Shown here: in pieces, positions 1 through 64,000 of the stretch | Layout: each line of letters begins with the position of its first letter | Numbering within the stretch: position 1 is the stretch's first letter | Origin: Candidatus Micrarchaeum sp. | GTDB lineage: Archaea > SpSt-1190 > DYHY01 | DNA: 64,000 nucleotides | NCBI GenBank assembly: GCA_020723935.1 | Contig: DYHY01000004.1 | Location: forward strand, 10,429-74,428 | Reading direction: 5' to 3' | The notes under the pieces: generated by a model | What the model was told of the DNA's origin: nothing | What the model saw: only the letters and a program-made list of their open reading frames with translations | Databases searched by the model: none | Program-made: the position numbers and the translations under genes

Positions 1-2
1 TC

Positions 3-566
3 CCGAAGCTCCCCGTGCGCGACAGGAGCATCTGCGAGAAGTGTGGGGACGGGAGGCTCGGCGCGCTCCTCAACGCCGCCCTCTCCGGGAAGCTCGCCGT
101 GAAGGAATATGGGAAGCTGGAGGGGCGGGTGCTTCGGAAGGGAAGGCCGGTCTTTCGCGGGATGGCTGCAAACGACGTCGTCGTGCGAAACGACAAGCCC
201 TACCACGCACTCAGGTTCTCCCTGAGGATAAATTCAAGGCCCGTGGACGGGATAATGGTCGGCGACGGGATCGTGGTCTCAACGTCCTTCGGCTCCACGG
301 GGTACTTCCACTCCGTAACCGGGAGGCACTTCAAGGAGGGCCTCGTCGGCGTCGCGTTCAACAACCCGATGAGGGGCCGGGCGCCCGTGATCGGGAAGGC
401 CCTTCGCGTGCGCCTGAAAATCGAGAGGAACCCCGCCGTCGTGTGCCTCGACAACGACAGGCGCATCTTCCTCGCAAGGGAGGGGGACGTCGTCGAGGCG
501 AGGCCCTCGAAGGGGAAGCTGAGGATCCTGGGCGGCTGGACGTTCGGGAACGGGAAGGAACCCTAG
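3..566 (+). CDS. nadK: NAD kinase, C-terminal part (5' end outside window)
   Basis: NAD kinases phosphorylate NAD to NADP in the cytosol. The frame is open to the window edge, so the start and the N-terminal GGDG nucleotide motif lie upstream; GTG at 15 is only the first internal start. What remains carries the family's second signature, GDG followed by STSFGSTGY (family form GDG...STPTGSTAY), and the N-D-V-V-V strand before it. CEKCG near the visible N-terminus could bind a metal. It ends with TAG two bases before a convergent gene. NAD synthetase lies at the far end of the window, but the two are 62 kb apart and not an operon. Function is confident; extent is not. Confidence 0.85.
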   Translation, partial: PKLPVRDRSICEKCGDGRLGALLNAALSGKLAVKEYGKLEGRVLRKGRPVFRGMAANDVVVRNDKPYHALRFSLRINSRPVDGIMVGDGIVVSTSFGSTGYFHSVTGRHFKEGLVGVAFNNPMRGRAPVIGKALRVRLKIERNPAVVCLDNDRRIFLAREGDVVEARPSKGKLRILGGWTFGNGKEP

Positions 567-567
567 G

Positions 568-862
568 CTAGTCCGGAAAGGCGTCGCTCGTCCCGAGGCA
601 TTCCGAATACTTCGCGAAATTGTCGGCCATGTATTTGCGCCACTGCGCGTCCGTGTAGCCGGGAAGCTTGGCGCAATAGGCGGCGCCCCCGCCGGTGGCG
701 GATGAGGGGCGCGCCTGCTGCTTCTGCTGCGGCGCTCCGTAGGCCAGGCTCCTGTAGGAAGCGCGATACCCTCTCCCCCAGGAAAGCGCCTCCGAGGGAA
801 CCGAGCATCAGGAGGAGGAGAACTGCTACTGCGCCCGCCTTCGTGAGCAGGTCCCGTCTCAC
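568..862 (-). pseudogene. small membrane-anchored Cys protein, frameshifted (paralogue of the gene at 879-1202)
   Basis: I do not know the function. GTG at 862 follows a good ribosome site (GGTGGAAAG). The first frame gives a TM helix (AVAVLLLLMLGSLGGAF). A different frame then gives CAKLPGYTDAQW and KYSECLG and stops at 568. The neighbouring protein at 879-1202 has the same order: a TM helix, then CATPAGYTDAAW and RYAECLG. The two halves are joined if one base is removed from the five-C run at 775-779. The corrected product is about 97 aa: one TM segment and an outside domain with two conserved Cys. Either a real frameshift mutation or a homopolymer error would explain this. Confidence 0.6.
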
Positions 863-878
863 TTTCTTTCCACCGTGC

Positions 879-1202
879 CTAGCCCAGGCATTCCGCATAC
901 CGGTCCGGGTGGTGGCCCATGTGCTGTCTCCACGCAGCGTCGGTGTACCCGGCGGGGGTGGCGCACTTGTCGAGGGGGTTCTGCGCCGCGAAAGTCCGCT
1001 GCGCTTGGGCTGCCGTGTAAAGGGGCTTGGGCGCCAGAATCCCCGAAAGCGTCCAGGCGAGCGTCCCGACCGCGAAAAGGAGCAAGACTACCAGGGCTGT
1101 CGCCTTCATCGGGCCGCCGGAACTTCCCCCCCTCCCCTGCCGCCCGCCGTCTCCGTGTTCGCGCTCTTCCTTGCCCCTCCGCTCGTTCTCCATGTTTTTC
1201 AT
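879..1202 (-). CDS. small membrane-anchored protein with two Cys and a GYTDAxW motif
   Basis: This is an unrecognised 107-aa protein. Residues 1-31 are charged and Gly-rich, 32-52 form one TM helix, and the rest faces out and contains Cys80 (CATPAGYTD) and Cys105 (AECLG). ATG at 1202 overlaps the stop of the upstream gene (ATGA), which supports this start; an internal ATG at 1109 directly before the TM helix is the alternative. The next gene downstream is a paralogue. The setting, with YHS, His-rich, CcdA and cupredoxin genes, suggests a periplasm-side metal or thiol role, which is inference only. Confidence 0.6.
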   Translation of the reverse strand: MKNMENERRGKEEREHGDGGRQGRGGSSGGPMKATALVVLLLFAVGTLAWTLSGILAPKPLYTAAQAQRTFAAQNPLDKCATPAGYTDAAWRQHMGHHPDRYAECLG

Positions 1203-1807
1203 CCTCCATACCTCGCCACGTATCCTATAGCGAAAACAACCGAAATGAACGATATCGTCAGGACGACCCGCTTGGCGTACTCCAGGTCGCGCCCGAGAAG
1301 GAAGTCGAGGAAGCCGATGCCAGTCACCCTCACGCCAGCCCTCCGGACGTACGAGAGCATCATGAAGGTCCCTAGAACGTTTGAGAATATCGTAGCGAGG
1401 AGAAACGCCGGCTGGTAGCGGAAGAAGAAGAAGCTCGTCAGGGTGGAGATTCCAATGAGGGGGACGTCGGTCAGGTGGTGCGCGCAGCGGGCGACCATCG
1501 ACGCGCCCGAGACTCCTGCGGAGCCCGCGAGCGGGGACGCACCGACCGCGACGAGGCCTGAAGCGTAGGAATAGATCCAGAACTGGAAGGCGGGGAGGGC
1601 CGAGATGACGAGGACGAAGGGCAGCATCTGCCTGAACTGGGCGACCGCGAGATCGAACGAGTTGAAGACGAGCATTATCGAGAAGTAGAGCGTGGGCATC
1701 GCTACCAGGCCTGCCAGGGCCGCCAGGGCCGCCAGGGCCGCGAGGATGCGCCCGGATTTGCCGGCGGCCTCCACCTTTCCCGGGCCCGCTTTCGTCCCCG
1801 CTTCCAT
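1199..1807 (-). CDS. polytopic membrane protein with a CAHH motif
   Basis: The product is a 202-aa integral membrane protein with about five hydrophobic segments (roughly 21-48, 62-90, 116-130, 134-152, 180-198). The notable feature is ARCAHHLTD at 107-115: Cys108, His110 and His111 lie just before a membrane segment, a possible metal or heme site. Its N-terminus has a short Ala/Leu repeat encoded by a GCC-rich 9-bp tandem repeat near 1701-1740. It sits between the His-rich protein at 1809-2078 and the small Cys proteins, overlapping the latter by ATGA, so it is translationally coupled in a metal/thiol operon. I do not recognise the family with confidence and assign no transport activity. Confidence 0.6.
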   Translation of the reverse strand: MEAGTKAGPGKVEAAGKSGRILAALAALAALAGLVAMPTLYFSIMLVFNSFDLAVAQFRQMLPFVLVISALPAFQFWIYSYASGLVAVGASPLAGSAGVSGASMVARCAHHLTDVPLIGISTLTSFFFFRYQPAFLLATIFSNVLGTFMMLSYVRRAGVRVTGIGFLDFLLGRDLEYAKRVVLTISFISVVFAIGYVARYGG

Positions 1808-1808
1808 C

Positions 1809-2078
1809 TCAGTGCCGATGCCTCCCCGCGCCCTTCTTCTCCTCCTCCTTCTCCTCCTTCAGCCCCCCTTCCTCGCCGCCGTGGTCGTGGCTGTGGCGGC
1901 CCTTTCCCGAGAACATCATCCAGAGGTGGAGCGCGGCCATTCCGCTTATCAGAATCATCGAGGCCGTTCCGCCGGAGATCCTCACGCCCAAGAACGGCAG
2001 GGCGACAACCGCAAGGAGCGGCGCTACGCAGGCGAAGACCATCCAGAAGCCGCTGTCGCCGTCCTTCAGGAATCCCAT
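1809..2078 (-). CDS. two-TM protein with His-rich tail (DUF2933-like)
   Basis: This 89-aa protein has two hydrophobic helices (about 9-31 and 35-55) followed by HLWMMF and a tail rich in His and Glu (HSHDHGG, ending GRHRH). The helix-HLWMMF-His pattern resembles the DUF2933 family of small proteins found next to heavy-metal transport genes; this rests on memory of the family, not on a search. It starts one base after the stop of the YHS gene and ends one base before the CAHH gene, so it belongs to the same transcript. The tail could bind Cu or Zn on one membrane face. Confidence 0.6.
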   Translation of the reverse strand: MGFLKDGDSGFWMVFACVAPLLAVVALPFLGVRISGGTASMILISGMAALHLWMMFSGKGRHSHDHGGEEGGLKEEKEEEKKGAGRHRH

Positions 2079-2401
2079 CTAGTGGCAGCAGTCTCCTCCG
2101 GAGTGCCCGCGGGATTCCAGCTCGACCTTGCGCTCGAATTTCTCGAGGCAGTTCTTCGAGCAGAACCATTGGCCGTGGCGCTCCGTGGCGCTCCCTTCCT
2201 TCCTCTTCCTCCCGCATATCGGGTCCTTCTTCGTCTCGAACAGTCCGAACAGTTCCCTTCTACTCAGCTCCTTCTTTCCTTTCTCGCAATCTTGCCGGCC
2301 TTGCCCGCAGCCTCGTCCTCGCCGCAGCAAGGTGATTCCGGGAACTTCCTGGCCGCTTCCGCCGCCTCGGGGTTCCTCCTGGCGAGATCCTCGAGCGTCA
2401 C
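2079..2401 (-). pseudogene. YHS-domain metal-binding protein, probably frameshifted
   Basis: Two overlapping frames make one sensible protein. The first starts at GTG 2401 with a good ribosome site (GGAGGCGG) and encodes MTLEDLARRNPEAAEAA and PCCGED before stopping at 2264. The second lacks a convincing start (TTG 2330 only) but encodes a YHS/TRASH-type domain, DPICG then WFCSKNCLEKF, and ends GDCCH. One base missing in the A/G-rich stretch near 2278-2284 would fuse them into about 107 aa. YHS domains bind soft metals, and a similar domain opens CopA at 12768. If no frameshift exists, these are two overlapping small ORFs. Confidence 0.6.
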
Positions 2402-2526
2402 TTTTTCCCCGCCTCCCGGAGGAACCAGAAGAGCGCGTAGGCGTCGAGGGCGTCGGAGAAACAGTCCATCGCGGCCTTCCTGTCGCCCGCCCCGCCCCTC
2501 TTTATCCCGACCTCAAGGAGGCGCAT
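2398..2526 (-). CDS. small helical ORF of unknown function
   Basis: A 42-aa ORF, MRLLEVGIKR to FLREAGKK, rich in helix-forming residues and followed at once (overlapping stop and GTG) by the YHS gene. The open frame begins just after a TGA at 2559-2557, and the natural helix seems to extend upstream (KHLLRTTMRLL). The true start may therefore be the ATG at about 2561 in another frame, with a one-base frameshift near 2545-2555. No domain is recognised. I list it because the codon pattern and the tight junction with the next gene look real. Confidence 0.35.
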   Translation of the reverse strand: MRLLEVGIKRGGAGDRKAAMDCFSDALDAYALFWFLREAGKK

Positions 2527-2556
2527 CGTTGTCCTGAGGAGGTGCTTTGAGACGCA

Positions 2557-2825
2557 TCACATCTCGCCGGAGGTGTTGCGCACTACTATCTGCTTCTGGT
2601 ACTTGCTGCGAAGCTTCCTCACCGCGGAATAGGTGCCGCGGTAAGTGGGATCCTTGGTCTTGACGGCCGCGAAGGCGGGGTGCTCCTCGATTGACACGAG
2701 GTTCATCACCGCGACCGATATCTCCTGCAGCGTCCCGAGGTCCGACTTTTGGAAGTCTTCGCGCCTTCTTTCGTTTCCGCAACCGTGTTGCCGTTATTGT
2801 TGCCCTTCTTCGTTCTTTTCGCCAT
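2557..2825 (-). pseudogene. small charged protein, probably frameshifted
   Basis: ATG 2825 opens MAKRTKKGNNNGN, a polar N-terminus. A second frame then reads SDLGTLQEISVAVMNL, FAAVKTKDPTYRGTYSAV and RSKYQKQIVVRNTSGEM to the TGA at 2557. The second part has the composition of a real helical domain and has no start of its own in front of SDLGTL; an internal GTG-ATG pair about 15 residues further in could start a 49-aa version. A one-base shift near 2755-2765 would give one protein of about 89 aa. No family is recognised. It begins seven bases after the stop of the upstream membrane gene. Confidence 0.45.
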
Positions 2826-2831
2826 CTTGGA

Positions 2832-3249
2832 TCACATCAGCGCCATCGGCAGTATGTAGCCGCCGATCGCCAGCATCGCGAGGCCCGCGAGGAGCGAGAC
2901 CGCCCGATGGCCCGCCTTCTCCGCGCGCTCGATGTTGTCGACGACTCGCCTGTTCGCGGCGATCGCGAGTATCGCTATGAGCGGCAGGACGAACATCATC
3001 GCGTTGTAGACCATCAGGTACATGAACCCCCGGGCGGGATTGCCTATGAGCAGCGACGTTATGGAGAAGTAGATGCCTGACGTGCAGCTGGAGGAGCAGA
3101 TCCCCACAAGGAGCCAAAGGAGGAAGGCCGCGGGGAGGGATGCCCTGCTCGCGAGCTTGACGAAGCGCCCCTTCTGGTATGAACATGGGCTTGAGCAGGA
3201 AGAGGAACGCGATGTAGGAGATTATCCCGACGGCTATCATGAGCGCCAT
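2832..3249 (-). pseudogene. membrane protein with a CxxxC motif, frameshifted
   Basis: ATG 3249 starts a TM helix (MIAVGIISYIAFLFLL) whose frame then runs into poor sequence. From about 3168 a second frame reads AAFLLWLLVGICSSSCTSG, then a Tyr-Asn-rich loop, VLPLIAILAIAA, a charged loop and a last helix ending YILPMALM. Deleting one base of the four-C run at 3168-3171 joins them into about 138 aa with four TM segments. The helix with CSSSC and the YN...FVLPL helix resemble the second half of a CcdA/DsbD-type thiol transporter, a tentative comparison. An upstream ATG at 3340 (MKRVTKRDSGKK) could be the true N-terminus if a further shift occurs in the run at 3253-3258. Confidence 0.55.
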
Positions 3250-3358
3250 CTTGGAGGGGGAGGTCTAGCTCCACGGCGGGAAGCCTGGCGGTGCCTGCCT
3301 GCCTCTTTTTTCCGGAATCCCGCTTTGTCACCCTTTTCATCCTCCCTCGCCGCGAGTT

Positions 3359-4537
3359 TTAAGCCTTCTTCAGCGCGGCCCTCAAATCTTCAAGCAGGTC
3401 TTCCTTCGTCTCGATCCCGACGGAGAGCCTGACGAGGCCCGGCTCGACTGCTATCTGCGAGCCCGCGGTCGACGCGTGCGTCATCGCGAGCGGCACCTCG
3501 ATTAGGGACTCCACTCCCCCAAGGGACTCTGCGAGCGGGAAGAGCCGTGTGCCCTCCGCGAGCCTCCTGGCGGCCCGTGCCCCGCCCTTCATCACGACGG
3601 AGACCATCCCGCCGCCGTTCCTCATCTGCCGCTCCGCGAGGGAGTGCTGCGGATGGGACGGGAGCCCGGGGTAGAGGACGCGGGAGACCTTTGGATGGCC
3701 TTCGAGGAGCTCGGCGATTGCGAGCGCGTTCTCGGCATGCCGCTCCATCCTGACCGCGAGCGTCTTCGTCCCGCGCAGGATGAGGAAGCAGTCCATCGGG
3801 CCCGGGACCGCGCCGATGGCGTTCTGCAGGAACTTCAGGCGGGAATACATCTTCTCGTCGTTTAGGAGGAGCGCGCCCCCAACGACGTCCGAGTGGCCAC
3901 CCAGGTATTTCGTCGTCGAATGGACGACGATGTCCGCCCCCAAGGAAAGGGGCCGCTGCAGGTAGGGCGTCGCGAAGGTGCTGTCGACTGCGACCTGCGG
4001 CCTCGCCCGGGACTTGCGGGCCAGATCCGATATCTCGCGTACGTCGCAGAGCGCCATGCGGGGGTTGGTCGGCGTCTCGAGCCAGACTAACTTCGTGTTC
4101 GGCAGGATGGCTTGCGCGACCGCTCCGGAATCCGATCCGTCGACATATGTGAAAGAGAGCCCGTACTGGCGCAGGACGCGCTCGAAGAGCCGGTAGGTGC
4201 CGCCGTAGACGTCGTTGCACGCGACCACGTGGCCTTCGGGTCCTACCGTGCGGAGGACCGTGTCTATCGCCGCCATCCCGGAGGAGAACGCGAGGCTGTG
4301 GCGCGCGCCCTCGAGCGCCGCGAGGTTCTTCTGAAGAGCCGTCCGCGTCGGGTTGTCCGTGCGCGAATAGTCGTATCCCTTGTGCTTCCCTATTCTTTCT
4401 TGGGCGTAGGTGGAAGTCAGGTAGACCGGCGTCATCACGGCGCCTGTCGACGGGTCGGGCGGCTGGCCCGCCCTGACTGCGAGAGTCTCGAATCCCTGTT
4501 CCTTCCCTTTCAGAATGCCCTTGTTCACGTAGGTCAT
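3359..4537 (-). CDS. Cys/Met metabolism PLP enzyme (cystathionine gamma-synthase/lyase family)
   Basis: This full-length 392-aa member of the fold-type I PLP family makes or cleaves cystathionine-like thioethers in the cytosol. Visible signatures are YDYSRTDNPTR near the N-terminus, AFSSGMAAI, the lysine that forms the PLP aldimine in HSTTKYLGGHSD, and the C-terminal ESLIEVPLAMTHAS. Sequence alone does not separate gamma-synthase, gamma-lyase, beta-lyase and methionine gamma-lyase. It is coupled to ccdA upstream by an ATGA overlap (4534-4537), which links sulfur amino acid metabolism, perhaps H2S or persulfide supply, to the thiol/copper island. That link is inference. No truncation is seen. 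Confidence 0.9.
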   Translation of the reverse strand: MTYVNKGILKGKEQGFETLAVRAGQPPDPSTGAVMTPVYLTSTYAQERIGKHKGYDYSRTDNPTRTALQKNLAALEGARHSLAFSSGMAAIDTVLRTVGPEGHVVACNDVYGGTYRLFERVLRQYGLSFTYVDGSDSGAVAQAILPNTKLVWLETPTNPRMALCDVREISDLARKSRARPQVAVDSTFATPYLQRPLSLGADIVVHSTTKYLGGHSDVVGGALLLNDEKMYSRLKFLQNAIGAVPGPMDCFLILRGTKTLAVRMERHAENALAIAELLEGHPKVSRVLYPGLPSHPQHSLAERQMRNGGGMVSVVMKGGARAARRLAEGTRLFPLAESLGGVESLIEVPLAMTHASTAGSQIAVEPGLVRLSVGIETKEDLLEDLRAALKKA

Positions 4538-5607
4538 GTCGTTCCCCTTCCAAGCGTCTTGCTCTTTTTCTTCTTTTTCTTCTTCTTCTTCTTCTTCTCC
4601 CGCTCTTGCTCCGCGCCCCTGTTGCCGCGGAAACGCAGGACATGGGCCGCCAAAACTATCACGAGCAGGAGGAGGGCGCCCCCTAGCACCTTAGGATAGG
4701 GCCCGGAGGAAGAGGAGAGCGCCCTGCCCTGCACCGAATAGAAGTACTGCTTGAGGTGGAGGAAATCCCAGGTGTTGACGACGGAAGTCCCCCTGAATAC
4801 GACAAACGACAGGCCGATGAGCGCGAGGAACGCGCCCGACACCAGGTTCGTCGTGTGCAGCAGCAGGTCCTTCCCGAACAGGCGGACGCGCACCTCTTTT
4901 CCCCTGATAAGCGGGCTCTTCGCGAGGCCTGTGGAATCGTAGAAGACAGACAGGATGAAGAGCGGGGCGAAGATGCCCAGGGAATACGCGCCCATAAGGA
5001 GGCTAGCGTAGAGGACGTTCCCGAGGAGCGCCGCGACGGAGAGAATCCCGCTCAGTATCGGCCCGACGCAGGCGGTCCAGCCCAGGGCGAAAAGGGTGCC
5101 GGAGACGAAGACCCCCGCGACGCCGTCGCCGCCGGGAGCCGGGGCGGTTCTCGGCCGGATGAAGGAGGAGAATCCCTTGCCGAGGGCGGTCATGATTCCC
5201 ATCGCCATCAGGACGAGCCCCGCCACGAGGACGAGCTCCGGCCTCTGGAGCTTCAGGAGCGATTGCTCGCCGACGAATCCGGCGACCGCGCCGAACGCCA
5301 TGAAAACCACCGCGACCCCTAGCGAGAACGCGAGGGTCATCTTCGTCACTTCCGTTTTGCCTCCCGGCCGGAAGGTGTAAGAGAAGTACGCGGGAAGGAG
5401 CGGGAGGACGCAGGGAGAGAGGAGTGTGAGGGCGCCGGCAAAGAACGCGATGAGGAAGGAGATCTTCGCCTGGAAGTCCCTGGCATAGCCCTGGTTATAG
5501 TCCTTTATCTTCTGGAGGGCCGGCGGGAGAGCCGATGCGTCCGCCGCGAGGGCGGGCGCCAGGAGGACGAGCGCCAGCAGCGCCCGGCCCAGATCCATCC
5601 TATCCAT
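4534..5607 (-). CDS. ccdA: CcdA/DsbD-type thiol-disulfide transporter with N-terminal signal
   Basis: CcdA proteins pass reducing equivalents from cytosolic thioredoxin across the membrane. The sequence shows a signal-like helix (8-22), then a CcdA core with the two catalytic Cys in LSPCVLPLLPAY (Cys66) and GWTACVGPILSG (Cys180), about eight TM helices in all, and a Lys-rich tail of some 13 lysines encoded by an AAG repeat. It is longer than minimal CcdA, with an extra TM near 308-326. Neighbours fit as partners: the CuA cupredoxin four bases upstream and the thioredoxin-repeat protein beyond it could receive electrons outside. Start chosen at ATG 5607; MDL at 5598 is possible. Confidence 0.88.
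   Translation of the reverse strand: MDRMDLGRALLALVLLAPALAADASALPPALQKIKDYNQGYARDFQAKISFLIAFFAGALTLLSPCVLPLLPAYFSYTFRPGGKTEVTKMTLAFSLGVAVVFMAFGAVAGFVGEQSLLKLQRPELVLVAGLVLMAMGIMTALGKGFSSFIRPRTAPAPGGDGVAGVFVSGTLFALGWTACVGPILSGILSVAALLGNVLYASLLMGAYSLGIFAPLFILSVFYDSTGLAKSPLIRGKEVRVRLFGKDLLLHTTNLVSGAFLALIGLSFVVFRGTSVVNTWDFLHLKQYFYSVQGRALSSSSGPYPKVLGGALLLLVIVLAAHVLRFRGNRGAEQEREKKKKKKKKKKKSKTLGRGTT
4563..4599. repeat. CTT/AAG microsatellite
   Basis: An interrupted run of CTT triplets (AAG on the coding strand) encodes the poly-lysine tail of CcdA. Such triplet tracts can change length without breaking the frame. Confidence 0.8.
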
Positions 5608-5611
5608 CCTA

Positions 5612-6196
5612 TCAGTTCACCGCCAAGGTTCCCCTCATCAAGCTGTGCCCGGAGCCGCAGGGGCGGTTGCAGAAGAATGCGAAACGCCCCTGCCTGTCCG
5701 CGGTGAACTCGACGACGACCGGCGCGTCCCCGGGGGAGAAGGACTGCGTCGCAACCCCATAGTCGGGAAGGGTGGGGCCGTGCGTCCCCGACGTGCTTGT
5801 TAGAACGAGCCTAACGCGGTCTCCCTGGCTCACGGTTGTGGTCGACGAGTTCCAGCCGAAGGAGTATGCCTCGACCTTTATCTCCTTCATGGGCGCCTGG
5901 CCCGCCGTCGAGGAGGTGGGCGAGCTGGAGGATGAAGAGGAGGGGGATGAAGAGGAGAGGGATGAAGAGGAAGGGGATGAAGAGGAGGGGGATGAAGAGC
6001 CCTGCGAGCTTGATGTCGAACTGGATGGACTTCCTGAGCCAGCCGAAGGCATCCCCGCGTCCTGCGCTGGCCCCGTCACGCATCCCGCGACCAGGACCGC
6101 CGCCGCCAGCAGAACGGCCGCCACAACCGCAAAGGAGGCGGCCGTCTCGGGCATAGCCTTCCCGATGTTTCCCCTGAATCCCGATGCGTATCCCAT
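5612..6196 (-). CDS. CuA-type cupredoxin lipoprotein
   Basis: A 194-aa exported copper protein. Residues 15-40 form a signal peptide ending in a lipobox-like LVAGC, so it is probably lipid-anchored outside. A Ser/Pro linker (about 50-95, SSSSP repeats) leads to a cupredoxin fold. The C-terminal CNRPCGSGHSLM is the CuA ligand set C-x3-C-x3-H-x2-M of cytochrome oxidase subunit II and N2O reductase, and HGPTLPDY supplies the upstream His. No heme-copper oxidase subunit I is in the window, so it is more likely a copper carrier or redox relay than a respiratory subunit. ATG 6196 follows GAGGATGAAAGG; ATG 6154 is a shorter option. Confidence 0.85.
   Translation of the reverse strand: MGYASGFRGNIGKAMPETAASFAVVAAVLLAAAVLVAGCVTGPAQDAGMPSAGSGSPSSSTSSSQGSSSPSSSSPSSSSLSSSSPSSSSSSSPTSSTAGQAPMKEIKVEAYSFGWNSSTTTVSQGDRVRLVLTSTSGTHGPTLPDYGVATQSFSPGDAPVVVEFTADRQGRFAFFCNRPCGSGHSLMRGTLAVN
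5931..5999. repeat. 15-bp tandem repeat coding SSSSP
   Basis: Four near-identical 15-bp units (GATGAAGAGGAGGGG on the plus strand) plus a partial one encode the Ser-rich linker of the cupredoxin. Because 15 is a multiple of three, copy-number change would only lengthen or shorten the linker. Confidence 0.85.
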
Positions 6197-6220
6197 TTCC
6201 GTCCTTTCATCCTCCCGTTC

Positions 6221-7205
6221 TTATCTCTTTCCCGCCGTCCCGTTCGGAACCACGACCGAGCCGTCGGACAGGTTCCTATACGGCAGGCTGAATATCTCGA
6301 CCGTCTGGAAGACGTACGTCCCGTCCCGCTCGACCGTCCCAACGTACTTCCAAGAGCCGTTCAGCGCCGGATACGCATCCACGTCGCCGTTCAGGATCGC
6401 CGTAGGGACGAGGAGTATCCCGTAGCGCGAGAGAAGCTCCTTCCCCCTCAGCCGAGAATATGTCGACGGATTTCTCGGCTTGCACGGCCGCCCCGACCTT
6501 GGCCAAGACCTTCTTGTGTATGGGCCCGGGATCGTAGCAGGACGCGCACGAGGCGTCGCGGACTATCGTGAGGTTGACGTACCCGACGGCCCGCCCGAGG
6601 GAAGCGTCGTAGTAAGGCGGAAGGGGTTTCTCGGCCACGTAGGCGGAACCGTCGGCTGAGAGGGGGGCCGTGCTGAAGATTCCGGGAAGGATGCCCTCGT
6701 ACGCCGAAAGCTCCCCTGAGAGGACGACAGCGGGGAATTTCGAGAGGGAATACTCGAGCGCGAGCGAGCGTCCTTTGGGGGAAGACAGGTTCACCTGGCT
6801 GATGCTTCCCAAGCCCACCCCAGCTAGGCGCAGCTGGCTTAGGAACGGAAGGGAGCCCGCGCAGGACAGGGCATAGATTACGGAAACGTTCACTATTCCT
6901 GCGACCGACCCGCTAGAGACGTCGAAGTAGAAGGGGTCTGGAGAGGAAAACACGATTGCGTCGCCAGAAAGCCTTCCGCCGGGAACCGCTTGCAGGGATT
7001 TCGCCTTCCCTATCTCGCCCGTCACGATCACCGCCGGAAGACGCGTTATCCCGTACCTGGAGATTAGGGGAGCAACCAGGGAGGAGCCGAAATCCAGGTC
7101 GTCTTGCGATGCCACCCGCACTCCGGCGGACTTGCGTATGGAATCTGCCAGGGCCGCGGGCGATGAGCACCTGCCGCAGTCGGCCTTGACTACTATGGTA
7201 GTCAT
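6221..7205 (-). pseudogene. triple thioredoxin-like repeat protein, frameshifted near its end
   Basis: Three similar units each end in a thioredoxin-like cis-Pro segment: ITRLPAVIVTGE, LSKFPAVVLSGE and ILLVPTAILNGD. Units one and three carry Cys pairs, CGRC and CASC; unit two keeps one Cys (YALSCAG). The frame from ATG 7205 loses sense after FSAEG; removing one base of the five-C run at 6443-6447 restores KELLSRYGILLVPTA through to TAA at 6221, giving about 327 aa. There is no signal peptide in this frame, but the preceding ORF is a TM anchor, and PLPADVSMTTIVV reads as if the two were one protein split near 7223-7226. A secreted disulfide exchanger fed by CcdA is the likely role (inference). 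Confidence 0.65.
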
Positions 7206-7420
7206 GGAGACGTCCGCCGGGAGGGGCGCTCCTGCTCGGTTCGGACGGCCGAGCCCAGGATTCTGGAGAGCGAGGAGGACGAGAGGAGGTCAACGGACGC
7301 GAACATGACGAGGGCCGCCGCGAGGGCGAGTACGAGGCCTTCCCTCCTAAAAACCCCGGGAGGCTCCGGCCCGCGCGATTCCGCTGCCTGCCTACTGCTC
7401 CGCCTCGTCTCCATCGCCAT
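7202..7420 (-). CDS. single-TM anchor, possibly the N-terminus of the thioredoxin-repeat protein
   Basis: The ORF encodes an Arg-rich N-terminus, one TM helix (LVLALAAALVMFASVDLL) and a short outside stretch, then stops in an ATGA overlap with the thioredoxin-repeat ORF. ATG 7420 or 7414 is the likely start; the frame is open to TTG 7474. On its own it has no recognisable domain. A one-base loss near the G run at 7223-7226 would continue it straight into the repeat protein and give that protein the membrane anchor it lacks, making a product of about 399 aa. I consider that more likely than two coupled genes. Confidence 0.5.
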   Translation of the reverse strand: MAMETRRSSRQAAESRGPEPPGVFRREGLVLALAAALVMFASVDLLSSSSLSRILGSAVRTEQERPSRRTSP

Positions 7421-7524
7421 CTCGCAAGTATTGTGCCCCGGGGGGCGCGCTCTCTTGATTCCTGAATAGAACAAAGGAAGGGTCTTTTTTTGGGAAACGG
7501 AAATAATCCCTCTGACGCCCTAAA

Positions 7525-7761
7525 CTAACAGCCACCCACCTGCTGGGGAAGACTCGCAAGGCTCTTGGGAACCGAGCCTCCCGACGCCGCGGCGATGCCT
7601 CCGCTGTTGCTGCCTGCGGCCTCGGACGCTGCGAAGAGCTCCCCGAGGGAAACCTTCCCGTCCGAGACCTTCGTCCTAAGCTCGTTCAGCTGGAACGTCT
7701 GCGCCGCGGAGACTACCACGAACACCGCGAGAATCGCCGCGAGTATCTTCGTCTGGTCCAT
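7525..7761 (-). CDS. small secreted/anchored protein with C-terminal SLPQQVGGC
   Basis: This 78-aa protein of unknown function has an N-terminal TM or uncleaved signal helix (ILAAILAVFVVVSAAQTF), a Ser/Gly-rich middle and a C-terminus ending LASLPQQVGGC. The last nine residues match the end of the next protein upstream (SLPSQVGGC) in all but one position, and the N-terminal helices are also alike, so this looks like a short paralogue without the central Cys domain. The start is fixed by a strong ribosome site (AAGGAGGTG) 11 bases before ATG 7761. The pair probably forms one transcript reading from the divergent promoter at 8651. Confidence 0.7.
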   Translation of the reverse strand: MDQTKILAAILAVFVVVSAAQTFQLNELRTKVSDGKVSLGELFAASEAAGSNSGGIAAASGGSVPKSLASLPQQVGGC

Positions 7762-7808
7762 CTTTTTTCGACACCTCCTTGTCTTTCTTCTTTCCTGATC
7801 TGATTAGC

Positions 7809-8621
7809 TTAACACCCGCCGACCTGGCTCGGGAGGCTCGCGGCGCCCGGCCCCGCGTCCCCGCCCGCCACATTGAGACCCAAGGTAACCATGTCCTTGG
7901 GGAAGAACAGGGTCTTCCACTTCATCGCCTCGTAGAGTATCTGCCCGTCGGAGTAGTTCGGCCTGTTCGCCGAGAGCCAGAGGGCCACGGAGAGCATCGC
8001 CGGGTTGTGCTGGCAGCCGCAGAGCGAGTTGCCGTTGGAGTCAGCTCCGGTCGGCCCTATCCCGCAACAGTACTCGCAGGAAATGCCGACCGGCTTGGTA
8101 GCGAAGCCTATGAACCTCTGGAACGCCTCAGGGTTGTTCTTCTTTACGTCGTCCTTGAGGCTCGGATAGGATTTCGCGAGGAGGTCGAGCGACTTTATCG
8201 GGTCGTCGAAGCTCACTCCCATCTCGGTGCCGTACTCGGGGGTGCCCGTCGGGAACATCGCCGCCATCGCCCCATCGGCCGTCTTCATCTTGTCGAGGGG
8301 GAAGACCGCGGCGATCGTGTCGGCCGTGGATTTTATCTTCGAGACGTCAACCTTGGAGAGGTCAGCTCCGTCGGAGCTCCCGGCCTGGAGGACGCTCGAG
8401 AGAAACCCTATCGAGGGCCCTTTGGCCCCGCCGCTGCCGTAGAGGGCGCCGGATATCGCGAATATCTGGGCCTGGTTGACTGCGAGGAGTATCGCCGCTA
8501 TGACAATGAGCGCTATCACCGGGGCGCCCAGCCTCATCGCGCCGGATTCCCTCTCTGCCGCCCCCTTCTCGGGAGCTGCCTTGGCCGCAGTAGCTTGCGT
8601 AGCATGATGCCTTTCCGCCAT
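7809..8621 (-). CDS. secreted Cys-rich protein (PCYCGC-like) with C-terminal SLPSQVGGC
   Basis: The 270-aa protein has a cytosolic N-terminus with His, one TM helix (about 31-53, VIALIVIAAILLAVNQAQ), and a large outside domain. The domain holds SCEYCCGIGPTG then LCGCQHNPAM, six Cys and a His in about 30 residues, similar in spirit to the PCYCGC lipoprotein motif (comparison from memory). It ends GAASLPSQVGGC, the tail shared with the next gene. The Cys cluster and context of CopA and cupredoxins suggest copper binding or storage. Its promoter has a TATA box at 8651-8658 and the 21-bp element 11 bases upstream of it, so the regulator encoded divergently at 8685 probably controls it. Confidence 0.75.
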   Translation of the reverse strand: MAERHHATQATAAKAAPEKGAAERESGAMRLGAPVIALIVIAAILLAVNQAQIFAISGALYGSGGAKGPSIGFLSSVLQAGSSDGADLSKVDVSKIKSTADTIAAVFPLDKMKTADGAMAAMFPTGTPEYGTEMGVSFDDPIKSLDLLAKSYPSLKDDVKKNNPEAFQRFIGFATKPVGISCEYCCGIGPTGADSNGNSLCGCQHNPAMLSVALWLSANRPNYSDGQILYEAMKWKTLFFPKDMVTLGLNVAGGDAGPGAASLPSQVGGC

Positions 8622-8650
8622 TTTCGGTCCGGTCGAGAACGCTGCCCCTA

Positions 8651-8658
8651 TATTTAAA
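8651..8658 (-). promoter_or_regulatory. TATA box of the divergent promoter region
   Basis: TATTTAAA on the plus strand reads TTTAAATA toward the gene starting at 8621. A near-symmetric A/T block of this kind can also serve the plus-strand gene starting at 8685, about 30 bases away. Confidence 0.6.
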
Positions 8659-8669
8659 AGGGGGGAAAT

Positions 8670-8690
8670 AACCGTGAAAAAACAGTGAAA
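8670..8690 (-). promoter_or_regulatory. putative operator, copy 1
   Basis: Read on the minus strand this 21-bp element is TTTCACTGTTT then TTTCACGGTT, a direct repeat with an 11-bp period, followed by a third TTTC one period on. An identical copy lies at 10459-10479. It sits 11 bases before the TATA box of the 8621 gene and overlaps the GTG start of the regulator gene (8685), so the regulator could control its neighbour and itself. Confidence 0.65.
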
Positions 8691-10433
8691 GAAGGGGAAA
8701 ACCAGCCTGCCGCGCAGCAGCGGGGCGTTTTCGCGAGCCAGAGGTCGGTCCTGGCGCTCTCCTTGGCGCTCCTCCTGATGGGCGCGGTGGTCCTGGTGAA
8801 CTTCCTGTCCTTCTCCAAGGTCGGGGGGGTTATGGAAAGCCAGCTCCTGGACCGCCAGCAGATAGCGGCCGACTACGCGGCGTCAAGGATCGAGGAGCAC
8901 ATCCATCAGGTCAGTATGGAGGTGACGACGCTTTCCAGCTTCCCCGCGCTGAAGAACCTCGACCTGAGCCAGTGCAGCGGGGACGTGAAAATAATACACC
9001 CCAGCCTCGAGGGCAAGACGAAGGTACTCCTGCGGGTTGACGCTCTCGGGAACATCGTGGAATGCTCGTCCCCGAATTACAAGGGATACGTTGGCTTGAA
9101 CGTCAGGAACAAGGACTATTTCAAAGTCCCGGCCGAGACGGGGGCTTCCTATGTCTCGGGCCTCGCGAGGGACGGGAGCGACTACAATGTCTTCGTCTCC
9201 GCCCCCATCTTCGAGGGGGGGTCTGGAGGAACATACCCCAATAACGGCGAGTTCGGGGGAATACTCCTAAGCATCGTGGGCCTCCAGGACCTCTACGACC
9301 TCTACATACACCCAATAGGGCCGATGGGCAGGGACCTCTTCGTCCTCGCGAGCGTGGATGCGGGCGACACCGTGATGAAAAGCCAGGGCGCCCCTGACCT
9401 GGGCGGCCTCGGCAAGGTGCACGAGATAAGGGATTATGCCGGGACGGGCAGGACCATAGCCGTCTCCTCCGACCTCTCCCTCGGGAGCGAGAAGTTTCGC
9501 CTCTTCATCCTCACACCCCTCGCCAACGCAGACAAGGAGATACGGGACGTCAGAGCGGGCTACCTGTTCTCCCTGTTCTTGGCCGTTTCGGCCATCCTGG
9601 GCGCCCTCCTTCTCGCGGCTTCGGCGTACCTGTCGCGCGAGAGGATAAGGACGCAGCTCGCGCGGACCACAGAGACGCTCGAGAGCCTCGGGATCACGGT
9701 CGAGACGGAACGGAGCGGATATTCTCCTACCGACATCGTCCTCGAGCCCCACAAGGTCTACCTCCTTAAGGAGGACGGGGAGACGAGCCCCCACGACCTC
9801 TTCATTGGGATGCTCTCACATGGCTTCGCGGGCCTCGGCATAGTGAGGGACGACCCCAGGGAGCTGCGGAAGAAGTACAGCCTCAAGAAGACTTCGTTCA
9901 TATGGCTCTCGGAGGCGGGCGGGGGCCGGGGCGTCCCGGCCGAGACCAAGATCGAGACGCTCCTCGGCCTCGCCAGGGAGTTTGTGGAGAGGAGCGAGAA
10001 GAGCGTCATATTGATAGACCGGCTCGACTACCTGATATTCGAGAACGGCTTCGAGCGGGTCCTCAAGGCGGTGTACGCCCTCCGCGACCTCGTCGCGAGG
10101 AGGAAGTGCGTCGTGATAATCTCGGCCAACCCCGCGGTCATACCCAAGGAGCAGATGGAGGCGTTCAGCGCGGAGACGATCGACCTCTTCGGCGGCAGGG
10201 CCGGGGCCGGCCTCTCCAAGGACGAGGCCGAGCTGCTCTCGTTCGTGAACGAGGGGAACGTCGCGAGCAGGCTCGTCTCCTACACGGACGTGACGGAGCA
10301 GCTTGGGATAACGAAGCCCACCGCCCGAGCCAAGATCCGGCGCCTGCAGGACGCGGGCTTCCTCTCCGTCGAGAAGGTCGGGCGGGTGAAGGCCGTGCGG
10401 ATAACGTCCCTGGGCAGGAAAATCATTTCCTGA
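8685..10433 (+). CDS. membrane one-component regulator: Cache sensor, DUF835, winged helix
   Basis: The 582-aa protein reads as TM helix (about 18-42), a 250-residue outside Cache-like sensor, a second TM (about 296-320), a short linker, a DUF835 domain (about 345-500; VYLLKEDG, GLGIVRDDPRELRKKY, FIWLSE, VILIDRLDYLIFENGFERV) and a C-terminal winged helix (about 510-582; DVTEQLGITKPTARAKIRRL). DUF835 is an archaeal signalling domain of unknown chemistry. A sensor outside and a DNA-binding domain inside on one chain imply membrane-tethered transcription control. Identical 21-bp elements at both ends of the gene are its likely sites. GTG 8685 lies about 30 bases after the TATA block. The ligand is unknown; Cu or a thiol is a guess from context. 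Confidence 0.85.
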   Translation: MKEGENQPAAQQRGVFASQRSVLALSLALLLMGAVVLVNFLSFSKVGGVMESQLLDRQQIAADYAASRIEEHIHQVSMEVTTLSSFPALKNLDLSQCSGDVKIIHPSLEGKTKVLLRVDALGNIVECSSPNYKGYVGLNVRNKDYFKVPAETGASYVSGLARDGSDYNVFVSAPIFEGGSGGTYPNNGEFGGILLSIVGLQDLYDLYIHPIGPMGRDLFVLASVDAGDTVMKSQGAPDLGGLGKVHEIRDYAGTGRTIAVSSDLSLGSEKFRLFILTPLANADKEIRDVRAGYLFSLFLAVSAILGALLLAASAYLSRERIRTQLARTTETLESLGITVETERSGYSPTDIVLEPHKVYLLKEDGETSPHDLFIGMLSHGFAGLGIVRDDPRELRKKYSLKKTSFIWLSEAGGGRGVPAETKIETLLGLAREFVERSEKSVILIDRLDYLIFENGFERVLKAVYALRDLVARRKCVVIISANPAVIPKEQMEAFSAETIDLFGGRAGAGLSKDEAELLSFVNEGNVASRLVSYTDVTEQLGITKPTARAKIRRLQDAGFLSVEKVGRVKAVRITSLGRKIIS

Positions 10434-10458
10434 CATTCTCGGCGGTTTGCCGGCGGCT

Positions 10459-10479
10459 TTTCACTGTTTTTTCACGGTT
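10459..10479 (+). promoter_or_regulatory. putative operator, copy 2
   Basis: Exact copy of the element at 8670-8690, here on the plus strand: TTTCACTGTTT then TTTCACGGTT, again followed by TTTC after another 11 bases. It ends 12 bases before the TATA box at 10492 and points toward the 10521 gene, the same orientation and nearly the same distance as copy 1 to its minus-strand promoter. Its T-runs may also help end the regulator transcript. Confidence 0.65.
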
Positions 10480-10491
10480 GTTTCGCCTTGC

Positions 10492-10499
10492 TTTAATAT
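10492..10499 (+). promoter_or_regulatory. TATA box of the Met-rich/copA operon
   Basis: TTTAATAT lies 22-29 bases before ATG 10521, which fits a leaderless transcript starting at that ATG. Confidence 0.6.
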
Positions 10500-10520
10500 G
10501 GTGCTTTCTCCGTTCCCCGC

Positions 10521-11120
10521 ATGGAAAACGAAAGCAAGGCCGCAATCCCGGTGCTCGCCGTTGCCGCGCTCGCGGTATTATTGGCGCTCTTCGCGCTCCC
10601 CCTCGCGGGGGCGTATGCGTACGAGGGGAACTTCACCAAGGAGGCTCTCGCGATAATAGCGGCGAATGTGTCGTGCGGCTCGATAACCGAAGCACAGCTC
10701 GAGACCCTGGGCGAATACTACAAGGAGCTCATGCATCCGGGCGCGGCCCACGAGGCTATGGACCAGATGATGGGTGGCGAGGGGTCTGAGTCCCTGCGGC
10801 AGGCGCACGTCGGAATGGGCCGGGCGTTCCACTGCGGCGCTTCGGGAAGCTTCAGGGGGATGATGGGCCTCGGCTACAGGATGGGCATGATGGGCGGTCC
10901 TTATTACGGGGGATACACCGGCTACGGCGGGGGGATGATGGGCGCGTCCTATGCTACTCCTTGGTATCTGGTGCTCGTCAACGTCCTCTACTTGCTCCTC
11001 CTCCTGGGTGCGGTGATTTTGGTCTTCATCTGGGTCGTGCGGTCCTGGAGGGCGCTCAACAGCGGCGCCCGGCAGGAAGCCGGGAGCGGCCCGGTAAGGA
11101 AGCCTGCGAGGCGGAAATAA
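10521..11120 (+). CDS. Met-rich secreted/membrane protein, probable copper binder
   Basis: The 199-aa protein has a signal or TM helix (9-32), a domain with two Cys (VSCGSITEAQL and AFHCGAS) and repeated Met (MDQMMGGEGS), a Gly/Met-rich loop (FRGMMGLGYRMGMMGG, GGGMMGAS), a second TM (about 147-175) and a basic tail. Clustered Met with Cys and His outside the membrane is typical of Cu(I) handling proteins. It is first in an operon with the next two genes and copA, with gaps of 1, 2 and 36 bases. ATG 10521 is likely the transcript start. The exact family is not recognised. Confidence 0.75.
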   Translation: MENESKAAIPVLAVAALAVLLALFALPLAGAYAYEGNFTKEALAIIAANVSCGSITEAQLETLGEYYKELMHPGAAHEAMDQMMGGEGSESLRQAHVGMGRAFHCGASGSFRGMMGLGYRMGMMGGPYYGGYTGYGGGMMGASYATPWYLVLVNVLYLLLLLGAVILVFIWVVRSWRALNSGARQEAGSGPVRKPARRK

Positions 11121-11121
11121 G

Positions 11122-11787
11122 TTGGGCGGAACGGACGGAAAGGCGGCGGACGCCGTCTTCTACGCAATACTCATCGTTGCGGCTGCCGGGGCGACGGGAA
11201 TAGCCATCCTGTCGGCATTACAGCCTCCCTCCCCGGCAGCCCCAACTTCATTCGGCCCGCGCGCAACGAAGCTCACCTCATTCGACATATCGCTCGCGCA
11301 GGGGATGATGGACAGAAACGGCGACGGGAAATGCGATTCCATGGGATCGTCGGTCGAGGGCGAGATCCTCGCGAACAGGCTCCAGTGCATGGGCGACCCC
11401 AACGCGACGATAGGGCAGCTCGGCTCCTCGCACCACCACGCGGACTTCAAGGTCTACGTAAACGGGCTGCCGACGGATTTCAACGACCCGAAATACTTCG
11501 TCAGGAGCTCGTTCGCCCATGTGGAGCCCGACGAGGTTTTGGGGGCGACCGGGACCGTCTTGCACCTCCACGCGACGGGAGTCCCGTTATGGGTCTTCTT
11601 TAAGAGTGTGGGGATGGACCTGGACGGGGCGAAGATCCTCGTGAACGGCGCGGAGAGTGGTCTGCTAGGGGACTATGCGCCGTCAAACGGCGACAGGATA
11701 CTGGTGTCTTACGGAAACGCTACGCAAGGGGAACTGAAGAGAGAAATGGACAGCGTCACTGACTACGCGGCGATGGGGAGGGTCTGA
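11122..11787 (+). CDS. membrane-anchored protein with HHH and HLH metal motifs
   Basis: This 221-aa protein starts at TTG 11122 after the stop of the previous gene, with AGGCGGA as ribosome site. It has one TM anchor (about 10-32), a low-complexity Pro/Ala stretch, a D-x-N-x-D-G type loop (RNGDGKCDS), one Cys further on, then SSHHHADFKVYVNG, RSSFAHVE and TVLHLHATG, followed by a soluble C-terminus. The HHHADFKVYVNG signature occurs in other archaeal secreted proteins of unknown role, as I recall. The three His clusters are good candidates for a metal site. It sits between the Met-rich protein and the cupredoxin membrane protein, so a copper task outside the cell is likely. Confidence 0.65.
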   Translation: MGGTDGKAADAVFYAILIVAAAGATGIAILSALQPPSPAAPTSFGPRATKLTSFDISLAQGMMDRNGDGKCDSMGSSVEGEILANRLQCMGDPNATIGQLGSSHHHADFKVYVNGLPTDFNDPKYFVRSSFAHVEPDEVLGATGTVLHLHATGVPLWVFFKSVGMDLDGAKILVNGAESGLLGDYAPSNGDRILVSYGNATQGELKREMDSVTDYAAMGRV

Positions 11788-11789
11788 AA

Positions 11790-12731
11790 ATGACTTCCAC
11801 TGGCGCCTACATTTTCTCGTACCTGCTCTATATGGCGGTGCTCTCGGGCGCCGCCCTCTACGTCTGGAAGTACAGGAAGGGCCTCGACGAGATGTACGGC
11901 ATGATGATGGGAATGACGTTTGGCACGGTCGCAGGTCTTGCGACCGGCCTCTTCTACGCCCTCCCGAGCGGCGACTTTGTCGGCGGGGCGATTGTCGGGA
12001 CCGTGGCCGGGCTCCTCTTCGGGATACTGCTAGGGGTGATCGGCGGGCCCCTCGGGATAATGGAGGGCGTTATGGGCGCCTTCATGGGGGGCTTCATGGG
12101 CTCGATGACGGGGCAGATGGCGCGCCCGTTCCCGCTGGGCGCGTTCTCTCCGGTCTTCGCGGCGATATTCCTCGCGATGATGGCGGGGATCACCTATGCC
12201 GCGGAAACGGGCAAGACCTGCTGCGCTCCCGCGGGGGGTAAGCCGGAGGCGCCCGAGAGGCCGAAGCTGGTGAACCCGTCGGGCAAGTTCGTCGCCACGT
12301 GGACAGTCGTCGCCGCAATCCTCCTCTTCGCGAGCTTCGCGATAGACCTCTCGCCGTACTCCGCACAGGGCGCCCAGTCGACTGGCACGCAGAGCACGGC
12401 TCTTCCGGCGTCGCTTCGGGCGCTCACGGAGGAGCAGCAGACCCAGGCAGTCCAAAAGGACGGCTACCAGGAAGCGTCATTTAGGGTGACCGCGGGGAGG
12501 TACACGCCTAACGTCATAGTCGTCAAGGCTGGGACGCCGCTTAGGCTGAACATCGCAGCAGACAGGAACGCCGGATGCGGGACTGACATCGTCTTCCCGG
12601 ATCTCAGGGTGCGCTCGCTCATCCCCCCGGGGACGTCCAAGACGGTCGAGGTGGGGACCCCGTCCGCGGGGAACCATTCGTTCTCCTGCTCCATGGGCAT
12701 GTTCCGCGGAAAAATCGTCGCGGTCGGTTAG
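11790..12731 (+). CDS. Met/Gly-rich membrane protein with C-terminal cupredoxin
   Basis: The 313-aa product starts with about five TM helices (1-165) that include MYGMMMGMTFG and a Gly/Met helix (GVMGAFMGGFMGSMTGQM), a chemistry suited to passing Cu(I). A CCAP loop follows, another TM (about 172-190), then a cupredoxin-like domain (about 225-313) with AGCGTDIVFPDL and HSFSCSMGMFRGKIV, where His, Cys and Met form a type-1-like site. This matches archaeal membrane-plus-cupredoxin proteins found beside copper ATPases. It overlaps nothing and begins two bases after the previous stop. A copper transfer protein feeding or receiving from CopA is the best reading. Confidence 0.8.
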   Translation: MTSTGAYIFSYLLYMAVLSGAALYVWKYRKGLDEMYGMMMGMTFGTVAGLATGLFYALPSGDFVGGAIVGTVAGLLFGILLGVIGGPLGIMEGVMGAFMGGFMGSMTGQMARPFPLGAFSPVFAAIFLAMMAGITYAAETGKTCCAPAGGKPEAPERPKLVNPSGKFVATWTVVAAILLFASFAIDLSPYSAQGAQSTGTQSTALPASLRALTEEQQTQAVQKDGYQEASFRVTAGRYTPNVIVVKAGTPLRLNIAADRNAGCGTDIVFPDLRVRSLIPPGTSKTVEVGTPSAGNHSFSCSMGMFRGKIVAVG

Positions 12732-12767
12732 TCAGTTAAAAAGAGGTAAAGGGGGAGAAGAGTGAAA

Positions 12768-15401
12768 ATGGCGATGGAAAAGGATCCTATATGCGGCATG
12801 AATGTCGACCCGCGGACCGCGAGGTTCAAGGGCGAGAAGAGTGGGAGGACATACTACTTCTGCAGCAAGTCCTGCATGGACGCTTTCCTGGGGGGCGGCG
12901 AGGAGGGCGTGGGGGAAGAGGGGCGCCATCGCGGCGACGGGGAACCGGAATCCGGGAAGGAAGAAGGACTCCCGCAAAAAGGCCCGCCGAAGAGGATGTT
13001 CAGGATAAAGGGCATGCACTGCGCTAGCTGCGCGATAACGATAGAGAACAACCTCAAGAAGCTCCCAGACACCAGGGCGAGCGTCAACTACGCCTCCGAG
13101 AAGGCCTATGTCGAGGGGCCCGCGACCGACGCGCGGGTCATGGCGCGCGTGAAGGAGGCTGGCTACGAGGCGATCCCGGCTTCCGACAGGCCGGGGGAGA
13201 TGGTCCTTGAGATATCCGGGATGGATTCCATGCACTGCGTCGGGATCGTCGAGAGCTCGCTCAAGCGCGTGCACGGGGTCTCCGAAGTCAAGGTCAACCT
13301 CGCCACGGGCAAGGCGAGGGTCGCGTTCGACCCGGCAAGGGCCCATGCAAGCGACCTCGTCAAGGCTGTGAAAGCCGTCGGCTACGGCGCGATGGCGTCT
13401 AGCGAGAAGCGCGACGAGCACGCCGAGGAGCAGCGGGCGGAGATACGCTCCTACCTCTCCCGGATAGCGGTATCTTTCTTCTTCGCAATCCCTCTCCTCT
13501 ACCTCTCGATGGGGATGCTCGTGGGCCTCCCGGTGCCGGAGTTCAAACCGTTCGAGCTGGGGCTCCTGGAGCTGGCGCTCGCTACGCCTGTGATAGTCGC
13601 GGGCCGGGGCTTCTACACGCGCGGCTTCAAGTCGCTCGCGAACCTCACGCCCAACATGGATTCTCTCGTCGCCATAGGGACGGGGGCTGCATACGTCTAC
13701 AGCGTCTACGGCGTCGTCTCAGCGTACTACGGCGCGTCGCCGGAATACTATTTCGAGGTATCCGCGCTCCTGATAGCTTTCATACTCCTCGGGAAATACC
13801 TGGAATCGGCCGCAAAGGGCAGGACGTCGGAAGCGATAAAGAAGCTAATCGGCCGGCAGGCCAAGACGGCGACCGTCGTCCATCACGGAGTCGAGACCGA
13901 GATCCCAATAGAGGAAGTGGCGATCGGCGACATCGTCATCGTCAAGCCCGGCCAGAAGATACCTGTGGACGGGACCGTCACCGAAGGGAGGTCCACCGTC
14001 GACGAGAGCATGATAACGGGCGAGAGCGTCCCCGTCGGGAAGGGCCCGGGGGACGCCGTGATAGGTGCGACGATGAATAAGACCGGCGCCTTCAGGTTCA
14101 AGGCAGAGAAGATAGGCGCCGACACGATGCTCGCGCAGATAGTGCGGATGGTTGAGGAGGCTCAGGGATCCAAGGCGCCGATACAGGCGCTCGCCGACAG
14201 GGTCTCGGCCTATTTCGTCCCGGCGGTCGTCGGAATCGCCCTCGTATCTTTCCTCGCGTGGCTCTTCCTCGCGGGCAAGCCGTTCCCGTTCGCCCTCACG
14301 ATATTCATATCCGTCCTGATAATCGCCTGTCCCTGCGCCCTGGGCCTCGCGACGCCCACGGCCGTGATGATGGGGACGGAGAAGGGGGCCGAGAACGGGA
14401 TACTCATCAAGACGGCCGAGGCCCTGCAGATGGCCGGGAGCGTCGGAACGGTCGTCTTCGACAAGACCGGGACTCTCACAAAGGGCGAGCCTTCCGTGCC
14501 GGACGTCGCAACGGTCGCAGGCGGCGAGGAGAACGACGCCCTCGACTACGCGGCGGCCATAGAGAAGAACTCCGAGCATCCCCTGGGCGAAGCGATAGTG
14601 AGGTTCGCCGCCGAGAAGGGCATAAGGCCGGAGGCCGTGAACGAGTTCAGCTCGATCACGGGGAAGGGCATCAAGGCGTTCTACAGGAACAAGCTAGTGC
14701 ACCTGGGCAACAGGGCGCTCATGGATTCGGAGGGGATCCCCTACCGCGCGTACGAGGACAAGACGTCCGGGCTCGAGGGCGAGGGGAAGACAGTCATGTT
14801 CCTCGCGGTCGACAGGAAGGTGATCTCGCTCATCGCGGTCGCGGACACCCTCAAGGAGCATTCGAAGGAGGCCGTCGCCGAGCTCGGGAGGCTCGGGATA
14901 GAGACGGCCATGATAACGGGCGACAACGAGCGGACGGCCAAGGCGATAGCCTCGCAGGTCGGGATAAAGACCGTCCTCGCGCAGGTCCTTCCCGGCGAGA
15001 AGGCCGAGAAGGTGAAGAGCCTCCAGGAGGGGGGGAAGCGCAAGGTCGCGATGGTCGGGGACGGGATAAACGACGCGCCCGCGCTCACCCAGGCAGACGT
15101 GGGGATAGCGATAGGCTCAGGGACCGACGTCGCGATCGAGTCAGGGGGGATAGTCCTCGTCAAGGACGACCTGCGCGACGTCGTGAAGGCGATACGCCTG
15201 AGCAAGTACACGATGGGGAAGATCAGGCAGAACCTCTTCTGGGCGTTCTTCTACAACCTGATCGGGATTCCGGTGGCCGCGGGCGCGCTCTTCCCGTTCA
15301 CGGGCGGGCTGCTCAACCCCGTGGTAGCCGGCGCCGCCATGGCTTTCAGCAGCGTGAGCGTTGTCACGAACACGCTGACTATGAAGGGGTTCAAGTTGTA
15401 G
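12768..15401 (+). CDS. copA: Cu(I)-exporting P1B-type ATPase with N-terminal YHS domain
   Basis: CopA pumps Cu(I) out of the cytosol using ATP. In order: YHS domain ([19 protein letters not shown]; 1-45), a Gly/Glu linker, HMA domain 1 with [11 protein letters not shown] domain 2 with GMDSMHC, which has lost the first Cys of CxxC, eight TM helices with CPC in ACPCALGL, actuator [30 protein letters not shown], and the YN plus M-x2-SS residues of the last helices that mark Cu(I). ATG 12768 has GGGGGAG 11 bases upstream; GTG 12762 is the alternative. It ends the operon begun at 10521, and AGTGAAAA at its start resembles a half operator. Confidence 0.95.
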
Positions 15402-15410
15402 TAAGGGCCG

Positions 15411-15437
15411 CCCGCATCGGGCTAGCCCCGTTTTTTC
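15411..15437 (+). terminator. possible copA terminator
   Basis: Ten bases after the copA stop a short stem (CCCG-CAT-CGGG) is followed by CTAGCCCCG and six T. It overlaps the 3' end of the convergent gene, so it is a weak call. Confidence 0.35.
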
Positions 15438-16054
15438 TTCTTCTTGGCGGGAGATCTGCTCTGCTTCCCCTTCCGCCCGATGAACCTCGTCGAATACGCG
15501 ACGGTCGCCGCGAGGGAGACTGCGATAGGTATCACGACGATCGGCATCGCGAAGGCGGGCGGGATGATCGCCGCTATCGGCGGGAAAAGCGCTGAGAAAT
15601 AGAGCCCAAGGGCGCCGGCCTTCTGCGTCCCCGCCCACGCGTCCTCGTTTCCCTTTATCCAGGGGAAGCGGAAGCCGAGGGCCGGGTTTTCCGGCGCGGA
15701 TTGGACGCACCAGCCCAGGTATGCGAGGGCTGCCGAGAAGAGGAGGAGGAAAGCCAGGGGCGTCCTCTCGTTCCCCGCGAGGATCGCAATCACCTGGTCG
15801 TTGGCTATTATCACGAGGAGGAGGAACATCAGCTCCAAGTTCCTTAGCGAGGAGACAACCCCTTCGGGAAGGAGCTCCTTCCTTTTCCTGCCCTTGAGCC
15901 GGAAGAGGAGGAACACCGCGATCGCCGCGGCCGGGGCGGCGAAGAGCAGGGGGCTTGCGAGGCCGGCTGCGAAGCGGAGGCGGAAATAGATGGAGGATGC
16001 GAGCGGGAAGAGCGCGAGGAAGGCGGAGAGGAGAAGGTACGCGAAGGCGGCCAT
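15422..16054 (-). CDS. SdpI-like membrane protein
   Basis: A 210-aa integral membrane protein with about six TM helices and a Lys-rich end. ENPALGFRFPWIKG followed by AWAGTQKAGALG matches the SdpI-domain pattern (N-x-x-G-x-R-x-P-W, then W-x-x-x-x-x-x-G), a family named for a Bacillus immunity protein but widespread with unknown roles. It ends in convergent orientation 20 bases from copA and begins directly after the small membrane gene upstream (stop-to-start contact at 16054/16055), so those two form an operon. No link to copper is visible. Confidence 0.7.
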   Translation of the reverse strand: MAAFAYLLLSAFLALFPLASSIYFRLRFAAGLASPLLFAAPAAAIAVFLLFRLKGRKRKELLPEGVVSSLRNLELMFLLLVIIANDQVIAILAGNERTPLAFLLLFSAALAYLGWCVQSAPENPALGFRFPWIKGNEDAWAGTQKAGALGLYFSALFPPIAAIIPPAFAMPIVVIPIAVSLAATVAYSTRFIGRKGKQSRSPAKKKKKRG

Positions 16055-16333
16055 CTATTCCCCCCTTGCGCCCTTCTTCGTCTTCTTCTTCGCCGCCTTG
16101 GGGAAGAACCCCGGAAGCGCCGCGTACGCGAGGACCGAGAAGGCTATCACGGCGAGGGCGGCGAATGCGGGCGTTGAGACGGGCGCCTCGGAGAGGAGGA
16201 GCTCAAGGCCCCCGGTGGGGACCCTTGGCGGGCCGGGCTTCTCGCTTTGCGTCAGGAGGAATATGAAGATGAAGGCGAACGCCGCTATCAGGAGGACGAA
16301 TATCAGGAGGAACAGCTGCTTTGTCTTGGACAT
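16055..16333 (-). CDS. small two-TM protein
   Basis: From ATG 16333 (MSKTKQLFLL; ribosome site AGGAGA) the 92-aa product has TM helices at about 5-27 and 52-72 separated by a Pro-rich stretch and ends in a Lys-rich tail. The frame is open back to a GTG at 16366, which overlaps the stop of the Cys-rich ORF upstream (GTGA), so that start cannot be excluded. No family is recognised. It is coupled to the SdpI-like gene. Confidence 0.55.
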   Translation of the reverse strand: MSKTKQLFLLIFVLLIAAFAFIFIFLLTQSEKPGPPRVPTGGLELLLSEAPVSTPAFAALAVIAFSVLAYAALPGFFPKAAKKKTKKGARGE

Positions 16334-16362
16334 TCTCCTGTCTCGCCTCCACCCCAAGCGCG

Positions 16363-16641
16363 TCACCCCTGCTTATATCCCTTTTCGGCAGACGGCCTTC
16401 TCGCGGCGACCGCGGCCTTCACCGGGCAGGGGCAGCACCGGTAGCAGGGGTCGCAGTAGGGGCCGGGAGCGCTCTTCCCGGGGTCGAGGATCGCTCCGCC
16501 CGCCTCCCTCGCGTTCAGGTCCGCCTTTATAGAAAGGCAGTACGTTCCCGCGTCCGTCGGGCAGGTGCAAATCCTGGGGACCAAATAGAGTATCGGCGCG
16601 CGCGCCGCCCGCCCGTGCCCTTCCCTCCCGAAGGGACGCAC
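16363..16641 (-). CDS. small Cys-rich ORF
   Basis: A possible 92-aa protein with ICTCPTDAGTYC in the middle and YCDPCYRCCPCPV near the end, nine Cys in all, and no TM helix. GTG 16641 lies about 30 bases after a TATA-like GTTTTAAG (16668-16676), as expected for a leaderless start, and the stop overlaps the next gene by GTGA. Those two points are the main support; the Arg/Pro-rich N-terminal part looks less like protein. If real, it could be a metal-binding protein. Confidence 0.45.
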   Translation of the reverse strand: MRPFGREGHGRAARAPILYLVPRICTCPTDAGTYCLSIKADLNAREAGGAILDPGKSAPGPYCDPCYRCCPCPVKAAVAARRPSAEKGYKQG

Positions 16642-16699
16642 AGTTCCCCCTTCCCGGGGCCCTGTGGCCTTAAAACGTTTCCAGCCCTCGCGCGTATCT

Positions 16700-17365
16700 T
16701 CAGGCCGGGCCGCCGTAGGAGGAGACTATCTTTGCAATCCGCCTCGCCGTCTCGGTCTGCGTGATGTCGGTCACGTCCAGGATGTGGACGTCCGGGAGCG
16801 CGATTGTCCTGCCGTCGCCACAATCCAGGCTCCTTGCCTGCGCGGCGAGGCGGAAGTACTTGTCCGTGAGCTCAAGCCTGCGCGTGTCGCTCTCATTCCA
16901 CCTCTCGGCCGTCCCGGCGTCGCGCTTCCCGTCCTTCACGCGCTCCACAATGCGCTTGCGGTTCTCCTCGACGGTGGACACGAGTATTATCTCGGCACGC
17001 GGGAGTATTATCCCGCCCGACTCGACGGCCGAATACATGCTGTCCAGCGTCGGGCGCACCTTCTCGTCGGCCCATCCGTACTCCTCCTGCATCACGCGCA
17101 GGTACACCCAGACATCAAGGTACCCGCTCCTGTCCGAAAAGACGGTGGAATTCGGTGGGGCGGCGGCTAGCATGGCGGACCTCTCCCTGTGCTGGCGTAT
17201 CAGCTCCTCCTCCCCTTTCAGGCTCCCTAGGAAGGGGTTGAGGGGCTCCTCGAGATAGAGCGCCCAGGGGACGAGCCTTACGAGTTCCGCCAGGGTCTCG
17301 GTTTTGCCCACGCCGTGGGAGCCGTTCACCGAAAAATAAAGTCCGTGCGTTTTCTGCGGCGACAC
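16700..17365 (-). CDS. deoxynucleoside-kinase-like P-loop protein
   Basis: The 221-aa protein begins near its P-loop (VNGSHGVGKTE) and has the DRS-like SDRSGYLDVWVYLR and a C-terminal half with a charged lid (RKRIVERVKDGKRD), as in the thymidylate kinase/deoxynucleoside kinase group. Substrate is not defined by the sequence. GTG 17365 is chosen because a TATA box (CTTTTTATTG, about 17385-17395) lies 25 bases upstream. The frame stays open through the tRNA-His and its repeats to 17575, but that part is Arg/Pro-rich noise. It is transcribed away from tRNA-His on the same strand. Confidence 0.75.
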   Translation of the reverse strand: MSPQKTHGLYFSVNGSHGVGKTETLAELVRLVPWALYLEEPLNPFLGSLKGEEELIRQHRERSAMLAAAPPNSTVFSDRSGYLDVWVYLRVMQEEYGWADEKVRPTLDSMYSAVESGGIILPRAEIILVSTVEENRKRIVERVKDGKRDAGTAERWNESDTRRLELTDKYFRLAAQARSLDCGDGRTIALPDVHILDVTDITQTETARRIAKIVSSYGGPA

Positions 17366-17419
17366 CCTCCGGCCGGAACTTGCCCAATAAAAAGGAGATG
17401 GCAACGGCGGGCGCGCTAT

Positions 17420-17527
17420 CGGCCGGGCCGCGGCGGGGTCTGGAGGGCGCCGAACGAAGAGAGGGGCCCGGAACGGCCGGGCCGCGGCGGGGTCTGGAGG
17501 GCGCCGAACGAAGAGAGGGGCCCGGAA
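17420..17527. repeat. 54-bp tandem duplication starting in the 3' end of tRNA-His
   Basis: Two perfect 54-bp units, 17420-17473 and 17474-17527. The unit nearer the tRNA includes the last eight or nine bases of the tRNA (TTCCGGGCC), so the second unit carries a copy of the acceptor strand. Nothing in it codes. Confidence 0.9.
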
Positions 17528-17590
17528 CGGGAATCGAACCCGTGTTTGGGGATCCACAGTCCCCCAGTCTGCCACTAACTTATCCAGGCC
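17519..17590 (-). tRNA. tRNA-His (GTG)
   Basis: The acceptor GCCTGGA (17589-17583) pairs with TCCGGGC; the anticodon stem GGGGA/TCCCC encloses CTGTGGA, giving anticodon GTG; the T arm is ACGGG-TTCGATT-CCCGT. G at 17590 is the extra G-1 opposite C73 (17519) that histidyl-tRNA synthetase needs. CCA is not encoded. A TATA box (TTTATAAA, 17622-17629) lies about 35 bases upstream. Confidence 0.93.
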
Positions 17591-17965
17591 ACGATCGACT
17601 GCGAAGACTCCTGGAAGGCGCTTTATAAAAGTTAGATGCCCCGCGCTTCCTGCCGCGGCGCGCCATTTCGCCGGGCTTGGCTAGCTCCACTGCGCACAGC
17701 ATCCAGAAGGCCGCCGCGCAGATGAGGAGGGCCTCCGCGAGCAGTATCAGCCAGTCGGACCCGATCCCGCGCGCGAAGGCGCGCGTCGCGGCCGCCGTCC
17801 ATAGGAGGATGACGAAGAAGACGACGCCGGAATAGCCCGGCCGAAGATCCCCCCGCTGCCCCTGAGCGCCCGGACGCCCGCGACGATGGAATATGCCATG
17901 AGGCCGCCGCCGCGAGCCCGAGGAAAAGTATCGAAACAGTCAGGATGCCGCCCGTCCCCCTGCAA
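17580..17965 (-). pseudogene. degraded membrane protein gene overlapping tRNA-His
   Basis: Three frames must be joined to read a protein: GILTVSILFLGLAAAA, then LMAYSIVAGVRALRG, then GYSGVVFFVILLWTAAATRA and WLILLAEALLICAAAFWML. The first break is at the five-C run 17956-17960 (one base too many); the other two need one added base each. The last frame runs on past RGRKRGASN through the tRNA promoter and stops only inside tRNA-His. Corrected length is about 128 aa with four TM helices. Overlap with a tRNA and three breaks in 390 bases suggest a dead gene; sequencing error is the alternative. Confidence 0.55.
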
Positions 17966-18010
17966 GCCGGCAGCGCTCAGTTTAAGGGTTCTGCCGGAAG
18001 ACCCGGAACG

Positions 18011-18018
18011 TTATAAAT
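18011..18018 (+). promoter_or_regulatory. TATA box for the radical SAM gene
   Basis: TTATAAAT ends 22 bases before GTG 18040, placing the expected transcript start at or next to that GTG. Confidence 0.6.
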
Positions 18019-18039
18019 GCCGGGCGGGGCCCCGCCCCC

Positions 18040-19086
18040 GTGCTAGGGACCAATATCGCCCTCGCGGCCGAAGCGGTGATGTCCAACTTCAGGAGGCCCG
18101 CCTTTCCATACAAGCTCACATTCGCCGTCACCTACAACTGCAACTCGCGCTGCAAGACGTGCAACATCTGGCAGAACAGGAGCACGGGCGAGCTGACGCT
18201 CGGGGAGATAGACTCGTTCCTCAGGAAGAACGGTGGCTTCCGCTGGGTCGCCATAACGGGCGGGGAGCCGTTCCTGCGCCGCGACCTCCCCGAGATCTGT
18301 GAATCGTTCGCGAAGAACTGCCCGCTCCAGATACTCACAATAACGACCAATTCCCTCCTCCCGACGCTCCAGATAGAGGGGATAAGGAAGATAGCGAAGC
18401 TCAAAATCCCCAGGCTCATCGTCACGCTGAGCTGCGACGGGGCGGGCAAGCTGCACGACGAGATACGCGGCGTGCCTGGGAACTTCGAGAAGCTCTGCCG
18501 GATATACTCGGAGCTGCGCGGCCTGCAGGACAGCCACTTCCGGATTTTCTTCGGGATGACGCTCTCGTCCTTCAACGTCGGGAAATTCGATGAGCTCTAC
18601 AGGGAGCTGCATTCGCGCTTCCCGGAGATCGGGTACGACAGGATCCACGTGAACGTCTTCCACACCTCGAGCCACTTCTACAGTAACGCTGAGGGCGGCG
18701 CCGAGGAGAAGAGGGAGAAATGGAAGAGGGCGGCGATAGCGGAGATGAGGAACGTCCTCTTGAAGAGGAGGTTCTCCCCCTTCGATTCCCTCGGGTTCCT
18801 CGAGCGTAGGTACATCAAGGGCTCGATAAGATATATGAAGACGGGCAGGTCGCCGATGTCCTGCCTCTCGCTCTCGAGCTCGATGTTCCTCGACCCGCAC
18901 GGGAACCTCTATCCCTGCACAATATGGAACAGGAAGATGGCGAGCATCCGCGAGAACAAGGATTTGAGGAAGCTGTGGAACTCGCGCGAGTTTCGGGAGA
19001 CCGCGCGCCTCGCCCGCGAGCTCAAATGCCCCAACTGCTGGACCCCTTGCGAGGCGTATCAGACGATACTCGGGAATCTTCTCTAA
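18040..19086 (+). CDS. radical SAM/SPASM-like protein
   Basis: The 348-aa protein has the radical SAM cluster motif CNSRCKTCNIW (C-x3-C-x2-C), the SAM-binding ITGGEPFLR, and a C-terminal set of Cys (SCLSLSSS, NLYPCTIW, LKCPNCWTPC) arranged like a SPASM or twitch domain that would hold extra iron-sulfur clusters. Such enzymes modify peptides, proteins or cofactors; the substrate is not evident, and no small precursor peptide is obvious next to it. It stands alone on the plus strand with a leaderless GTG start. Not the molybdopterin or heme enzymes by overall layout, but this is not certain. Confidence 0.85.
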   Translation: MLGTNIALAAEAVMSNFRRPAFPYKLTFAVTYNCNSRCKTCNIWQNRSTGELTLGEIDSFLRKNGGFRWVAITGGEPFLRRDLPEICESFAKNCPLQILTITTNSLLPTLQIEGIRKIAKLKIPRLIVTLSCDGAGKLHDEIRGVPGNFEKLCRIYSELRGLQDSHFRIFFGMTLSSFNVGKFDELYRELHSRFPEIGYDRIHVNVFHTSSHFYSNAEGGAEEKREKWKRAAIAEMRNVLLKRRFSPFDSLGFLERRYIKGSIRYMKTGRSPMSCLSLSSSMFLDPHGNLYPCTIWNRKMASIRENKDLRKLWNSREFRETARLARELKCPNCWTPCEAYQTILGNLL

Positions 19087-19173
19087 AAAGGGCCCAAGGG
19101 ACGTTTCTGCGTAATGTCATGAGTAACAGTTAAAAACTCCTTGCCAGTTATACCGCACCGGGGGAATACCAGA

Positions 19174-20427
19174 ATGTCAACTAGTGATAGCAGAAAGTCT
19201 CTCCCGTGCATTTTGACCTCTAGTCCGAAGGCGCCTAAGGGGGGAAGCGGTATCAAGCTTCCGGGCGTTCCCAAGGGCCCGGTGCCCTACGTCGTTGGCG
19301 TGGGGGCCTTCCTGACGATGGTGCTCGCCGGATACCAGAGTTTGGCATACAGCCCGCCGGATTCCCCGGACTTCGAAGTCGACAGGCTAGTTGACCCCTA
19401 CGCCAGGGACCTCGCTAAGACCAAGACGCAGGGCACGATAGCTGAACTTATCTACTACCGGCTCGCGGCGCTCCCGACCTACCTGACCGTGAAGGGCGCG
19501 ATAGATGAGTGCAAGACCAGTCCCCCCCCAGCCGAGGAGACCGCCTTCCTACACAATGCGGCGTGTGTTGATGCGGCCCTCGCGAGCTACCAAGCAGGCC
19601 TTAATCAGGTCATCGCCGACATGGGGAACCCGGCATCCGTCGTCTACACACCCGTCGGGAGCGCGATGGGAGGGGTTGAGGGCAGGCTCTCCCTCCTAGA
19701 CAGGCAGATCGCCGCGGCGAGGGCAGGGATCGCAGAGACCGGGGAAGCGTACAGGAACGGCGTGGACACCCTCGGCCGCCTCACCGCCGAGCGGGCCGGG
19801 ATACAGCGCGAGCAGGACGAGAGGAGCGACGAGCTCACGCAGGCCACCTACGACAGGATGCAGGTGGAACAGCAACTCGCTGCCCTCACGGCCTACAACG
19901 TGGGGGAGGACGTGCCGCTCTCCGGCGTGAGGCGCTGGGCCGAGGACTTGTGGGAGCTGCCAACCGCGATCGGCCTCAAGGGCCAGCTCTCCGAGAAAGC
20001 GGCAGCCGAAGCGCAGGCGCAGGCGACCTTGGATTCCACGAACATCAGGGCGAAGGCGACGGACCTGGAGATCAAGGCGACAGAGAGCGTCCTCTCCAAC
20101 GGGGAGAATATTGTCAAGGCCGCGTACGTTGATCCGACGCTGACCCTCCTGGGCGACTTCATGGGATATTCCGGCGCGAACGACGCAAGGGACGCGCAGG
20201 TCGTAAGCGTCCCGGAGGAACTAGATAACATCCGGCAGCTCTCCCGCGACTCGATACTGCAGGATTCGCAGGCGTTCGTGGAGGCTGCCCTCGCCGACGC
20301 AAGGGACGATGCGGCAAGGAACAAGCCGAACCCCTTGGCCGGCCCCATAGCGACGGCGATCGGAGGCACTATCCTGACCCTGACGATTGCCGGAGCCACG
20401 CTCCTGGGTAGGAAGAGCAGGGGCTGA
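19174..20427 (+). CDS. two-TM protein with long coiled-coil domain
   Basis: A 417-aa protein of unknown function. A TM helix (about 37-58, VPYVVGVGAFLTMVLAGYQ) is followed by some 340 residues outside or inside, with long Ala/Glu/Gln helices (GRLSLLDRQIAAARAGIAE, EREQDERSDELTQATYDRM), one pair of Cys (DECKTS, NAACVD), and a second TM just before the C-terminus (TILTLTIAGATLLG). Both ends are therefore on the same side and the coiled coil is looped across. ATG 19174 is chosen over TTG 19141 because a TATA-like TTAAAAAC lies at 19132-19139. No close family comes to mind. Confidence 0.7.
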   Translation: MSTSDSRKSLPCILTSSPKAPKGGSGIKLPGVPKGPVPYVVGVGAFLTMVLAGYQSLAYSPPDSPDFEVDRLVDPYARDLAKTKTQGTIAELIYYRLAALPTYLTVKGAIDECKTSPPPAEETAFLHNAACVDAALASYQAGLNQVIADMGNPASVVYTPVGSAMGGVEGRLSLLDRQIAAARAGIAETGEAYRNGVDTLGRLTAERAGIQREQDERSDELTQATYDRMQVEQQLAALTAYNVGEDVPLSGVRRWAEDLWELPTAIGLKGQLSEKAAAEAQAQATLDSTNIRAKATDLEIKATESVLSNGENIVKAAYVDPTLTLLGDFMGYSGANDARDAQVVSVPEELDNIRQLSRDSILQDSQAFVEAALADARDDAARNKPNPLAGPIATAIGGTILTLTIAGATLLGRKSRG

Positions 20428-20467
20428 ACAGAGAAGTAGGAAGGCAGCAGCTCCCTAGCAAGAGGGC

Positions 20468-20737
20468 TCAGTCCTCGTACTGGCTCCGGGATATCTCCCA
20501 GCCTATTGCGGCGCTAGCAAGGAGCGCGGCGACGGTGAGGACGGTGACCGGCACCGCCAGCGCGAGCATCCGGTAGGCGGGAGTCAGGATCCCGAAGAGG
20601 AACAGAGCGAGCAGCGCGACGGAAGCGAAGGTGAGCATTATCCCGCTGAGGTTCCCGGCCTGCGGGCCCTGCGGCCCCTTCTTCCCCCCTTTTTCCGGGG
20701 CAGCCCCTTTGTAATCCTTCCTGCTCGAGCGAGGCAT
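20468..20737 (-). CDS. small two-TM protein
   Basis: The 89-aa product has a basic Gly/Lys N-terminus (1-28), two TM helices (about 31-50 and 56-77) and a short acidic end. ATG 20737 lies about 29 bases after a TATA box (GATTTTAAACC, around 20763-20770), so the start is well placed. It converges with the coiled-coil gene with a 40-bp gap. Function unknown. Confidence 0.65.
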   Translation of the reverse strand: MPRSSRKDYKGAAPEKGGKKGPQGPQAGNLSGIMLTFASVALLALFLFGILTPAYRMLALAVPVTVLTVAALLASAAIGWEISRSQYED

Positions 20738-20789
20738 ATTCGGAAGCCTGGATGGAGAGGCGGTTTAAAATCGTTTTCGGAGAGGGCTG

Positions 20790-20950
20790 CTGTGCGGGGC
20801 TCCGGAACGGCGGGGGTGGGGGGCAGGAAACCTTCCTTCTGGGATTTTCCCTTCCCGGGCAGCTAGGGCCGGGCGGCCCTGCAATGCCTCGTGGGAAACG
20901 GGAGTGCAGTTCTCTTGTCGCCCTCTCGCATCCCCTTTTCCGGAGCCCTC
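20790..20950 (+). ncRNA. candidate structured RNA in a 383-bp non-coding gap
   Basis: Bases 20738-21120 hold no convincing gene. Within them a perfect 9-bp inverted repeat (GGGCTCCGG 20797-20805, CCGGAGCCC 20940-20948) encloses further stems: GGGGGTG with CATCCCC, AGGGCC-GGGC-GGCCCT (20865-20880), and CTGCA...TGCAG (20879-20909) capped by GTGGGAAAC. A plus-strand TATA box (GTTTAAAA, 20763-20770) would start a transcript near 20790. The layout, a long helix with branch hairpins, recalls an SRP RNA, but the conserved AGCA of helix 8 is not matched and the Alu end is absent. I cannot assign a family, and the strand is uncertain. Confidence 0.35.
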
Positions 20951-21120
20951 AATCATTCGGCTTGCGCGCCTGGCGGTTATGCTTCCGATATCCTCACATG
21001 CGCGGGGCTTCCCCGCAATCCTCCTTGCCCGTCCTCCCGCGCGCCCTGCGGATAACGATTGGGGGAGGGCTTTTCCGCTAATGCTTTTATCTCGGGAATG
21101 CTCTCCCGGGAAGGAACATA

Positions 21121-21525
21121 ATGGCGCTCTCCGACACCAAGAAGAAGGCCGCGCGCGAGATGGTCCTCGCGGCCCTGGGGAACAAGGGGAGGGATGGCGC
21201 CAGGTTCTCCGAGCTCTTCTTGATTGCGCGGCGCTCCATCGACCCCTCCGAGCTCAAGCTCCTCCTCTTCGAGATGCAGCTGGCAGGCGAGGTCGAGGAG
21301 ATTGTCCCGACGCTCTTTCGCCTTGCCGACAGGAAGCCGCCGCCAAAGGAGAAGGAGCCCGAGAAGCCGACCTTCAAGTGCAGGATCTGCGGCCTCACCT
21401 ACGCCGACGAGAAGTGGTGGAAGAAGTGCGAGTTGTGGTGCGCGACGCACCCGGCATGCAACCTGCAGATAGGGCAGCACTCGCTCGAGGGCCGCGGCGA
21501 GAAGGAGTCGGACCTGGAGCATTAG
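21121..21525 (+). CDS. HTH-like protein with a Cys/His cluster
   Basis: The 134-aa protein has an N-terminal helical half (1-78) that looks like a winged helix (FSELFLIARRSIDPSELKLLLFEMQLAGEV) and a C-terminal CRICGLTY...CELWCATHPACN segment with five Cys and two His that should bind zinc. A role as a small transcription factor or RNA/DNA-binding protein is likely but not assigned to a family. ATG 21121 lies 30 bases after a TATA-like CTTTTATC. It is followed by non-coding sequence and tRNA-Leu on the other strand. Confidence 0.65.
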   Translation: MALSDTKKKAAREMVLAALGNKGRDGARFSELFLIARRSIDPSELKLLLFEMQLAGEVEEIVPTLFRLADRKPPPKEKEPEKPTFKCRICGLTYADEKWWKKCELWCATHPACNLQIGQHSLEGRGEKESDLEH

Positions 21526-21612
21526 CAGGCACCCGAGGCCGTCCCGAGGGACGGGCGCTTTTCTTCCGAAGAGGATGGAGGGCCCGTTCTTTTCGCAAAA
21601 GAAGGGGGGTTC

Positions 21613-21681
21613 TGGTGCAGGAGGCCGGGCTCCGAAGAGTCCGGTTTTGTTGCACCATCTGAGGATGGTGCAGGAGGCCGG
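21613..21681. repeat. 16-bp direct repeat of the tRNA-Leu 3' end plus hairpins
   Basis: TGGTGCAGGAGGCCGG occurs at 21666-21681, as the tRNA-Leu acceptor and CCA, and again at 21613-21628, 53 bp downstream of it. Between them lie two hairpins on the minus strand: TGCACCATC-ctca-GATGGTGCA, which uses the CCA end of the tRNA itself, and CCGGACTC-tt-CGGAGCCCGG, which leads straight into the second copy. Confidence 0.85.
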
Positions 21682-21752
21682 ATTCGAACCGACGAACCCT
21701 CTAGGGGAGCAGATCTTGAGTCTGCCGCGTTTGACCGCTCCGCCACTCCTGC
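21666..21752 (-). tRNA. tRNA-Leu (CAA)
   Basis: Acceptor GCAGGAG (21752-21746) pairs with CTCCTGC; anticodon stem GCAGA/TCTGC encloses CTCAAGA, anticodon CAA; a long variable arm (CCCCTAGAGGG) marks it as class II. The 3' ACCA is encoded (21669-21666). No intron is seen. Confidence 0.93.
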
Positions 21753-21784
21753 GAAGGAGAGGCCGGCGCGACTCATTTAAAACC

Positions 21785-22257
21785 CTTGCATGGCTTTCCG
21801 AAAAGAGGGGAGAGCGAGACCAGGGCAGACCTGTCCGCGAGAAAGACGAAGGCGCTTGTCGCGATTTCCGAAGAGCTCTCGCGCGCGCCGGCGTCGAGAA
21901 GTGGTGCCTCATAGGGAGTTGCGCCCTCTTCGCGCGCGGCGTGACGCAGAAGGAGCCAAACGATATCGACATCCTGACCGACCTCCCGGGGGCAAGGACT
22001 GCCGGGCGCGCCCTCGCCGGGATGGTCGTGTCTTCCAAGGAAACTCCAAAAGAAGGCGCCCAGCCGCTCATGCTTTCCGTCGTCCTGTTGATCGGGGGCT
22101 GCGAGGTCGAGATCATCGGCGAGGAGCCTGCGCCGGACCTGTCGCATCTGGAATGGATCGCTGCGGGAGGGGGCCGGTCGTCCCGCTCCGGCCGGCAGAG
22201 GAGGAGCTGGCCCTCTATGAGCGGCTCGGGAGGGGGGAGCGCGTCGGGGAGATTAGA
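21785..22257 (+). pseudogene. nucleotidyltransferase-like gene, copy A, broken
   Basis: Reading needs three frames. TTG 21785 gives DLSARKTKALVAISEEL; after a shift near 21879-21890 a second frame reads GVEKWCLIGSCALFARGV and PNDIDILTD to EWIAAGG; after the five-G run at 22169-22173 a third reads PVVPLRPAEEELALYERLG. IGS-x10-20-DIDI is the signature of minimal nucleotidyltransferase-fold proteins such as those in toxin-antitoxin and resistance genes. A TATA box (CATTTAAAAC, 21773-21782) precedes it. The end is not defined because copy B continues in the third frame. Multiple breaks argue for a dead gene or poor local sequence. Confidence 0.5.
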
Positions 22258-22731
22258 GTGTGGCTCGCCCGCGCGAGGGTGTGGGCCCTGAAGCTGGTCT
22301 GCGCGAGGCTTGGGGGGTTGGGAATAAGGTGGGCGCTCGTGGGAAGCAGCGGCCTCGCGCTGCGGGGCGTGGACGTTGAGCCGCACGACATCGACATCCT
22401 CACGGACGAGGGTGGGGCATACGGAATTGACCGGCTGCTCTCCGAATTTTCTCCGTCCGCAAGGTCTCGTTCTCCGAGACCACCCGGTTCAGGTCGCACT
22501 TCAGGGAGCTGAGGATGGACGGCGTCAAGGTCGAGATTATAGGGGATCTCCGGACGCGGGAGCCTGGCGGAAAGTGGTCCGAAATCGGGGACCTCTCCAA
22601 GGGCATGCAGGAGGGCGCTCCTCGCGGACAAGACGAGGGTTCCCGTGAGGCCCTTTGAGTCCTACCTGCGGATGAGGCGAAAGGAAACGACGGAAGCTAT
22701 AACGTGCAGGCTCTCTAGGAGCTCCGGTTGA
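22258..22731 (+). pseudogene. nucleotidyltransferase-like gene, copy B, broken
   Basis: A tandem relative of copy A: GIRWALVGSSGLALRGVD then PHDIDILTD match its IGS and DIDILTD motifs. From GTG 22258 the frame is good to LLSEF (about 22448), then a second frame reads VRKVSFSETTRFRSHF, MDGVKVEIIGDL and SKGMQEG, and after about 22614 a third gives LLADKTRVPVRPFESYL to TGA 22731. The end overlaps the convergent coiled-coil gene by 17 bases. Two broken copies side by side point to decay after duplication, though uncorrected sequence error would look the same. Confidence 0.5.
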
Positions 22732-23419
22732 GCTTGTTTATCTCCTCGCGGATCTTCCTTATCCTGTCTTCTATTCCGTCTATCTCCTCGGGAGCCATCT
22801 TCTTGACCGACTCGTAGCGCGAGCCGCTCACCCGCTCCTGCACGTCCTCGAGGCGGCCGAGGATCTTGTCCAGCTTTATCTGCGAGCGCTCGAGCTCCTT
22901 CATCAGGCCGTCGAGGATCGAGACCGAGTCAAGCTGCACCTCGCGCACGAGGCTGAAGACCTCCGCGAGGTTCTTGATGTTGTTCATCGTCGCCTTCATG
23001 TCGGAGAGCTCGGTGAGTATCTCCTCGTACTTGTCGATCTTGACGAACACCGGGGCGTCCGGGTTGCTCGCGACGACCGTCGGCTGTAGGTCGCGCTCCG
23101 TCGAGTCGCGCTGGACCTGCACTATGACCGGCTGCCGCTCGGGAGGATACATCTGCTGGGACATCTGCTGCTGGAACTGCGGCTGCTGCGGCTGCGGGGG
23201 CTGGGGCGCGGGCCTGGGGGCCTGCTGCTGGGTGACGACGTGCACCGTGACGGGGACGGGAGGAGTGTAGTTGGACGGAAGAGAGGCCGCCCTCTGAGGG
23301 GGCATCCAGCCGGGGCTTGCGGGCTGCTGCTGGGGCATCCCCAGGGGCGATTTTAGCGGTACCGTCTGGGGCTGCATGGAATTCGCGGCCGTCGGCTTGG
23401 GTTTCGTGAATATTCCCAT
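22715..23419 (-). CDS. Pro/Gln-rich coiled-coil protein
   Basis: The 234-aa cytosolic protein has an N-terminal half rich in Pro and Gln (about 15-105; PQPPQPQQPQFQQQ), then VFVKIDKYEEILTELSDM and a conserved-looking helical C-terminus (LAEVFSLVREVQLDSVSILD, then RIRKIREEINKL). Similar archaeal proteins with the V-K-I-D-K-Y-x-E-I core exist but have no known role, as I recall. ATG 23419 (MGIFTKPKP) is chosen; GTG 23434 is open in frame, and a TATA box (CTTTTTAAAG, about 23470-23479) suits either. It is upstream of nothing on its strand but the broken genes, which lie on the other strand. Confidence 0.65.
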   Translation of the reverse strand: MGIFTKPKPTAANSMQPQTVPLKSPLGMPQQQPASPGWMPPQRAASLPSNYTPPVPVTVHVVTQQQAPRPAPQPPQPQQPQFQQQMSQQMYPPERQPVIVQVQRDSTERDLQPTVVASNPDAPVFVKIDKYEEILTELSDMKATMNNIKNLAEVFSLVREVQLDSVSILDGLMKELERSQIKLDKILGRLEDVQERVSGSRYESVKKMAPEEIDGIEDRIRKIREEINKLNRSS

Positions 23420-23499
23420 TGCGTATAGTTTCACTCCACTTGGTGGTGACAGGATGGAGGGCGACTTTCTTTAAAAAGGTTCTTTATCCGGCGGGCCCC

Positions 23500-26127
23500 C
23501 TAGACAAGGAAGCTCACGTATCCCTTGCGCCCGGCCCATTTCAGGGCTTCGTAGGCGACGAGCACGCTCGAAGCAGTCAGGAACGCGAAGACCCAGTCGA
23601 GGGGGCCAAGGGCGACCGTCCGGAAGATCCTCTGCAGGAACGGGACGTACACTATCAGGACGTGCGCCGACATCAGGACGGCGATGGATGTCACGCCGAC
23701 CCTGTTCGTGAGGATCCCTATCTTGAAGGCGGACTCGTCGAAGGAGCGGCAGTTAAGGACGTTGAAGACCTGGAAGATGGCGAACGTCGTGAAGGCCACG
23801 GTGGTCGCGCGCGTCTGGTCGCCCGCGAGGAAGTAGGCCCAGAATATGGAGAGGGTCCCTAGCGCCATTATCAAGCCCGTTATCGCCATGTTGATCAGCA
23901 TGTTCCTGGATATCAGCGGCTCGCGCATCCCCCTGGGCTTCCTGGACATCAGGTTCCGCGCGCGCGTGGGCTCCAGGCCCAAGGAGAGGGCAGGGGGCCC
24001 GTCGATCGAGAGGTTTATCCACAGGAGCTGGACGGGGAGTATCGGGAGTGGGAGGGAGATGGCGATGCTCAGAAGTATCAGGAGGATCGCGCCGATGTTG
24101 GTCGAGAGCTGGTAGCGGATGAACTTCCTGATGTTCTCGTATATCGCCCGCCCCTCCTCGACGGCCCCCACGATGCTCGCGAAATTGTCCTCTGTGAGGA
24201 CCATCGCAGAGGCCTCCTTCGCCACGTCCGTCCCCGTGAGGCCCATGGAGATCCCGATGTCTGCCTTCCTGAGGGCGGGCGCGTCGTTCACGCCGTCCCC
24301 CGTCATCGCGACGACGTAGTCCTTCTGCTGCAGGGCCTTCACGATCTTGAGCTTGTGCTCGGGCGAGACGCGGGCGTAGATGACCATCTCCTCGACGATG
24401 TCCTCCAGGGACGTGACCTCGTCTATCTCGCGGCCAGTGAGGACCTTGGGCTCCAGGCCCAGGGACTTGGCTATGGCGATCGCCGTGCCGGCGTGGTCGC
24501 CCGTTATCATGACGACCTTTATCCCCGCGCGCATGCACCTCTCTATCGCGCCCTTCACCTCCTCGCGCAGGGGGTCCATCATCGCCTGCAGGCCCACGAA
24601 CACGAGGTTTTCCTCGTGCAGGTGCTCGCCGGGGAAGAGGGGCTTGTATGCGAAACCGAGGATCCTGAGGCCCTCGGAGGAGAAGACGTCGTTCGCCTCC
24701 AGGGCCTCCTTCCTGTGGCGCTCAGTCATCTGGAACTCGCGGCCGCCGTAGAGTATCTTTGTGCACTTGGCTATCACATCGTCGGGCGCGCCCTTGACTA
24801 GGAGCATGGGGTTTGCCCCGAGGAGGTTCACCGTGCTCATGAGCTTCCTCTCGCTCGTGAACTCGAACTCATCTATCCTCTTGAAGACGCGCTCCAGCTC
24901 CTCCTTGTGTATCTCGCCCTTGGCGGCGCTCACGATGAGCGCAATCTCCGTCGGGTCCCCCGAGACCTTGTCGTGGAAGAAGGAGGCGTTGTTGCAGAGG
25001 GCTCCTATCTGGAGGAGCATCTCGAGGGCGGGCGTGCGGTCGCCAAGGATCTTGCCGTGGACGTTGTAGCCCTGGCCTGATACCTCACACGTGCGCCCGT
25101 CGTAGAAGACCTTGGTCACGGTCATCTGGTTCTTCGTGAGGGTCCCCGTCTTGTCCGTGCAGATGACGTTCACGCACCCGAGGGTCTCAATGGACGCGAG
25201 CCTGCGCACGAGGACGTGGCGGTGGACCATCCTCCTTATCCCGACGGCGAAGGTTATCGTCATCACGATGGGCAGGCCCTCGGGGAGCGCGGCGACTATC
25301 ATCGCGACGGATGTGAGGAGGACGTCCAGGAACGGCCACTTCTTGACGAACAGGAGGAAGCCGAAGACGAGGACGGAGAGCGCGAGGATCCCGTAGGAGA
25401 GCTGCTTGCTCATCCTGTCTATGCTCTTCTGGAGGGGCGTGCTCTCGAACTCTATCCCCTCTATGAGCTTGGCGATCTTGCCTATCTCCGTGCGGGGGCC
25501 CGTCTCGACGACGACCGCCGCGGCCCGCCCGGTCGCGACGACCGTGCCCGAATAGGCCATGTTCTTCCTCTCCGCAAGGGGCGTGTCCTTGTGCAGCGTC
25601 TCGGCGTGCTTCCGGGACGGCGACGATTCGCCCGTGAGCGCGGCCTCTAGGACGGAGAAGGAATGATGCTCGGTGATCCTCGCGTCCGCCGGGACGCGGT
25701 CGCCCGTCTCCAGGAATATGATGTCGCCGCGCACGAGCTGGGGTGCCTCTGCTAGCTGCTTGAGGCCGTCGCGCAGGACCTTCACCTTGAGCGCGGACAT
25801 CCTCTTGAGGGCCGCTATCGCGTTCTCGGCGTTCCTCTCCTGCGCGAAGCCTATCACGGCGTTTATGAGGAGAATCAGGGCGATCGCGAGGGACTCGGCC
25901 CGGTCGCCGAGGATGAACGAGAGGACGGATGCGGCGAGGAGCAGGAGGACGGGGAGGCTCTTGAACTGCTCGAGGAAGAGCACTGCGTCGTGGCGGCGCT
26001 TGGCCTCCGCGAGGAGGTTCCTCCCCTCCGCGGAAAGGCGCCTGGAAGCCTCGGCCGACGAGAGCCCCTCCTTCCCGGTCCCAAGCTCCGCAAGGAGGAC
26101 GTCGATGTCCTTCGCATGATGCGACAT
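23500..26127 (-). CDS. P-type ATPase, Ca2+-type (P2A)
   Basis: An intact 875-aa cation pump. It has an N-terminal cation ATPase domain, LTGESSPSRK, M4 with AALPEGLPIVMT, the phosphorylated Asp in [14 protein letters not shown], the nucleotide-binding KGAPDDVI, TGDGVNDAP, and M6 with WINLSIDGPPAL (N-x-x-x-D as in Ca pumps). The short length and PEGLP plus N/D residues fit calcium (or manganese) export rather than H+ or Na+/K+ transport. ATG 26127 follows a TATA-like ATTATTAA about 30 bases upstream. It stands alone. Confidence 0.9.
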   Translation of the reverse strand: MSHHAKDIDVLLAELGTGKEGLSSAEASRRLSAEGRNLLAEAKRRHDAVLFLEQFKSLPVLLLLAASVLSFILGDRAESLAIALILLINAVIGFAQERNAENAIAALKRMSALKVKVLRDGLKQLAEAPQLVRGDIIFLETGDRVPADARITEHHSFSVLEAALTGESSPSRKHAETLHKDTPLAERKNMAYSGTVVATGRAAAVVVETGPRTEIGKIAKLIEGIEFESTPLQKSIDRMSKQLSYGILALSVLVFGFLLFVKKWPFLDVLLTSVAMIVAALPEGLPIVMTITFAVGIRRMVHRHVLVRRLASIETLGCVNVICTDKTGTLTKNQMTVTKVFYDGRTCEVSGQGYNVHGKILGDRTPALEMLLQIGALCNNASFFHDKVSGDPTEIALIVSAAKGEIHKEELERVFKRIDEFEFTSERKLMSTVNLLGANPMLLVKGAPDDVIAKCTKILYGGREFQMTERHRKEALEANDVFSSEGLRILGFAYKPLFPGEHLHEENLVFVGLQAMMDPLREEVKGAIERCMRAGIKVVMITGDHAGTAIAIAKSLGLEPKVLTGREIDEVTSLEDIVEEMVIYARVSPEHKLKIVKALQQKDYVVAMTGDGVNDAPALRKADIGISMGLTGTDVAKEASAMVLTEDNFASIVGAVEEGRAIYENIRKFIRYQLSTNIGAILLILLSIAISLPLPILPVQLLWINLSIDGPPALSLGLEPTRARNLMSRKPRGMREPLISRNMLINMAITGLIMALGTLSIFWAYFLAGDQTRATTVAFTTFAIFQVFNVLNCRSFDESAFKIGILTNRVGVTSIAVLMSAHVLIVYVPFLQRIFRTVALGPLDWVFAFLTASSVLVAYEALKWAGRKGYVSFLV

Positions 26128-26266
26128 TATTGTCGGGAAGGACCCGCAAATCGGCGTTAATAATGGTTTGTTTTGTGGGGAACGGCCGGTGGGCCGACCG
26201 GAAGCGGCCCTCGGACCGCAGAGAAGTCCGCCGATTTCCGGCCAGACCTGTCACTAGTTGAGAAAT

Positions 26267-26479
26267 TGGTGGGGTCGTAGGGATTTGAACCCTAATAAGC
26301 AGGTTTCTCCGAAACCAGCCGGAATCTCAAACCCGCTGTCCTGGCCTCCCGCTTCGAGGCGGGATTGTGCCATTCCTTCCTTTCTTTTCAGTCATCGTCT
26401 CGTGGTCCGCTGACCACTCGACTCTTAGCTCCAAGATTTCCCTGGAGCCTGCCGTAATGCCTAGTTATACGACGACCCC
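26267..26479 (-). tRNA. tRNA-Trp (CCA) with a 137-nt intron
   Basis: Exon 1 (26479-26442) runs from GGGGTCG through the D arm to GCAGG-CTCCAG; exon 2 (26304-26267) is A-CCTGC, T arm TAGGG-TTCAAAT-CCCTA, CGACCCC and an encoded ACCA. The intron, 26305-26441, sits after position 37, the usual archaeal place. The junctions form a textbook bulge-helix-bulge: GCAGG/CCTGC, bulge AAA, CTCC/GGAG, bulge AGG, GAAA/TTTC. The spliced loop CTCCAGA gives anticodon CCA. The intron has hairpins (GTGGTC-agcg-GACCAC; CCCGC-ctcgaa-GCGGG). Many archaeal Trp introns carry a C/D guide RNA; here only a weak box-C-like ATGA followed by CTGA is seen, so I do not claim one. Confidence 0.93.
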
Positions 26480-26504
26480 TTGCTTTGGGTGAGAACCGGG
26501 GAGA

Positions 26505-26517
26505 CTTTATATAAAAC
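26505..26517. promoter_or_regulatory. palindromic TATA box shared by tRNA-Trp and the acyl-CoA synthetase gene
   Basis: CTTTATATAAAAC contains the palindrome TTTATATAAA. It lies about 30 bases before the first base of tRNA-Trp on one strand and about 28 bases before ATG 26545 on the other. Confidence 0.6.
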
Positions 26518-26544
26518 TTGGTGCCGGGGGGAGATGAGGGCAAA

Positions 26545-27930
26545 ATGGCAGAGGCACGGGGAGCGATCAACACCTTCTTTGACCCCAAGACAATAGCGGT
26601 CGTCGGGGTCTCCTCCACTGAGGAGGAAGGGCCGGGCCGGATAATATTCAAGAACCTCTCCTCGGGCTTTCCTGGGAAGGTCTATGCTGTCAACCCCCGG
26701 GCCGCGCAGATAGAGGGGGCGCGCTGCTACCCGTCCGTCGGGGAGATACCCGGGCCCGTCGACCTGTGCGTGATAGCGACGCCCGCCGCGGTCGTCCCGC
26801 AGATACTCGAGGACTGCGGCCGCAAGGGGACGCGCAACGCGATAATAGTGTCCGGCGGCTTCGGCGAGGTCGGGAACACGGACCTGGAGGCGCGCCTCGA
26901 GGAGGCCTCAGTCAAGCACGGGATCAGGATAATAGGCCCAAACTGCCTGGGGATCTACGACTCGCATTCCAAGATAAACGCGTTCTTCCTCCCCAGCTAC
27001 AGGATACGCGTGCCGAAGCCTGGGAACGTCGCGTTCATCAGCCAGAGCGGCGCGGTCGCCGGCGGGGGCCTGGACTGGGCGGCCGCCGAGAACATCGGGA
27101 TCTCCAAGATCGTCTCCTACGGCAACAAGCTGGACGTAGGGGAGTGCGAGATGCTCGAATACCTGGAGCGCGACGACCGCACGAAGGTCATAATGGTGTA
27201 CCTGGAGGGCCTCAAGGACGGGAGGCGGTTCGTGAGGATAGCCCGCAGGGTCTCCAGGAAGAAGCCTATAATAGTCCTCAAGGTCGGGAACACCTCCAGG
27301 GGCGCGGCCGCGGTCAAGAGCCACACCGGGTCCCTCGCGGGCGACTCCAAGGTCTACGCCGGCGCCTTCGCCCAGGCGGGCATCGTCCAGGCGAGGACCC
27401 TGGAGGAGCTCTTCGACTTCGCGAAGGCGTTCTCCCTCCAGCAGCCGGGCGCGGGCCCGCGCGTCCAGGTGATAACTAGCGGCGGGGGCTTCGGCGTCAT
27501 GGGGACGGACGCGATAGAGGAGAACGCTCTCGTCATGGCCGAGATGGGGGAGGAGAGGCGGGCTGCCCTGCGCGCCCAGCTCCCGGCGCATTGCGTGATC
27601 GTAAACCCGCTGGACGTCACGGGGGACTCGGACGCCGAAAGGTACAAGCTCGCGACGGACGCGGCGATAGATGACCCTGCGGTCGACGCGATCCTCCTGA
27701 TCTTCCTCTTCCAGCTCCCGAAGCTCTCGACGGAGGTCGTGAAGATAATGGCCCTCGCCGACAGGCGCACCGACAAGCCGATAGTCGCCGTCGCGATAGG
27801 GTCGGAATTCACGCACCTGCACCGGGTCACGATGGAAGCCGAGGGGATCCCGGTCTACGACACGCCCGAGCGGGCGGTGCGCGCGATGAAGGCGCTCGTC
27901 GACGCGGGACGCCTCCGCGCCGCGCCATGA
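26545..27930 (+). CDS. ADP-forming acyl-CoA (acetyl-CoA) synthetase, alpha subunit
   Basis: These enzymes convert acyl-CoA, ADP and phosphate to acid, CoA and ATP, the archaeal way to gain ATP from acetyl-CoA. The 461-aa chain shows the CoA-binding Rossmann start (FFDPKTIAVVGVS), IIGPNCLGI, FISQSGAV, and the phosphorylated His in KSHTGSLAG. Only the alpha part is present; the ATP-grasp beta subunit is not in the window and must be elsewhere. ATG 26545 has GGGGGAGATGAGG upstream; TTG 26518 would overlap the TATA region. It is coupled to the HAD gene by an ATGA overlap. Confidence 0.9.
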   Translation: MAEARGAINTFFDPKTIAVVGVSSTEEEGPGRIIFKNLSSGFPGKVYAVNPRAAQIEGARCYPSVGEIPGPVDLCVIATPAAVVPQILEDCGRKGTRNAIIVSGGFGEVGNTDLEARLEEASVKHGIRIIGPNCLGIYDSHSKINAFFLPSYRIRVPKPGNVAFISQSGAVAGGGLDWAAAENIGISKIVSYGNKLDVGECEMLEYLERDDRTKVIMVYLEGLKDGRRFVRIARRVSRKKPIIVLKVGNTSRGAAAVKSHTGSLAGDSKVYAGAFAQAGIVQARTLEELFDFAKAFSLQQPGAGPRVQVITSGGGFGVMGTDAIEENALVMAEMGEERRAALRAQLPAHCVIVNPLDVTGDSDAERYKLATDAAIDDPAVDAILLIFLFQLPKLSTEVVKIMALADRRTDKPIVAVAIGSEFTHLHRVTMEAEGIPVYDTPERAVRAMKALVDAGRLRAAP

Positions 27931-28868
27931 CCGCGGGCGTGCCCTGGAACGGGAAGGTCAGGTTCATAATATCGGACGTCGACGAGACCGTCGCCGACGT
28001 CTACAGGAAGGCCTCGCCTAATCTCGTCAAGCGGATAGAGGACGTCCTCTCGGGTGGGCGCTCGATCCTCTTCATATCGGGCCAGGGCAAGGAGGGCATA
28101 CACGAGAGAATTACGGGAATGCTCGAGCCGGCGCTGCGCCAGAGAACCCTCGTCGGCGGATGCCTGGGCGCGGAGGTCTGGGGCTTCGGGGCGGACGGCA
28201 GGTTCCTCGGGCGCCCCCTCTATAGCCTCTACGACGCCCTGACGGGCCAGCAGAAGAGGAAGTGGCGCGAGATCGTGGGCAGGGTGGCTGGCGAGTTCTC
28301 CCTCAGGATCTTCCCGCCGATGCCCTTTGCCGACTTCAAGAAGAAGGCGGGCGGGAACCCGCGGGCAGTCATGCTCGCCGACAGGGGCGCGCAGATAACC
28401 CTCGAGGTCGTGAACAAGAGCCTTGCGCCTGGGATACCCGACATGCGGGTCCCCATCGCTAGGAGGCTCAAGGCGCTTCTGTCCGCGGCGAGGCTCCCCG
28501 TCAGGCCGACGTTCGGCGGGGCGTTCGCCCTAGACATGCGCCTCGCCGGGGCGTCCAAGGGCCTCGCGGTGAGGCGCGTCGTCTCCGACGAGAGGGTCCT
28601 CTCCGCGGTGGGCCTCTCCAGGAGGGAAATCCTCCCTATGCGCGAGCGCGTGGAGGTGTGGGGCGATAGGTTCGAGGGCGGGGGCGTCGATTCGGAGATA
28701 AGCAGGGCCCTTCCGCCGGCGGTCAGGTCAATCGACTTCCGTGCCGAGGACCCGGCTCGCTTCCCAAAGGGGCGAAACATCGTCCTCTGGGACGGGCGGC
28801 GTAGGCTCCACGACGGCCTCCTGCAATACCTCTCCTCCCGGCAGCCGCGAAAAGGGCATATTAATTAA
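27927..28868 (+). CDS. HAD-superfamily hydrolase
   Basis: The 313-aa protein starts with the HAD nucleophile motif ISDVDETVAD (D-x-D), followed by SILFISGQGKEG (motif II Ser) and the cap region; GGAFALDMRLAGASKGLAV looks like the cofactor-type loop with the motif III Lys, and WGDRFEGGGVD near the C-terminus fits motif IV. It resembles the Cof/phosphomannomutase-like HAD phosphatases; the substrate is unknown. It overlaps the acyl-CoA synthetase stop by ATGA, so it is co-transcribed, although no metabolic link is obvious. Confidence 0.75.
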   Translation: MTAGVPWNGKVRFIISDVDETVADVYRKASPNLVKRIEDVLSGGRSILFISGQGKEGIHERITGMLEPALRQRTLVGGCLGAEVWGFGADGRFLGRPLYSLYDALTGQQKRKWREIVGRVAGEFSLRIFPPMPFADFKKKAGGNPRAVMLADRGAQITLEVVNKSLAPGIPDMRVPIARRLKALLSAARLPVRPTFGGAFALDMRLAGASKGLAVRRVVSDERVLSAVGLSRREILPMRERVEVWGDRFEGGGVDSEISRALPPAVRSIDFRAEDPARFPKGRNIVLWDGRRRLHDGLLQYLSSRQPRKGHIN

Positions 28869-28906
28869 CCGGCCCCTCGGGCCACCCGGGCAAGGGAAAG
28901 AGAAGT

Positions 28907-30334
28907 ATGGGAATACGCCTCTACAACACGCTCACGAGGAAGGTCGAGGAGTTCTCGCCGATGGGCGAGACGGTCGGCCTCTACACCTGCGGCCCGACGA
29001 TATACAACTTCGCGCACATCGGGAACTTCCGCGCCTACGTCTGCCAGGACGTCCTCAAGCGCCACCTGCGCCACAGGGGCTTTGCCGTGCGCCACGTCAT
29101 GAACCTCACGGACGTCGACGACAAGACGATACGCGACTCGCAGAAGGAGGGCGTCGTCTTGAAGGCCTTCACGGACAGGTACAAGAAGGCGTTCTTCGAG
29201 GACATCGCGGCGCTCAGCATCGTCCCCGCCGAGGCCTATCCCGAGGCGACCGCCTACATCGAGGACATGATCTCCCTCATCGAGTCGCTAATGAGGAAGG
29301 GCGTCGCGTACCGGGGCGAGGACGGCTCGGTCTACTACAACATAAGGAAGTTCCCGGAGTATGGTAAGCTCTCCAAAATAAACCTCGAGGGGCTCCTCGC
29401 CGGCGCGAGGGTCAAGCAGGACGAGTATTCCAAGGAGCAAGCCAACGACTTCGCGCTCTGGAAGGCGTACGACCCCCCGGACGGGATGGTCTACTGGGAG
29501 AGCCCCTGGGGCAGGGGGCGCCCCGGCTGGCACATCGAATGCTCCGTGATGAGCATGAGGAACCTCGGGGAGACCTTCGACATACACTGCGGGGGGATAG
29601 ACCTCATCTTCCCCCACCACGAGGACGAGATAGCGCAGAGCGAGGCCGCCACAGGGAAGAAGTTCGCGAACTACTGGGTACACAACGAGCACCTCCTCGT
29701 CAACGGGAAGAAGATGTCCAAGTCCATGGGGAACTTCTACACCCTGCGCGACGTCCTTTCCAGGGGCTACTCGGGGAAGAGTGTGAGATACCTCCTCATC
29801 TCGACGCAATACCGTCAGCAGCTGAATTTCACCTTCCAGGCCCTGGACGCCGCGCAGGCGGCCGTCGGCAGCCTCGAGGAGCTCGTGAGGAACCTGAAGG
29901 CGCGCGAGGAGGCGGGAAGGGGTGCGGCTAGGTCGGACATGCTCCCCGCGCTCGTCGAATCCTCTAGGCGCGCGTTCGATTCCGCGATGGACGCCGACCT
30001 CAACACCCCCGAGGCGCTCTCCGCGGTGTTCGCGTTCGCGCACGAGATGAACAGGCTCATGGGCTCCCTTTCGGCCGAGGACGCGCAGGACGCCCTGAGG
30101 CTCCTCTCGGAGTTCGACTCCGTCCTGGGGGTCCTGGGGGAGGCGTTCTCGGAGAAGGAGGCCCTCCCGCCGGAGGTGGAGGAGCTCGTCGCGAAGCGCG
30201 AGGAGGCGCGGGCCGGCAGGGACTGGAAGATGGCCGACTCCTTCCGCGCCCAGATAGAGGCTTTCGGCTATGCAGTGCAGGACCGCAAGGACGGGGCGCC
30301 CGCAGTCAGGAAAATACGACCCGAACGTCGCTAG
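28907..30334 (+). CDS. cysS: cysteinyl-tRNA synthetase
   Basis: A class I synthetase of normal length (475 aa) that charges tRNA-Cys in the cytosol. It shows the zinc and adenylate site [19 protein letters not shown] (HIGH variant HIGN), the mid-zinc site WHIECSVMS and [23 protein letters not shown] as KMSKS, and a C-terminal helical anticodon domain. ATG 28907 is 38 bases after the HAD stop; an AT-rich box (CATATTAATTAA) lies there. Its last 29 bases overlap the convergent unknown gene. No sign of truncation. Confidence 0.95.
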
Positions 30335-30746
30335 GCGGCCGGGGCTTCCAGGAGGAGACCTCCTTGTGCAGCCTGTCGAGGAGGTCGCGCGCCTCGGGGC
30401 CTATGTATTGCAGCTCGACTGACAGGCGCGTGGGCTCGAAGGTCGCCGAGACGAGCGGCTGGCTGTTGTAGAAGTTGGACCAGGTCATCCTCGCTATCGC
30501 CTTGTGCGGACGCTCCTCGGAGAGCTGGTCCGAGTACATCGCGACCAGGCCCTCGCGGTCGATAGGCTTGGCCAGGTCCTTGTAGTGGATTATCTTGGAA
30601 TATTGCGGGTAGAATGCCATGCCTGCCTGCGGCTCGGTCGTGACGTCGTGGCGGAACTCCAGGACGTGCACCTGCTCGGGCTCGCCGAGTATCGAGAGGA
30701 GGCGTCTGAGGAATTCGGGGTGCCATGCGACGGGGCTCTTCACCAT
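30306..30746 (-). CDS. soluble protein of unknown function, coupled to cbf5
   Basis: The 146-aa protein has no TM helix and no domain I recognise. Features are WHPEFLRRLLSIL, a mid-region with FYPQYSKIIHYKDL and WSNFYNSQPLVS, and a C-terminal YIGPEARDLLDRLHKEV. It begins 12 bases after the cbf5 stop, so it is part of that transcript, and overlaps the cysS end by 29 bases. The composition is that of a globular alpha/beta protein. Start ATG 30746 is the only good one. Confidence 0.6.
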   Translation of the reverse strand: MVKSPVAWHPEFLRRLLSILGEPEQVHVLEFRHDVTTEPQAGMAFYPQYSKIIHYKDLAKPIDREGLVAMYSDQLSEERPHKAIARMTWSNFYNSQPLVSATFEPTRLSVELQYIGPEARDLLDRLHKEVSSWKPRPPSDVRVVFS

Positions 30747-30758
30747 GCGGGTGCGGAA

Positions 30759-31748
30759 TCAAGCCCCCTTCTTCGGCTCGTCCTTCTTCTTCCACATGCG
30801 CGGATAGGTGCCGCCGGGCATGACGACCCTCACGGGGCTCGCCGCCCAGCCCCTGCTTGCGGACGCCATCTGCCGGGCGTCGCACATCGACGTCGCGAGG
30901 GAGACTAACTCCTCCTTGCCGCTTATGACCGCGATGAGCTCGCCCGGGACGATTCCTGCATCGATCTTCGTCAGCCCCACGCTCGCTAGGTTTGCCCCAC
31001 AGCAGACGGCCTCGATCGCGCCGTCCTTCACCCAGACCTTCGGGAGGTGGGAGACTGCGGATTCCACCGGGAGCACGGCCTTCCTGATCCTCGCCTCCTC
31101 GCCGGACTCCATCGCGTCGGCAAGGTCCTGGAGCGTCACGCTGTCCGCCTCCATGAACGGCCCGGCGCGCGTGCGCCGCAGCTCCGTCATGTTGGCGCCC
31201 CCCAGCTTCCTCCCGAGGTCGTGGCACAGCTTCCTGATGTAGGTTCCGGCCTCCACGCTCGTCCTGAACAGGGCGTCCTGGCCCTCGATCTCCGTTATCT
31301 CCAGGGAATACACGCGCCTGGGCCTGATCTCGCGCTTCACCGCCGAGCGCACAGGGGGCTTCTGCATTATCGTCCCGACGAACCCCGCGGCCGCGGAGCG
31401 CAGGGCGGCCTCGTCGACCGGATGGTGCAGGTGCATAACCCCGACGTACTCCTTCCCCGCCGGAAGGAGGGCGTAGAGGACCTTCGTCGCGTCGTTTATC
31501 GCGGTCGGGAGGACGCCCGTGACGTTAGGGTCCAGGGTCCCTGAATGGCCCGCGCGCGCGGCCGAGAGCATGTCCCTCACCCAGGAGGCAACCTCGTGGC
31601 TCGTCGGGCCCGCGGGCTTGTTCAGGTTTATCACGCCGAAGCGCATGAGCTCCTTCATCGGCCGCGCGTCGGGGAAAATGCCGAACTTCTGGTCGGACTC
31701 CTCGGAAGATGCGCCTTCGCGGGAAAGGAACTCGCCGGTCTTGGGCAT
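30759..31748 (-). CDS. cbf5: Cbf5, archaeal pseudouridine synthase (TruB family with PUA)
   Basis: Cbf5 is the catalytic subunit of H/ACA ribonucleoproteins and can also make pseudouridine 55 in tRNA. The 329-aa sequence has the catalytic Asp in GHSGTLDPNVTGVLP, KEYVGVMHLHHPV, TYIRKLCHDLG, and a C-terminal PUA domain (AVVPGELIAV-like; here AGIVPGELIAVI) ending in a Lys-rich tail. ATG 31748 lies about 30 bases after a TATA box (GGTTTTAAAAG). Other H/ACA proteins are not in this window. Confidence 0.93.
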   Translation of the reverse strand: MPKTGEFLSREGASSEESDQKFGIFPDARPMKELMRFGVINLNKPAGPTSHEVASWVRDMLSAARAGHSGTLDPNVTGVLPTAINDATKVLYALLPAGKEYVGVMHLHHPVDEAALRSAAAGFVGTIMQKPPVRSAVKREIRPRRVYSLEITEIEGQDALFRTSVEAGTYIRKLCHDLGRKLGGANMTELRRTRAGPFMEADSVTLQDLADAMESGEEARIRKAVLPVESAVSHLPKVWVKDGAIEAVCCGANLASVGLTKIDAGIVPGELIAVISGKEELVSLATSMCDARQMASASRGWAASPVRVVMPGGTYPRMWKKKDEPKKGA

Positions 31749-31812
31749 TGTGCTCAGCCGGAGTGCGCGGCCCCCTCTTTTAAAACCGCGCCGCCCGCCG
31801 CTCCCGGGCCGC

Positions 31813-32277
31813 CTAGATCTCTATCTCGAAAAAGTCGCGCACGATGAGGCTCGCGACGACCGCTATGTAGAAGTACCACCAGAACCAGGAGAGGCTGGAC
31901 ACGAAGGCTATCGGGGGCATCTTCCAGACGAGGATCGGGATGGGCATGGGCGTCGGTATCTGCAGCGTCGCGTACGCCTTCTGGGCCCAGCCGAGGAGGA
32001 AGATGAAGATGAAGGACGAGATGAGGTTGGGCTTCATCGTGAGGGAGAGGCGCCTCATGGAGAGCTCGTTCACCTTCCCCAGGGCCCCCTCGAGCTTCTT
32101 GGGCTCCTTCGTCTTCTGCGCCTCCTTCATCTTGGCCTGGGCGTGCTCCAGCTGCTTCTTGAGCTCGCGCAGCGCCGTCTGGTCGGAGAGCTTCTTGAAG
32201 AGGAGGTTCTGTATTACCACCGCGGCGAACGCTATCGCGATTATCTCAAGGGCCTTGAGGGCGACTTCGGAGACCAT
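31813..32277 (-). CDS. DUF106/EMC3-like membrane insertase (Oxa1 superfamily)
   Basis: A 154-aa membrane protein with three TM helices (about 9-27, 88-106, 122-145) and a long charged coiled coil between the first two (LRELKKQLEHAQAKMKEAQ). This is the archaeal DUF106 layout, related to EMC3, GET1 and YidC, which insert proteins into the membrane. It is directly downstream of secY (13-base gap), as in many archaea, which supports a role with the translocon. Start ATG 32277. Confidence 0.85.
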   Translation of the reverse strand: MVSEVALKALEIIAIAFAAVVIQNLLFKKLSDQTALRELKKQLEHAQAKMKEAQKTKEPKKLEGALGKVNELSMRRLSLTMKPNLISSFIFIFLLGWAQKAYATLQIPTPMPIPILVWKMPPIAFVSSLSWFWWYFYIAVVASLIVRDFFEIEI

Positions 32278-32289
32278 CCTAGGGCCCCC

Positions 32290-33747
32290 TCACTTGCTCC
32301 CGGCGACGAAGCCTTTGAGCATCGGGGCCATGTCGACGAGGTGCTGCTTGACGACGCTCTCGTACATCTTGTAGACTATCATGACCGTAAGGAGTATCCC
32401 CGTGCCCCCGCCTATCGCCTGCGTGAAGTCGGCGAACGCCGCGAGGAGGCCGACGGCCGCCCCGCCTATCACGGTGAGGTAGGGGATGTAGCGGTCCAGG
32501 ATCATCTCTATCACGCGCGGGTCGCTCCTGAAGCCTCTCACCTGCATCCCGGCCTGGTTGATCTGCGCGGCGACCGACTTTGTGTCCTGGCCACTAGTCT
32601 TCACCCAGAAGATGGAGAAGAGGACGGAACCCACGACCATGAAGACTGTGTACGTGAAGGCCTGCAGGAGCATCGTGAGGTATATCAGGTTGTAGAAGTT
32701 GGCCGCCCCGCCGGCGACGAAGAGTGATGACACGTCGCGCGCGACCCCCCCGAAGAAGGCGAAGGGGTTGAGGAGGTATGTTATGAAGTTCGTCGGGGGC
32801 GTGAGGAAGAATATCAGGCCCGTCGCCGGGGCGTTGTTTGTCACGGTCCCCAGGAAGGCGAACCCCGCGTTCTGCGCGAGGCGCGCCCAGAGCTGGAGGT
32901 TTGCTATCAGCGCCGCGACGAGGATGACGGGGATGTTCCCCGTGTAGAAGAGGTTGAGCGGCCAGCGCGTCGTCATCCCCGCGATCCTGCCGAACGCGAG
33001 GGGGATCTCGACGTTTATCGACTGGGCGTAGACCGCGATGAAGAAGACGATGATCGTGAACACTATCGGGACGAGGACGTAGAGGGCCTGCGTCGGGTCG
33101 CCCTGGCCGAGGAACTGTAGGGCAGCGGGTATCCGGCCGGCCGCGATCGTCGGGTTCTGCGGGTTGGGGAGCGGGTTGAGGGCAGCGACCATCACTTCCG
33201 TCGCGACGCCCGCCGCTATGAACAGGCTTATGCCCGAGACGAACCCCCATTTCTGGCAGAGCTCGTCGAGGAGGGCTATCAGCATCGTGCCCATGAAGAG
33301 CTGGGCCACGAGGAGCATCTTGAGGGTCGGGTCGTTGTTGAGCGCCGGAAGGCCGCCCATGTAGACGTAGATCCCCGCCTCGAAGAGGGCGACGACGATC
33401 GTGAGGACCTGCGAGAGGCCCTGGAAGATCTGCTTGTCGCGCGGCTTGCTCATATCCAGCGGCAGGAGCTTGACGCCGACAAGGAGCTGCAGGATTATCC
33501 CGGCGGTGACTATCGGGCCTATTCCCAGGGTTATTATGGACCCGAAGCGCCCGGCTATTATCGCCCTGACCGCCTGGAAGAAATCCACTTCCCACTGGGG
33601 GTCCAGGCCGTAGAGGGGGATCATGCCTAGGACGTAGTAGATGAGGAGGGCTATGGCGGTCCATTTCAGCTTCTCGTTGAATCCGAGGCGGAGGGTCGGC
33701 TTCTTTATCGCTGGGATGTATTTCAGGACTTCCTCTATTCCCGGCAT
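32290..33747 (-). CDS. secY: protein translocase channel SecY
   Basis: The 485-aa SecY forms the membrane channel for secreted and membrane proteins together with SecE and Sec61-beta. Ten TM helices can be traced; the plug and helix 2 region holds FGSIITLGIGPIVTAGIILQLLVG, and the cytosolic loops carry the basic residues that contact the ribosome. It follows uL15 in the spc order. SecE is not in the window. ATG 33747 starts MPGIEEVLKYIPAIKKP, a typical archaeal N-terminus. Confidence 0.96.
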   Translation of the reverse strand: MPGIEEVLKYIPAIKKPTLRLGFNEKLKWTAIALLIYYVLGMIPLYGLDPQWEVDFFQAVRAIIAGRFGSIITLGIGPIVTAGIILQLLVGVKLLPLDMSKPRDKQIFQGLSQVLTIVVALFEAGIYVYMGGLPALNNDPTLKMLLVAQLFMGTMLIALLDELCQKWGFVSGISLFIAAGVATEVMVAALNPLPNPQNPTIAAGRIPAALQFLGQGDPTQALYVLVPIVFTIIVFFIAVYAQSINVEIPLAFGRIAGMTTRWPLNLFYTGNIPVILVAALIANLQLWARLAQNAGFAFLGTVTNNAPATGLIFFLTPPTNFITYLLNPFAFFGGVARDVSSLFVAGGAANFYNLIYLTMLLQAFTYTVFMVVGSVLFSIFWVKTSGQDTKSVAAQINQAGMQVRGFRSDPRVIEMILDRYIPYLTVIGGAAVGLLAAFADFTQAIGGGTGILLTVMIVYKMYESVVKQHLVDMAPMLKGFVAGSK

Positions 33748-33806
33748 CTGTGTTTCGAATCCTTCCCTTCAGTTCCCCGGCCGACCGCGCGGCCCGCGCC
33801 TTCCGG

Positions 33807-34262
33807 CTATTCCTTCTTCCCGGGGGGAGCCGCTATGCTCCCGCCCGCGGATTCCACCTTCTCCTTCGCGGATTCGGTGAAAGATGTGCAGTTCGTGAGT
33901 ATCAGGGGGCGTGTGACCTTGCCGCTCCCCAGGACCTTCCCTATGCCGAGCTTGGCGCAGTCGATCTCGACGGACGCGCCGCGCATCGACGCCAGCTTCT
34001 CCGCGACGAGCTTCTCTGCCATCGCGTCGAGGAGCCCGACGTTCGCGGTCTCGGGCCTGTTCGCGACCTGGCCGGGCGTGTGGAAGCCGCACTTCCCGAA
34101 GTGGCCGGGGTCGTACTTGAGGCTCCAGACCCACAGGTGCTTGTCCCAGGCGTATCCCTTGCCGCCCTTGTTGCCCTTGCCGCGGTGCTTCTTCCCCGCC
34201 CCGTAGCCATGGGTCCTGTGGCCGCGCTCCTTCCTGGAGCGCTTCGGAAACCTCTTTGCCAT
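33807..34262 (-). CDS. rpl15: 50S ribosomal protein uL15
   Basis: The 151-aa uL15 begins MAKRFPKRSRKERGHRTHGYG and has the Gly/Lys-rich KKHRGKGNKGGKG N-terminal extension and the KVLGSGKVTRPL core. ATG 34262 is used; the frame is open to 34382, but that part contains the TATA box (TTTTATAAAC, 34304-34313), which gives uL15-secY-DUF106 their own promoter. This new promoter is needed because an opposite-strand gene separates uL15 from uL30. Confidence 0.95.
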   Translation of the reverse strand: MAKRFPKRSRKERGHRTHGYGAGKKHRGKGNKGGKGYAWDKHLWVWSLKYDPGHFGKCGFHTPGQVANRPETANVGLLDAMAEKLVAEKLASMRGASVEIDCAKLGIGKVLGSGKVTRPLILTNCTSFTESAKEKVESAGGSIAAPPGKKE

Positions 34263-34413
34263 GATGTGACTAACTATGCCTCGCCTGCAAGCCGTTTTTG
34301 GGTGTTTATAAAACTTGGGTGGAGGCCGCGAGGCGCCTGACGGCGGCCTGCCTGCGGCTTGCCATTGGAAAGGGCTAAACAAGAAATTTATACAAGGTCG
34401 GGCCCTCCTGCGC

Positions 34414-35131
34414 GTGGCCTACGAGAACGAGGACGACCTTTCCGCCGCCGAGCGGGCCCGCCTCGGGATAAGCTTCTCGCACAAGGTCTACATCATGAGG
34501 GACACGACGGGCGAAGCCGTGGCGGTGAAGACCGTGGACCCGATGGCCAACAAGGAGAGCGTCATAGACCTCAAGGTCGCGATGCCCAAGGAGGGGCGCG
34601 GGACGCTCCTCGAGATCGTGAAGGGTGTCTATTCGGGGATGCGCAGACTCCCTCAGAACTACGCCACCTACATGGCGCCCGACGGCATGCTCACCCGCGC
34701 GCAGAGGAGCGGGGTCGTCGGATACTCGGCCGAGAGGAGCCTTGAGGAGAACGGCCGGGTCGCGCAGTTCGTCGTGGGGAATTCCTCCGCGATGCAGGCG
34801 TTCATAGGGCGGAAGCGCGCCGCCGCGTCGGACGCGTACGGCGCCGGATCGTCGGACGGGTACAAGGGGGATTCCAGCGCCGATTCCTACGGGCGCGGCG
34901 GCGAGGCGGAGCTCTGGGCGGGGCACAAGAAGGACGATGATGCATCCTCCCTGGCCGCGGGCGGGAAGAAGGCGGGGAAAGACCGGACCATCCAAGCCGG
35001 CCCTGCCGCCCGGCATCGCCGCGGGCGGGGCGCCGGAGCTGCTGCCCGGCGGGGAAAAGGGCCTCAGGAAGAGGGTGGTAGGAACGTGCGGGCCCCGTCC
35101 CCGTTTGCCACGGCAGACTTCCTGGAGATAG
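34414..35131 (+). pseudogene. unknown protein inserted between uL30 and uL15, tail frameshifted
   Basis: The only plus-strand gene inside the ribosomal cluster. GTG 34414 lies about 24 bases after AATTTATACAA, a good leaderless start. The first 190 residues are globular (ARLGISFSHKVYIMRD, EIVKGVYSGMRRLPQNYATY, VAQFVVGNSSAMQAFIGRK), then a Ser/Gly/Asp-rich linker. After KKAGK the frame becomes Arg-rich noise; dropping one base of the G run at 34974-34977 gives PSKPALPPGIAAGGAPELLP and a stop at 35131, about 238 aa. No family is recognised and no TM helix is present. Confidence 0.55.
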
Positions 35132-35200
35132 AGCTACTTCTTACCGAAACCGCCGCGGCCACGACATACCTGCAGCGAGAGCCGCCGTCTGCGGGCCCCG

Positions 35201-35677
35201 TCAGATCATCCTTTCGAGGAGCGCGCCCATCCCGGCCTTCCTGTAGCCGGCCTCGCCCTTGGAGGAGACCTGCCGCTTGAGGCTCTTCTTGAAGCCCCCC
35301 GCGGGGGGGTGGAGGCGCATGTGCCTCTTGATCCCGTAGTCCTGAAGCTTCTTCCCCGAGAAGAGGCCCGCCGAGGCGTCCTTGGCCTTGGCCTCGTCGA
35401 CGCGCGCATCCCCAGGGAGCCTTCCGCGCCTGGCGACGACCTTGGCGACCGTCTCCTGGTCCACTGGCCCCCACGCGACGTAGTCCTTGGCTATCTGGAG
35501 CATCGCGCGCGACGTCGGCGTGTCCGGCAGGAGCATGCAAGTGTTTATCCGATGGAGGTTGAGTATCACAAGGGTCCTCCTCGCGTCGGGCTTGGAGCCT
35601 ATCGGCGACTTTATGAGGACCGCCGCGACCACTCCTCCGGCCGCCGGCGACTTTTCGTCTTTCTTGGGTATCTTCAT
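35201..35677 (-). CDS. rpl30: 50S ribosomal protein uL30
   Basis: The 158-aa archaeal-length uL30 has AVLIKSPIGSKPDARRTLVIL and the downstream C-terminal extension with GGFKKSLKRQ. It follows uS5 with a 27-base gap. In most archaea uL15 comes next on the same strand; here the strand-switched gene intervenes. Confidence 0.94.
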   Translation of the reverse strand: MKIPKKDEKSPAAGGVVAAVLIKSPIGSKPDARRTLVILNLHRINTCMLLPDTPTSRAMLQIAKDYVAWGPVDQETVAKVVARRGRLPGDARVDEAKAKDASAGLFSGKKLQDYGIKRHMRLHPPAGGFKKSLKRQVSSKGEAGYRKAGMGALLERMI

Positions 35678-35704
35678 CTCAGATCGTTTCTCCTTCCTTG
35701 CCTT

Positions 35705-36493
35705 TCACTTGAGGCCCCATTTCTCCGCGAATTCCTTGGGGACCGAGAGCGTGCTCGTCTGCTTGAGCGCCTCGAATGTGGCGTAGCCAAGGTTTATCCT
35801 GTTCCTCGTCTCTCCATCTATCCTTGACCAGGCATCCGTTATCCCGGCGAGCGCGAGGATCCTCTTCGCCTCCGGGTGCACGACCAAGCCCGTTCCCCGC
35901 GGGGCGGGGATGAGCTCGACCATGACGCTCGAGGACTTGCCGCGTATCTTGAAGGGGACGCTGTGGGGCTTTCCGCACCCGCATTCCCACGATCCGCACG
36001 CGCGAAGGACCCTCACCATATTGAGCTTGGCCGCCTTCGTCGAGGACTCCTTTGCAGGGAGGGATTCCCTCGACGAGCCCTTGCCCATGCCGATGTACCC
36101 GTCGTTGTTCCCGACGATCGCAAGGTACGAGAACTTGGTCCTCGCGCCCTCGCGCACCTTCTTCTGGGTGTTCTTGTACACCCTGCGCGCGCCGCCGCCG
36201 AACTTGCCCTTGGACTGGCCGATCATGACGAAGTCCACGGCGAGCTGCGGGAAGAAATAGTCGACGATCTCAGGCTCCATGACCTTGATGCCCTTGGAGA
36301 GTATCTCGTCGAAGCTCTTCACCTTGCCCGCAAGGACGTCTCGCCCGAGAGCCGTCTTGGGGATCCAGATCTTGGGCGCCGCGTCCTCGTCGCGCCTGTA
36401 TCCTCCGGCCGCGCCCTTGCGCCTTCCCCGGCCCCTGCCTCCGCCGAAACCTCCGCGTCCGCCGGGCCTTCCGCCCGCTGATGGTCCTGCCAT
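35705..36493 (-). CDS. rps5: 30S ribosomal protein uS5
   Basis: The 262-aa protein has an Arg/Gly-rich N-terminal tail (GGRPGGRGGFGGGRGRGRRK), the S5 core (FVMIGQSKGKFGGGARRVYKN; GYIGMGKGSSRES) and CGSWECGCGKPHSVP, a Cys cluster usual in archaeal uS5 that may bind zinc. ATG 36493 is chosen; TTG 36499 would overlap the uL18 stop. Confidence 0.95.
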   Translation of the reverse strand: MAGPSAGGRPGGRGGFGGGRGRGRRKGAAGGYRRDEDAAPKIWIPKTALGRDVLAGKVKSFDEILSKGIKVMEPEIVDYFFPQLAVDFVMIGQSKGKFGGGARRVYKNTQKKVREGARTKFSYLAIVGNNDGYIGMGKGSSRESLPAKESSTKAAKLNMVRVLRACGSWECGCGKPHSVPFKIRGKSSSVMVELIPAPRGTGLVVHPEAKRILALAGITDAWSRIDGETRNRINLGYATFEALKQTSTLSVPKEFAEKWGLK

Positions 36494-36495
36494 TT

Positions 36496-37065
36496 TCAAT
36501 CGCTACCTCCGTCGTCGTTCCTGCTCTTCTCTATCCTGCCCTTCACTTCCGCGAAGTTGGCCGGTATCTGCGACGGCTCCAGGCCGTGCTTCTTGTAGTC
36601 GGAGAACGTCGACGGCGCGCCCTTGATGTGCGCGCCCTCTAGGCGCTCCTTGGACGGGAAGACCCCTTCGTCGCATTCGACAAGGAGGCCTGCGTCTATC
36701 GCGCCCTTGAGCGCCGCGAAGATCCTGCCGCCCTTGGCCGGGCGCTGCAGGCCCACGTCCAGGATCGCCTTCTGCGCCTTGCCGGCGGAGCGCTTCCCGA
36801 CGAGGTAGCCCACGAGGTACGCCGTGGGGATGTTCCCGAGGTTCCCCTTCCATCCCAGCTTCCTGATGTCCGCCCCGGACGCCGCCGCGACCGTCGTGTC
36901 GCCTTCCGGCCTGAACTCGACGAGCTGCGCGTAGACGTTGGAGAGGCTCTTCCTCACGACGAGCCGTGTCATCCCCGACCTCACTGCCGCAAGCCTGCGG
37001 CGGTAGTCGGTCTTCCCTTCCCGCCTCCTCCTGAAGCGGACCCGGTATATCGGTGAATCTGCCAT
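36496..37065 (-). CDS. rpl18: 50S ribosomal protein uL18
   Basis: The 189-aa uL18 binds 5S rRNA at the central protuberance. Archaeal features are RFRRRREGKTDYRRRLAAV at the start, VRKSLSNVYAQLVEF and AYLVGYLVGKRS. The start is one base after the eL19 stop region (37065/37067), so the two are coupled. Confidence 0.95.
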   Translation of the reverse strand: MADSPIYRVRFRRRREGKTDYRRRLAAVRSGMTRLVVRKSLSNVYAQLVEFRPEGDTTVAAASGADIRKLGWKGNLGNIPTAYLVGYLVGKRSAGKAQKAILDVGLQRPAKGGRIFAALKGAIDAGLLVECDEGVFPSKERLEGAHIKGAPSTFSDYKKHGLEPSQIPANFAEVKGRIEKSRNDDGGSD

Positions 37066-37066
37066 C

Positions 37067-37531
37067 TTACTGCTTCGCGCTCCCTTCCTTGTTCCTCGCT
37101 TCCGCGCCCTTGCCCAGGTGCAGCTTCAAGTGCGTCTTACTCCTGAAGTACCCCCCGCGCGCCTTGGCATAGAGGTCGGTGTACTCCTTCTTGGAGACCT
37201 CGCCCTTGGAAAGCATCGCCTTGAGCAGGCGCCTTATCGGGCGGATCGTGTTTATCCAATCGCGCTTGTCGGACACTGAGGAGCCCCTCCTCGTCGCCGC
37301 GCCGCGGGGGCGGCCCTTGCGCCGCTTCTCGCCGCGCGCCCGGGCCCTCGCCCTAGAGGTCCCCAGCTCGTCGCGCTTCCCTATGATCCCTTTCTCTATC
37401 AGGCGCCTCACGTCGTCGCGGGTTATCGCCGCGGAGACCTTCTTCCCCGCATCCGGGTCTATCCAGACGCGGTTGATCCCTACCTTGAGTATCTCCGACG
37501 CCATCCTTCTCTGAGAGTATACGTCCGTCAT
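37067..37531 (-). CDS. rpl19e: 50S ribosomal protein eL19
   Basis: The 154-aa eL19 is absent from bacteria. It has the N-terminal helix MASEILKVGINRVWIDPD, a basic hinge (GEKRRKGRPRGAATRRG) and the long C-terminal helix ending GYFRSKTHLKLHL. ATG 37531 overlaps the eL32 stop by four bases. Confidence 0.95.
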   Translation of the reverse strand: MTDVYSQRRMASEILKVGINRVWIDPDAGKKVSAAITRDDVRRLIEKGIIGKRDELGTSRARARARGEKRRKGRPRGAATRRGSSVSDKRDWINTIRPIRRLLKAMLSKGEVSKKEYTDLYAKARGGYFRSKTHLKLHLGKGAEARNKEGSAKQ

Positions 37532-37959
37532 TGCTGCTTCTTCTCCTCCTCCGCCTTGCCCCCGGCGGGCGCGGCCTCGGCCTTCTGCGCCGTCTTGGCC
37601 TGCGCCTTCTTCCTCGCCTTCGCCGGGTTGAAGACCTTTATCCCTGCCTTCTTCGCAGCCTCGGTGATCGCCACCTTGTTCCTCCGGGAGAGGTTCCCCG
37701 AGATTCTCGCGCCCTCGCCCTTCTTGTCAAGGAGCGACAGGTCCGCTATCCTGAAGACCATGATTTCCGCAAGGCCCGTAGGATGCAGCCCGCGCAGGGC
37801 CGCGGCCTTCCCGAACCCCGCGTCCACGACGCGCGGGTTGCCCTTCCTGTGCTCGCGCATCTTGCTGTGGTGGCCGCGCGGCTTCCTCCAGGAGGGATCG
37901 TGCGCGACCCTCTTGTACCTGTGGTGCTCCTGCTTGAGAAACTTTACTCTTCCTGCCAT
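37528..37959 (-). CDS. rpl32e: 50S ribosomal protein eL32
   Basis: The 143-aa eL32 core is FLKQEHHRYKRVAHDPSWR and RKPRGHHSKMREHRKGN. A C-terminal tail rich in Lys, Ala and Gln (about 110-143) is longer than in most archaea and probably disordered. It lies 7 bases after uL6. Confidence 0.95.
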   Translation of the reverse strand: MAGRVKFLKQEHHRYKRVAHDPSWRKPRGHHSKMREHRKGNPRVVDAGFGKAAALRGLHPTGLAEIMVFRIADLSLLDKKGEGARISGNLSRRNKVAITEAAKKAGIKVFNPAKARKKAQAKTAQKAEAAPAGGKAEEEKKQQ

Positions 37960-37966
37960 TTCCTTT

Positions 37967-38545
37967 TCAGGCTCCTTCCACCCCTTTCGGGCGGACCTTC
38001 TTGTCGATTATGTAGACCCCGTCCTGGAACGTGCGGTGGTCCTTCCTCTTTATCTTCGTGGCGTCCTCTATCTTCTGGGCGCTCTTCCCCAGGGCCTCAA
38101 CGTCGGATCCGGAGAGCGTCAGGGACTTGCCGCCGACCTTGGCCTTCACCCCGGGCTCGATTTTGACGACCCGCGGGGATTTCTCCCCGATGAAGTTCTC
38201 GATCCTGACCTCCGAGCCCGCCGCCGTGACCTTTATCGGGAAGTGGCTCTGGACTACCTCCAGCCTGTACTCGAAGCCGTTCAGGACGCCCTCGGCCATG
38301 TTGGCTATGTGCGCCTGGATCGTCTCCAGGGTGGCCTTGGCCTTCCTGTTCTGGGACCTTGCGACGAGGATTATCTTCCCTCTGTCCACCGACACGGCGA
38401 CGAACGGGCTCACCATCGCGCGGGAGACGGATCCCTTGGGCCCCCTCATCGTGAGGCGCCCCTCCTTCATTTCCGCGGACAGACCGCTTCCGAGGGACTC
38501 GATCCCTATTTCCCTCGTGACCTTGTGCGTAGCTTCTGTTGCCAT
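37967..38545 (-). CDS. rpl6: 50S ribosomal protein uL6
   Basis: From ATG 38545 (MATEATHKV) the 192-aa uL6 shows the two-domain fold with LTMRGPKGSVSRAM and the C-terminal HRTFQDGVYIIDKKV near the sarcin-ricin loop. Sequence upstream of this ATG in the same frame overlaps uS8 and is noise, so the shorter start is used. Confidence 0.94.
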   Translation of the reverse strand: MATEATHKVTREIGIESLGSGLSAEMKEGRLTMRGPKGSVSRAMVSPFVAVSVDRGKIILVARSQNRKAKATLETIQAHIANMAEGVLNGFEYRLEVVQSHFPIKVTAAGSEVRIENFIGEKSPRVVKIEPGVKAKVGGKSLTLSGSDVEALGKSAQKIEDATKIKRKDHRTFQDGVYIIDKKVRPKGVEGA

Positions 38546-38568
38546 GTTGTTCTCTTTCCTGCGTCCGT

Positions 38569-38952
38569 CTAGTAGACGAACGCTATGAGCTTCCCTCCCA
38601 CCTTCTTCTTCTTGGCTTCCTCGTGGGTTATGACGCCCGCCGAGGTTGTCAGGATGAGTATGCCGAAGCCCTGGGCCGGGAGGTAGCGCTTCTCCCATTT
38701 CTCTATCTCAAAGACTCTCACCGGGGTCCTCGGGCTTATCGCCCCGCAGTTGTTCACGGTGTGTGGGAGCTTCAGGCGGTAGACCTTGCCCCTGCCGTCG
38801 TCTATCGTCTCGAACTCCCCGACGTAGCCGTTCTTCTGCATGAGCTGCAGCACCGCGGTACAGACCGCCGACGTGGGCCGGACGAGCGCCTCGCTCTTCC
38901 CGCTATTTGCGGCGTTCTTCACCGTCGCCATCATGTTCGAAAGCGTTGTCAT
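38569..38952 (-). CDS. rps8: 30S ribosomal protein uS8
   Basis: The 127-aa uS8, a primary binder of helix 21 of 16S rRNA, has an N-terminal LSNMMATVKNAANSGK and the C-terminal FGILILTTSAGVITHEEAKK that forms the RNA-binding turn. Length is normal and the start at ATG 38952 is unambiguous. Confidence 0.95.
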   Translation of the reverse strand: MTTLSNMMATVKNAANSGKSEALVRPTSAVCTAVLQLMQKNGYVGEFETIDDGRGKVYRLKLPHTVNNCGAISPRTPVRVFEIEKWEKRYLPAQGFGILILTTSAGVITHEEAKKKKVGGKLIAFVY

Positions 38953-38980
38953 TTTCTCTTCGTTCTCCTTCCTTGGTTCG

Positions 38981-39142
38981 TCATTCGTACTGCTTGAAGC
39001 CGAGGTCCTTGGAGACCTCCCTGAAGCACTGCCTGCAGACGTTGAGGCCGTACTTGCGTATGAGGGCGTTGTGGTTCCCGCATATCCTGCACTGCCTCGA
39101 CCCCTTGCCGAAAGCGCGCTGCACCTTCTGGTTCTTGACCAT
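38981..39142 (-). CDS. rps14: 30S ribosomal protein uS14 (zinc type)
   Basis: A 53-aa gene that is easily missed. ATG 39142 opens [18 protein letters not shown], and [10 protein letters not shown] with [10 protein letters not shown] gives two CxxC pairs, the zinc-binding form of uS14. It ends FKQYE at TGA 38981. It fits between uL5 and uS8, its normal archaeal position. Confidence 0.95.
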
Positions 39143-39151
39143 GTCGGACTA

Positions 39152-39691
39152 CTATTCCTCCTCCTTGCCCTCTTCGCGGCTCGATATCTTGGCCCCGAAG
39201 CGCTTCGCGAACTCCATCGCGTCCTCCCTGGACACCCTGTGATGTAGCCCCACCTTCGCCGGCCTCATCCGCCTCCACTTGACGCGGTAGCCCGGACGCT
39301 TGAGCGTGACGCACACGTCCATCCCTATTATCCCGAGGCTCGGGTCGTACTTGACGTCGGGGAGGTCGATGTACTCCTTTATCCCGAACGCGAAGTTCCC
39401 CTCGTTGTCGAAGCTCGTCTCGCGGACGGTGTTCTCGGCCGCCGCAAGCGCCCGCTTGAGGAACTTCTCCGCGGCCTCGCCGCGCAGCGTCAGCTTGCAG
39501 CCTATGACGGTGTTGGGGCGCACGCCGAAGTCCGGGATCCTCTTCGTCGTCATGGTCTTGACGGGGGTCCTGCCCACGACCTTCTTGAGGACGTTTATCG
39601 CGTTCTCCAGCTTCGCGCCGCCTTCGCCGACGCCGACGTTTATCGTCACCTTCTCTATCGCGACCTGCTGCATCGGGTTGGTCTTGGCCAT
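39152..39691 (-). CDS. rpl5: 50S ribosomal protein uL5
   Basis: The 179-aa uL5, which contacts 5S rRNA and the P-site tRNA, starts MAKTNPMQQVAIEKVTINVG and shows TVIGCKLTLRG and the C-terminal RRMRPAKVGLHHRVS. It starts three bases after the eS4 stop. Confidence 0.95.
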   Translation of the reverse strand: MAKTNPMQQVAIEKVTINVGVGEGGAKLENAINVLKKVVGRTPVKTMTTKRIPDFGVRPNTVIGCKLTLRGEAAEKFLKRALAAAENTVRETSFDNEGNFAFGIKEYIDLPDVKYDPSLGIIGMDVCVTLKRPGYRVKWRRMRPAKVGLHHRVSREDAMEFAKRFGAKISSREEGKEEE

Positions 39692-39693
39692 CT

Positions 39694-40422
39694 CTAGGCT
39701 GCCTCCTTCTTGCCCTCGGAAACCGTGAGCTCGGGCTTGCCCACGCCGACAGCTATCACATACTCCTTGAGCGTCTCGAGGGACTTCCTGCCGGCTTCGA
39801 GGAGCACCGTCGGGGGGGAGTTCGCCGTCCCGCTCCTGAACTCCGATATCTCGAAGACCTTGCCCGTGTGCGCGCCGTCGTAGACGACGACGATGGTCCT
39901 CTTGTCGAGGGGTATGTACTTGGCGACCTTGCCGCTCTTCAGGTCGAAGAGCACCGAGAAGCCGGTCTTGACGGACCCGGCCGCCGCGGCGTCAAGGAGG
40001 AGGGTCCTCCCGTCGTGGAAGGCGACCTGCGTCTTCCCGCCGCCGATCGTGCGCTTCCCCGTGACCTTGAGGATCTTGAGGAGCGCCTCCTTCTCCGGTA
40101 TTTCGACCAGGCCCAGGCCCTTCCCCAAGGGGACCACCCGGTAGTGCTTGCCGACGGTCTTGAATGTGATCGTGTCCATGAGCCCCACCGCGAGCGAGCC
40201 CTTCATGCACGCCTTGCCGTCGACGAGGACCTCCTTGGCCCCCAGGATCGCGTTGACCTCCCTTGCGGTCCGTCCCAGCTTCAGGACGTCGCGCATCACG
40301 ACGAGGAGCGGCAGCGACCTGTCCTTCGGGTGCCTGCCCGGCTTGGGCGTGACGACCCAGTACGCGGTCTTCTTGCCCGTCTTCCAGTAGGACGGGGATA
40401 TTATGCGTTTCAGATGCGCCAT
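39694..40422 (-). CDS. rps4e: 30S ribosomal protein eS4
   Basis: The 242-aa archaeal/eukaryotic eS4 has an S4-type RNA-binding domain (KLGRTAREVNAILGAKEV), a KOW-like central domain (PLDKRTIVVVYDGAHTGK) and a C-terminal acidic end. ATG 40422 follows the uL24 stop by two bases. Confidence 0.95.
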   Translation of the reverse strand: MAHLKRIISPSYWKTGKKTAYWVVTPKPGRHPKDRSLPLLVVMRDVLKLGRTAREVNAILGAKEVLVDGKACMKGSLAVGLMDTITFKTVGKHYRVVPLGKGLGLVEIPEKEALLKILKVTGKRTIGGGKTQVAFHDGRTLLLDAAAAGSVKTGFSVLFDLKSGKVAKYIPLDKRTIVVVYDGAHTGKVFEISEFRSGTANSPPTVLLEAGRKSLETLKEYVIAVGVGKPELTVSEGKKEAA

Positions 40423-40424
40423 GA

Positions 40425-40808
40425 CTATTTCTTCCTCCCTGCTGCCGTCGCCCTTTCGAGTGCCTTCTTCCTCATCTTGTCGTCCCCGGATATCTCCAGG
40501 ATGATGAGGTTGGACGGGTGGAGCGGGACGCGGACCTTGGACCCGTTGACCTTCTGCACCGTGACGCCCTCCAAGTAGGCCCTGGACCTGACGAGGTCCA
40601 CTTCCTCAACCTTGGCGACGGTCCCGTTGAACTCGCCGCGCACGACCTTGACCTTGTCGCCCTTCCTCAGCTGGATCGCGCGCTTCCCTATCTTCGCCTT
40701 CAGGTCCTTGGAGACGTGCGCGTGCACGAGCGACTGCCGCTTGTGCATCGGCGCGTTGTAGAGGGCTTTGTGCTGGTTTCGCCTAAGGGCGGATCTCGTG
40801 AGCACCAT
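40425..40808 (-). CDS. rpl24: 50S ribosomal protein uL24
   Basis: The 127-aa uL24, an early assembly protein, has the archaeal N-terminal RRNQHKALYNAPMHKRQ and the KOW motif LRKGDKVKVVRGEFNGTV. The start, ATG 40808, directly abuts the uL14 stop. Confidence 0.95.
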   Translation of the reverse strand: MVLTRSALRRNQHKALYNAPMHKRQSLVHAHVSKDLKAKIGKRAIQLRKGDKVKVVRGEFNGTVAKVEEVDLVRSRAYLEGVTVQKVNGSKVRVPLHPSNLIILEISGDDKMRKKALERATAAGRKK

Positions 40809-41237
40809 CTAGACAACAATCCTCGCGACCTTGCCTATCTTGTTCCAGCGCTCGATCGCCTCCTTGGCAATCGCCGCCTTGACCTCGGAGCCCTTGGGGC
40901 CCCCCTCGTCGTCGACGATGACGCAGGTGTTCTCCTCGAATTTGATCCTCGTCCCGTCGGCGCGCCTGAACTCCTTCCTCATGGAAGTGATGACCGCCTT
41001 GGCCAGCTTCTTCCTGTATTCAGGCGTGCCGCTCTTGACCGCGACGAAGACCATGTCCCCGATCGTCGCGCGCGGAGCGCGGCCCCTGACCCCGTGGTAG
41101 CCCTTGATCGCGGCTATCTCGCAGATCTTGGCTCCGGAGTTGTCTATGCACTTGATCCTGCTCCCCGTGTTGAGGCCCCGCGTCGTCTTGATCGTCAGGG
41201 GCCTCTTGCCCGAAACCTTTACACGTCGTTGTCCCAT
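40809..41237 (-). CDS. rpl14: 50S ribosomal protein uL14
   Basis: The 142-aa uL14 has CIDNSGAKICEIAAIKGY and RAPRATIGDMVFVAVKSG, the conserved face that meets 16S rRNA in intersubunit bridge B8. Length is a few residues over the bacterial form, as usual in archaea. Confidence 0.96.
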   Translation of the reverse strand: MGQRRVKVSGKRPLTIKTTRGLNTGSRIKCIDNSGAKICEIAAIKGYHGVRGRAPRATIGDMVFVAVKSGTPEYRKKLAKAVITSMRKEFRRADGTRIKFEENTCVIVDDEGGPKGSEVKAAIAKEAIERWNKIGKVARIVV

Positions 41238-41245
41238 CTAGAAAA

Positions 41246-41635
41246 TCATGCCCCTTCCTTCTTCTTCGCTGCCGCCGGTGTCGCCGCGGCGGCGGCTCGG
41301 ACGTGCTCCGCCCGCTTGATCACCGCTGTGACTATGAAGTTCATCGTCTTGGAGAGCTTCCTCGTCTCCTCGATCCTGACCGTGTCGCCGGACCGCGCGC
41401 CGAGGCCCTCGGGGTTCCTCGCCTTAACCCTGCTGGAGAGCCTCTTGAACCTGTTGTACTTGGGGACCCAGACGACGCGCGGCCACTCCACAATGACCGA
41501 GCCGTGCATCTTGTCGGACACGACCGTCCCCTCGAAAAACTTGCCCCTGGTCCTTACTGCCAGGGCTCCCGCCACGCCGAAAGCACCCTTTGGAGCCGCT
41601 TTGTGCGCTCCTCCGGTCTTGCCATGATCGCCCAT
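41246..41635 (-). CDS. rps17: 30S ribosomal protein uS17
   Basis: The 129-aa uS17 has an archaeal N-terminal extension (about 1-28) ahead of KFFEGTVVSDKMHGSVIVE and ends in an Ala/Lys-rich tail. Its first 82 bases overlap the 3' end of the Rpp29 gene in another frame; the conserved core begins after the overlap, so the N-terminal extension may owe its odd composition to the overlap. Confidence 0.93.
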   Translation of the reverse strand: MGDHGKTGGAHKAAPKGAFGVAGALAVRTRGKFFEGTVVSDKMHGSVIVEWPRVVWVPKYNRFKRLSSRVKARNPEGLGARSGDTVRIEETRKLSKTMNFIVTAVIKRAEHVRAAAAATPAAAKKKEGA

Positions 41636-41904
41636 CCTTCGATATCCACCTTCGTTGTTCTTTTGCTGCTTCCCTTCTTTCCCTCGCCGGCGGGAATCGA
41701 GAAGCGGAACACGGCCCCTTTCTTCGGGACCTTCGTCTCCCGCTGCTTCCTCTTCCCGCTAGCGCTCTCAATCACCAAAAGGCGCTCCGTTTCCCACGCG
41801 ACCGTCCCCGACAGGCCGACGAGGCCAGGGTCCGTCGCGCGCACGACTTTTACAGGAATCCCTGCGAACTCGTGACCCGCAAGGTTCCGAGGTGTGACAG
41901 GCAT
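41554..41904 (-). CDS. rnp1: ribonuclease P protein component 1 (Rpp29/Pop4)
   Basis: Rpp29 supports the catalytic RNA of RNase P in tRNA 5' maturation. The 116-aa protein has AGIPVKVVRATDPGLVGLSG and VAWETERLLVIES, with the KKGAVFRFSIP beta-barrel strand. Position between aIF1 and uS17 is the standard archaeal place. A TATA box (TCTTATAAAC, 41942-41951) about 40 bases ahead starts a new transcript here. The C-terminal 27 codons overlap uS17 in another frame. Confidence 0.9.
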   Translation of the reverse strand: MPVTPRNLAGHEFAGIPVKVVRATDPGLVGLSGTVAWETERLLVIESASGKRKQRETKVPKKGAVFRFSIPAGEGKKGSSKRTTKVDIEGWAIMARPEERTKRLQRVLSAWREPWQ

Positions 41905-41943
41905 AACGTCTGCTGGAAGTAGGGGGCCAGGTTCCCCGGCCGT

Positions 41944-42306
41944 TTATAAGAGTTCCGGATGACCCTTCCTGAGGGAAAAGGGCCCCCTGTGGGAGCAAAT
42001 CAGAAATAGGGGTATTGCGGCCCGCCCGAGGTAGAGGGCGGTGAGGACGAGGACTGCGCACGTGAGCAGGCCCATCTTCCACCTGCGCGGGACGTCCTCG
42101 AGGGCCGTGTCCAGGAAGTCTAGGAACAGGAGGAGGGCGAGGGCGCAGCCCACGAGGAGGATGAGGAAGTTCGCCCCTTGAGAAAAGTCCGCGCGCATCT
42201 TGAAGGAGAAGGCGTTGTAGCCGGAGTCCCCCTAGTTGGCGACCGCGTAGGAGAGGAGCACGAGGGCTAGGAGGAGGCTGGCAAAATAGAGCTTTATGTC
42301 TGCCAC
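41944..42306 (-). pseudogene. small three-TM protein with in-frame TAG
   Basis: GTG 42306 sits about 25 bases after a TATA box (CTTTATTTT, 42327-42335). It gives MADIKLYFASLLLALVLLSYAVAN, a TM helix, then TAG (42234-42232), and in the same frame GDSGYNAFSFKMRADFSQG and two more TM helices (NFLILLVGCALALLLFLDFL; MGLLTCAVLVLTALYL) to the stop at 41944, 120 codons in total. The sequence on both sides of the TAG reads as one protein. ATG 42198 could start a shorter 84-aa version. TAG is used as an ordinary stop elsewhere in the window, so a nonsense mutation is the simplest view. Confidence 0.5.
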
Positions 42307-42356
42307 GGTATTCCTACTAGGCGGGCAAAATAAAGCTTTCCCTGCGCGGGCTGCCC

Positions 42357-42671
42357 TCAGTCGTTGTCCTTGACCTCGACCGATTCGGGGGGGAACCCGG
42401 CCGCGGCCAGGGCGGGGAGTATCCTCTTCCTGTGGTCGCCCTGCAGCTCTATTATCGCGTCCTTCCCGGTGCCGCCGCAGGCGAGGCGCTCCTTGAGTTT
42501 CTTTGTCACGTCCTCAATGTTGACGTCCTTGGGGTTTATCCCCTCGACGAGCGTCACCATCTTCTTGAACCTGCGCTTCTCGACCCGCACGACGATCTTC
42601 TGGACCTCGCGGGAAATGCTCTCGCAGACGCAGAAATCCTTAGGTAGTCCGCACTTCTTGCATACTTCCAT
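42357..42671 (-). CDS. translation initiation factor aIF1 (SUI1)
   Basis: The 104-aa SUI1 protein helps select start codons on the small subunit. It has an N-terminal zinc-like CKKCGLPKDFCVC, then the SUI1 core LVEGINPKDVNIEDVTKKL and KDAIIELQGDHRKRI. It lies between uL29 and the membrane ORF, which is its usual archaeal neighbourhood except for that ORF. Confidence 0.93.
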   Translation of the reverse strand: MEVCKKCGLPKDFCVCESISREVQKIVVRVEKRRFKKMVTLVEGINPKDVNIEDVTKKLKERLACGGTGKDAIIELQGDHRKRILPALAAAGFPPESVEVKDND

Positions 42672-42677
42672 TTGCGA

Positions 42678-42887
42678 CTATTTGCCCATGACCTTCTTGG
42701 ATGAGGAGACGGTGAGAAGCTTGGCGATGGCGCGGCGGATGTTCTTGATGCTCGACGGCTTCGTCGGCGCTCTCCCGGTCGCCCTCTTGGACATCTCCTT
42801 CACTAGTTCCGCCCTGAGCTCTTTTAACCTTTTGCCGGCTTCCGCCGCTCCGAGGCCCGCGAGCTCCTTCTTCTTGATGATCGCCAT
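42678..42887 (-). CDS. rpl29: 50S ribosomal protein uL29
   Basis: A 69-aa helical hairpin protein near the exit tunnel, with LRAELVKEMSKRATG and PSSIKNIRRAIAKLLTV as its two helices. Two bases separate it from uS3 upstream and six from aIF1 downstream. Confidence 0.93.
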   Translation of the reverse strand: MAIIKKKELAGLGAAEAGKRLKELRAELVKEMSKRATGRAPTKPSSIKNIRRAIAKLLTVSSSKKVMGK

Positions 42888-42889
42888 CC

Positions 42890-43591
42890 CTACTGTACCT
42901 CCCCGGCCGATGCCGCCGCCGGCGCGGCCTGCGGCTGCTGCGGCTGCTGCGGCTGCTGCGGCTGAGCCGGTTTCTGGGCCGCCGCGCTCGCCGCGATGTT
43001 CTCGGCGATCAGGACCTCGTCCGGGAAGCCGACGTTCTGGGGCATTATCCTCACGCGCACGCCGACGACTCCCGGCTTGAGCTGGGCGTCGTAGTATCCG
43101 ACGAGGACGCTGTCCTTGACCACCTGCCCGCAGTGCCTGATGTAGCCCTTCTTGAATATCCAGTCCTTGGCCCTGGCGCTAGGGACCTTGCCCGAGATTC
43201 GGATCTCGGCGCCCCTCGCCCCGGCGAGCATTATGCTGTCAAGGACCCTGTGGGCGACCTTCTTGAAATAGTAGCCGCGCTCCAGGAACCCGCCGACCTT
43301 CGCCGCCTGAAGCTGCGCGTCAACGTCGGGGTTGTCTATCGTCTTCACCTCAACCTGCGGGTTGTCTATCTTGAAGTCGGTCTTGAGCTTCTCCGTGAGC
43401 TCCTTGATGCTCTCGCCGCTCCTGCCGATGACGAGGCCCGGGCGCATCGCGTAGATTATGACGCGCGTGCCCATGGGCGTGCGCTTTATCTCGGTGTGCG
43501 AGTAGCCGGCGCGCCTAAGGTTGCGCGCTAGCATCCTCATCACTTCCAGCTCCTTCATCTTCTCCGACACGAAGAACTTTTCGACTGTCAT
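42890..43591 (-). CDS. rps3: 30S ribosomal protein uS3
   Basis: The 233-aa uS3 lines the mRNA entry channel. It shows the KH domain (RPGLVIGRSGESIKELTEKL) and the C-terminal GVRVRIMPQ, then a Gln/Pro/Ala-rich tail (QPQQPQQPQQPQ) encoded by a GCTGCG repeat, which is unusual for the family and probably disordered. Confidence 0.95.
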   Translation of the reverse strand: MTVEKFFVSEKMKELEVMRMLARNLRRAGYSHTEIKRTPMGTRVIIYAMRPGLVIGRSGESIKELTEKLKTDFKIDNPQVEVKTIDNPDVDAQLQAAKVGGFLERGYYFKKVAHRVLDSIMLAGARGAEIRISGKVPSARAKDWIFKKGYIRHCGQVVKDSVLVGYYDAQLKPGVVGVRVRIMPQNVGFPDEVLIAENIAASAAAQKPAQPQQPQQPQQPQAAPAAASAGEVQ

Positions 43592-43592
43592 C

Positions 43593-44048
43593 TTAGCGCA
43601 CCCTCTCCTCCAGAACTATCTCCACGCTCGCCCTTCTGCTTCTGTTGGACGGGCCCTTGGCGAAGGCGCGGGCGGTGCCGGGCCTCTTGTGGACCGACCT
43701 GTTTGCGACCGCGCTCACGACGTAGAGCCTCTTCTCGTCCAGGCCCTTGGCCTTGGCGTTGCCCTTGGCGTTGAGGAGGATCGTGAGGACTTCCTGCGCG
43801 GCGTTCACCGGGAAGCGCGCGGGCCCGATGCCCGGCTTGTGCCCGACCTCGGTGTTGTACCTGCGGAACCTTATCGGGGTCTTCACGTAGATCACCTTGC
43901 TGAGGACGTCCTCTGCCTGGGCGACCGGGAGGCCCCGGATGTTCCAGACAACCTCGACTGCGTCCTTTGCGGATATGTGCAGCGCCATCGCGTGGGCCTT
44001 GGCAACCTTCGCCCCGTTGGGCGCTTCGTAGGAATATTTCCTTGGCAC
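43593..44048 (-). CDS. rpl22: 50S ribosomal protein uL22
   Basis: The 151-aa archaeal uL22 reaches into the exit tunnel through its beta hairpin (YNTEVGHKPGIGPARFP). It ends in the conserved RASVEIVLEE strand. uS3 begins one base after its stop. Confidence 0.95.
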   Translation of the reverse strand: MPRKYSYEAPNGAKVAKAHAMALHISAKDAVEVVWNIRGLPVAQAEDVLSKVIYVKTPIRFRRYNTEVGHKPGIGPARFPVNAAQEVLTILLNAKGNAKAKGLDEKRLYVVSAVANRSVHKRPGTARAFAKGPSNRSRRASVEIVLEERVR

Positions 44049-44069
44049 GTGTGTTGTCCTTCCTCCTTC

Positions 44070-44465
44070 TTACTTGAGCGGGATGAACATGCTGCTCTTC
44101 GTCGCGCCGATTCCCGGAGCCCCGTGCTGGACGCGGTGCCTCGTGAGCGCGAACTCACCCATCCTGTGGCCCACCTGCTCGGCGGTTATCTCGAACGTCA
44201 CGAACTCCTTGCCCGCGTGGACGGCGACCAGGGCGCCCACCATCTGCGGGGTGATTATCACATCTCTGTAGTGCGTGCGCACCGGGTTTTTGTCCTTGTT
44301 CTTGGCCGCGTTCAGGACGTCGAAGACGAACTTCTTCTCCGCGGGCGAAAATCCGCGAAGAAGGCGCCTCCGGGCCCTGGCCGGGACCAGCTTCGAGAAC
44401 TCCTGCAGCGTCAGCTTCTGGAGCTCCTCTATCGTCTTTCCTCGGTATTTGAAGATCCTTGCCAT
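44070..44465 (-). CDS. rps19: 30S ribosomal protein uS19
   Basis: The 131-aa uS19 has the archaeal N-terminal helical extension (FKYRGKTIEELQKLTLQEF) and the core THYRDVIITPQMVGALVAVH and GEFALTRHRVQHG near the A-site finger. Length and start are as expected. Confidence 0.95.
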   Translation of the reverse strand: MARIFKYRGKTIEELQKLTLQEFSKLVPARARRRLLRGFSPAEKKFVFDVLNAAKNKDKNPVRTHYRDVIITPQMVGALVAVHAGKEFVTFEITAEQVGHRMGEFALTRHRVQHGAPGIGATKSSMFIPLK

Positions 44466-44489
44466 CTGGTGAGCGTGTTCCTCCTGTGC

Positions 44490-45293
44490 CTATTCCTTCT
44501 TCTTCTTCTCCTGCTGCTGCCCGGAGTCCTGCTGGCCTCCGGAGCCTCCGCTTACTATCTGGGACTCCTTCTTCTTGGAGGAGCCGCGGCCCATCGAGCG
44601 CGCGGCGATGCTCCCGACCTTCCTTCCGGGCGGCGCGTTGTGGCTCACCGTCTGGGACTTACCCAGGTGCTGGTGGCCTCCGCCCCCGAACGGGTGGTCG
44701 ACGGGGTTCCTCGCGGACGCCGAGCTCCTCGGCCAGCGCAGGTTCCTCGCGTGCTTCTTGTGATGCATCTTCCCAGCCTTTGCGAACGGCTTGAGTATGC
44801 GCCCGGATCCGGCGGCGATCCCTATTGTCGCGCGGCACTGGGGAAGGAGCGTCCTCATCTCCCCGGACGCGAGGCGGATGTTTATGATCCCCCTGTCCTT
44901 GGCGACGATGAACGCGTAGCTTCCGGAGGAGCGGCCGATCTTGCCGCCGTCGCCGGGCCTAAACTCGATGTTGAAGACGGGGATCGTCTCGGGGATCATC
45001 CCGAGCGGGAGGACGTTGCCCTCCTTCGCCTCGGCCTGCGAGCCTATGAAGACCTTCTGCCCGACGAGCAGGCCTTCCTTGGCCGGCACGAGGGCTTCGG
45101 CCGGGCCCCGCCTGATCACCGCGACCGGGACGTTGTGCCCGACGGAGTGGATGATGTCTGAGACCGTCCATTCCTCGGCCGCGCCGTCGGCGGAGGGCTC
45201 CGGATAGGCGAGCGTCCCCGCGTACCTGTGCGAGGGCGCCCTGAAAGTCGGCAGGTTCTTACCGCGTCTCTGTTGGATGAGTCGTTTTCCCAT
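44490..45293 (-). CDS. rpl2: 50S ribosomal protein uL2
   Basis: The 267-aa uL2 is needed for subunit joining and peptidyl transfer. The C-terminal GGGGHQHLGKSQTVS holds the conserved His, and KHARNLRWPRSSASARNPVDHPFG is typical. A Ser/Gln/Lys tail follows (about 245-267). It lies between uL23 and uS19, the standard order. Confidence 0.96.
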   Translation of the reverse strand: MGKRLIQQRRGKNLPTFRAPSHRYAGTLAYPEPSADGAAEEWTVSDIIHSVGHNVPVAVIRRGPAEALVPAKEGLLVGQKVFIGSQAEAKEGNVLPLGMIPETIPVFNIEFRPGDGGKIGRSSGSYAFIVAKDRGIINIRLASGEMRTLLPQCRATIGIAAGSGRILKPFAKAGKMHHKKHARNLRWPRSSASARNPVDHPFGGGGHQHLGKSQTVSHNAPPGRKVGSIAARSMGRGSSKKKESQIVSGGSGGQQDSGQQQEKKKKE

Positions 45294-45300
45294 TTTTCCT

Positions 45301-45684
45301 TCACAGCATCCCGAGTTTCGATGCGAGGTCGGAGGCGGAGGATTCGGGCGACAGGTCTATGTACGCCTTCTTCTTGCCGTTCGCGGCGTTCTGCGTCCTC
45401 ACGGCCGCCACCTTCACGCCGTAGAGCGATTCCATCGCCATGCGCACCGTCCCCTTCGTGGCCGTGCGGGCCACAATGAAAGTTATCGTGTTGAGCGCAG
45501 TCATCCTGACCGCCTTTTCGGTCGTGTAGGGATAAAGGAGGACCTCCTCGGGCCTGAAGGTTCCCGGGAATGCCTTCGCCTTCCCCTTGCCTTTCCCCTC
45601 GGCGCCCGCCGGCGACGCGCCGGGCTTCTTCCTGGGGGATTTCATGGGTTTCTTGACCTGCTGGGGTTCAGCCGTTTCAGCCAT
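45301..45684 (-). CDS. rpl23: 50S ribosomal protein uL23
   Basis: From ATG 45684 (MAETAEPQQVKK) the 127-aa uL23, the docking site for SRP at the tunnel exit, has a basic N-terminal tail (about 1-45) and the core LLYPYTTEKAVRM and KVAAVRTQNAANGKKKAYIDL. Eight bases overlap the uL4 end. The frame upstream of this ATG is uL4 shadow. Confidence 0.94.
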   Translation of the reverse strand: MAETAEPQQVKKPMKSPRKKPGASPAGAEGKGKGKAKAFPGTFRPEEVLLYPYTTEKAVRMTALNTITFIVARTATKGTVRMAMESLYGVKVAAVRTQNAANGKKKAYIDLSPESSASDLASKLGML

Positions 45685-46501
45685 GGTAGTAGAGTTTCTC
45701 CTCCTTGAGTTTCGCGATCGCGCCCTCGCTCCAGACTGTGAGCCTTCCCGGCACCGTCCCGGGCGCGAGAAGCTCGGCGTTGAGCTGGTTGACCGTGACT
45801 GCGTCAACACCGGGGATGTTCCTCGCGGCCCTGAGCGCGGCCGCGCCGGGCTTGGATAGGATGAGGAGGACCGACTTCTTGGCCTTGTAGGGCCGCCCCC
45901 TCATCTTCCCGACGCCCGCACGGGTCTTCCTCTTGGAAACGCGCTCTAGGTCCGAGCCCAGGCCCAGCTTCTGGAGAAGCGTCTCCATCTCCTTTGCCTT
46001 GGAGATCTCCTCCGCGCCGTCCTCGACGATTATCGGGAGCTCCAGCTCCTTCGCTATCCTGTGGCCGCGCGCCTGGACGAGCATTATCTGCGCCGTCGCG
46101 GCGATCGCGCTCCTGATCGCAAGGAGCCTCTCCTTGCGGTTGATCCGCTCCGTGAAGTTCTTCTCGGGGGTGGGGGCGTGCACCGACCTTCCGCCCACCG
46201 CCTGCGGGACGATCTTGGCCTGGCCGACGCGCCTTCCGCCCTTCTTTATCAGGAGGCGTGGGATCCTGGCCTGCCCGTATCCGTAGGAATGGCCCCAGCC
46301 CTTCCTCGTGCCCTTGTAGCGGGCGGACGAGCGCTTGCCGCTCTTGGGGTCCGGGCCGTAGGGCTGCCGCCTCGCGTTCTGCGAGGAGATGACGGCGCGC
46401 GCTATGACGTCGGGCCTCACGCTTTCGGAGAACTGCGACGGGAGATCGGACCTTGCGGAGGTCTTCTCGCCCGACTTCGAATATACTGGAACCTTGCTCA
46501 T
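45677..46501 (-). CDS. rpl4: 50S ribosomal protein uL4
   Basis: The 274-aa uL4 has the long tunnel loop (RRQPYGPDPKSGKRSSARYKG, WGHSYGYGQARIPR) and ends with the conserved NQLNAELLAPGTVPGRL. ATG 46501 overlaps the uL3 stop by four bases. Confidence 0.96.
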   Translation of the reverse strand: MSKVPVYSKSGEKTSARSDLPSQFSESVRPDVIARAVISSQNARRQPYGPDPKSGKRSSARYKGTRKGWGHSYGYGQARIPRLLIKKGGRRVGQAKIVPQAVGGRSVHAPTPEKNFTERINRKERLLAIRSAIAATAQIMLVQARGHRIAKELELPIIVEDGAEEISKAKEMETLLQKLGLGSDLERVSKRKTRAGVGKMRGRPYKAKKSVLLILSKPGAAALRAARNIPGVDAVTVNQLNAELLAPGTVPGRLTVWSEGAIAKLKEEKLYYHG

Positions 46502-47460
46502 TGCCTGATCACTCCTTCCATCGCGACATTGTCTACCTTCCTCGCGGGGTAGACCTTTTCAGGTATGCGCATGGCGAACCTCAGGCGCACGAGCCTCTTG
46601 GATGGCCCGGGGACCGAGCCCGCGATGAGGAGATAGTCGCCCTCGACCTTGCCTCCGTAGCCCGTGATTCCGCCGGGGACGTCCAGGCCCTTGTCGGACA
46701 TGAAGACGACCTGCTTGTTGAACTCGCAGCGCTGGTTGTATCCGGCCTTGCCGGGCATCGGCGTCTGCCAGAGGACCCTCTTGGGGCGCCAGCTGCCGAT
46801 GTTGCCCGGCCGCCTCCTTGAGCGCTTGGTCTTAGGGGGCTGGAGCGGGACGTTGTGCCTAGCGACGGGGCCCAGGAACCCGTGGCCCTTGGTGACCGCG
46901 AAGACGTCGATGTAATCGCCGACAGTGAGGACGTCGGATGCCCTGATGTCCTTCCCCAGGAGCTCTTCGGCCTTCTTCTTCTGCTCCTCAGGGGTGCCGG
47001 CGACCGCCACTTCCATCACTTCCGGCTTCTTCTTCCCGAAGCCTGCGATGCGTGGCTGCGTCGCGACGAGGATCACCACCTTGTCGAACTTCTCCGGGGC
47101 CTTGCCCTCGGCGGCCTTCTTGGGAAGGGGCCTCATCGTCCTCGCGAGGTCCTTGGGGAGGCTTGATGCCATCACCTGGCCCGTCTTCTTCTTCCCCTTG
47201 TAGAACACGGCGCCTATCGCCTTCAGGGGCGGCGTGTGGAGGACGGTGAGTGCCTCCTGGCGCGGCTGGTTCACGAGGATGCTCTTGGGATTGTTCTCTA
47301 TGAGCTGGCCGTGGGTTATCGCAACCTTGTATCCCGAAAAGCCGAGGATCGACTTGCCCTCGGGAGCGACCCATGTCCGGATGCGAGGTATCTCGCTGTC
47401 CGCGCGTGCACGGGGATTGAACTGCCTGCTTCCCCTTCTAGGATGGCTGAATTTGCCCAT
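46498..47460 (-). CDS. rpl3: 50S ribosomal protein uL3
   Basis: The first gene of the ribosomal cluster. The 320-aa uL3 shows the N-terminal Lys/Arg loop near the peptidyl transferase centre (RRGSRQFNPRARADSEIPR), VFAVTKGHGFLGPVARHNV and GYNQRCEFNKQVV. ATG 47460 is read from a TATA box at 47492-47499 (ATTATAAA on this strand). Confidence 0.96.
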   Translation of the reverse strand: MGKFSHPRRGSRQFNPRARADSEIPRIRTWVAPEGKSILGFSGYKVAITHGQLIENNPKSILVNQPRQEALTVLHTPPLKAIGAVFYKGKKKTGQVMASSLPKDLARTMRPLPKKAAEGKAPEKFDKVVILVATQPRIAGFGKKKPEVMEVAVAGTPEEQKKKAEELLGKDIRASDVLTVGDYIDVFAVTKGHGFLGPVARHNVPLQPPKTKRSRRRPGNIGSWRPKRVLWQTPMPGKAGYNQRCEFNKQVVFMSDKGLDVPGGITGYGGKVEGDYLLIAGSVPGPSKRLVRLRFAMRIPEKVYPARKVDNVAMEGVIRQ

Positions 47461-47491
47461 GTTGGTATCGGGAAGGGGCCTTCTTGAGCCG

Positions 47492-47499
47492 TTTATAAT
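47492..47499 (-). promoter_or_regulatory. TATA box of the ribosomal protein cluster
   Basis: TTTATAAT on the plus strand (ATTATAAA toward uL3) lies 32-39 bases before ATG 47460. A second A/T block, TTTAAAA at 47510-47516, faces the divergent trkH gene. Confidence 0.6.
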
Positions 47500-47543
47500 G
47501 TTTTAGGGGTTTAAAAGGGGGCCTGGAACGCCCCGGGGCGCCC

Positions 47544-49085
47544 TTGCGTCAGTGTTTAATATGTGGGACAGGGCTCCTGCCGGGGAGGTCCGCAAAGGCG
47601 GTCCTTGCCAACAGGGGGTTCTTCCTGCAAATAGCCGGCGCCCTCACAATCCCCTCTGTCGTCCTCTCGTTCTACTATTCCGAGACGCATGCGACAATAG
47701 CGCTCCTCGTCACCGCTCTCCTCTTCCTCCTCGCCGGCTTCGGCCTGAACAGCCTCGCCGAGAAGAGGGATCTCAACGTGCGGGAGGCCTCCGCCCTCCT
47801 CGTGACCGCTTTCGCAGCCATGGCCCTCATCAGCTCCTTCCCGTTCCTCTATCTCAACTCCACCGGCGGGGCGGGCATGGCCGAAAGGGTGACGAACGCC
47901 TATTTCGAGGGCGTCTCCGGCTACACGACGACGGGCTTCTCGTTCATAGCCGACGAGAGCATCCTGCCGCGCTCCGTGCAGACCCACCGGGCGATGATAG
48001 AGTTCGTCATGGGGATCGGCCTCGTCTTCATGCTCCTCTCGTTCCTCTACCCGGAGAAGTCGATCAAGGGGTTCTTCGAGACCGTCGGCAGGGAGCGCCT
48101 CGGGAACTCGAGCATGCCGAGGACGTATTTCGAGATCGCGTCCGTCTACGCCCTCTACATTGCGGCGGCCGTGATAACGTTCTACGTGCTCGGCTTCCGG
48201 GGGCGGCTCATGATGTTCGCGTTCGCGACCCACATACTGACCGGGGGTTTCACCCCCGCGCCGGAGACGCTTGCCAGGTACCTGGCCTGCCCCGGCGCCG
48301 CGATAATCGTGGTGACGATGCTCGCGGGCTCCGTGAGCTTCGTCTTCCACAACTCGCTCCTCGGCAGGAGGATAAGGAAGGCTCTGACCGCGGAGGTCTT
48401 CGCCTATTTCCTCGTCATCCTCGCGGGCGCCCTCGCCTTCCTCGGGACTTCCCCGGTGTGGGCGCTCTTCAACACCCTGAGCTTCTCGTCGGGGACGGGG
48501 GTGACTAGCGCCCTCCAGATGACCGAGCAGGTGAAGGTCGTCCTAATAGCCTTGCTGTTTGTCGGCGGCTGCGGCTTCTCGCTCGCCGGCGGGATCAAGA
48601 TATTCAGGCTGGTGCTGATGGTGAAGTCCGTCCTCGCGAGGTATTCGGGGGGTGACCTGGACTTCGCCGAGACGCCCAAGAGCCACAGGAAGACCACCGA
48701 CCTCCTGGTCGCGATGCTCTCGGTGCTCGCCGGGATGGCGATCGTCTTTTCCGCGGCGGCGGTCTTCGCAGTCGCGCTGGGAATACCGTTCGTCGACGCG
48801 CTCTTCGAGTCCGTGTCCGCCTATTCCACGACCGGCGCGACCCTGGGCAGCATATCGGCGGCGGTGCCCATCGGCCTCGAATGGCTCGTCATGGCGCTCA
48901 TGGCAGTCGGGCGGCTCAAGATAATCTTCTTCATGGTCGCCCTCTTCGCGCTGGGCATGAGGATCGGCCGCAGCCTGATGGGCGGGGCGGCGGACGGGCT
49001 CCTCGCGGTTGAGATAATGCCCTCTGGAAAAGGGGACAAGACTGAGAAGGCCGGGCCGCAAAAGGGGACCCTTGACGATCCCTGA
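47544..49085 (+). CDS. trkH: TrkH/KtrB-type potassium uptake channel subunit
   Basis: TrkH forms the K+ pore in the membrane and works with a cytosolic TrkA gating subunit, which is not in the window. The 513-aa chain has four pore-loop repeats: SGYTTTGFS, THILTGGFTPA, SFSSGTGVT and SAYSTTGATLG, each flanked by TM helices. TTG 47544 lies about 28 bases after TTTAAAA (47510-47516), so a leaderless TTG start is likely; no ATG or GTG is available near the N-terminus. Confidence 0.9.
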   Translation: MRQCLICGTGLLPGRSAKAVLANRGFFLQIAGALTIPSVVLSFYYSETHATIALLVTALLFLLAGFGLNSLAEKRDLNVREASALLVTAFAAMALISSFPFLYLNSTGGAGMAERVTNAYFEGVSGYTTTGFSFIADESILPRSVQTHRAMIEFVMGIGLVFMLLSFLYPEKSIKGFFETVGRERLGNSSMPRTYFEIASVYALYIAAAVITFYVLGFRGRLMMFAFATHILTGGFTPAPETLARYLACPGAAIIVVTMLAGSVSFVFHNSLLGRRIRKALTAEVFAYFLVILAGALAFLGTSPVWALFNTLSFSSGTGVTSALQMTEQVKVVLIALLFVGGCGFSLAGGIKIFRLVLMVKSVLARYSGGDLDFAETPKSHRKTTDLLVAMLSVLAGMAIVFSAAAVFAVALGIPFVDALFESVSAYSTTGATLGSISAAVPIGLEWLVMALMAVGRLKIIFFMVALFALGMRIGRSLMGGAADGLLAVEIMPSGKGDKTEKAGPQKGTLDDP

Positions 49086-49090
49086 GCGCT

Positions 49091-50560
49091 TCAGCCCTTC
49101 ACTACACCTATCGGCCGCATCCGCGCGACGAGGCGCCCTATCCCCGCCTCGTGGGACACGCGCGCGACCTCGTCAATGTCCTTGTAGCAGTCCGGCGCCT
49201 CCTCCGCGATCGATCTCCAGGAATCGCAGCGAACGAGTATCCCGCGGGCGCCTAGCTCCTTCACTATCTCCTCGCCGCGGTGCCTCCTGAGCGCCTCGCC
49301 GCGGCTCATCATCCTCCCGGCGCCGTGGGCGGTCGAGCCGAAGGTGCGCTCCATCGCGGTCTCGCTCCCGACGAGGACGTAGCTAGCAGTCCCCATGCTT
49401 CCGGGCAGGAGCACCGGCTGGCCGACGCGCCTATATGCCTGCGGGACCTCCTTCCGTCCCGGGCCGAAGGCGCGGGTCGCGCCCTTCCTGTGCACGAAGC
49501 ACTTCCTGGCGTGGTGCTCCTCTATCTTGGCGATGTTGTGGGCGACGTCGTAGAGGAGGCTCATCCCGAGGTCCTCGGGCGTCCTCCCGAACACGCGCGA
49601 GAAGGCGCCGCGCACCGAATGCATTATCGCTTGCCTGTTCGTGAAGGCGAAATTGACGGCGCAAGCCATCGCGGAGAAGTAATCGTCGGCTTCCCTGGTC
49701 CCTGCCGGCGCGTAGGCGAGCTCGCGGTCGGGCAGGCCCGAGATCTCCTCCTTGAACTTGTCCTCCATCACGCGCAGGTAGTCGGAGCATACCTGGTGGC
49801 CGAAGCCGCGCGAGCCGCAGTGGATCATCACTACTGCCTTCCCCTTCTCAAGGCCGAAGGCCTCCGCTTCCGGGCCGAACGTCTCGCCGATCTCCTGCAC
49901 CTCGAGGAAATGGTTCCCTGCTCCAAGAGTCCCTACCTGGCTCTTCCCCCTGTCGCGCGCCTCCGCCGACACCTTCTCGGGCCTAGCGCCGGGAAGGCTC
50001 CCTCCCTCCTCGCAGTGCTCGAGGTCCTCCTTCCAGCCCTGGCCGATTCTCACGGCGGCTTTCGCGCCGTCTACCAGGACCGCGTCAAGTTCGGAGGGCG
50101 AGAGCTTCCTCTTGGTCGCCCTTCCGACACCGCTGGGCACCGAATCGTGTATCTTGTCAAGCAATTGCTTGATTTTCGGGCGCACCTCGGCCGCGGAAAG
50201 GTTCGTCCTTATCAGGCGCACGCCGCAGTTGATGTCGTAGCCTATGCCGCCCGGGGAGATCCCTCCCGTCTCGCAGTCGAGGGCGACGACGCCGCCTATG
50301 GGAAAGCCGTATCCCTCATGGCTGTCTGGCATCGAGATCGGGAATTTGACTATCCCGGGGAGGCAGGCGACGTTCGCGAGCTGGCGCAGGGTCCTGTCCG
50401 TCCGGATCTTCTCCAGGAGCGCCTTGCTTGCGATTATGCGCGCCGGCGTCTTCATCTGGGCGACCGTTCCCATCGGTATCTCCCATTCCACCGGCCCTAT
50501 GCGGTCCAGTTTCAGGGCCCGGGTGTCGAGGTCCGCGTGGGCGTGAGGGGAATCTTCCAT
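49091..50560 (-). CDS. rtcB: RNA-splicing ligase RtcB
   Basis: RtcB joins tRNA exons with GTP after intron removal, which suits the intron-containing tRNA-Trp in this window. The 489-aa protein has the metal and catalytic residues in GYDINCGVRLI, LGAGNHFLEV, HCGSRGFGHQ, and the guanylylated His in STAHGAGRMMSR. There is no intein. ATG 50560 lies 30-40 bases after TTTTTTATAC, inside the 49-bp gap to archease, so it has its own promoter. It converges with trkH with a 5-bp gap. Confidence 0.96.
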   Translation of the reverse strand: MEDSPHAHADLDTRALKLDRIGPVEWEIPMGTVAQMKTPARIIASKALLEKIRTDRTLRQLANVACLPGIVKFPISMPDSHEGYGFPIGGVVALDCETGGISPGGIGYDINCGVRLIRTNLSAAEVRPKIKQLLDKIHDSVPSGVGRATKRKLSPSELDAVLVDGAKAAVRIGQGWKEDLEHCEEGGSLPGARPEKVSAEARDRGKSQVGTLGAGNHFLEVQEIGETFGPEAEAFGLEKGKAVVMIHCGSRGFGHQVCSDYLRVMEDKFKEEISGLPDRELAYAPAGTREADDYFSAMACAVNFAFTNRQAIMHSVRGAFSRVFGRTPEDLGMSLLYDVAHNIAKIEEHHARKCFVHRKGATRAFGPGRKEVPQAYRRVGQPVLLPGSMGTASYVLVGSETAMERTFGSTAHGAGRMMSRGEALRRHRGEEIVKELGARGILVRCDSWRSIAEEAPDCYKDIDEVARVSHEAGIGRLVARMRPIGVVKG

Positions 50561-50609
50561 CTTCGGCCGGTTTCCAGGGCTTGCGGGGCAGTATAAAAAA
50601 TAGCGCTTA

Positions 50610-51032
50610 TTAGACGTCCAGGACGACCCGGCAGACGAACCGGCCGGCGCGCTTCGTTATCGCCATCTCGTGATAGGTGACCGACTTCACCAGGGAGAAC
50701 GTCGGGTGTTTCCGGGATATGGGCTCGCCCCGCGCGACGGCGGAAAGGCCCGCCTTGGTGATCCTCACCGAGAACGAGGAGAAGAACATCCCCTTCGCGT
50801 CGTAGAGGTAGACGAGCCTGTCGAGGAAATCGTAGAGGAGGGCGACATCGTCGGAGCGGCGGGGGACGGAAACCCGGACCGCCTTCTTCCTGGCGACCTC
50901 GGACAGATCGGTCATCGAGGCGAAGGTGGCTTTCCCGGCGTTCGCGAAAGCCCGGGAAAGCGTGCGTCCGTAGGATTCGAACTCGACGTCCGTCGTGTGG
51001 GGGAGGAATCTGAAGCCGGAATCCTCAGTCAT
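50610..51032 (-). CDS. archease, RtcB activator
   Basis: Archease speeds RtcB turnover by helping its guanylation. The 140-aa protein starts MTEDSGFRFLPHTTDVEFES (conserved H-T-A/T-D) and ends with SVTYHEMAITKRAGRFVCRVVLDV, matching the family. ATG 51032 is preceded by a TATA-like CTTTTATTTT. The adjacency to rtcB, same strand, supports the pair. Confidence 0.93.
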   Translation of the reverse strand: MTEDSGFRFLPHTTDVEFESYGRTLSRAFANAGKATFASMTDLSEVARKKAVRVSVPRRSDDVALLYDFLDRLVYLYDAKGMFFSSFSVRITKAGLSAVARGEPISRKHPTFSLVKSVTYHEMAITKRAGRFVCRVVLDV

Positions 51033-51115
51033 ATGGCTGGGTGGAAAAAGACGGAAAATAAAAGAAGATTGGTGGCCCGCCGGGGCCACCGTTCTTGCCT
51101 GCTTGCTCCGCTTGC

Positions 51116-51718
51116 CTAGCGCTTCTTGCGCCTGGGCGCGGGCCTCTTGGGCGCGGGCCTCTTGGACTCGAACTTCTCCTCCTGGCCTGCGACGACGTCC
51201 GCGATGTGGGACGTGTACTTGGAAAGATCCTTGTAGAGGATCTTCCCGGCGGCCCAGAAGAGGGCGAGGGACACCGCGACGATGAACCAGATTGATATCG
51301 TTGCTAGCATCTGCCCGACGACCGGTATCAGCGCCAGCATCCCAGGCAGGAACGGCGTCAGGAGGATGAGGACCAAGGCGAGGACTATCTCCTTTATCGC
51401 CTTCTTGAGGTCCGCAGCCTCGCTCCCCCTAACGAGGGGCGCGTAGCCGACAATTGTCTCCGCTGCCGTGTCCGCGAGAGCGAGTACATCCTGGATGACT
51501 GCTATCGCGAAGTACAGCATGACCACGATCAGCGACGCGATCACGAGGAATCCCGTCGAGATCTGGGCGCCTGGAATCACCGAGCCGAGCGATTGCACGG
51601 CCGGGGACACGAGGGTCGCTATGAACCACACGGAGAACAGAACCGCGAGGTTCAGTATAATCCTTGGTAGTTTCTGTCTTATCCTATTGCCTAGTTCGGT
51701 CATTCTTTCGAATGTCAC
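51116..51718 (-). CDS. four-TM membrane protein
   Basis: A 200-aa protein with TM helices at about 20-42, 58-80, 106-128 and 132-152, then a cytosolic Lys/Pro tail (KRPAPKRPAPRRKKR). The middle resembles the helical part of mechanosensitive or small-channel proteins, but no domain is certain. GTG 51718 lies about 25 bases after CATAAATAC; ATG 51703 is the alternative. It precedes archease on the same strand by 83 bases. Confidence 0.6.
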   Translation of the reverse strand: MTFERMTELGNRIRQKLPRIILNLAVLFSVWFIATLVSPAVQSLGSVIPGAQISTGFLVIASLIVVMLYFAIAVIQDVLALADTAAETIVGYAPLVRGSEAADLKKAIKEIVLALVLILLTPFLPGMLALIPVVGQMLATISIWFIVAVSLALFWAAGKILYKDLSKYTSHIADVVAGQEEKFESKRPAPKRPAPRRKKR

Positions 51719-51737
51719 CAGAGCTAGTGGTAACTAA

Positions 51738-52127
51738 CTACGTATTTATGGGTTGGTAGGGGTTTAGCCTATTTTCGGACCAAAAGGGAGATACCGAGGT
51801 GGAATCTGCGAATTTCAATCGTTTTTTCGGCTTGAAGGAGTTGAGCTGGAAGTGGGGGCCGGAGGTCTGAGCCATCCGGTCCGTGAAAGTTAGGCGAGGG
51901 CTGAAAGTCCGACTCGCCCTGCGAGGGATAGATAAGGGAGGGGCCTCCCCCGTGGCGGTCAGGAAAGCCCCAAGGCTCAGTTGCGCCACGTCCCCGGGGG
52001 CGAGAACCGATATCGCCCCGCAGGAAGCGCAGTGGTGAACCCACGTCCTATCCATGGTAGAGCCGCCCGAGAGGAACCAGTACCTGCCGCACCTGTTGCA
52101 AGTCTGCATCCTCGGGCTTCTTTCCAT
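51738..52127 (-). CDS. zinc-ribbon protein
   Basis: From ATG 52127 (MERSPRMQTCNRCGRYW) the 129-aa product has CNRC and, after 20 residues, CASC, a classical zinc ribbon, then a Leu/Ser-rich stretch and a basic end with no recognised domain. The DNA of the second half holds several inverted repeats (see findings). A TATA-like GATAAAAAAATACC (about 52182-52195) lies 55 bases before the ATG and may also serve the divergent methyltransferase. Role unknown; RNA or DNA binding is possible. Confidence 0.55.
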   Translation of the reverse strand: MERSPRMQTCNRCGRYWFLSGGSTMDRTWVHHCASCGAISVLAPGDVAQLSLGAFLTATGEAPPLSIPRRASRTFSPRLTFTDRMAQTSGPHFQLNSFKPKKRLKFADSTSVSPFWSENRLNPYQPINT

Positions 52128-52160
52128 GGGGAAGCTTCCCCCGCGGAAAGGTAAAGGTGT

Positions 52161-52805
52161 TTGCAGGCACCTCCCTTCCGGTATTTTTTTATCCGGCGCG
52201 GGCGGCGGAGCGCGGGAAGCGAAGCGGACCAAAAGCCTGAAGACTGGAAGAAGCGCCTGACGCCGCAGGAGGTCTACGAGCCGCAGGAGGATTCCGAGCT
52301 CCTGCTCTCCGTCATCAGGAAGCTGGGCCTCTCGGGGAAGCTCGCCTGCGACATGGGGACGGGCTCCGGGATCCTCGCAAACGAGCTTGCGAAGGGGTTC
52401 GGGGCCGTCGTCGCGGCGGACGTGAACCCCGCGGCGCTCGATCCTAAGAACTTCGCAGCGAAAAACATCCGTCCGGTCGAAAGCGACCTGTTCTCCGGCA
52501 TTCCGGAGCGCAGGTTTGACTTGGTAGTCTTCAACTCCCCCTACCTTCCAGGCGACGAGGATGCGAGGTGGTCGTGCGGGCCGGACGCAAAGGTGGTCGC
52601 CGATTTCCTCGCGCGGGCGGCGGGGAGGCTTTCCGAAAAAGGGGAGATACTCCTCCTCATCTCGAGCCTCACGCCGCCGCAGGCGTCCGCTGCGGCGCGC
52701 AGGCTCTTTCGCAGGGTCGAGATCGCCGGCGAGCGCAGGCTCCCGGGCTTCGAAACCCTCTTCGTGCTAAGGCTTTCTGGACCCAAGGGCCCTCATGCCG
52801 ATTGA
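52161..52805 (+). CDS. HemK/PrmC-like methyltransferase
   Basis: A SAM-dependent methyltransferase of about 200 aa. It has YEPQEDSELLLSVI, the SAM loop CDMGTGSGILANELA, VVAADVNPAAL and the catalytic NSPYLPGDED (N-P-P-Y type), as in enzymes that methylate Gln or N6-adenine; the archaeal HemK2 homologue that modifies release factor aRF1 is the best guess. The frame opens at TTG 52161, upstream of the probable TATA box, so the true start is probably later and may be non-standard. It overlaps the cmk end. Confidence 0.8.
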   Translation: MQAPPFRYFFIRRGRRSAGSEADQKPEDWKKRLTPQEVYEPQEDSELLLSVIRKLGLSGKLACDMGTGSGILANELAKGFGAVVAADVNPAALDPKNFAAKNIRPVESDLFSGIPERRFDLVVFNSPYLPGDEDARWSCGPDAKVVADFLARAAGRLSEKGEILLLISSLTPPQASAAARRLFRRVEIAGERRLPGFETLFVLRLSGPKGPHAD

Positions 52806-53378
52806 GCCCTTGATCTTCGCGAGGATCCTGCCCTTGAACGAGTTCCTCCTCCTGCCGCGGGAAGCCCCGATGGCGCGGGCGGCGGCGACTATCAGGGCGG
52901 CCACCTGGTCGGCGTTGAGGTTGTCCGTGTTTATCTCGATGTCGACTTGCGGCCGCGCCCCGACGTCCACGCCGTAGAGCCTCTTGTAGCGGGCGATGTT
53001 CTTCTCGTCGCGCATCTTCGTGAAGTAGAGAGCGCGCTCCATGGGGACCCCGTCCTCCTTCGCCCTGCGGGCCGCGCGCACTTCCACGGAAGCAGAGAGC
53101 CAGACATAGAGGTCGGCGTCGACGAGCCAGCACGCGAGGCGCGAGCCGGTTATCGAGTTCCTGCTCCTGTCGGAGCGCGTTATCAGGCGGCCGTCGACGA
53201 GGTAGTCTATCCGGTCGTCCTTCTCGGCCTCCGCCTGGATCGTCTCGAACGGGACGCCCCGCTCCTCGGCTATCTGCCTCAACGTGTAGTTGACGACCTG
53301 CAGGCCTATGGCCTTCGCGACCTTGTTGCACGCGGTCGTCGTGCCCGCCCCGGAAAGGCTCGATATCGCTATTTTCAT
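52767..53378 (-). CDS. cmk: cytidylate (CMP) kinase, archaeal type
   Basis: Phosphorylates CMP and dCMP. The 203-aa protein starts MKIAISSLSGAGTTTACNKV (P-loop of the archaeal cmk type), with FETIQAEAEKDDRIDYLVDGR and ARRAKEDGVPMERAL. ATG 53378 lies 25 bases after a T-rich box (AGTTTTTTTACC). The same frame upstream of this ATG runs through the next gene as a long shadow and is not real. Convergent overlap with the methyltransferase is 39 bases. Confidence 0.9.
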   Translation of the reverse strand: MKIAISSLSGAGTTTACNKVAKAIGLQVVNYTLRQIAEERGVPFETIQAEAEKDDRIDYLVDGRLITRSDRSRNSITGSRLACWLVDADLYVWLSASVEVRAARRAKEDGVPMERALYFTKMRDEKNIARYKRLYGVDVGARPQVDIEINTDNLNADQVAALIVAAARAIGASRGRRRNSFKGRILAKIKGSIGMRALGSRKP

Positions 53379-53422
53379 GTGGGGGGTCCGGAAAGGAAGG
53401 TAAAAAAACTTTTTGGTTCCCC

Positions 53423-55021
53423 TCAGGCCGGGAGCAGGTAATAGGAGAACTGGCCCGTCGGGTCTGTGGCCATGAGCTTTGCCGCGGGGTTCTTGTCCAT
53501 TATCTGCCTGCACTGGCCGCCCTTGAACGGCGGGACGGTGCACCAGAAGCCGTAGTCGAAGATCGCGCACGGCGCCTTCTCCAGGGCCTTGGCGCGCAGC
53601 GCCGGGTCCTGCAGGTACCAGGGCTGGGCGGAAGTCCTCCCCAGGTCTATGTGCAGGGAAGTCACGTGCGAGAAGATCGTGCAGTTCTCCGGGAGCCGGA
53701 CGTCGCGCGCGAACTCCGCGTAGGACCTCGCCTGGTTGGCCTCCGCTATCCTCGGGGCGGGCGTGGAGACCGAGGGGTAGAACGCGACGAGGAAATATGC
53801 GCAGAGCAGGACCGAGAACGCCGCAAGGTGCCTTCCCGAGGGGAGGAGTAGGGCGAAGGCGGACGCCGCGATCGCGAACGGGGCGTAGTAGGAGACCACG
53901 TAGCGCACGTCCGTGCCGTACCTCACGCTTCCGGCGTAGAAGGCGGCGTAGAGGAGGAAGAGGGAGAGGAACCAGAGCAGGAGGACGAGTGCGGCCCTCC
54001 TGCGGCCGCCAGCCAGGAGGACGAGCGTCCCTGCGACCGCGAGGGCGGAGAGGAGGAGCGGGTGCTCTATCGCCGGATAGCCGAAGAGGAAGAACCCCGC
54101 GTTCACCGGGAGGTTCTGGCCGAAGTACTCCCGGGAGAACTTGGCGCCCGTCGCGCCCCAGGAGCTCTTCGTCGCGCCCAGGTAGACGTGGAGGAGGTGG
54201 GGCGCGGAGAGGAGGAGAACGAGGGCTGCCGACGCGTAGAAGGCCGGCTTCAGGAGGGTCGCGCGCGGGCCGGCGAGGATCGCGGCGGCCAGGTAGAAGA
54301 GAGGCAGGAGGACGCCCGTCTCGGCCTTGGACTGGATCGCCATCGCGAGGGTCGTTCCCAGGAGGAGGAGGAAAACCTGCTCCTTCCCCTCGGAAAAGAG
54401 GAGGAGGGAAAGGAAGGAGAGGAGGGAGAGGAAAAGGAACGTCGTCTCGGCGGCGATCGTGTTGGACCATACGATCGCGACCGGGAGGAGGTTGATGAGG
54501 AGGGCGGAGAGGAGGGCGGGGCGCTCCCTCTTCCCGAAGAGGAGGTAGGTGCAGAGGAACATCAGGAAGCCGGAGGCGAGGAATGCCGCCTGGGAATATG
54601 CGAAGCCCGCGGCCCTCGACGGGCCGAAGGCGTGGAAGACGAGGGCCATCAGGAAGGGATGGGCGGCCGGAGCCTTGTTGATGATGCAGTCGTAGCAGGC
54701 CGAAGCGTCTCCCCAGTTGCACATGCACGACCGCCCCTCGAGGAGGACGTTCCTCGCCATGTTCTCGTAGAGATCCTCGTCGAAATAGACGCGGTTCGTC
54801 AGCGGCACGAAGGCGAGGCGGAACGCGAGGGACGCGAAGAGGATGAGCACCAGGGCGAGCCAGGCTTTCCTCGAGACGCGGGAGAAGGCGGCGCGGATCT
54901 TCCTCCAGGACAGGGCGGCGAGGAGGATCGTGAGCCCGAGGGCAGCCCACATGGAAATCACGGTGCCGTATTCGATTATGTTAAGCTGCAGGGGTGTCGT
55001 CGCCATGAGCTCGCCCGACAT
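53423..55021 (-). CDS. GT-C fold membrane glycosyltransferase
   Basis: A 532-aa polytopic protein with 10-12 TM helices. The first outside loop has YFDEDLYENMARN, the acidic pair typical of dolichyl-phosphate sugar transferases, and the C-terminal soluble part includes ENCTIFSHVTSLH and CAIFDYGFWCTVPPF, with several Cys likely to form disulfides. It probably adds a sugar from a lipid carrier to a glycan outside the cell. It begins the glycan cluster running to the flippase. ATG 55021 has GGAGGGA eight bases upstream. Confidence 0.75.
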   Translation of the reverse strand: MSGELMATTPLQLNIIEYGTVISMWAALGLTILLAALSWRKIRAAFSRVSRKAWLALVLILFASLAFRLAFVPLTNRVYFDEDLYENMARNVLLEGRSCMCNWGDASACYDCIINKAPAAHPFLMALVFHAFGPSRAAGFAYSQAAFLASGFLMFLCTYLLFGKRERPALLSALLINLLPVAIVWSNTIAAETTFLFLSLLSFLSLLLFSEGKEQVFLLLLGTTLAMAIQSKAETGVLLPLFYLAAAILAGPRATLLKPAFYASAALVLLLSAPHLLHVYLGATKSSWGATGAKFSREYFGQNLPVNAGFFLFGYPAIEHPLLLSALAVAGTLVLLAGGRRRAALVLLLWFLSLFLLYAAFYAGSVRYGTDVRYVVSYYAPFAIAASAFALLLPSGRHLAAFSVLLCAYFLVAFYPSVSTPAPRIAEANQARSYAEFARDVRLPENCTIFSHVTSLHIDLGRTSAQPWYLQDPALRAKALEKAPCAIFDYGFWCTVPPFKGGQCRQIMDKNPAAKLMATDPTGQFSYYLLPA

Positions 55022-55070
55022 TCCAGTCCCTCCTACCTCCCGGCGCCTGGCGCGCGGGCCCCTTGTTTCC

Positions 55071-56813
55071 TCACTTCGTGCGCCCCTTGCTCTTGCCCTT
55101 CTTCGCGCCCGCGGCCTCCTTCCTGCAGGTTATGTGGACGCCTTCCGCGAACAGGTGCTCGGCGCGCGTCTTCTCCATCATGTCGAGTGCGTCGTCTATC
55201 GAGGAGACTATCGGGTCCCCGTGGAGGTTGAAGGATGTGTTGAGCACTATCCCGTATCCCGTGCGCTTCCTGACGCGCGATATCAGGGCGCGGTATTCCC
55301 TGTTCTCGCCCCCGACCATCTGCGGGCGCGCGGAGCCGTCGACATGCGTGACGGCAGCAAGGTCGGCCTTCTTCTCGGGCCGGCACATGTAGCCCATCGT
55401 CATGAACCTGTCGGGGATCCTGTCGTAATCCGAGAAGAGCCTGGCGGCGTCCTCCTCAAGGAGCGAGGGGCAGAAGGGCTGGAACCAGTTCCTGGACTTT
55501 ATGCGCAGGTTCAGCTCGTCCTTCACCGCCAGGGACGACGCCGGGGCGACTATGCTCCTGTTCCCGAGGGCCCGGGGGCCGTATTCCATCCCGCCCTGGA
55601 ACCAGAAGACGTACTTCTCCTCGTCCTCGACGATGTCAGCGGCCTCGGAGGCGAAGCCCCTCTCCTCGCTTGCGCGAAGGCCTGGCCTCTTCTTCACCGC
55701 CGCGAGCACCGATCCCTTGGTCTCGCCGGGGCCGAAGTAGGCAAGGGGCATTTTCTTCCCGTGTGGGACGCCCGCTATCTGCAGGGCCGCCCCGAGGGCG
55801 AGGCCCCCGTCCCCCATGTGCGGGAAGACGAACCAGTCTTCGGGCGACAGCTCCGCGCGTATGCGCATGTTGAGCTTGATGTTGGACGCCACCCCACCGC
55901 TCCAGCAGATGCGCCTCATCCCGGTCTCGGCGACGGCGTTCCTGAAGAGCTGCAGGAGGTGCTTTTCCAGCGTCCGCTGCGCCATCGAGGCGAAATCCTC
56001 CGGCGGCGTGCGCCAGGCCAGGCGCTCGAGGAGCGCGTACTGGGTTATCGGGTCGTGCTTCGCGCGCACCGCAAGGCCGCGCACGGAGAAGAAGTCCTCT
56101 AGCTTGTTCTCCTTCTTGTGGCTGTAGTCAGCGAGGCTCATAACCTTGCCCTCGTCCTCCAGCTCGCGCATCCCGAGGATCGTCGTCACCTGCTCGAAGA
56201 ATATCCCGATCGAATCGCGGGCGGGGATCGCGGAGATCCTCCTTATCCTCCCGTCCTCGCACACGTTCACGGAGCCCGAGAGGCCGTCGCCCACGCCGTC
56301 GACCGTTATGCACAGGGCGTCCCCCATGCCGCTGGGGTAGTAGGCGCTCGCCGCGTGCGCCGCGTGGTGGTCGACGTAGGAGAGCCTCGCTTGCGCGAAG
56401 CCCTCGCGCCGCACGAGGGAGGCGAAATATCCCTCGTTCACCCTCCTCAGGATCCAGCGGGGGCGATCGACCGTCGTCAGGACGAACTTTGCCGCCCGCC
56501 TCAGGCCCACGAGGGGCGGCCGGTCGATCTTCCTCCTGCGGAACTTGTAGTAGTTCCTCCCGATGCCGGGAAAGAAGCGCGACGACGTCTTGGCGACGTC
56601 GACTGTTGTGAACGCGACGTCCGTGATCTCCGGGCGTGAGAGCCCGGCTATCCGCAGGCACGCCTCGACCGAGTGGGCCGGGTATCCGATGTCCAGCTTC
56701 TTCCTTGAGAGCCTCTCCTCGTTCACGGCCGAAAGGACCCTCCCTTCCCCGTCGACGATCGCCGCCCCGGCATCGTGCCCGTCCCAGATCCCCAGTATCG
56801 CGTGTCCCGCCAT
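55071..56813 (-). CDS. carbamoyltransferase (NodU/CmcH family)
   Basis: Enzymes of this family transfer carbamoyl from carbamoyl phosphate to sugars, antibiotics or nodulation factors. The 580-aa protein has the Kae1/HypF-like fold: LGIWDGHDAGAAIV at the start, VDHHAAHAASAY (metal and carbamoyl-adenylate His), ITVDGVGDGLSG, CWSGGVASNIKLN, and the C-terminal FQGGMEYGPRALGNRSI. Between the GT-C enzyme and a GT2 enzyme, it probably carbamoylates the cell-surface glycan. It starts one base before the GT2 stop. Confidence 0.9.
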   Translation of the reverse strand: MAGHAILGIWDGHDAGAAIVDGEGRVLSAVNEERLSRKKLDIGYPAHSVEACLRIAGLSRPEITDVAFTTVDVAKTSSRFFPGIGRNYYKFRRRKIDRPPLVGLRRAAKFVLTTVDRPRWILRRVNEGYFASLVRREGFAQARLSYVDHHAAHAASAYYPSGMGDALCITVDGVGDGLSGSVNVCEDGRIRRISAIPARDSIGIFFEQVTTILGMRELEDEGKVMSLADYSHKKENKLEDFFSVRGLAVRAKHDPITQYALLERLAWRTPPEDFASMAQRTLEKHLLQLFRNAVAETGMRRICWSGGVASNIKLNMRIRAELSPEDWFVFPHMGDGGLALGAALQIAGVPHGKKMPLAYFGPGETKGSVLAAVKKRPGLRASEERGFASEAADIVEDEEKYVFWFQGGMEYGPRALGNRSIVAPASSLAVKDELNLRIKSRNWFQPFCPSLLEEDAARLFSDYDRIPDRFMTMGYMCRPEKKADLAAVTHVDGSARPQMVGGENREYRALISRVRKRTGYGIVLNTSFNLHGDPIVSSIDDALDMMEKTRAEHLFAEGVHITCRKEAAGAKKGKSKGRTK

Positions 56814-56814
56814 C

Positions 56815-57564
56815 CTATCCCGAAATCCTCCTTTCCTCTTGCTTTCCGCCAGCCATTCTTTTGAAGATCAGCTCCCTGACTATCGTCTTGAGTATGAGGA
56901 ATCCGTCCTTGAAGGTGCCCAGCCTGCTCTCGCCGTGGAGGCGGGGCTTCTCGGTGCTCGGGACCTCGATCGTGCGCAGGCCCGCCTTGGCGCAGCGGAT
57001 GGATATCTCCGTCTCTATGCCGAAGCCCTTGCTGGAGAGGGCGAGCCTCCCGACCGCGCTCCGCCTCATCGAGCGATAGCCGTAGCACAGGTCAGTGTAC
57101 CTCGTCCCCCAGAAGAGATTGACGAGGGCGACGAAGAGCTTGTTCCCGACGTAGCGCAGGGGCGTTATGTCCTCGCTCCCGCCGCCACGCATGAAGCGCG
57201 AGCCCATGCAGACGTCGTATCCGCCGCTCTCGACCTTCGATATCAGGACGGGGAGCTCGTCTGCCGTGTGCGAGCAGTCGGCATCCATTATCACGATGAC
57301 CGGCGCCTGGCACGCCCCCAGGCCCGCTATTATCGCCGAGCCCTTGCCCACGGAGTCGAAGATCACTCGCGCCCCCGCGCGCCTGGCGATCGCGACCGTC
57401 CCGTCCTTCGAGTGGCCGTCGACGATTATGATCTCGGTCCTGCGGCCGCTCCGCTTGGAGAAGGACCTGACGTCCGAGAGCACGCGGGGGAGATTGCGCT
57501 CCTCGTTTATCGTCGGGATCACGATGGAGACCGAGGGCCTAGGTGACGTAGAAGCTCTTGGCAA
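56815..57564 (-). CDS. GT2-family glycosyltransferase (dolichyl-phosphate sugar synthase type)
   Basis: The 249-aa enzyme is a GT-A fold transferase: VSIVIPTINEERNL, IIIVDGHSKDGT, and the DXD-like IVIMDADCSHTADELP. It lacks a TM helix, like DPM1-type enzymes that load a sugar on dolichyl phosphate for GT-C enzymes such as the one at 53423. It starts at TTG 57564 inside the 3' end of aglB (26-base overlap); GTG 57525 within VSIV is too late. Donor sugar unknown. Confidence 0.88.
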   Translation of the reverse strand: MPRASTSPRPSVSIVIPTINEERNLPRVLSDVRSFSKRSGRRTEIIIVDGHSKDGTVAIARRAGARVIFDSVGKGSAIIAGLGACQAPVIVIMDADCSHTADELPVLISKVESGGYDVCMGSRFMRGGGSEDITPLRYVGNKLFVALVNLFWGTRYTDLCYGYRSMRRSAVGRLALSSKGFGIETEISIRCAKAGLRTIEVPSTEKPRLHGESRLGTFKDGFLILKTIVRELIFKRMAGGKQEERRISG

Positions 57565-60076
57565 AGCCGTTGTTGAAAACCTCCCGGAACCTCCTGGACG
57601 GGCCCCCGTCCAGTATGAAGGTCTCCGTGAAAACGCTCCCCGCGGCGTCGTCGGGCATCAGGAACGCGGTCGGGCCGGCGGCGTAGACGGCTCCGGGCGT
57701 CTTGGTCTGGTTCCCGAAATCCACGTCGAGGACGCCCTCGCGGGTCACGATCTTGCTCAGAACCCCGTACCCCGGCTGGCCCGAGCTCCCTATGAGGGGG
57801 ATTGTCGTCCCGTTGGCGTCGACCATCGCTATGAAATAATGCTGCGCGGCATAGACCTTGGCCGGCCCCAAGGGCGTGTCGCGGTCGCCGACGAGCTGGA
57901 AGGAGAGGTACTGTGTGGGCCGCCCGCCTATCCTGGACGCCCAGTACATCTTCCCTATCATCGTCGCGTCGTGGGTCATGAGGTGGGGTATTGCTATCCT
58001 GAATCCCGTAGAGTTGTACCCGAAGGAAAGGAGGCCGCCGGGAGAGAGCTCCAGGAACGGGGCTATCACGGTCCCGTCCTTCTGCGCAAGGTAGTCCTGG
58101 AAGACTGCGTAGCCTTCCTCGAGCGTGCTTTCCGAGAGTACGCCCCCCGCGGTGTCCAGGCTCGCGGCGAGGTGGTGGGTCATCCCGCGGTACGTGACGT
58201 AGAAGTCAAGGCGGTACTTTCCGGGAAGGAGGGTCGCCGAGACGTTCTGGACGAAGCCGGGGCAGACCTTGGGTATCGGCGTGGACGGATCCCTGCAGGT
58301 TGCGACGGCCAGGTGGCTGTCCGGTATGAAATTGGCGTAGTATTCGGGCGCGAAGACGCCGTTGTCGAAGGTCGTAACCTCTTCTCCCGAGGGCTTGGAG
58401 ACGACGAGCTTCACCTCGGGGTAGGGGAGGGAGAGCATCCAGGCCGCAGCCTTGTCCTCGTTCGTCTCGGTGAACATGAGCCCGAGCTCCTCGTCCATCT
58501 TGAGGATCCGGTTGCCCCCGTCGGCGACGGAGGGGCGCCTGGCGAAATACTGTATCCAGTAGCCGTAGTCCCACCACGCGACCACGGGGCTCTCCGCCCT
58601 CATGTTGAGGTCGGTCCACTTGAAGTTCTCGAACCATTCCTCGTTCACGGACGTGTGTATGCCCCTCGCCTGCGCGAGGATCCCGGGCGCGCCCATCCCG
58701 ACGTATATCTGGGCGAAGGCGGCCATGACGAGGATCACCGAGGCCGCCTTGATGTATCCCCTGATTCCCTGCGGCCCGAAGCCTGCGCGGAACAGGAACG
58801 CTATCGCCTGCCCGGCGGCGAACGCGGCGATGGGCATGAGGTTCATGAACAGGCGCATCCCGCGCGAGGCCGCGTAGATGTTGAAGCCGAGGAAGAACGC
58901 AGTCAGGATGTCCTCGTCGCGCTTCGTGAAGAGGGGTATCGTGAGGGTGAGGAGCGCGATCGGGAAGACGAGCTTCATCTGCTCCCAGTAGGCGTTCCCG
59001 CCCTGCCAGAAGAAGGGCTCCCAGGGCCATGCCCAGCTCGTCGGCTGGTTCTCGCCGACCGAGGAGCCGTGGACGCTGGAGCGCAGGGGGTCGGCAACCT
59101 CCGAGAAGACCCGCCCGACGATCGAGGCGGGCGCCTGCCCCTTCGCCGCGGCCGCGAGGAAGGCGATCGCGACGGTCACGACGACCGCCGCCGCGAGCCT
59201 GTAGGCCCGCTCGTTCCCCTTCCCCGACAGGAACGGCATCCTGAGCCTCAGGACGAAATAGGAGATGATGAGGAAGGCCGCCGAGCCCATGAGTATGAGG
59301 TTCCTGGAGTCGGAGAACTGCCACAGGCCGCCCGCGGAGCCGTACCCCGCCTTCATCAGCATCGGCAGGAGGACGAGCACAGCCGTCCCGAACACGTCCT
59401 TCCCTGCGCGGTAGCGGAAGATCACCTGGAAGATGTGGAAGAGGACGACGGGGACGACGAAGAGGATGTAGCTGGAAAGGCTCATCGCCCCCAGGCCCAT
59501 CGCGACCCCGGCGAGGATGCTGTAGAGGAGGACCGGCGCGAGGCGCTCCCTCTCCTGGACGTACCTGTAGACGAAATAGGTGGCGAGGACCATGAAGAAG
59601 AACGCGGCTGTGTCCTTGTCAGAGAAGCCAGCGACCGACCTGAAGAGGGCGCCAGGGACTATCGCGAAGAGGAGGCCCCCGACGAACCAGTCGCGGCCCG
59701 CCCGGTGCCCGAGGTAGAAGAGGGTGATGATCGTGAGGAACGTGAAGATCGGCGCGTACCATTTCGCGGCGGACTTCACCCCCTCGAACGTCTCTAGGCA
59801 GAACGGGTTGATCTTGCAGAGGAGCGCGATGGAATACGTCGGGACGTGCAGGTCCCCCCCGTCGTAGAGGAGCGGATAGTACCTGTCCTCCTCGACGCGC
59901 GGGAGCTCCCCGCCCGTGACGATCCTTTCCGCCGCGTTGTGGAAGTAGACGGTGTCAAACTCGAGCATGTGCGGGTCGCCGAGGCTCTGGAGGCGCGTCC
60001 CGAACGCTATCCAGAGGACGAGGAAGATGGCTGCTAGCGCCAGTATCCCTGCCGCCAGCTTCTTCGCGTCCTGCAC
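57539..60076 (-). CDS. aglB: oligosaccharyltransferase AglB (STT3)
   Basis: AglB moves a lipid-linked glycan onto Asn in N-x-S/T sites outside the cell. The 845-aa chain has about 13 TM helices, FDTVYFHNAAERI with the D of the first loop, and the catalytic WWDYGYWIQYF in the C-terminal domain. The GTG at 60076 lies 24-32 bases after GTTTTAAACC, a leaderless start. It is flanked by two GT2 genes and a flippase, which together form an N-glycosylation locus. Confidence 0.93.
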   Translation of the reverse strand: MQDAKKLAAGILALAAIFLVLWIAFGTRLQSLGDPHMLEFDTVYFHNAAERIVTGGELPRVEEDRYYPLLYDGGDLHVPTYSIALLCKINPFCLETFEGVKSAAKWYAPIFTFLTIITLFYLGHRAGRDWFVGGLLFAIVPGALFRSVAGFSDKDTAAFFFMVLATYFVYRYVQERERLAPVLLYSILAGVAMGLGAMSLSSYILFVVPVVLFHIFQVIFRYRAGKDVFGTAVLVLLPMLMKAGYGSAGGLWQFSDSRNLILMGSAAFLIISYFVLRLRMPFLSGKGNERAYRLAAAVVVTVAIAFLAAAAKGQAPASIVGRVFSEVADPLRSSVHGSSVGENQPTSWAWPWEPFFWQGGNAYWEQMKLVFPIALLTLTIPLFTKRDEDILTAFFLGFNIYAASRGMRLFMNLMPIAAFAAGQAIAFLFRAGFGPQGIRGYIKAASVILVMAAFAQIYVGMGAPGILAQARGIHTSVNEEWFENFKWTDLNMRAESPVVAWWDYGYWIQYFARRPSVADGGNRILKMDEELGLMFTETNEDKAAAWMLSLPYPEVKLVVSKPSGEEVTTFDNGVFAPEYYANFIPDSHLAVATCRDPSTPIPKVCPGFVQNVSATLLPGKYRLDFYVTYRGMTHHLAASLDTAGGVLSESTLEEGYAVFQDYLAQKDGTVIAPFLELSPGGLLSFGYNSTGFRIAIPHLMTHDATMIGKMYWASRIGGRPTQYLSFQLVGDRDTPLGPAKVYAAQHYFIAMVDANGTTIPLIGSSGQPGYGVLSKIVTREGVLDVDFGNQTKTPGAVYAAGPTAFLMPDDAAGSVFTETFILDGGPSRRFREVFNNGFAKSFYVT

Positions 60077-60170
60077 GGCAGGGAGGACCGGCGGAGCGTT
60101 TTAAACCTTTTCCGGCGCCGCGCGCGGCGAGAGAGTTTTAAACATGCGGGGCGGCCGCATCCCGAAGGAC

Positions 60171-61109
60171 ATGCCCCAAAAGCGCCGCGGAAGGCCTGGG
60201 ATAACGATCATCTGCACTGTCAGGAACGAGGCGGGCTCCGTCGGGGAGCTCGTCTCATCCGTCCTCTCGGGCGAGAGGAAGCCGGACGCGTTCATAATAG
60301 TGGACGGCGGATCGACCGACGGCACCCCCGCCATCCTGCGCAGGAGGTTCGGGAGGAGGGTGCGGGTCATAGTGGCGCCCGGCGCAAACATAGCGGCGGG
60401 GAGGAACGCGGCGGTGCGCGCCGCGGGGACGGAGTGGATAGCCTCCATCGACGGAGGGTGCGTGGCGAGGCCGGGATGGCTTTCCGCCCTCGAGAGGGGG
60501 TTTGCGGGCGCTGACGTAGTCTCGGGCGCCTACGTGCCCCTCGCGAGGAGCGCCTTCGAGCGCGCGCAGGGAAGGATCGTGTGCAAGGACCCGGAAAGCC
60601 TCGGGGAAGGTTTCCTTCCCTCTTCGCGCTCCGTCGCCTTCAGGAAGTCCGCCTGGGAGAAGGCTGGCGGATATCCGGAAGGGACATACACCGCCGAGGA
60701 CACGCTCTTTGACATCAATCTGCGCAAGACTGGGGCGCGGTTTTCCTTCGCGAGGGACGCGATAGTCGAATGGAGGATGCGCCCCGACATCAGGTCCTTC
60801 GAAAGGCAGTTCTACAACTACGGCCTGGGGGACGGAAGGACGGGCCTCGTCCTCGGCATGCCGGGCAACCTCCTCCTCGTCCTCGCTTTCAAGGCGGCCG
60901 TCTGGGGCCTGCTCCTCAGCATGTCGGCAAACCCCCTCCTCCTGTTCCTCGCCGCCCCGTTCGCGCTCCTCGTCCTCGCCGAGAGCGCATATCACGCCCT
61001 CCGGGACCCCGCGCACTTCCACGACTATTTCGTCCTGGTCCTCGCCAAGCGCGCGGGATATTCCCTCGGCGCGTCCATCGGGCTCTTCAGGGGGCTCTCG
61101 CCTTGGTGA
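60171..61109 (+). CDS. GT2-family membrane glycosyltransferase
   Basis: The 312-aa protein starts with GITIICTVRNEAGSVGEL and IIVDGGSTDGTPAIL, has the acidic WIASIDGGCVARPGWL in place of DXD, ED in YTAEDTLFDINLR, and two C-terminal TM helices (about 236-280). ATG 60171 is used rather than 60144 because the TATA box (GTTTTAAAC, 60135-60143) ends at the earlier ATG. It is coupled to the flippase by a GTGA overlap. Confidence 0.88.
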   Translation: MPQKRRGRPGITIICTVRNEAGSVGELVSSVLSGERKPDAFIIVDGGSTDGTPAILRRRFGRRVRVIVAPGANIAAGRNAAVRAAGTEWIASIDGGCVARPGWLSALERGFAGADVVSGAYVPLARSAFERAQGRIVCKDPESLGEGFLPSSRSVAFRKSAWEKAGGYPEGTYTAEDTLFDINLRKTGARFSFARDAIVEWRMRPDIRSFERQFYNYGLGDGRTGLVLGMPGNLLLVLAFKAAVWGLLLSMSANPLLLFLAAPFALLVLAESAYHALRDPAHFHDYFVLVLAKRAGYSLGASIGLFRGLSPW

Positions 61110-62389
61110 CCCTTCCCGCGCCCCTAGAGAGGCTGCTGCCGCGCGGCGGCAGGAAGAGGGCGACGGCCTTCCTTTCAGCTGCAAGCCTCTATTCCTACGC
61201 GATGACGATGCTAGCGGGCATCGCCGTCGCAAGGATGCTCGCCCCCGCAGACTACGCGGTGAAGGTCCTCGTCGTCTTGATAGTGAACCTGGGCGCGATG
61301 GCGGTCGCGGGCCTGCCAGGCGCCGCGCTCAAGATCGCGAGTGCCGAGACGGACAAGGAAGCCAAGGACACTGTGGCCACGGGGCTGCTCACGTCCCTCC
61401 TGCTGTCCGGGGCGGTAAACCTGATCCTCTTCAGTCTCGCCCTCGCGGGCCTGTTCAACCGGTTGTACGGCGCCGAGATGACCGCCCTGATAGGCCTCAT
61501 GTGCCTCGCCGGGTTCGTCCAGACCTTCAGCTTCGCGGTGAACTACTGGGTTTCCAGGAAGGACTACCGAAGGCTCTATGTGGTGAACTTCGCCTACGGG
61601 ACGTTCTACCTCCTTGCGACGGTCGGCCTCACCAAGGCATTCCGCCTTGCCGGGGTCTTCTACGCCCTGATCCTCAGCTTCGCCTTCCAGGCAGCGATCT
61701 GCCTGTGGGACTTCCCGATTCCCTCCGCCGGCGCGCTCGGGCGCGTGGGAGCGCGGCTTCACGCCAAGGCCCGGAAGCTCGCGCCTCTCGCGACGACCCT
61801 TGGCGTGCAGAACATCCTCGCCTACGGGTCGCAGGTCTACGACAAGCTGGTCCTTGGCGCGTTCGTCGCCAAGGCCGACCTCGCCTATTACGCCCTGGCG
61901 GGGATGCCCATAGCGCCCATGCTGTTCGTCTGGAACGCGGTGAACCAGGTCGCGTTCCCGGAGATGTCCAGGTCCTTTGCCGATCGCAGGGGCGCCGCCC
62001 TTTCGGCCCTGTTCCGGCGGACGGTGAAATACTCGCTTGCCACTTTCGCGATCCTCGGCGCGGGGATTGCCGCCGCGTTCGTGGTCCTAACTAAGACGTT
62101 CCTCGTGAAATACGCGCCAGCAAACGGCTACCTGTTCCTCCTCCTCCCACCCATGATACTGGAGAGCGCGTTCACAATGAACGCCCTTTCCCTTCTCACC
62201 GCGGCGAACAGGGCTCGGGACGCGACGAAGGTGAGGCTCAAGCAGCTGGCGTTCGTCGTCGCCGCAGGCTTCGTCTTGATGGCCCTCTTCGGAATACGGG
62301 GCGCCATCGCGATGATGTGGTCCTCGGCGACCTTCGCCGCCATCCTCGCCTACCTGGCGGTGAAGCCGATCGTCTCCCCGGGAAGGTAG
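61106..62389 (+). CDS. oligosaccharide flippase (MATE/MOP superfamily, Wzx-like)
   Basis: A 427-aa membrane protein with 12-14 TM helices, from LSAASLYSYAMTMLAGIAVARML to the last helix (FAAILAYLAVKPI). The N-terminal A-R-x-L-x-P-x-D-Y motif is typical of polysaccharide transporters of the MOP group. It probably turns lipid-linked glycans to the outer face for AglB. GTG 61106 overlaps the GT2 stop (GTGA). The frame is open far upstream but that part is GT2 shadow. Confidence 0.85.
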   Translation: MTLPAPLERLLPRGGRKRATAFLSAASLYSYAMTMLAGIAVARMLAPADYAVKVLVVLIVNLGAMAVAGLPGAALKIASAETDKEAKDTVATGLLTSLLLSGAVNLILFSLALAGLFNRLYGAEMTALIGLMCLAGFVQTFSFAVNYWVSRKDYRRLYVVNFAYGTFYLLATVGLTKAFRLAGVFYALILSFAFQAAICLWDFPIPSAGALGRVGARLHAKARKLAPLATTLGVQNILAYGSQVYDKLVLGAFVAKADLAYYALAGMPIAPMLFVWNAVNQVAFPEMSRSFADRRGAALSALFRRTVKYSLATFAILGAGIAAAFVVLTKTFLVKYAPANGYLFLLLPPMILESAFTMNALSLLTAANRARDATKVRLKQLAFVVAAGFVLMALFGIRGAIAMMWSSATFAAILAYLAVKPIVSPGR

Positions 62390-62407
62390 CCCGCTTTCCC
62401 TTCTTTC

Positions 62408-63304
62408 TCAGATCCCGCCTTCGTAGCCCATCTGCGTCGGGTACCGCCAGTCGCTCCCGAAGGAGCGCGAGCTTATCTTCACCGTCACGGGCGGGTTCTT
62501 CTTATGCTGGGAGGTGGCGACCATCCTCACTATTTTCCTTGCGGAATCCGCGGGTATCCCGTAGGCCTCGGTGATTCTCGCCTCGGAGAGCTGCTTCTCG
62601 AAGAAGGCCCAGAGGAACGTGTCGACGAGCTCGTAGCTCATCCCGAACTCCTCCTCGGCCGTCTGGTTGGGCCAGAGGTTGGGTGAGGAGGGCTTGGTGT
62701 AGACGCGCGGTGGGAGCGCGAGCTCCTTGGCAAGGCGCCTCACCTGCGTCTTGTAGAGGTCCCCTATGGGAAGGAGGTCCGTGCCCCCGTCCCCGTACTT
62801 GGTGAAATACCCGATGCATATCTCGGACTTGTCGCCCGTCCCCACGACGAGCGAGTCGGTCCTGGCGGCGATGTCGTGGAGGATTGTCATCCTCGCGCGG
62901 GCCGATATATTCCCCCGCTCCAGGGGACCGCGCTCGCGGCCGGTCCCGGCCAGGGCTATAGCGGATTCGAACGAGGAAACAATAGGGTCTATCGGGACGT
63001 CGAAAGTCCTGATTCCGAGGAGCTTTGCCACCTCTCTCGCGTCGGAGATGTCCTCCTTGCTTGTCACGTGGGTGGGCATGAGGACGCACGTCACGCTGTC
63101 CTTGCCAAGGGCTCTCGCGCATAGCGCGGCGACGACGGCCGAGTCCAGGCCTCCGGAGAGCCCGACGATCGCGCCCTTCTTCCCGGCCTTCCCGACGTAG
63201 TCGGCTATCCACGACTTTATCGTCTCCACGATCCTCGCATAGTCCAGCTCTATCATCTCGGCCGGCAGGAGCCGTCCTTGCGCCGCCGCCTTGTCCTGTG
63301 TCAT
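62408..63304 (-). CDS. nadE: NAD synthetase
   Basis: NadE amidates nicotinate adenine dinucleotide to NAD. The 298-aa protein shows the PP-loop AIVGLSGGLDSAVVAA, the substrate loops VVGTGDKSEICIGYFTKYGDGG and PNLWPNQTAEEEFG. No glutaminase domain is fused, but the gene upstream is a nitrilase-type amidase whose stop overlaps the NadE ATG (ATGA), so the pair probably acts as a split glutamine-dependent synthase. ATG 63304. Confidence 0.94.
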   Translation of the reverse strand: MTQDKAAAQGRLLPAEMIELDYARIVETIKSWIADYVGKAGKKGAIVGLSGGLDSAVVAALCARALGKDSVTCVLMPTHVTSKEDISDAREVAKLLGIRTFDVPIDPIVSSFESAIALAGTGRERGPLERGNISARARMTILHDIAARTDSLVVGTGDKSEICIGYFTKYGDGGTDLLPIGDLYKTQVRRLAKELALPPRVYTKPSSPNLWPNQTAEEEFGMSYELVDTFLWAFFEKQLSEARITEAYGIPADSARKIVRMVATSQHKKNPPVTVKISSRSFGSDWRYPTQMGYEGGI

Positions 63305-64000
63305 TTCTTGCTCGCCTTCCAGAGGAACTCGTTTAGCTCGGGACGCGCGTCCCTGAATGAGCTGAATATGCGCGACGTCCTCACCTCGTCAAGGTTGAGG
63401 TCCGCGACGACGAAATCCTCGGCGTCCACCCCGGCGCTCGCGATGATCGAGCCGGAGGGGGACGCGACGAACGAGCCTCCGTAGAAGCCCTCCGCGTCCT
63501 GCGAGCCCGCGTTGTTGGCGCAGGCGAAGAACACGTTGTTTATGATCGCGTGGGCCGCGCCCAGGGAAAGCCAGGAGCGCTGTATCCCCAGGAGACCGTC
63601 GGCCGCGGCCTGGAAGCCCCTTGCGGGCGACGCCGCGGGGCAGAGGATGACGTCGGCGCCCAGGGAGGAGAGTATCGCCGGCGGCTGGAAATGCCAGGCG
63701 TCCTCGCAGATGCACACGCCGAAGGTCCCGGCCTTGGATTCGACGGCCGAGATCCTGTCGGTCTCCCCCTCCTTGAAATAGCGCTTCTCCTCGAAGAGGC
63801 CGTAGGTGGGGAGGAAGAGCTTGCGGGAGACGGAGATCACCTTGCCCTCGTGGAGCACGGCAGCCGAGTTGTAGAGTATCCCGCGCCGGCCCTCCTCGAC
63901 GAAGCCGGCGACCGCGTATATCCCCCTGCACTCCTCAGATAGCTCGGCGAGCGCCTTCCTGCAGGGCTCGGGCATGTGGTATGCGAGGTCCTTGAGGGTG
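63301..64000 (-). CDS. carbon-nitrogen hydrolase (nitrilase family), 5' part outside window
   Basis: The frame is open to the window edge. Visible are the catalytic Lys in SRKLFLPTYGLFEEKRYF and the Cys in FGVCICEDAWHF, two of the Glu-Lys-Cys triad; the Glu should be upstream. NILFACANNAG-like FFACANNAGSQ and GSFVASPSGSIIASAG follow. Coupling to nadE suggests it frees ammonia from glutamine for NAD synthesis. At least 233 residues remain in the window. Confidence 0.88.
   Translation of the reverse strand, partial: TLKDLAYHMPEPCRKALAELSEECRGIYAVAGFVEEGRRGILYNSAAVLHEGKVISVSRKLFLPTYGLFEEKRYFKEGETDRISAVESKAGTFGVCICEDAWHFQPPAILSSLGADVILCPAASPARGFQAAADGLLGIQRSWLSLGAAHAIINNVFFACANNAGSQDAEGFYGGSFVASPSGSIIASAGVDAEDFVVADLNLDEVRTSRIFSSFRDARPELNEFLWKASKK

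Follow-up and report, generated by a model that had tools for sequence, protein, structure and literature searches.

We found that, in an uncultured small-genome archaeon (Candidatus Micrarchaeum sp., assembly GCA_020723935.1), two copies of a short DNA element lying on either side of a gene for a predicted membrane-spanning sensor are very probably the binding sites through which this sensor controls two neighboring operons for copper and thiol handling. This inference rests on the recurrence of the same gene-element pair in 14 further genomes and on the near absence of the element where the gene is absent, with perfect matches in only 1 of 22 genomes lacking the regulator. The preliminary description of this locus had noted two identical 21-bp elements that bracket the regulator and point at two metal/thiol promoters, and had proposed a self-contained copper or thiol response system; our analysis confirms the observation and largely supports the interpretation, although binding, the sign of regulation, and the signal are only inferred. 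The features of the window, that is, the whole 64,000-nucleotide stretch that we analyzed (contig DYHY01000004.1, positions 10,429 to 74,428), are collected in Table 1.

Table 1. Coordinates of the element copies, predicted promoter elements, regulator, and predicted target genes in the window.
Feature	Position	Strand	Description	Support
Element copy 1	8665..8690	-	TTTCACTGTTT TTTCACGGTTA TTTC, three 11-bp units; the 21-mer is 8670-8690; a possible fourth unit TTTTCCCCTTC lies at 8691-8701	Exact sequence; 36.9-37.2 bits with a matrix from homologues only
Element copy 2	10459..10484	+	TTTCACTGTTT TTTCACGGTTG TTTC; the 21-mer is 10459-10479	Exact sequence; 33.8-34.3 bits with a matrix from homologues only
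Predicted TATA box of the VGGC operon	8651..8658	-	TTTAAATA, 6 nt after unit 3; could also serve the regulator in the other direction	Sequence and conserved spacing in homologous loci
Predicted TATA box of the Met-rich/CopA operon	10492..10499	+	TTTAATAT, 7 nt after unit 3	Sequence and conserved spacing in homologous loci
Transmembrane regulator	8685..10433	+	582 aa: TM, dCache sensor with Cys97 and Cys127, TM, DUF835 (KaiC/FlaH-like), MarR-like winged helix	Profile matches, hydrophobic segments, and predicted folds
Target, Cys-rich protein	7809..8621	-	Membrane anchored, ending in QVGGC (family unnamed)	Homologues in the same place in regulator loci
Target, small protein	7525..7761	-	Same QVGGC ending	Homologues with the same ending
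Target, thioredoxin-like protein	6276..7205	-	Start uncertain	Weak Pfam match below its cutoff; homologues in clusters
Target, cupredoxin-like protein	5612..6196	-		Similar to cupredoxin-like proteins of the clusters
Target, membrane thiol channel	4534..5607	-	CcdA/DsbD type	Pfam DsbD_TM, E 8e-18
Target, Met-rich membrane protein	10521..11120	+		Sequence; homologues in VGGC clusters
Target, protein of unknown family	11122..11787	+	In operon	No Pfam or NCBIfam match
Target, membrane protein	11790..12731	+	C-terminal cupredoxin domain	Pfam Cupredoxin_1, E 1e-14
Target, P-type ATPase	12762..15401	+	CopA type, with YHS and two HMA domains	Pfam

Both 21-mers are exact, and no other match with up to 3 mismatches exists in the window (0 in 100 shuffles) or in the whole genome, where even a looser version with two free positions and up to 3 mismatches finds only these two places in 1,138,792 bases. 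With the third TTTC, the match between the copies extends to 25 of 26 bases, so that the element consists of three direct units, 11 bp apart. The TATA-like boxes follow 11-12 bases after the 21-mer, and the two start codons lie about 29-37 nt beyond the start of the boxes, so the transcripts would be leaderless or nearly so. Copy 1 covers the regulator's GTG, and the TATA box upstream of the VGGC gene sits in a near-palindrome at 8640-8668 (CCCCTATATTTAAAAGGGG) that may serve the VGGC gene and the regulator in both directions. In contrast, the preliminary suggestion that AGTGAAAA at the copA start (12761) may be a half-site is not supported, since nothing there scores above background against the matrix of the element. 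A 19-bit matrix hit at 4374-4399 stands far below the two sites, and two candidates elsewhere in the genome with 1 mismatch to two TTTCAC units (contig C20, positions 38688 and 43598) lack the rest of the element and are treated as chance; the first lies 14 nt before a TATA-like box of a pilin-like ORF. No tRNA or Rfam element explains the repeats.

To place the regulator in a broader context, we searched for homologous loci. Searches with the regulator itself gave no related loci and, among 101 relatives, only the DUF835-winged-helix half attached to other sensors; homologues came to light only by following the VGGC protein, which led to two Woesearchaeota loci carrying full-length regulator homologues (45% and 36% identity) with the same repeat in their intergenic regions. 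A search of 371 genomes of that phylum with the three regulators gave 14 homologues in all (13 whole and one split over two contigs), a separate group of DUF835-winged-helix proteins, and one divergent relative (25% identity, genome G702), which has neither the element near it nor the target operons. Among ten genomes of the window's own phylum, only the window's genome has the full-length regulator. The regulator tree is mostly unresolved, so transfer between phyla is suggested only by this patchy distribution.

All 14 homologous loci carry one or two copies of the element, and alignment of the promoters gives TTTCMCTATTT-TTTCACTAAYA-TTTC-N6/8-TTTAAATA, with the TATA box 6-8 nt after unit 3. 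Across 27 sites, C4, C6, C15, C17 and T1, T2, T12, T13, T23, T24 never vary, and the total information is about 34 bits. Strikingly, a matrix trained only on the other genomes ranks the two window copies first (37.2 and 34.3 bits), compared to at most 14.4 bits in 60 simulated 64-kb windows. When each locus was left out in turn, the true sites scored 22-39 bits, whereas the next scores in the same loci were mostly under 16 and at most 18.8, apart from a 27.6-bit hit shifted by one unit beside window copy 1, which is the possible fourth unit.

As controls, we examined 15 clusters that carry the VGGC gene without this regulator and found no site above 18.3 bits, with 12 of them having none above 9, although one of these contigs (L081) begins at the gene, so that its promoter is not covered. 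Pattern searches of 37 whole genomes found perfect matches to a degenerate pattern in 14 of 15 regulator genomes and in 1 of 22 others (Fisher p = 3.5e-8), the latter being a single unexplained match in genome G266. In the regulator genomes, every perfect match lies on the regulator's contig, within about 6 kb of it; for the split gene (genome G463), there is one on each of the two contigs. Since regulator and element were partly found together, their association is not fully independent of the search path, and the leave-one-out scores and the control genomes are the stronger evidence.

Two copies are present in 12 loci, and in 11 of these they lie on opposite sides of the regulator and point outward; in genome G404 both lie on one side and face each other, and in genome G424 only one copy was found. 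The element between the regulator and its divergent neighbor usually has a second TATA for the regulator hard against unit 1, so the bound protein would sit between two TATA boxes, whereas the copy downstream of the regulator mostly lacks this second TATA. In the window, the second TATA is absent and the element lies over the regulator's own predicted start. One side usually controls the VGGC/thioredoxin/CcdA operon, or a DUF1573-containing operon that in genomes G248 and G484 leads into it, and the other side controls CopA (G602), DUF411 (G401), YHS proteins (G248, G508), a DsbA-like thioredoxin (G484, G422), or uncharacterized small membrane proteins. Copper and thiol genes are found in the flanking operons of most of these genomes.

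The regulator, the only DUF835 protein of its genome, matches DUF835 (PF05763) well above the curated cutoff (90.4 bits against 33.1, E 1e-25), as do all 14 members, and has two hydrophobic segments at residues 14-32 and 294-312. The Cache match is weak in the window protein (E 0.01) but reaches E 1e-8 in the best homologue, with Pfam dCache_1 found in 6 of 14 members. The predicted structure (mean pLDDT 77) matches dCache sensors between the TM segments (sporulation kinase D, Z 16.1, rmsd 3.6, 198 residues), FlaH, a KaiC relative (Z 14.6, rmsd 2.9, 148 residues), and MepR, a MarR-type winged helix (Z 13.9, rmsd 1.8, 77 residues), although the low pTM (0.47) leaves the domain placement uncertain. 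The winged helix (about residues 504-582), which matches Pfam MarR/DUF6293_C types in homologues, contains the region ITKPTTRxKI, which is nearly invariant, as expected if all bind one element. Interestingly, every one of 14 proteins has exactly two cysteines in the extracytoplasmic domain, aligned at Cys97 and Cys127 in 13 of 14; the fourteenth (locus L162) keeps Cys127 and has another cysteine 16 residues before it.

Taken together, we consider it very likely that the gene encodes a self-contained transmembrane one-component regulator, with its dCache domain outside and its DUF835 domain and winged helix inside the cell. The winged helices would bind, side by side on one face of the DNA, direct units (TTTCMC, 11 bp apart) placed just upstream of the BRE/TATA of two divergent promoters. 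This is the position described for archaeal activators such as EarA of Methanococcus maripaludis and Ptr2 of Methanocaldococcus jannaschii (PMC5512572), and CopR of Pyrococcus furiosus shows the same logic, with its motif between divergent promoters, copA raised, and copR lowered (PMC7830388). We therefore favor, with some reservation, activation of both operons by helping TBP/TFB load. Since copy 1 overlaps the regulator's own predicted start in the window, and abuts the regulator's own TATA in most homologues, binding should also damp the regulator's synthesis. The two outside cysteines, together with the thioredoxin, CcdA, CopA, and DUF411 targets, point to copper or thiol oxidation in the envelope as the signal, but this rests on gene content only and is about as likely as not. 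More tentatively, we speculate that these proteins form a new subfamily of archaeal membrane regulators in which a two-cysteine switch in the dCache domain senses copper or thiol oxidation directly, the KaiC-like domain relays or multimerizes, winged helices assemble on helically phased units to recruit TBP/TFB at both promoters, and the whole two-operon circuit is a portable unit spread between archaeal phyla.

It is possible, though less likely, that the same protein acts on the same operator as a repressor that leaves the DNA when copper or oxidized thiols are sensed. The position of copy 1 relative to the regulator's start and, in homologues, its TATA would fit this view, and CopR of Thermococcus onnurineus was reported as a repressor although its close relative in P. 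furiosus activates (PMC7830388). Moreover, in the VGGC cluster of a class-mate (genome G005, locus L041), a perfect 14-bp palindrome TGAAACTAGTTTCA (within L041:5480-5620, minus strand) lies just downstream of a TATA-like box, a typical repressor place; it is a plausible repressor operator for a small membrane winged-helix protein encoded there (L041:5592-6059, minus strand). Clusters without the dCache-DUF835 regulator often carry such a protein (similar genes in loci L084, L114, L115, L118, and L123-L126), sometimes divergent from the VGGC gene, a probable nonhomologous replacement of the regulator. However, at the two target promoters the units lie upstream of the TATA with fixed 6-8 nt spacing and never over the TATA or start.

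We consider it improbable that the element is the site of some other DNA-binding protein, or an extended core-promoter element, with the membrane regulator only a neighbor. Unit 1 read on the other strand (GGGAAA) does look like a BRE of the regulator's own promoter in homologues, but the downstream copies lack the second TATA, so a BRE role does not explain them, and perfect matches sit near this regulator and, apart from the one in G266, are absent from the genomes and homologous operons without it that were compared above. Finally, the inverted orientation and identical 21 bases in the window could recall the ends of a mobile element that carried the regulator gene. This reading is contradicted by the homologous loci, which keep element and TATA spacing while the distance between copies runs from about 1.8 to 6 kb and the enclosed genes differ, and by the arrangement in G404.

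Transmembrane transcription regulators such as CadC and ToxR, with the sensor outside and the DNA-binding domain inside on one chain, are widespread in bacteria and archaea (PMC10269533), in a survey that does not mention DUF835 in its main text. The present protein does not fit the CadC/ToxR family, which appears to carry an N-terminal OmpR-type winged helix and one TM segment, since its winged helix is C-terminal and MarR-like, with two TM segments and a KaiC-like domain between. CopR of P. furiosus is an archaeal copper regulator encoded divergently from copA, with a motif directly upstream of the BRE, but it is a soluble, Lrp-like octamer with an N-terminal HTH, a cytoplasmic TRASH metal domain, and a semi-palindromic motif; the regulator here has a different domain order, and the Pfam scans of 14 members gave no TRASH match. 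EarA and Ptr2 bind several repeated sites directly upstream of the BRE/TATA, yet EarA controls archaellum genes, Ptr2 belongs to the Lrp family, and neither has a dCache-DUF835 chain or this element. DUF835, known as an inactive KaiC domain (iKaiC), also follows a sensor or receiver domain in archaeal response regulators of the REC-DUF835 type and related proteins (PMC5847659), but those have a receiver domain and no membrane sensor, and no operator was found reported for them. As far as our searches of open-licence papers show, in which we found no description of this domain order, this operator, or the VGGC proteins, this would be the first operator assigned to any DUF835-type regulator, and a transmembrane regulator with a defined, conserved operator in DPANN archaea, where almost nothing is known of gene control and no genetics exists.

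The association also gives a functional context, envelope copper and thiol handling, to two uncharacterized protein families that end in VGGC. These two different proteins, one large and Cys rich and one small, travel together in many archaeal clusters with thioredoxin-like, CcdA, and DUF411 genes (homologues in loci L041, L114-L126, and L162-L174), and their shared C-terminal ending may be a processing, lipid-attachment, or thiol-exchange signal. The VGGC protein gave no PDB match by Foldseek, which does not show a new fold. Another group of membrane DUF835-winged-helix regulators (L177:7768-10180, L178:2352-4518, and L180:7967-10172) lies divergent from small membrane genes, and the one in L177 is a pacearchaeosortase by NCBIfam (E 2e-33), so DUF835-winged-helix may be a general output module of archaeal membrane regulators.
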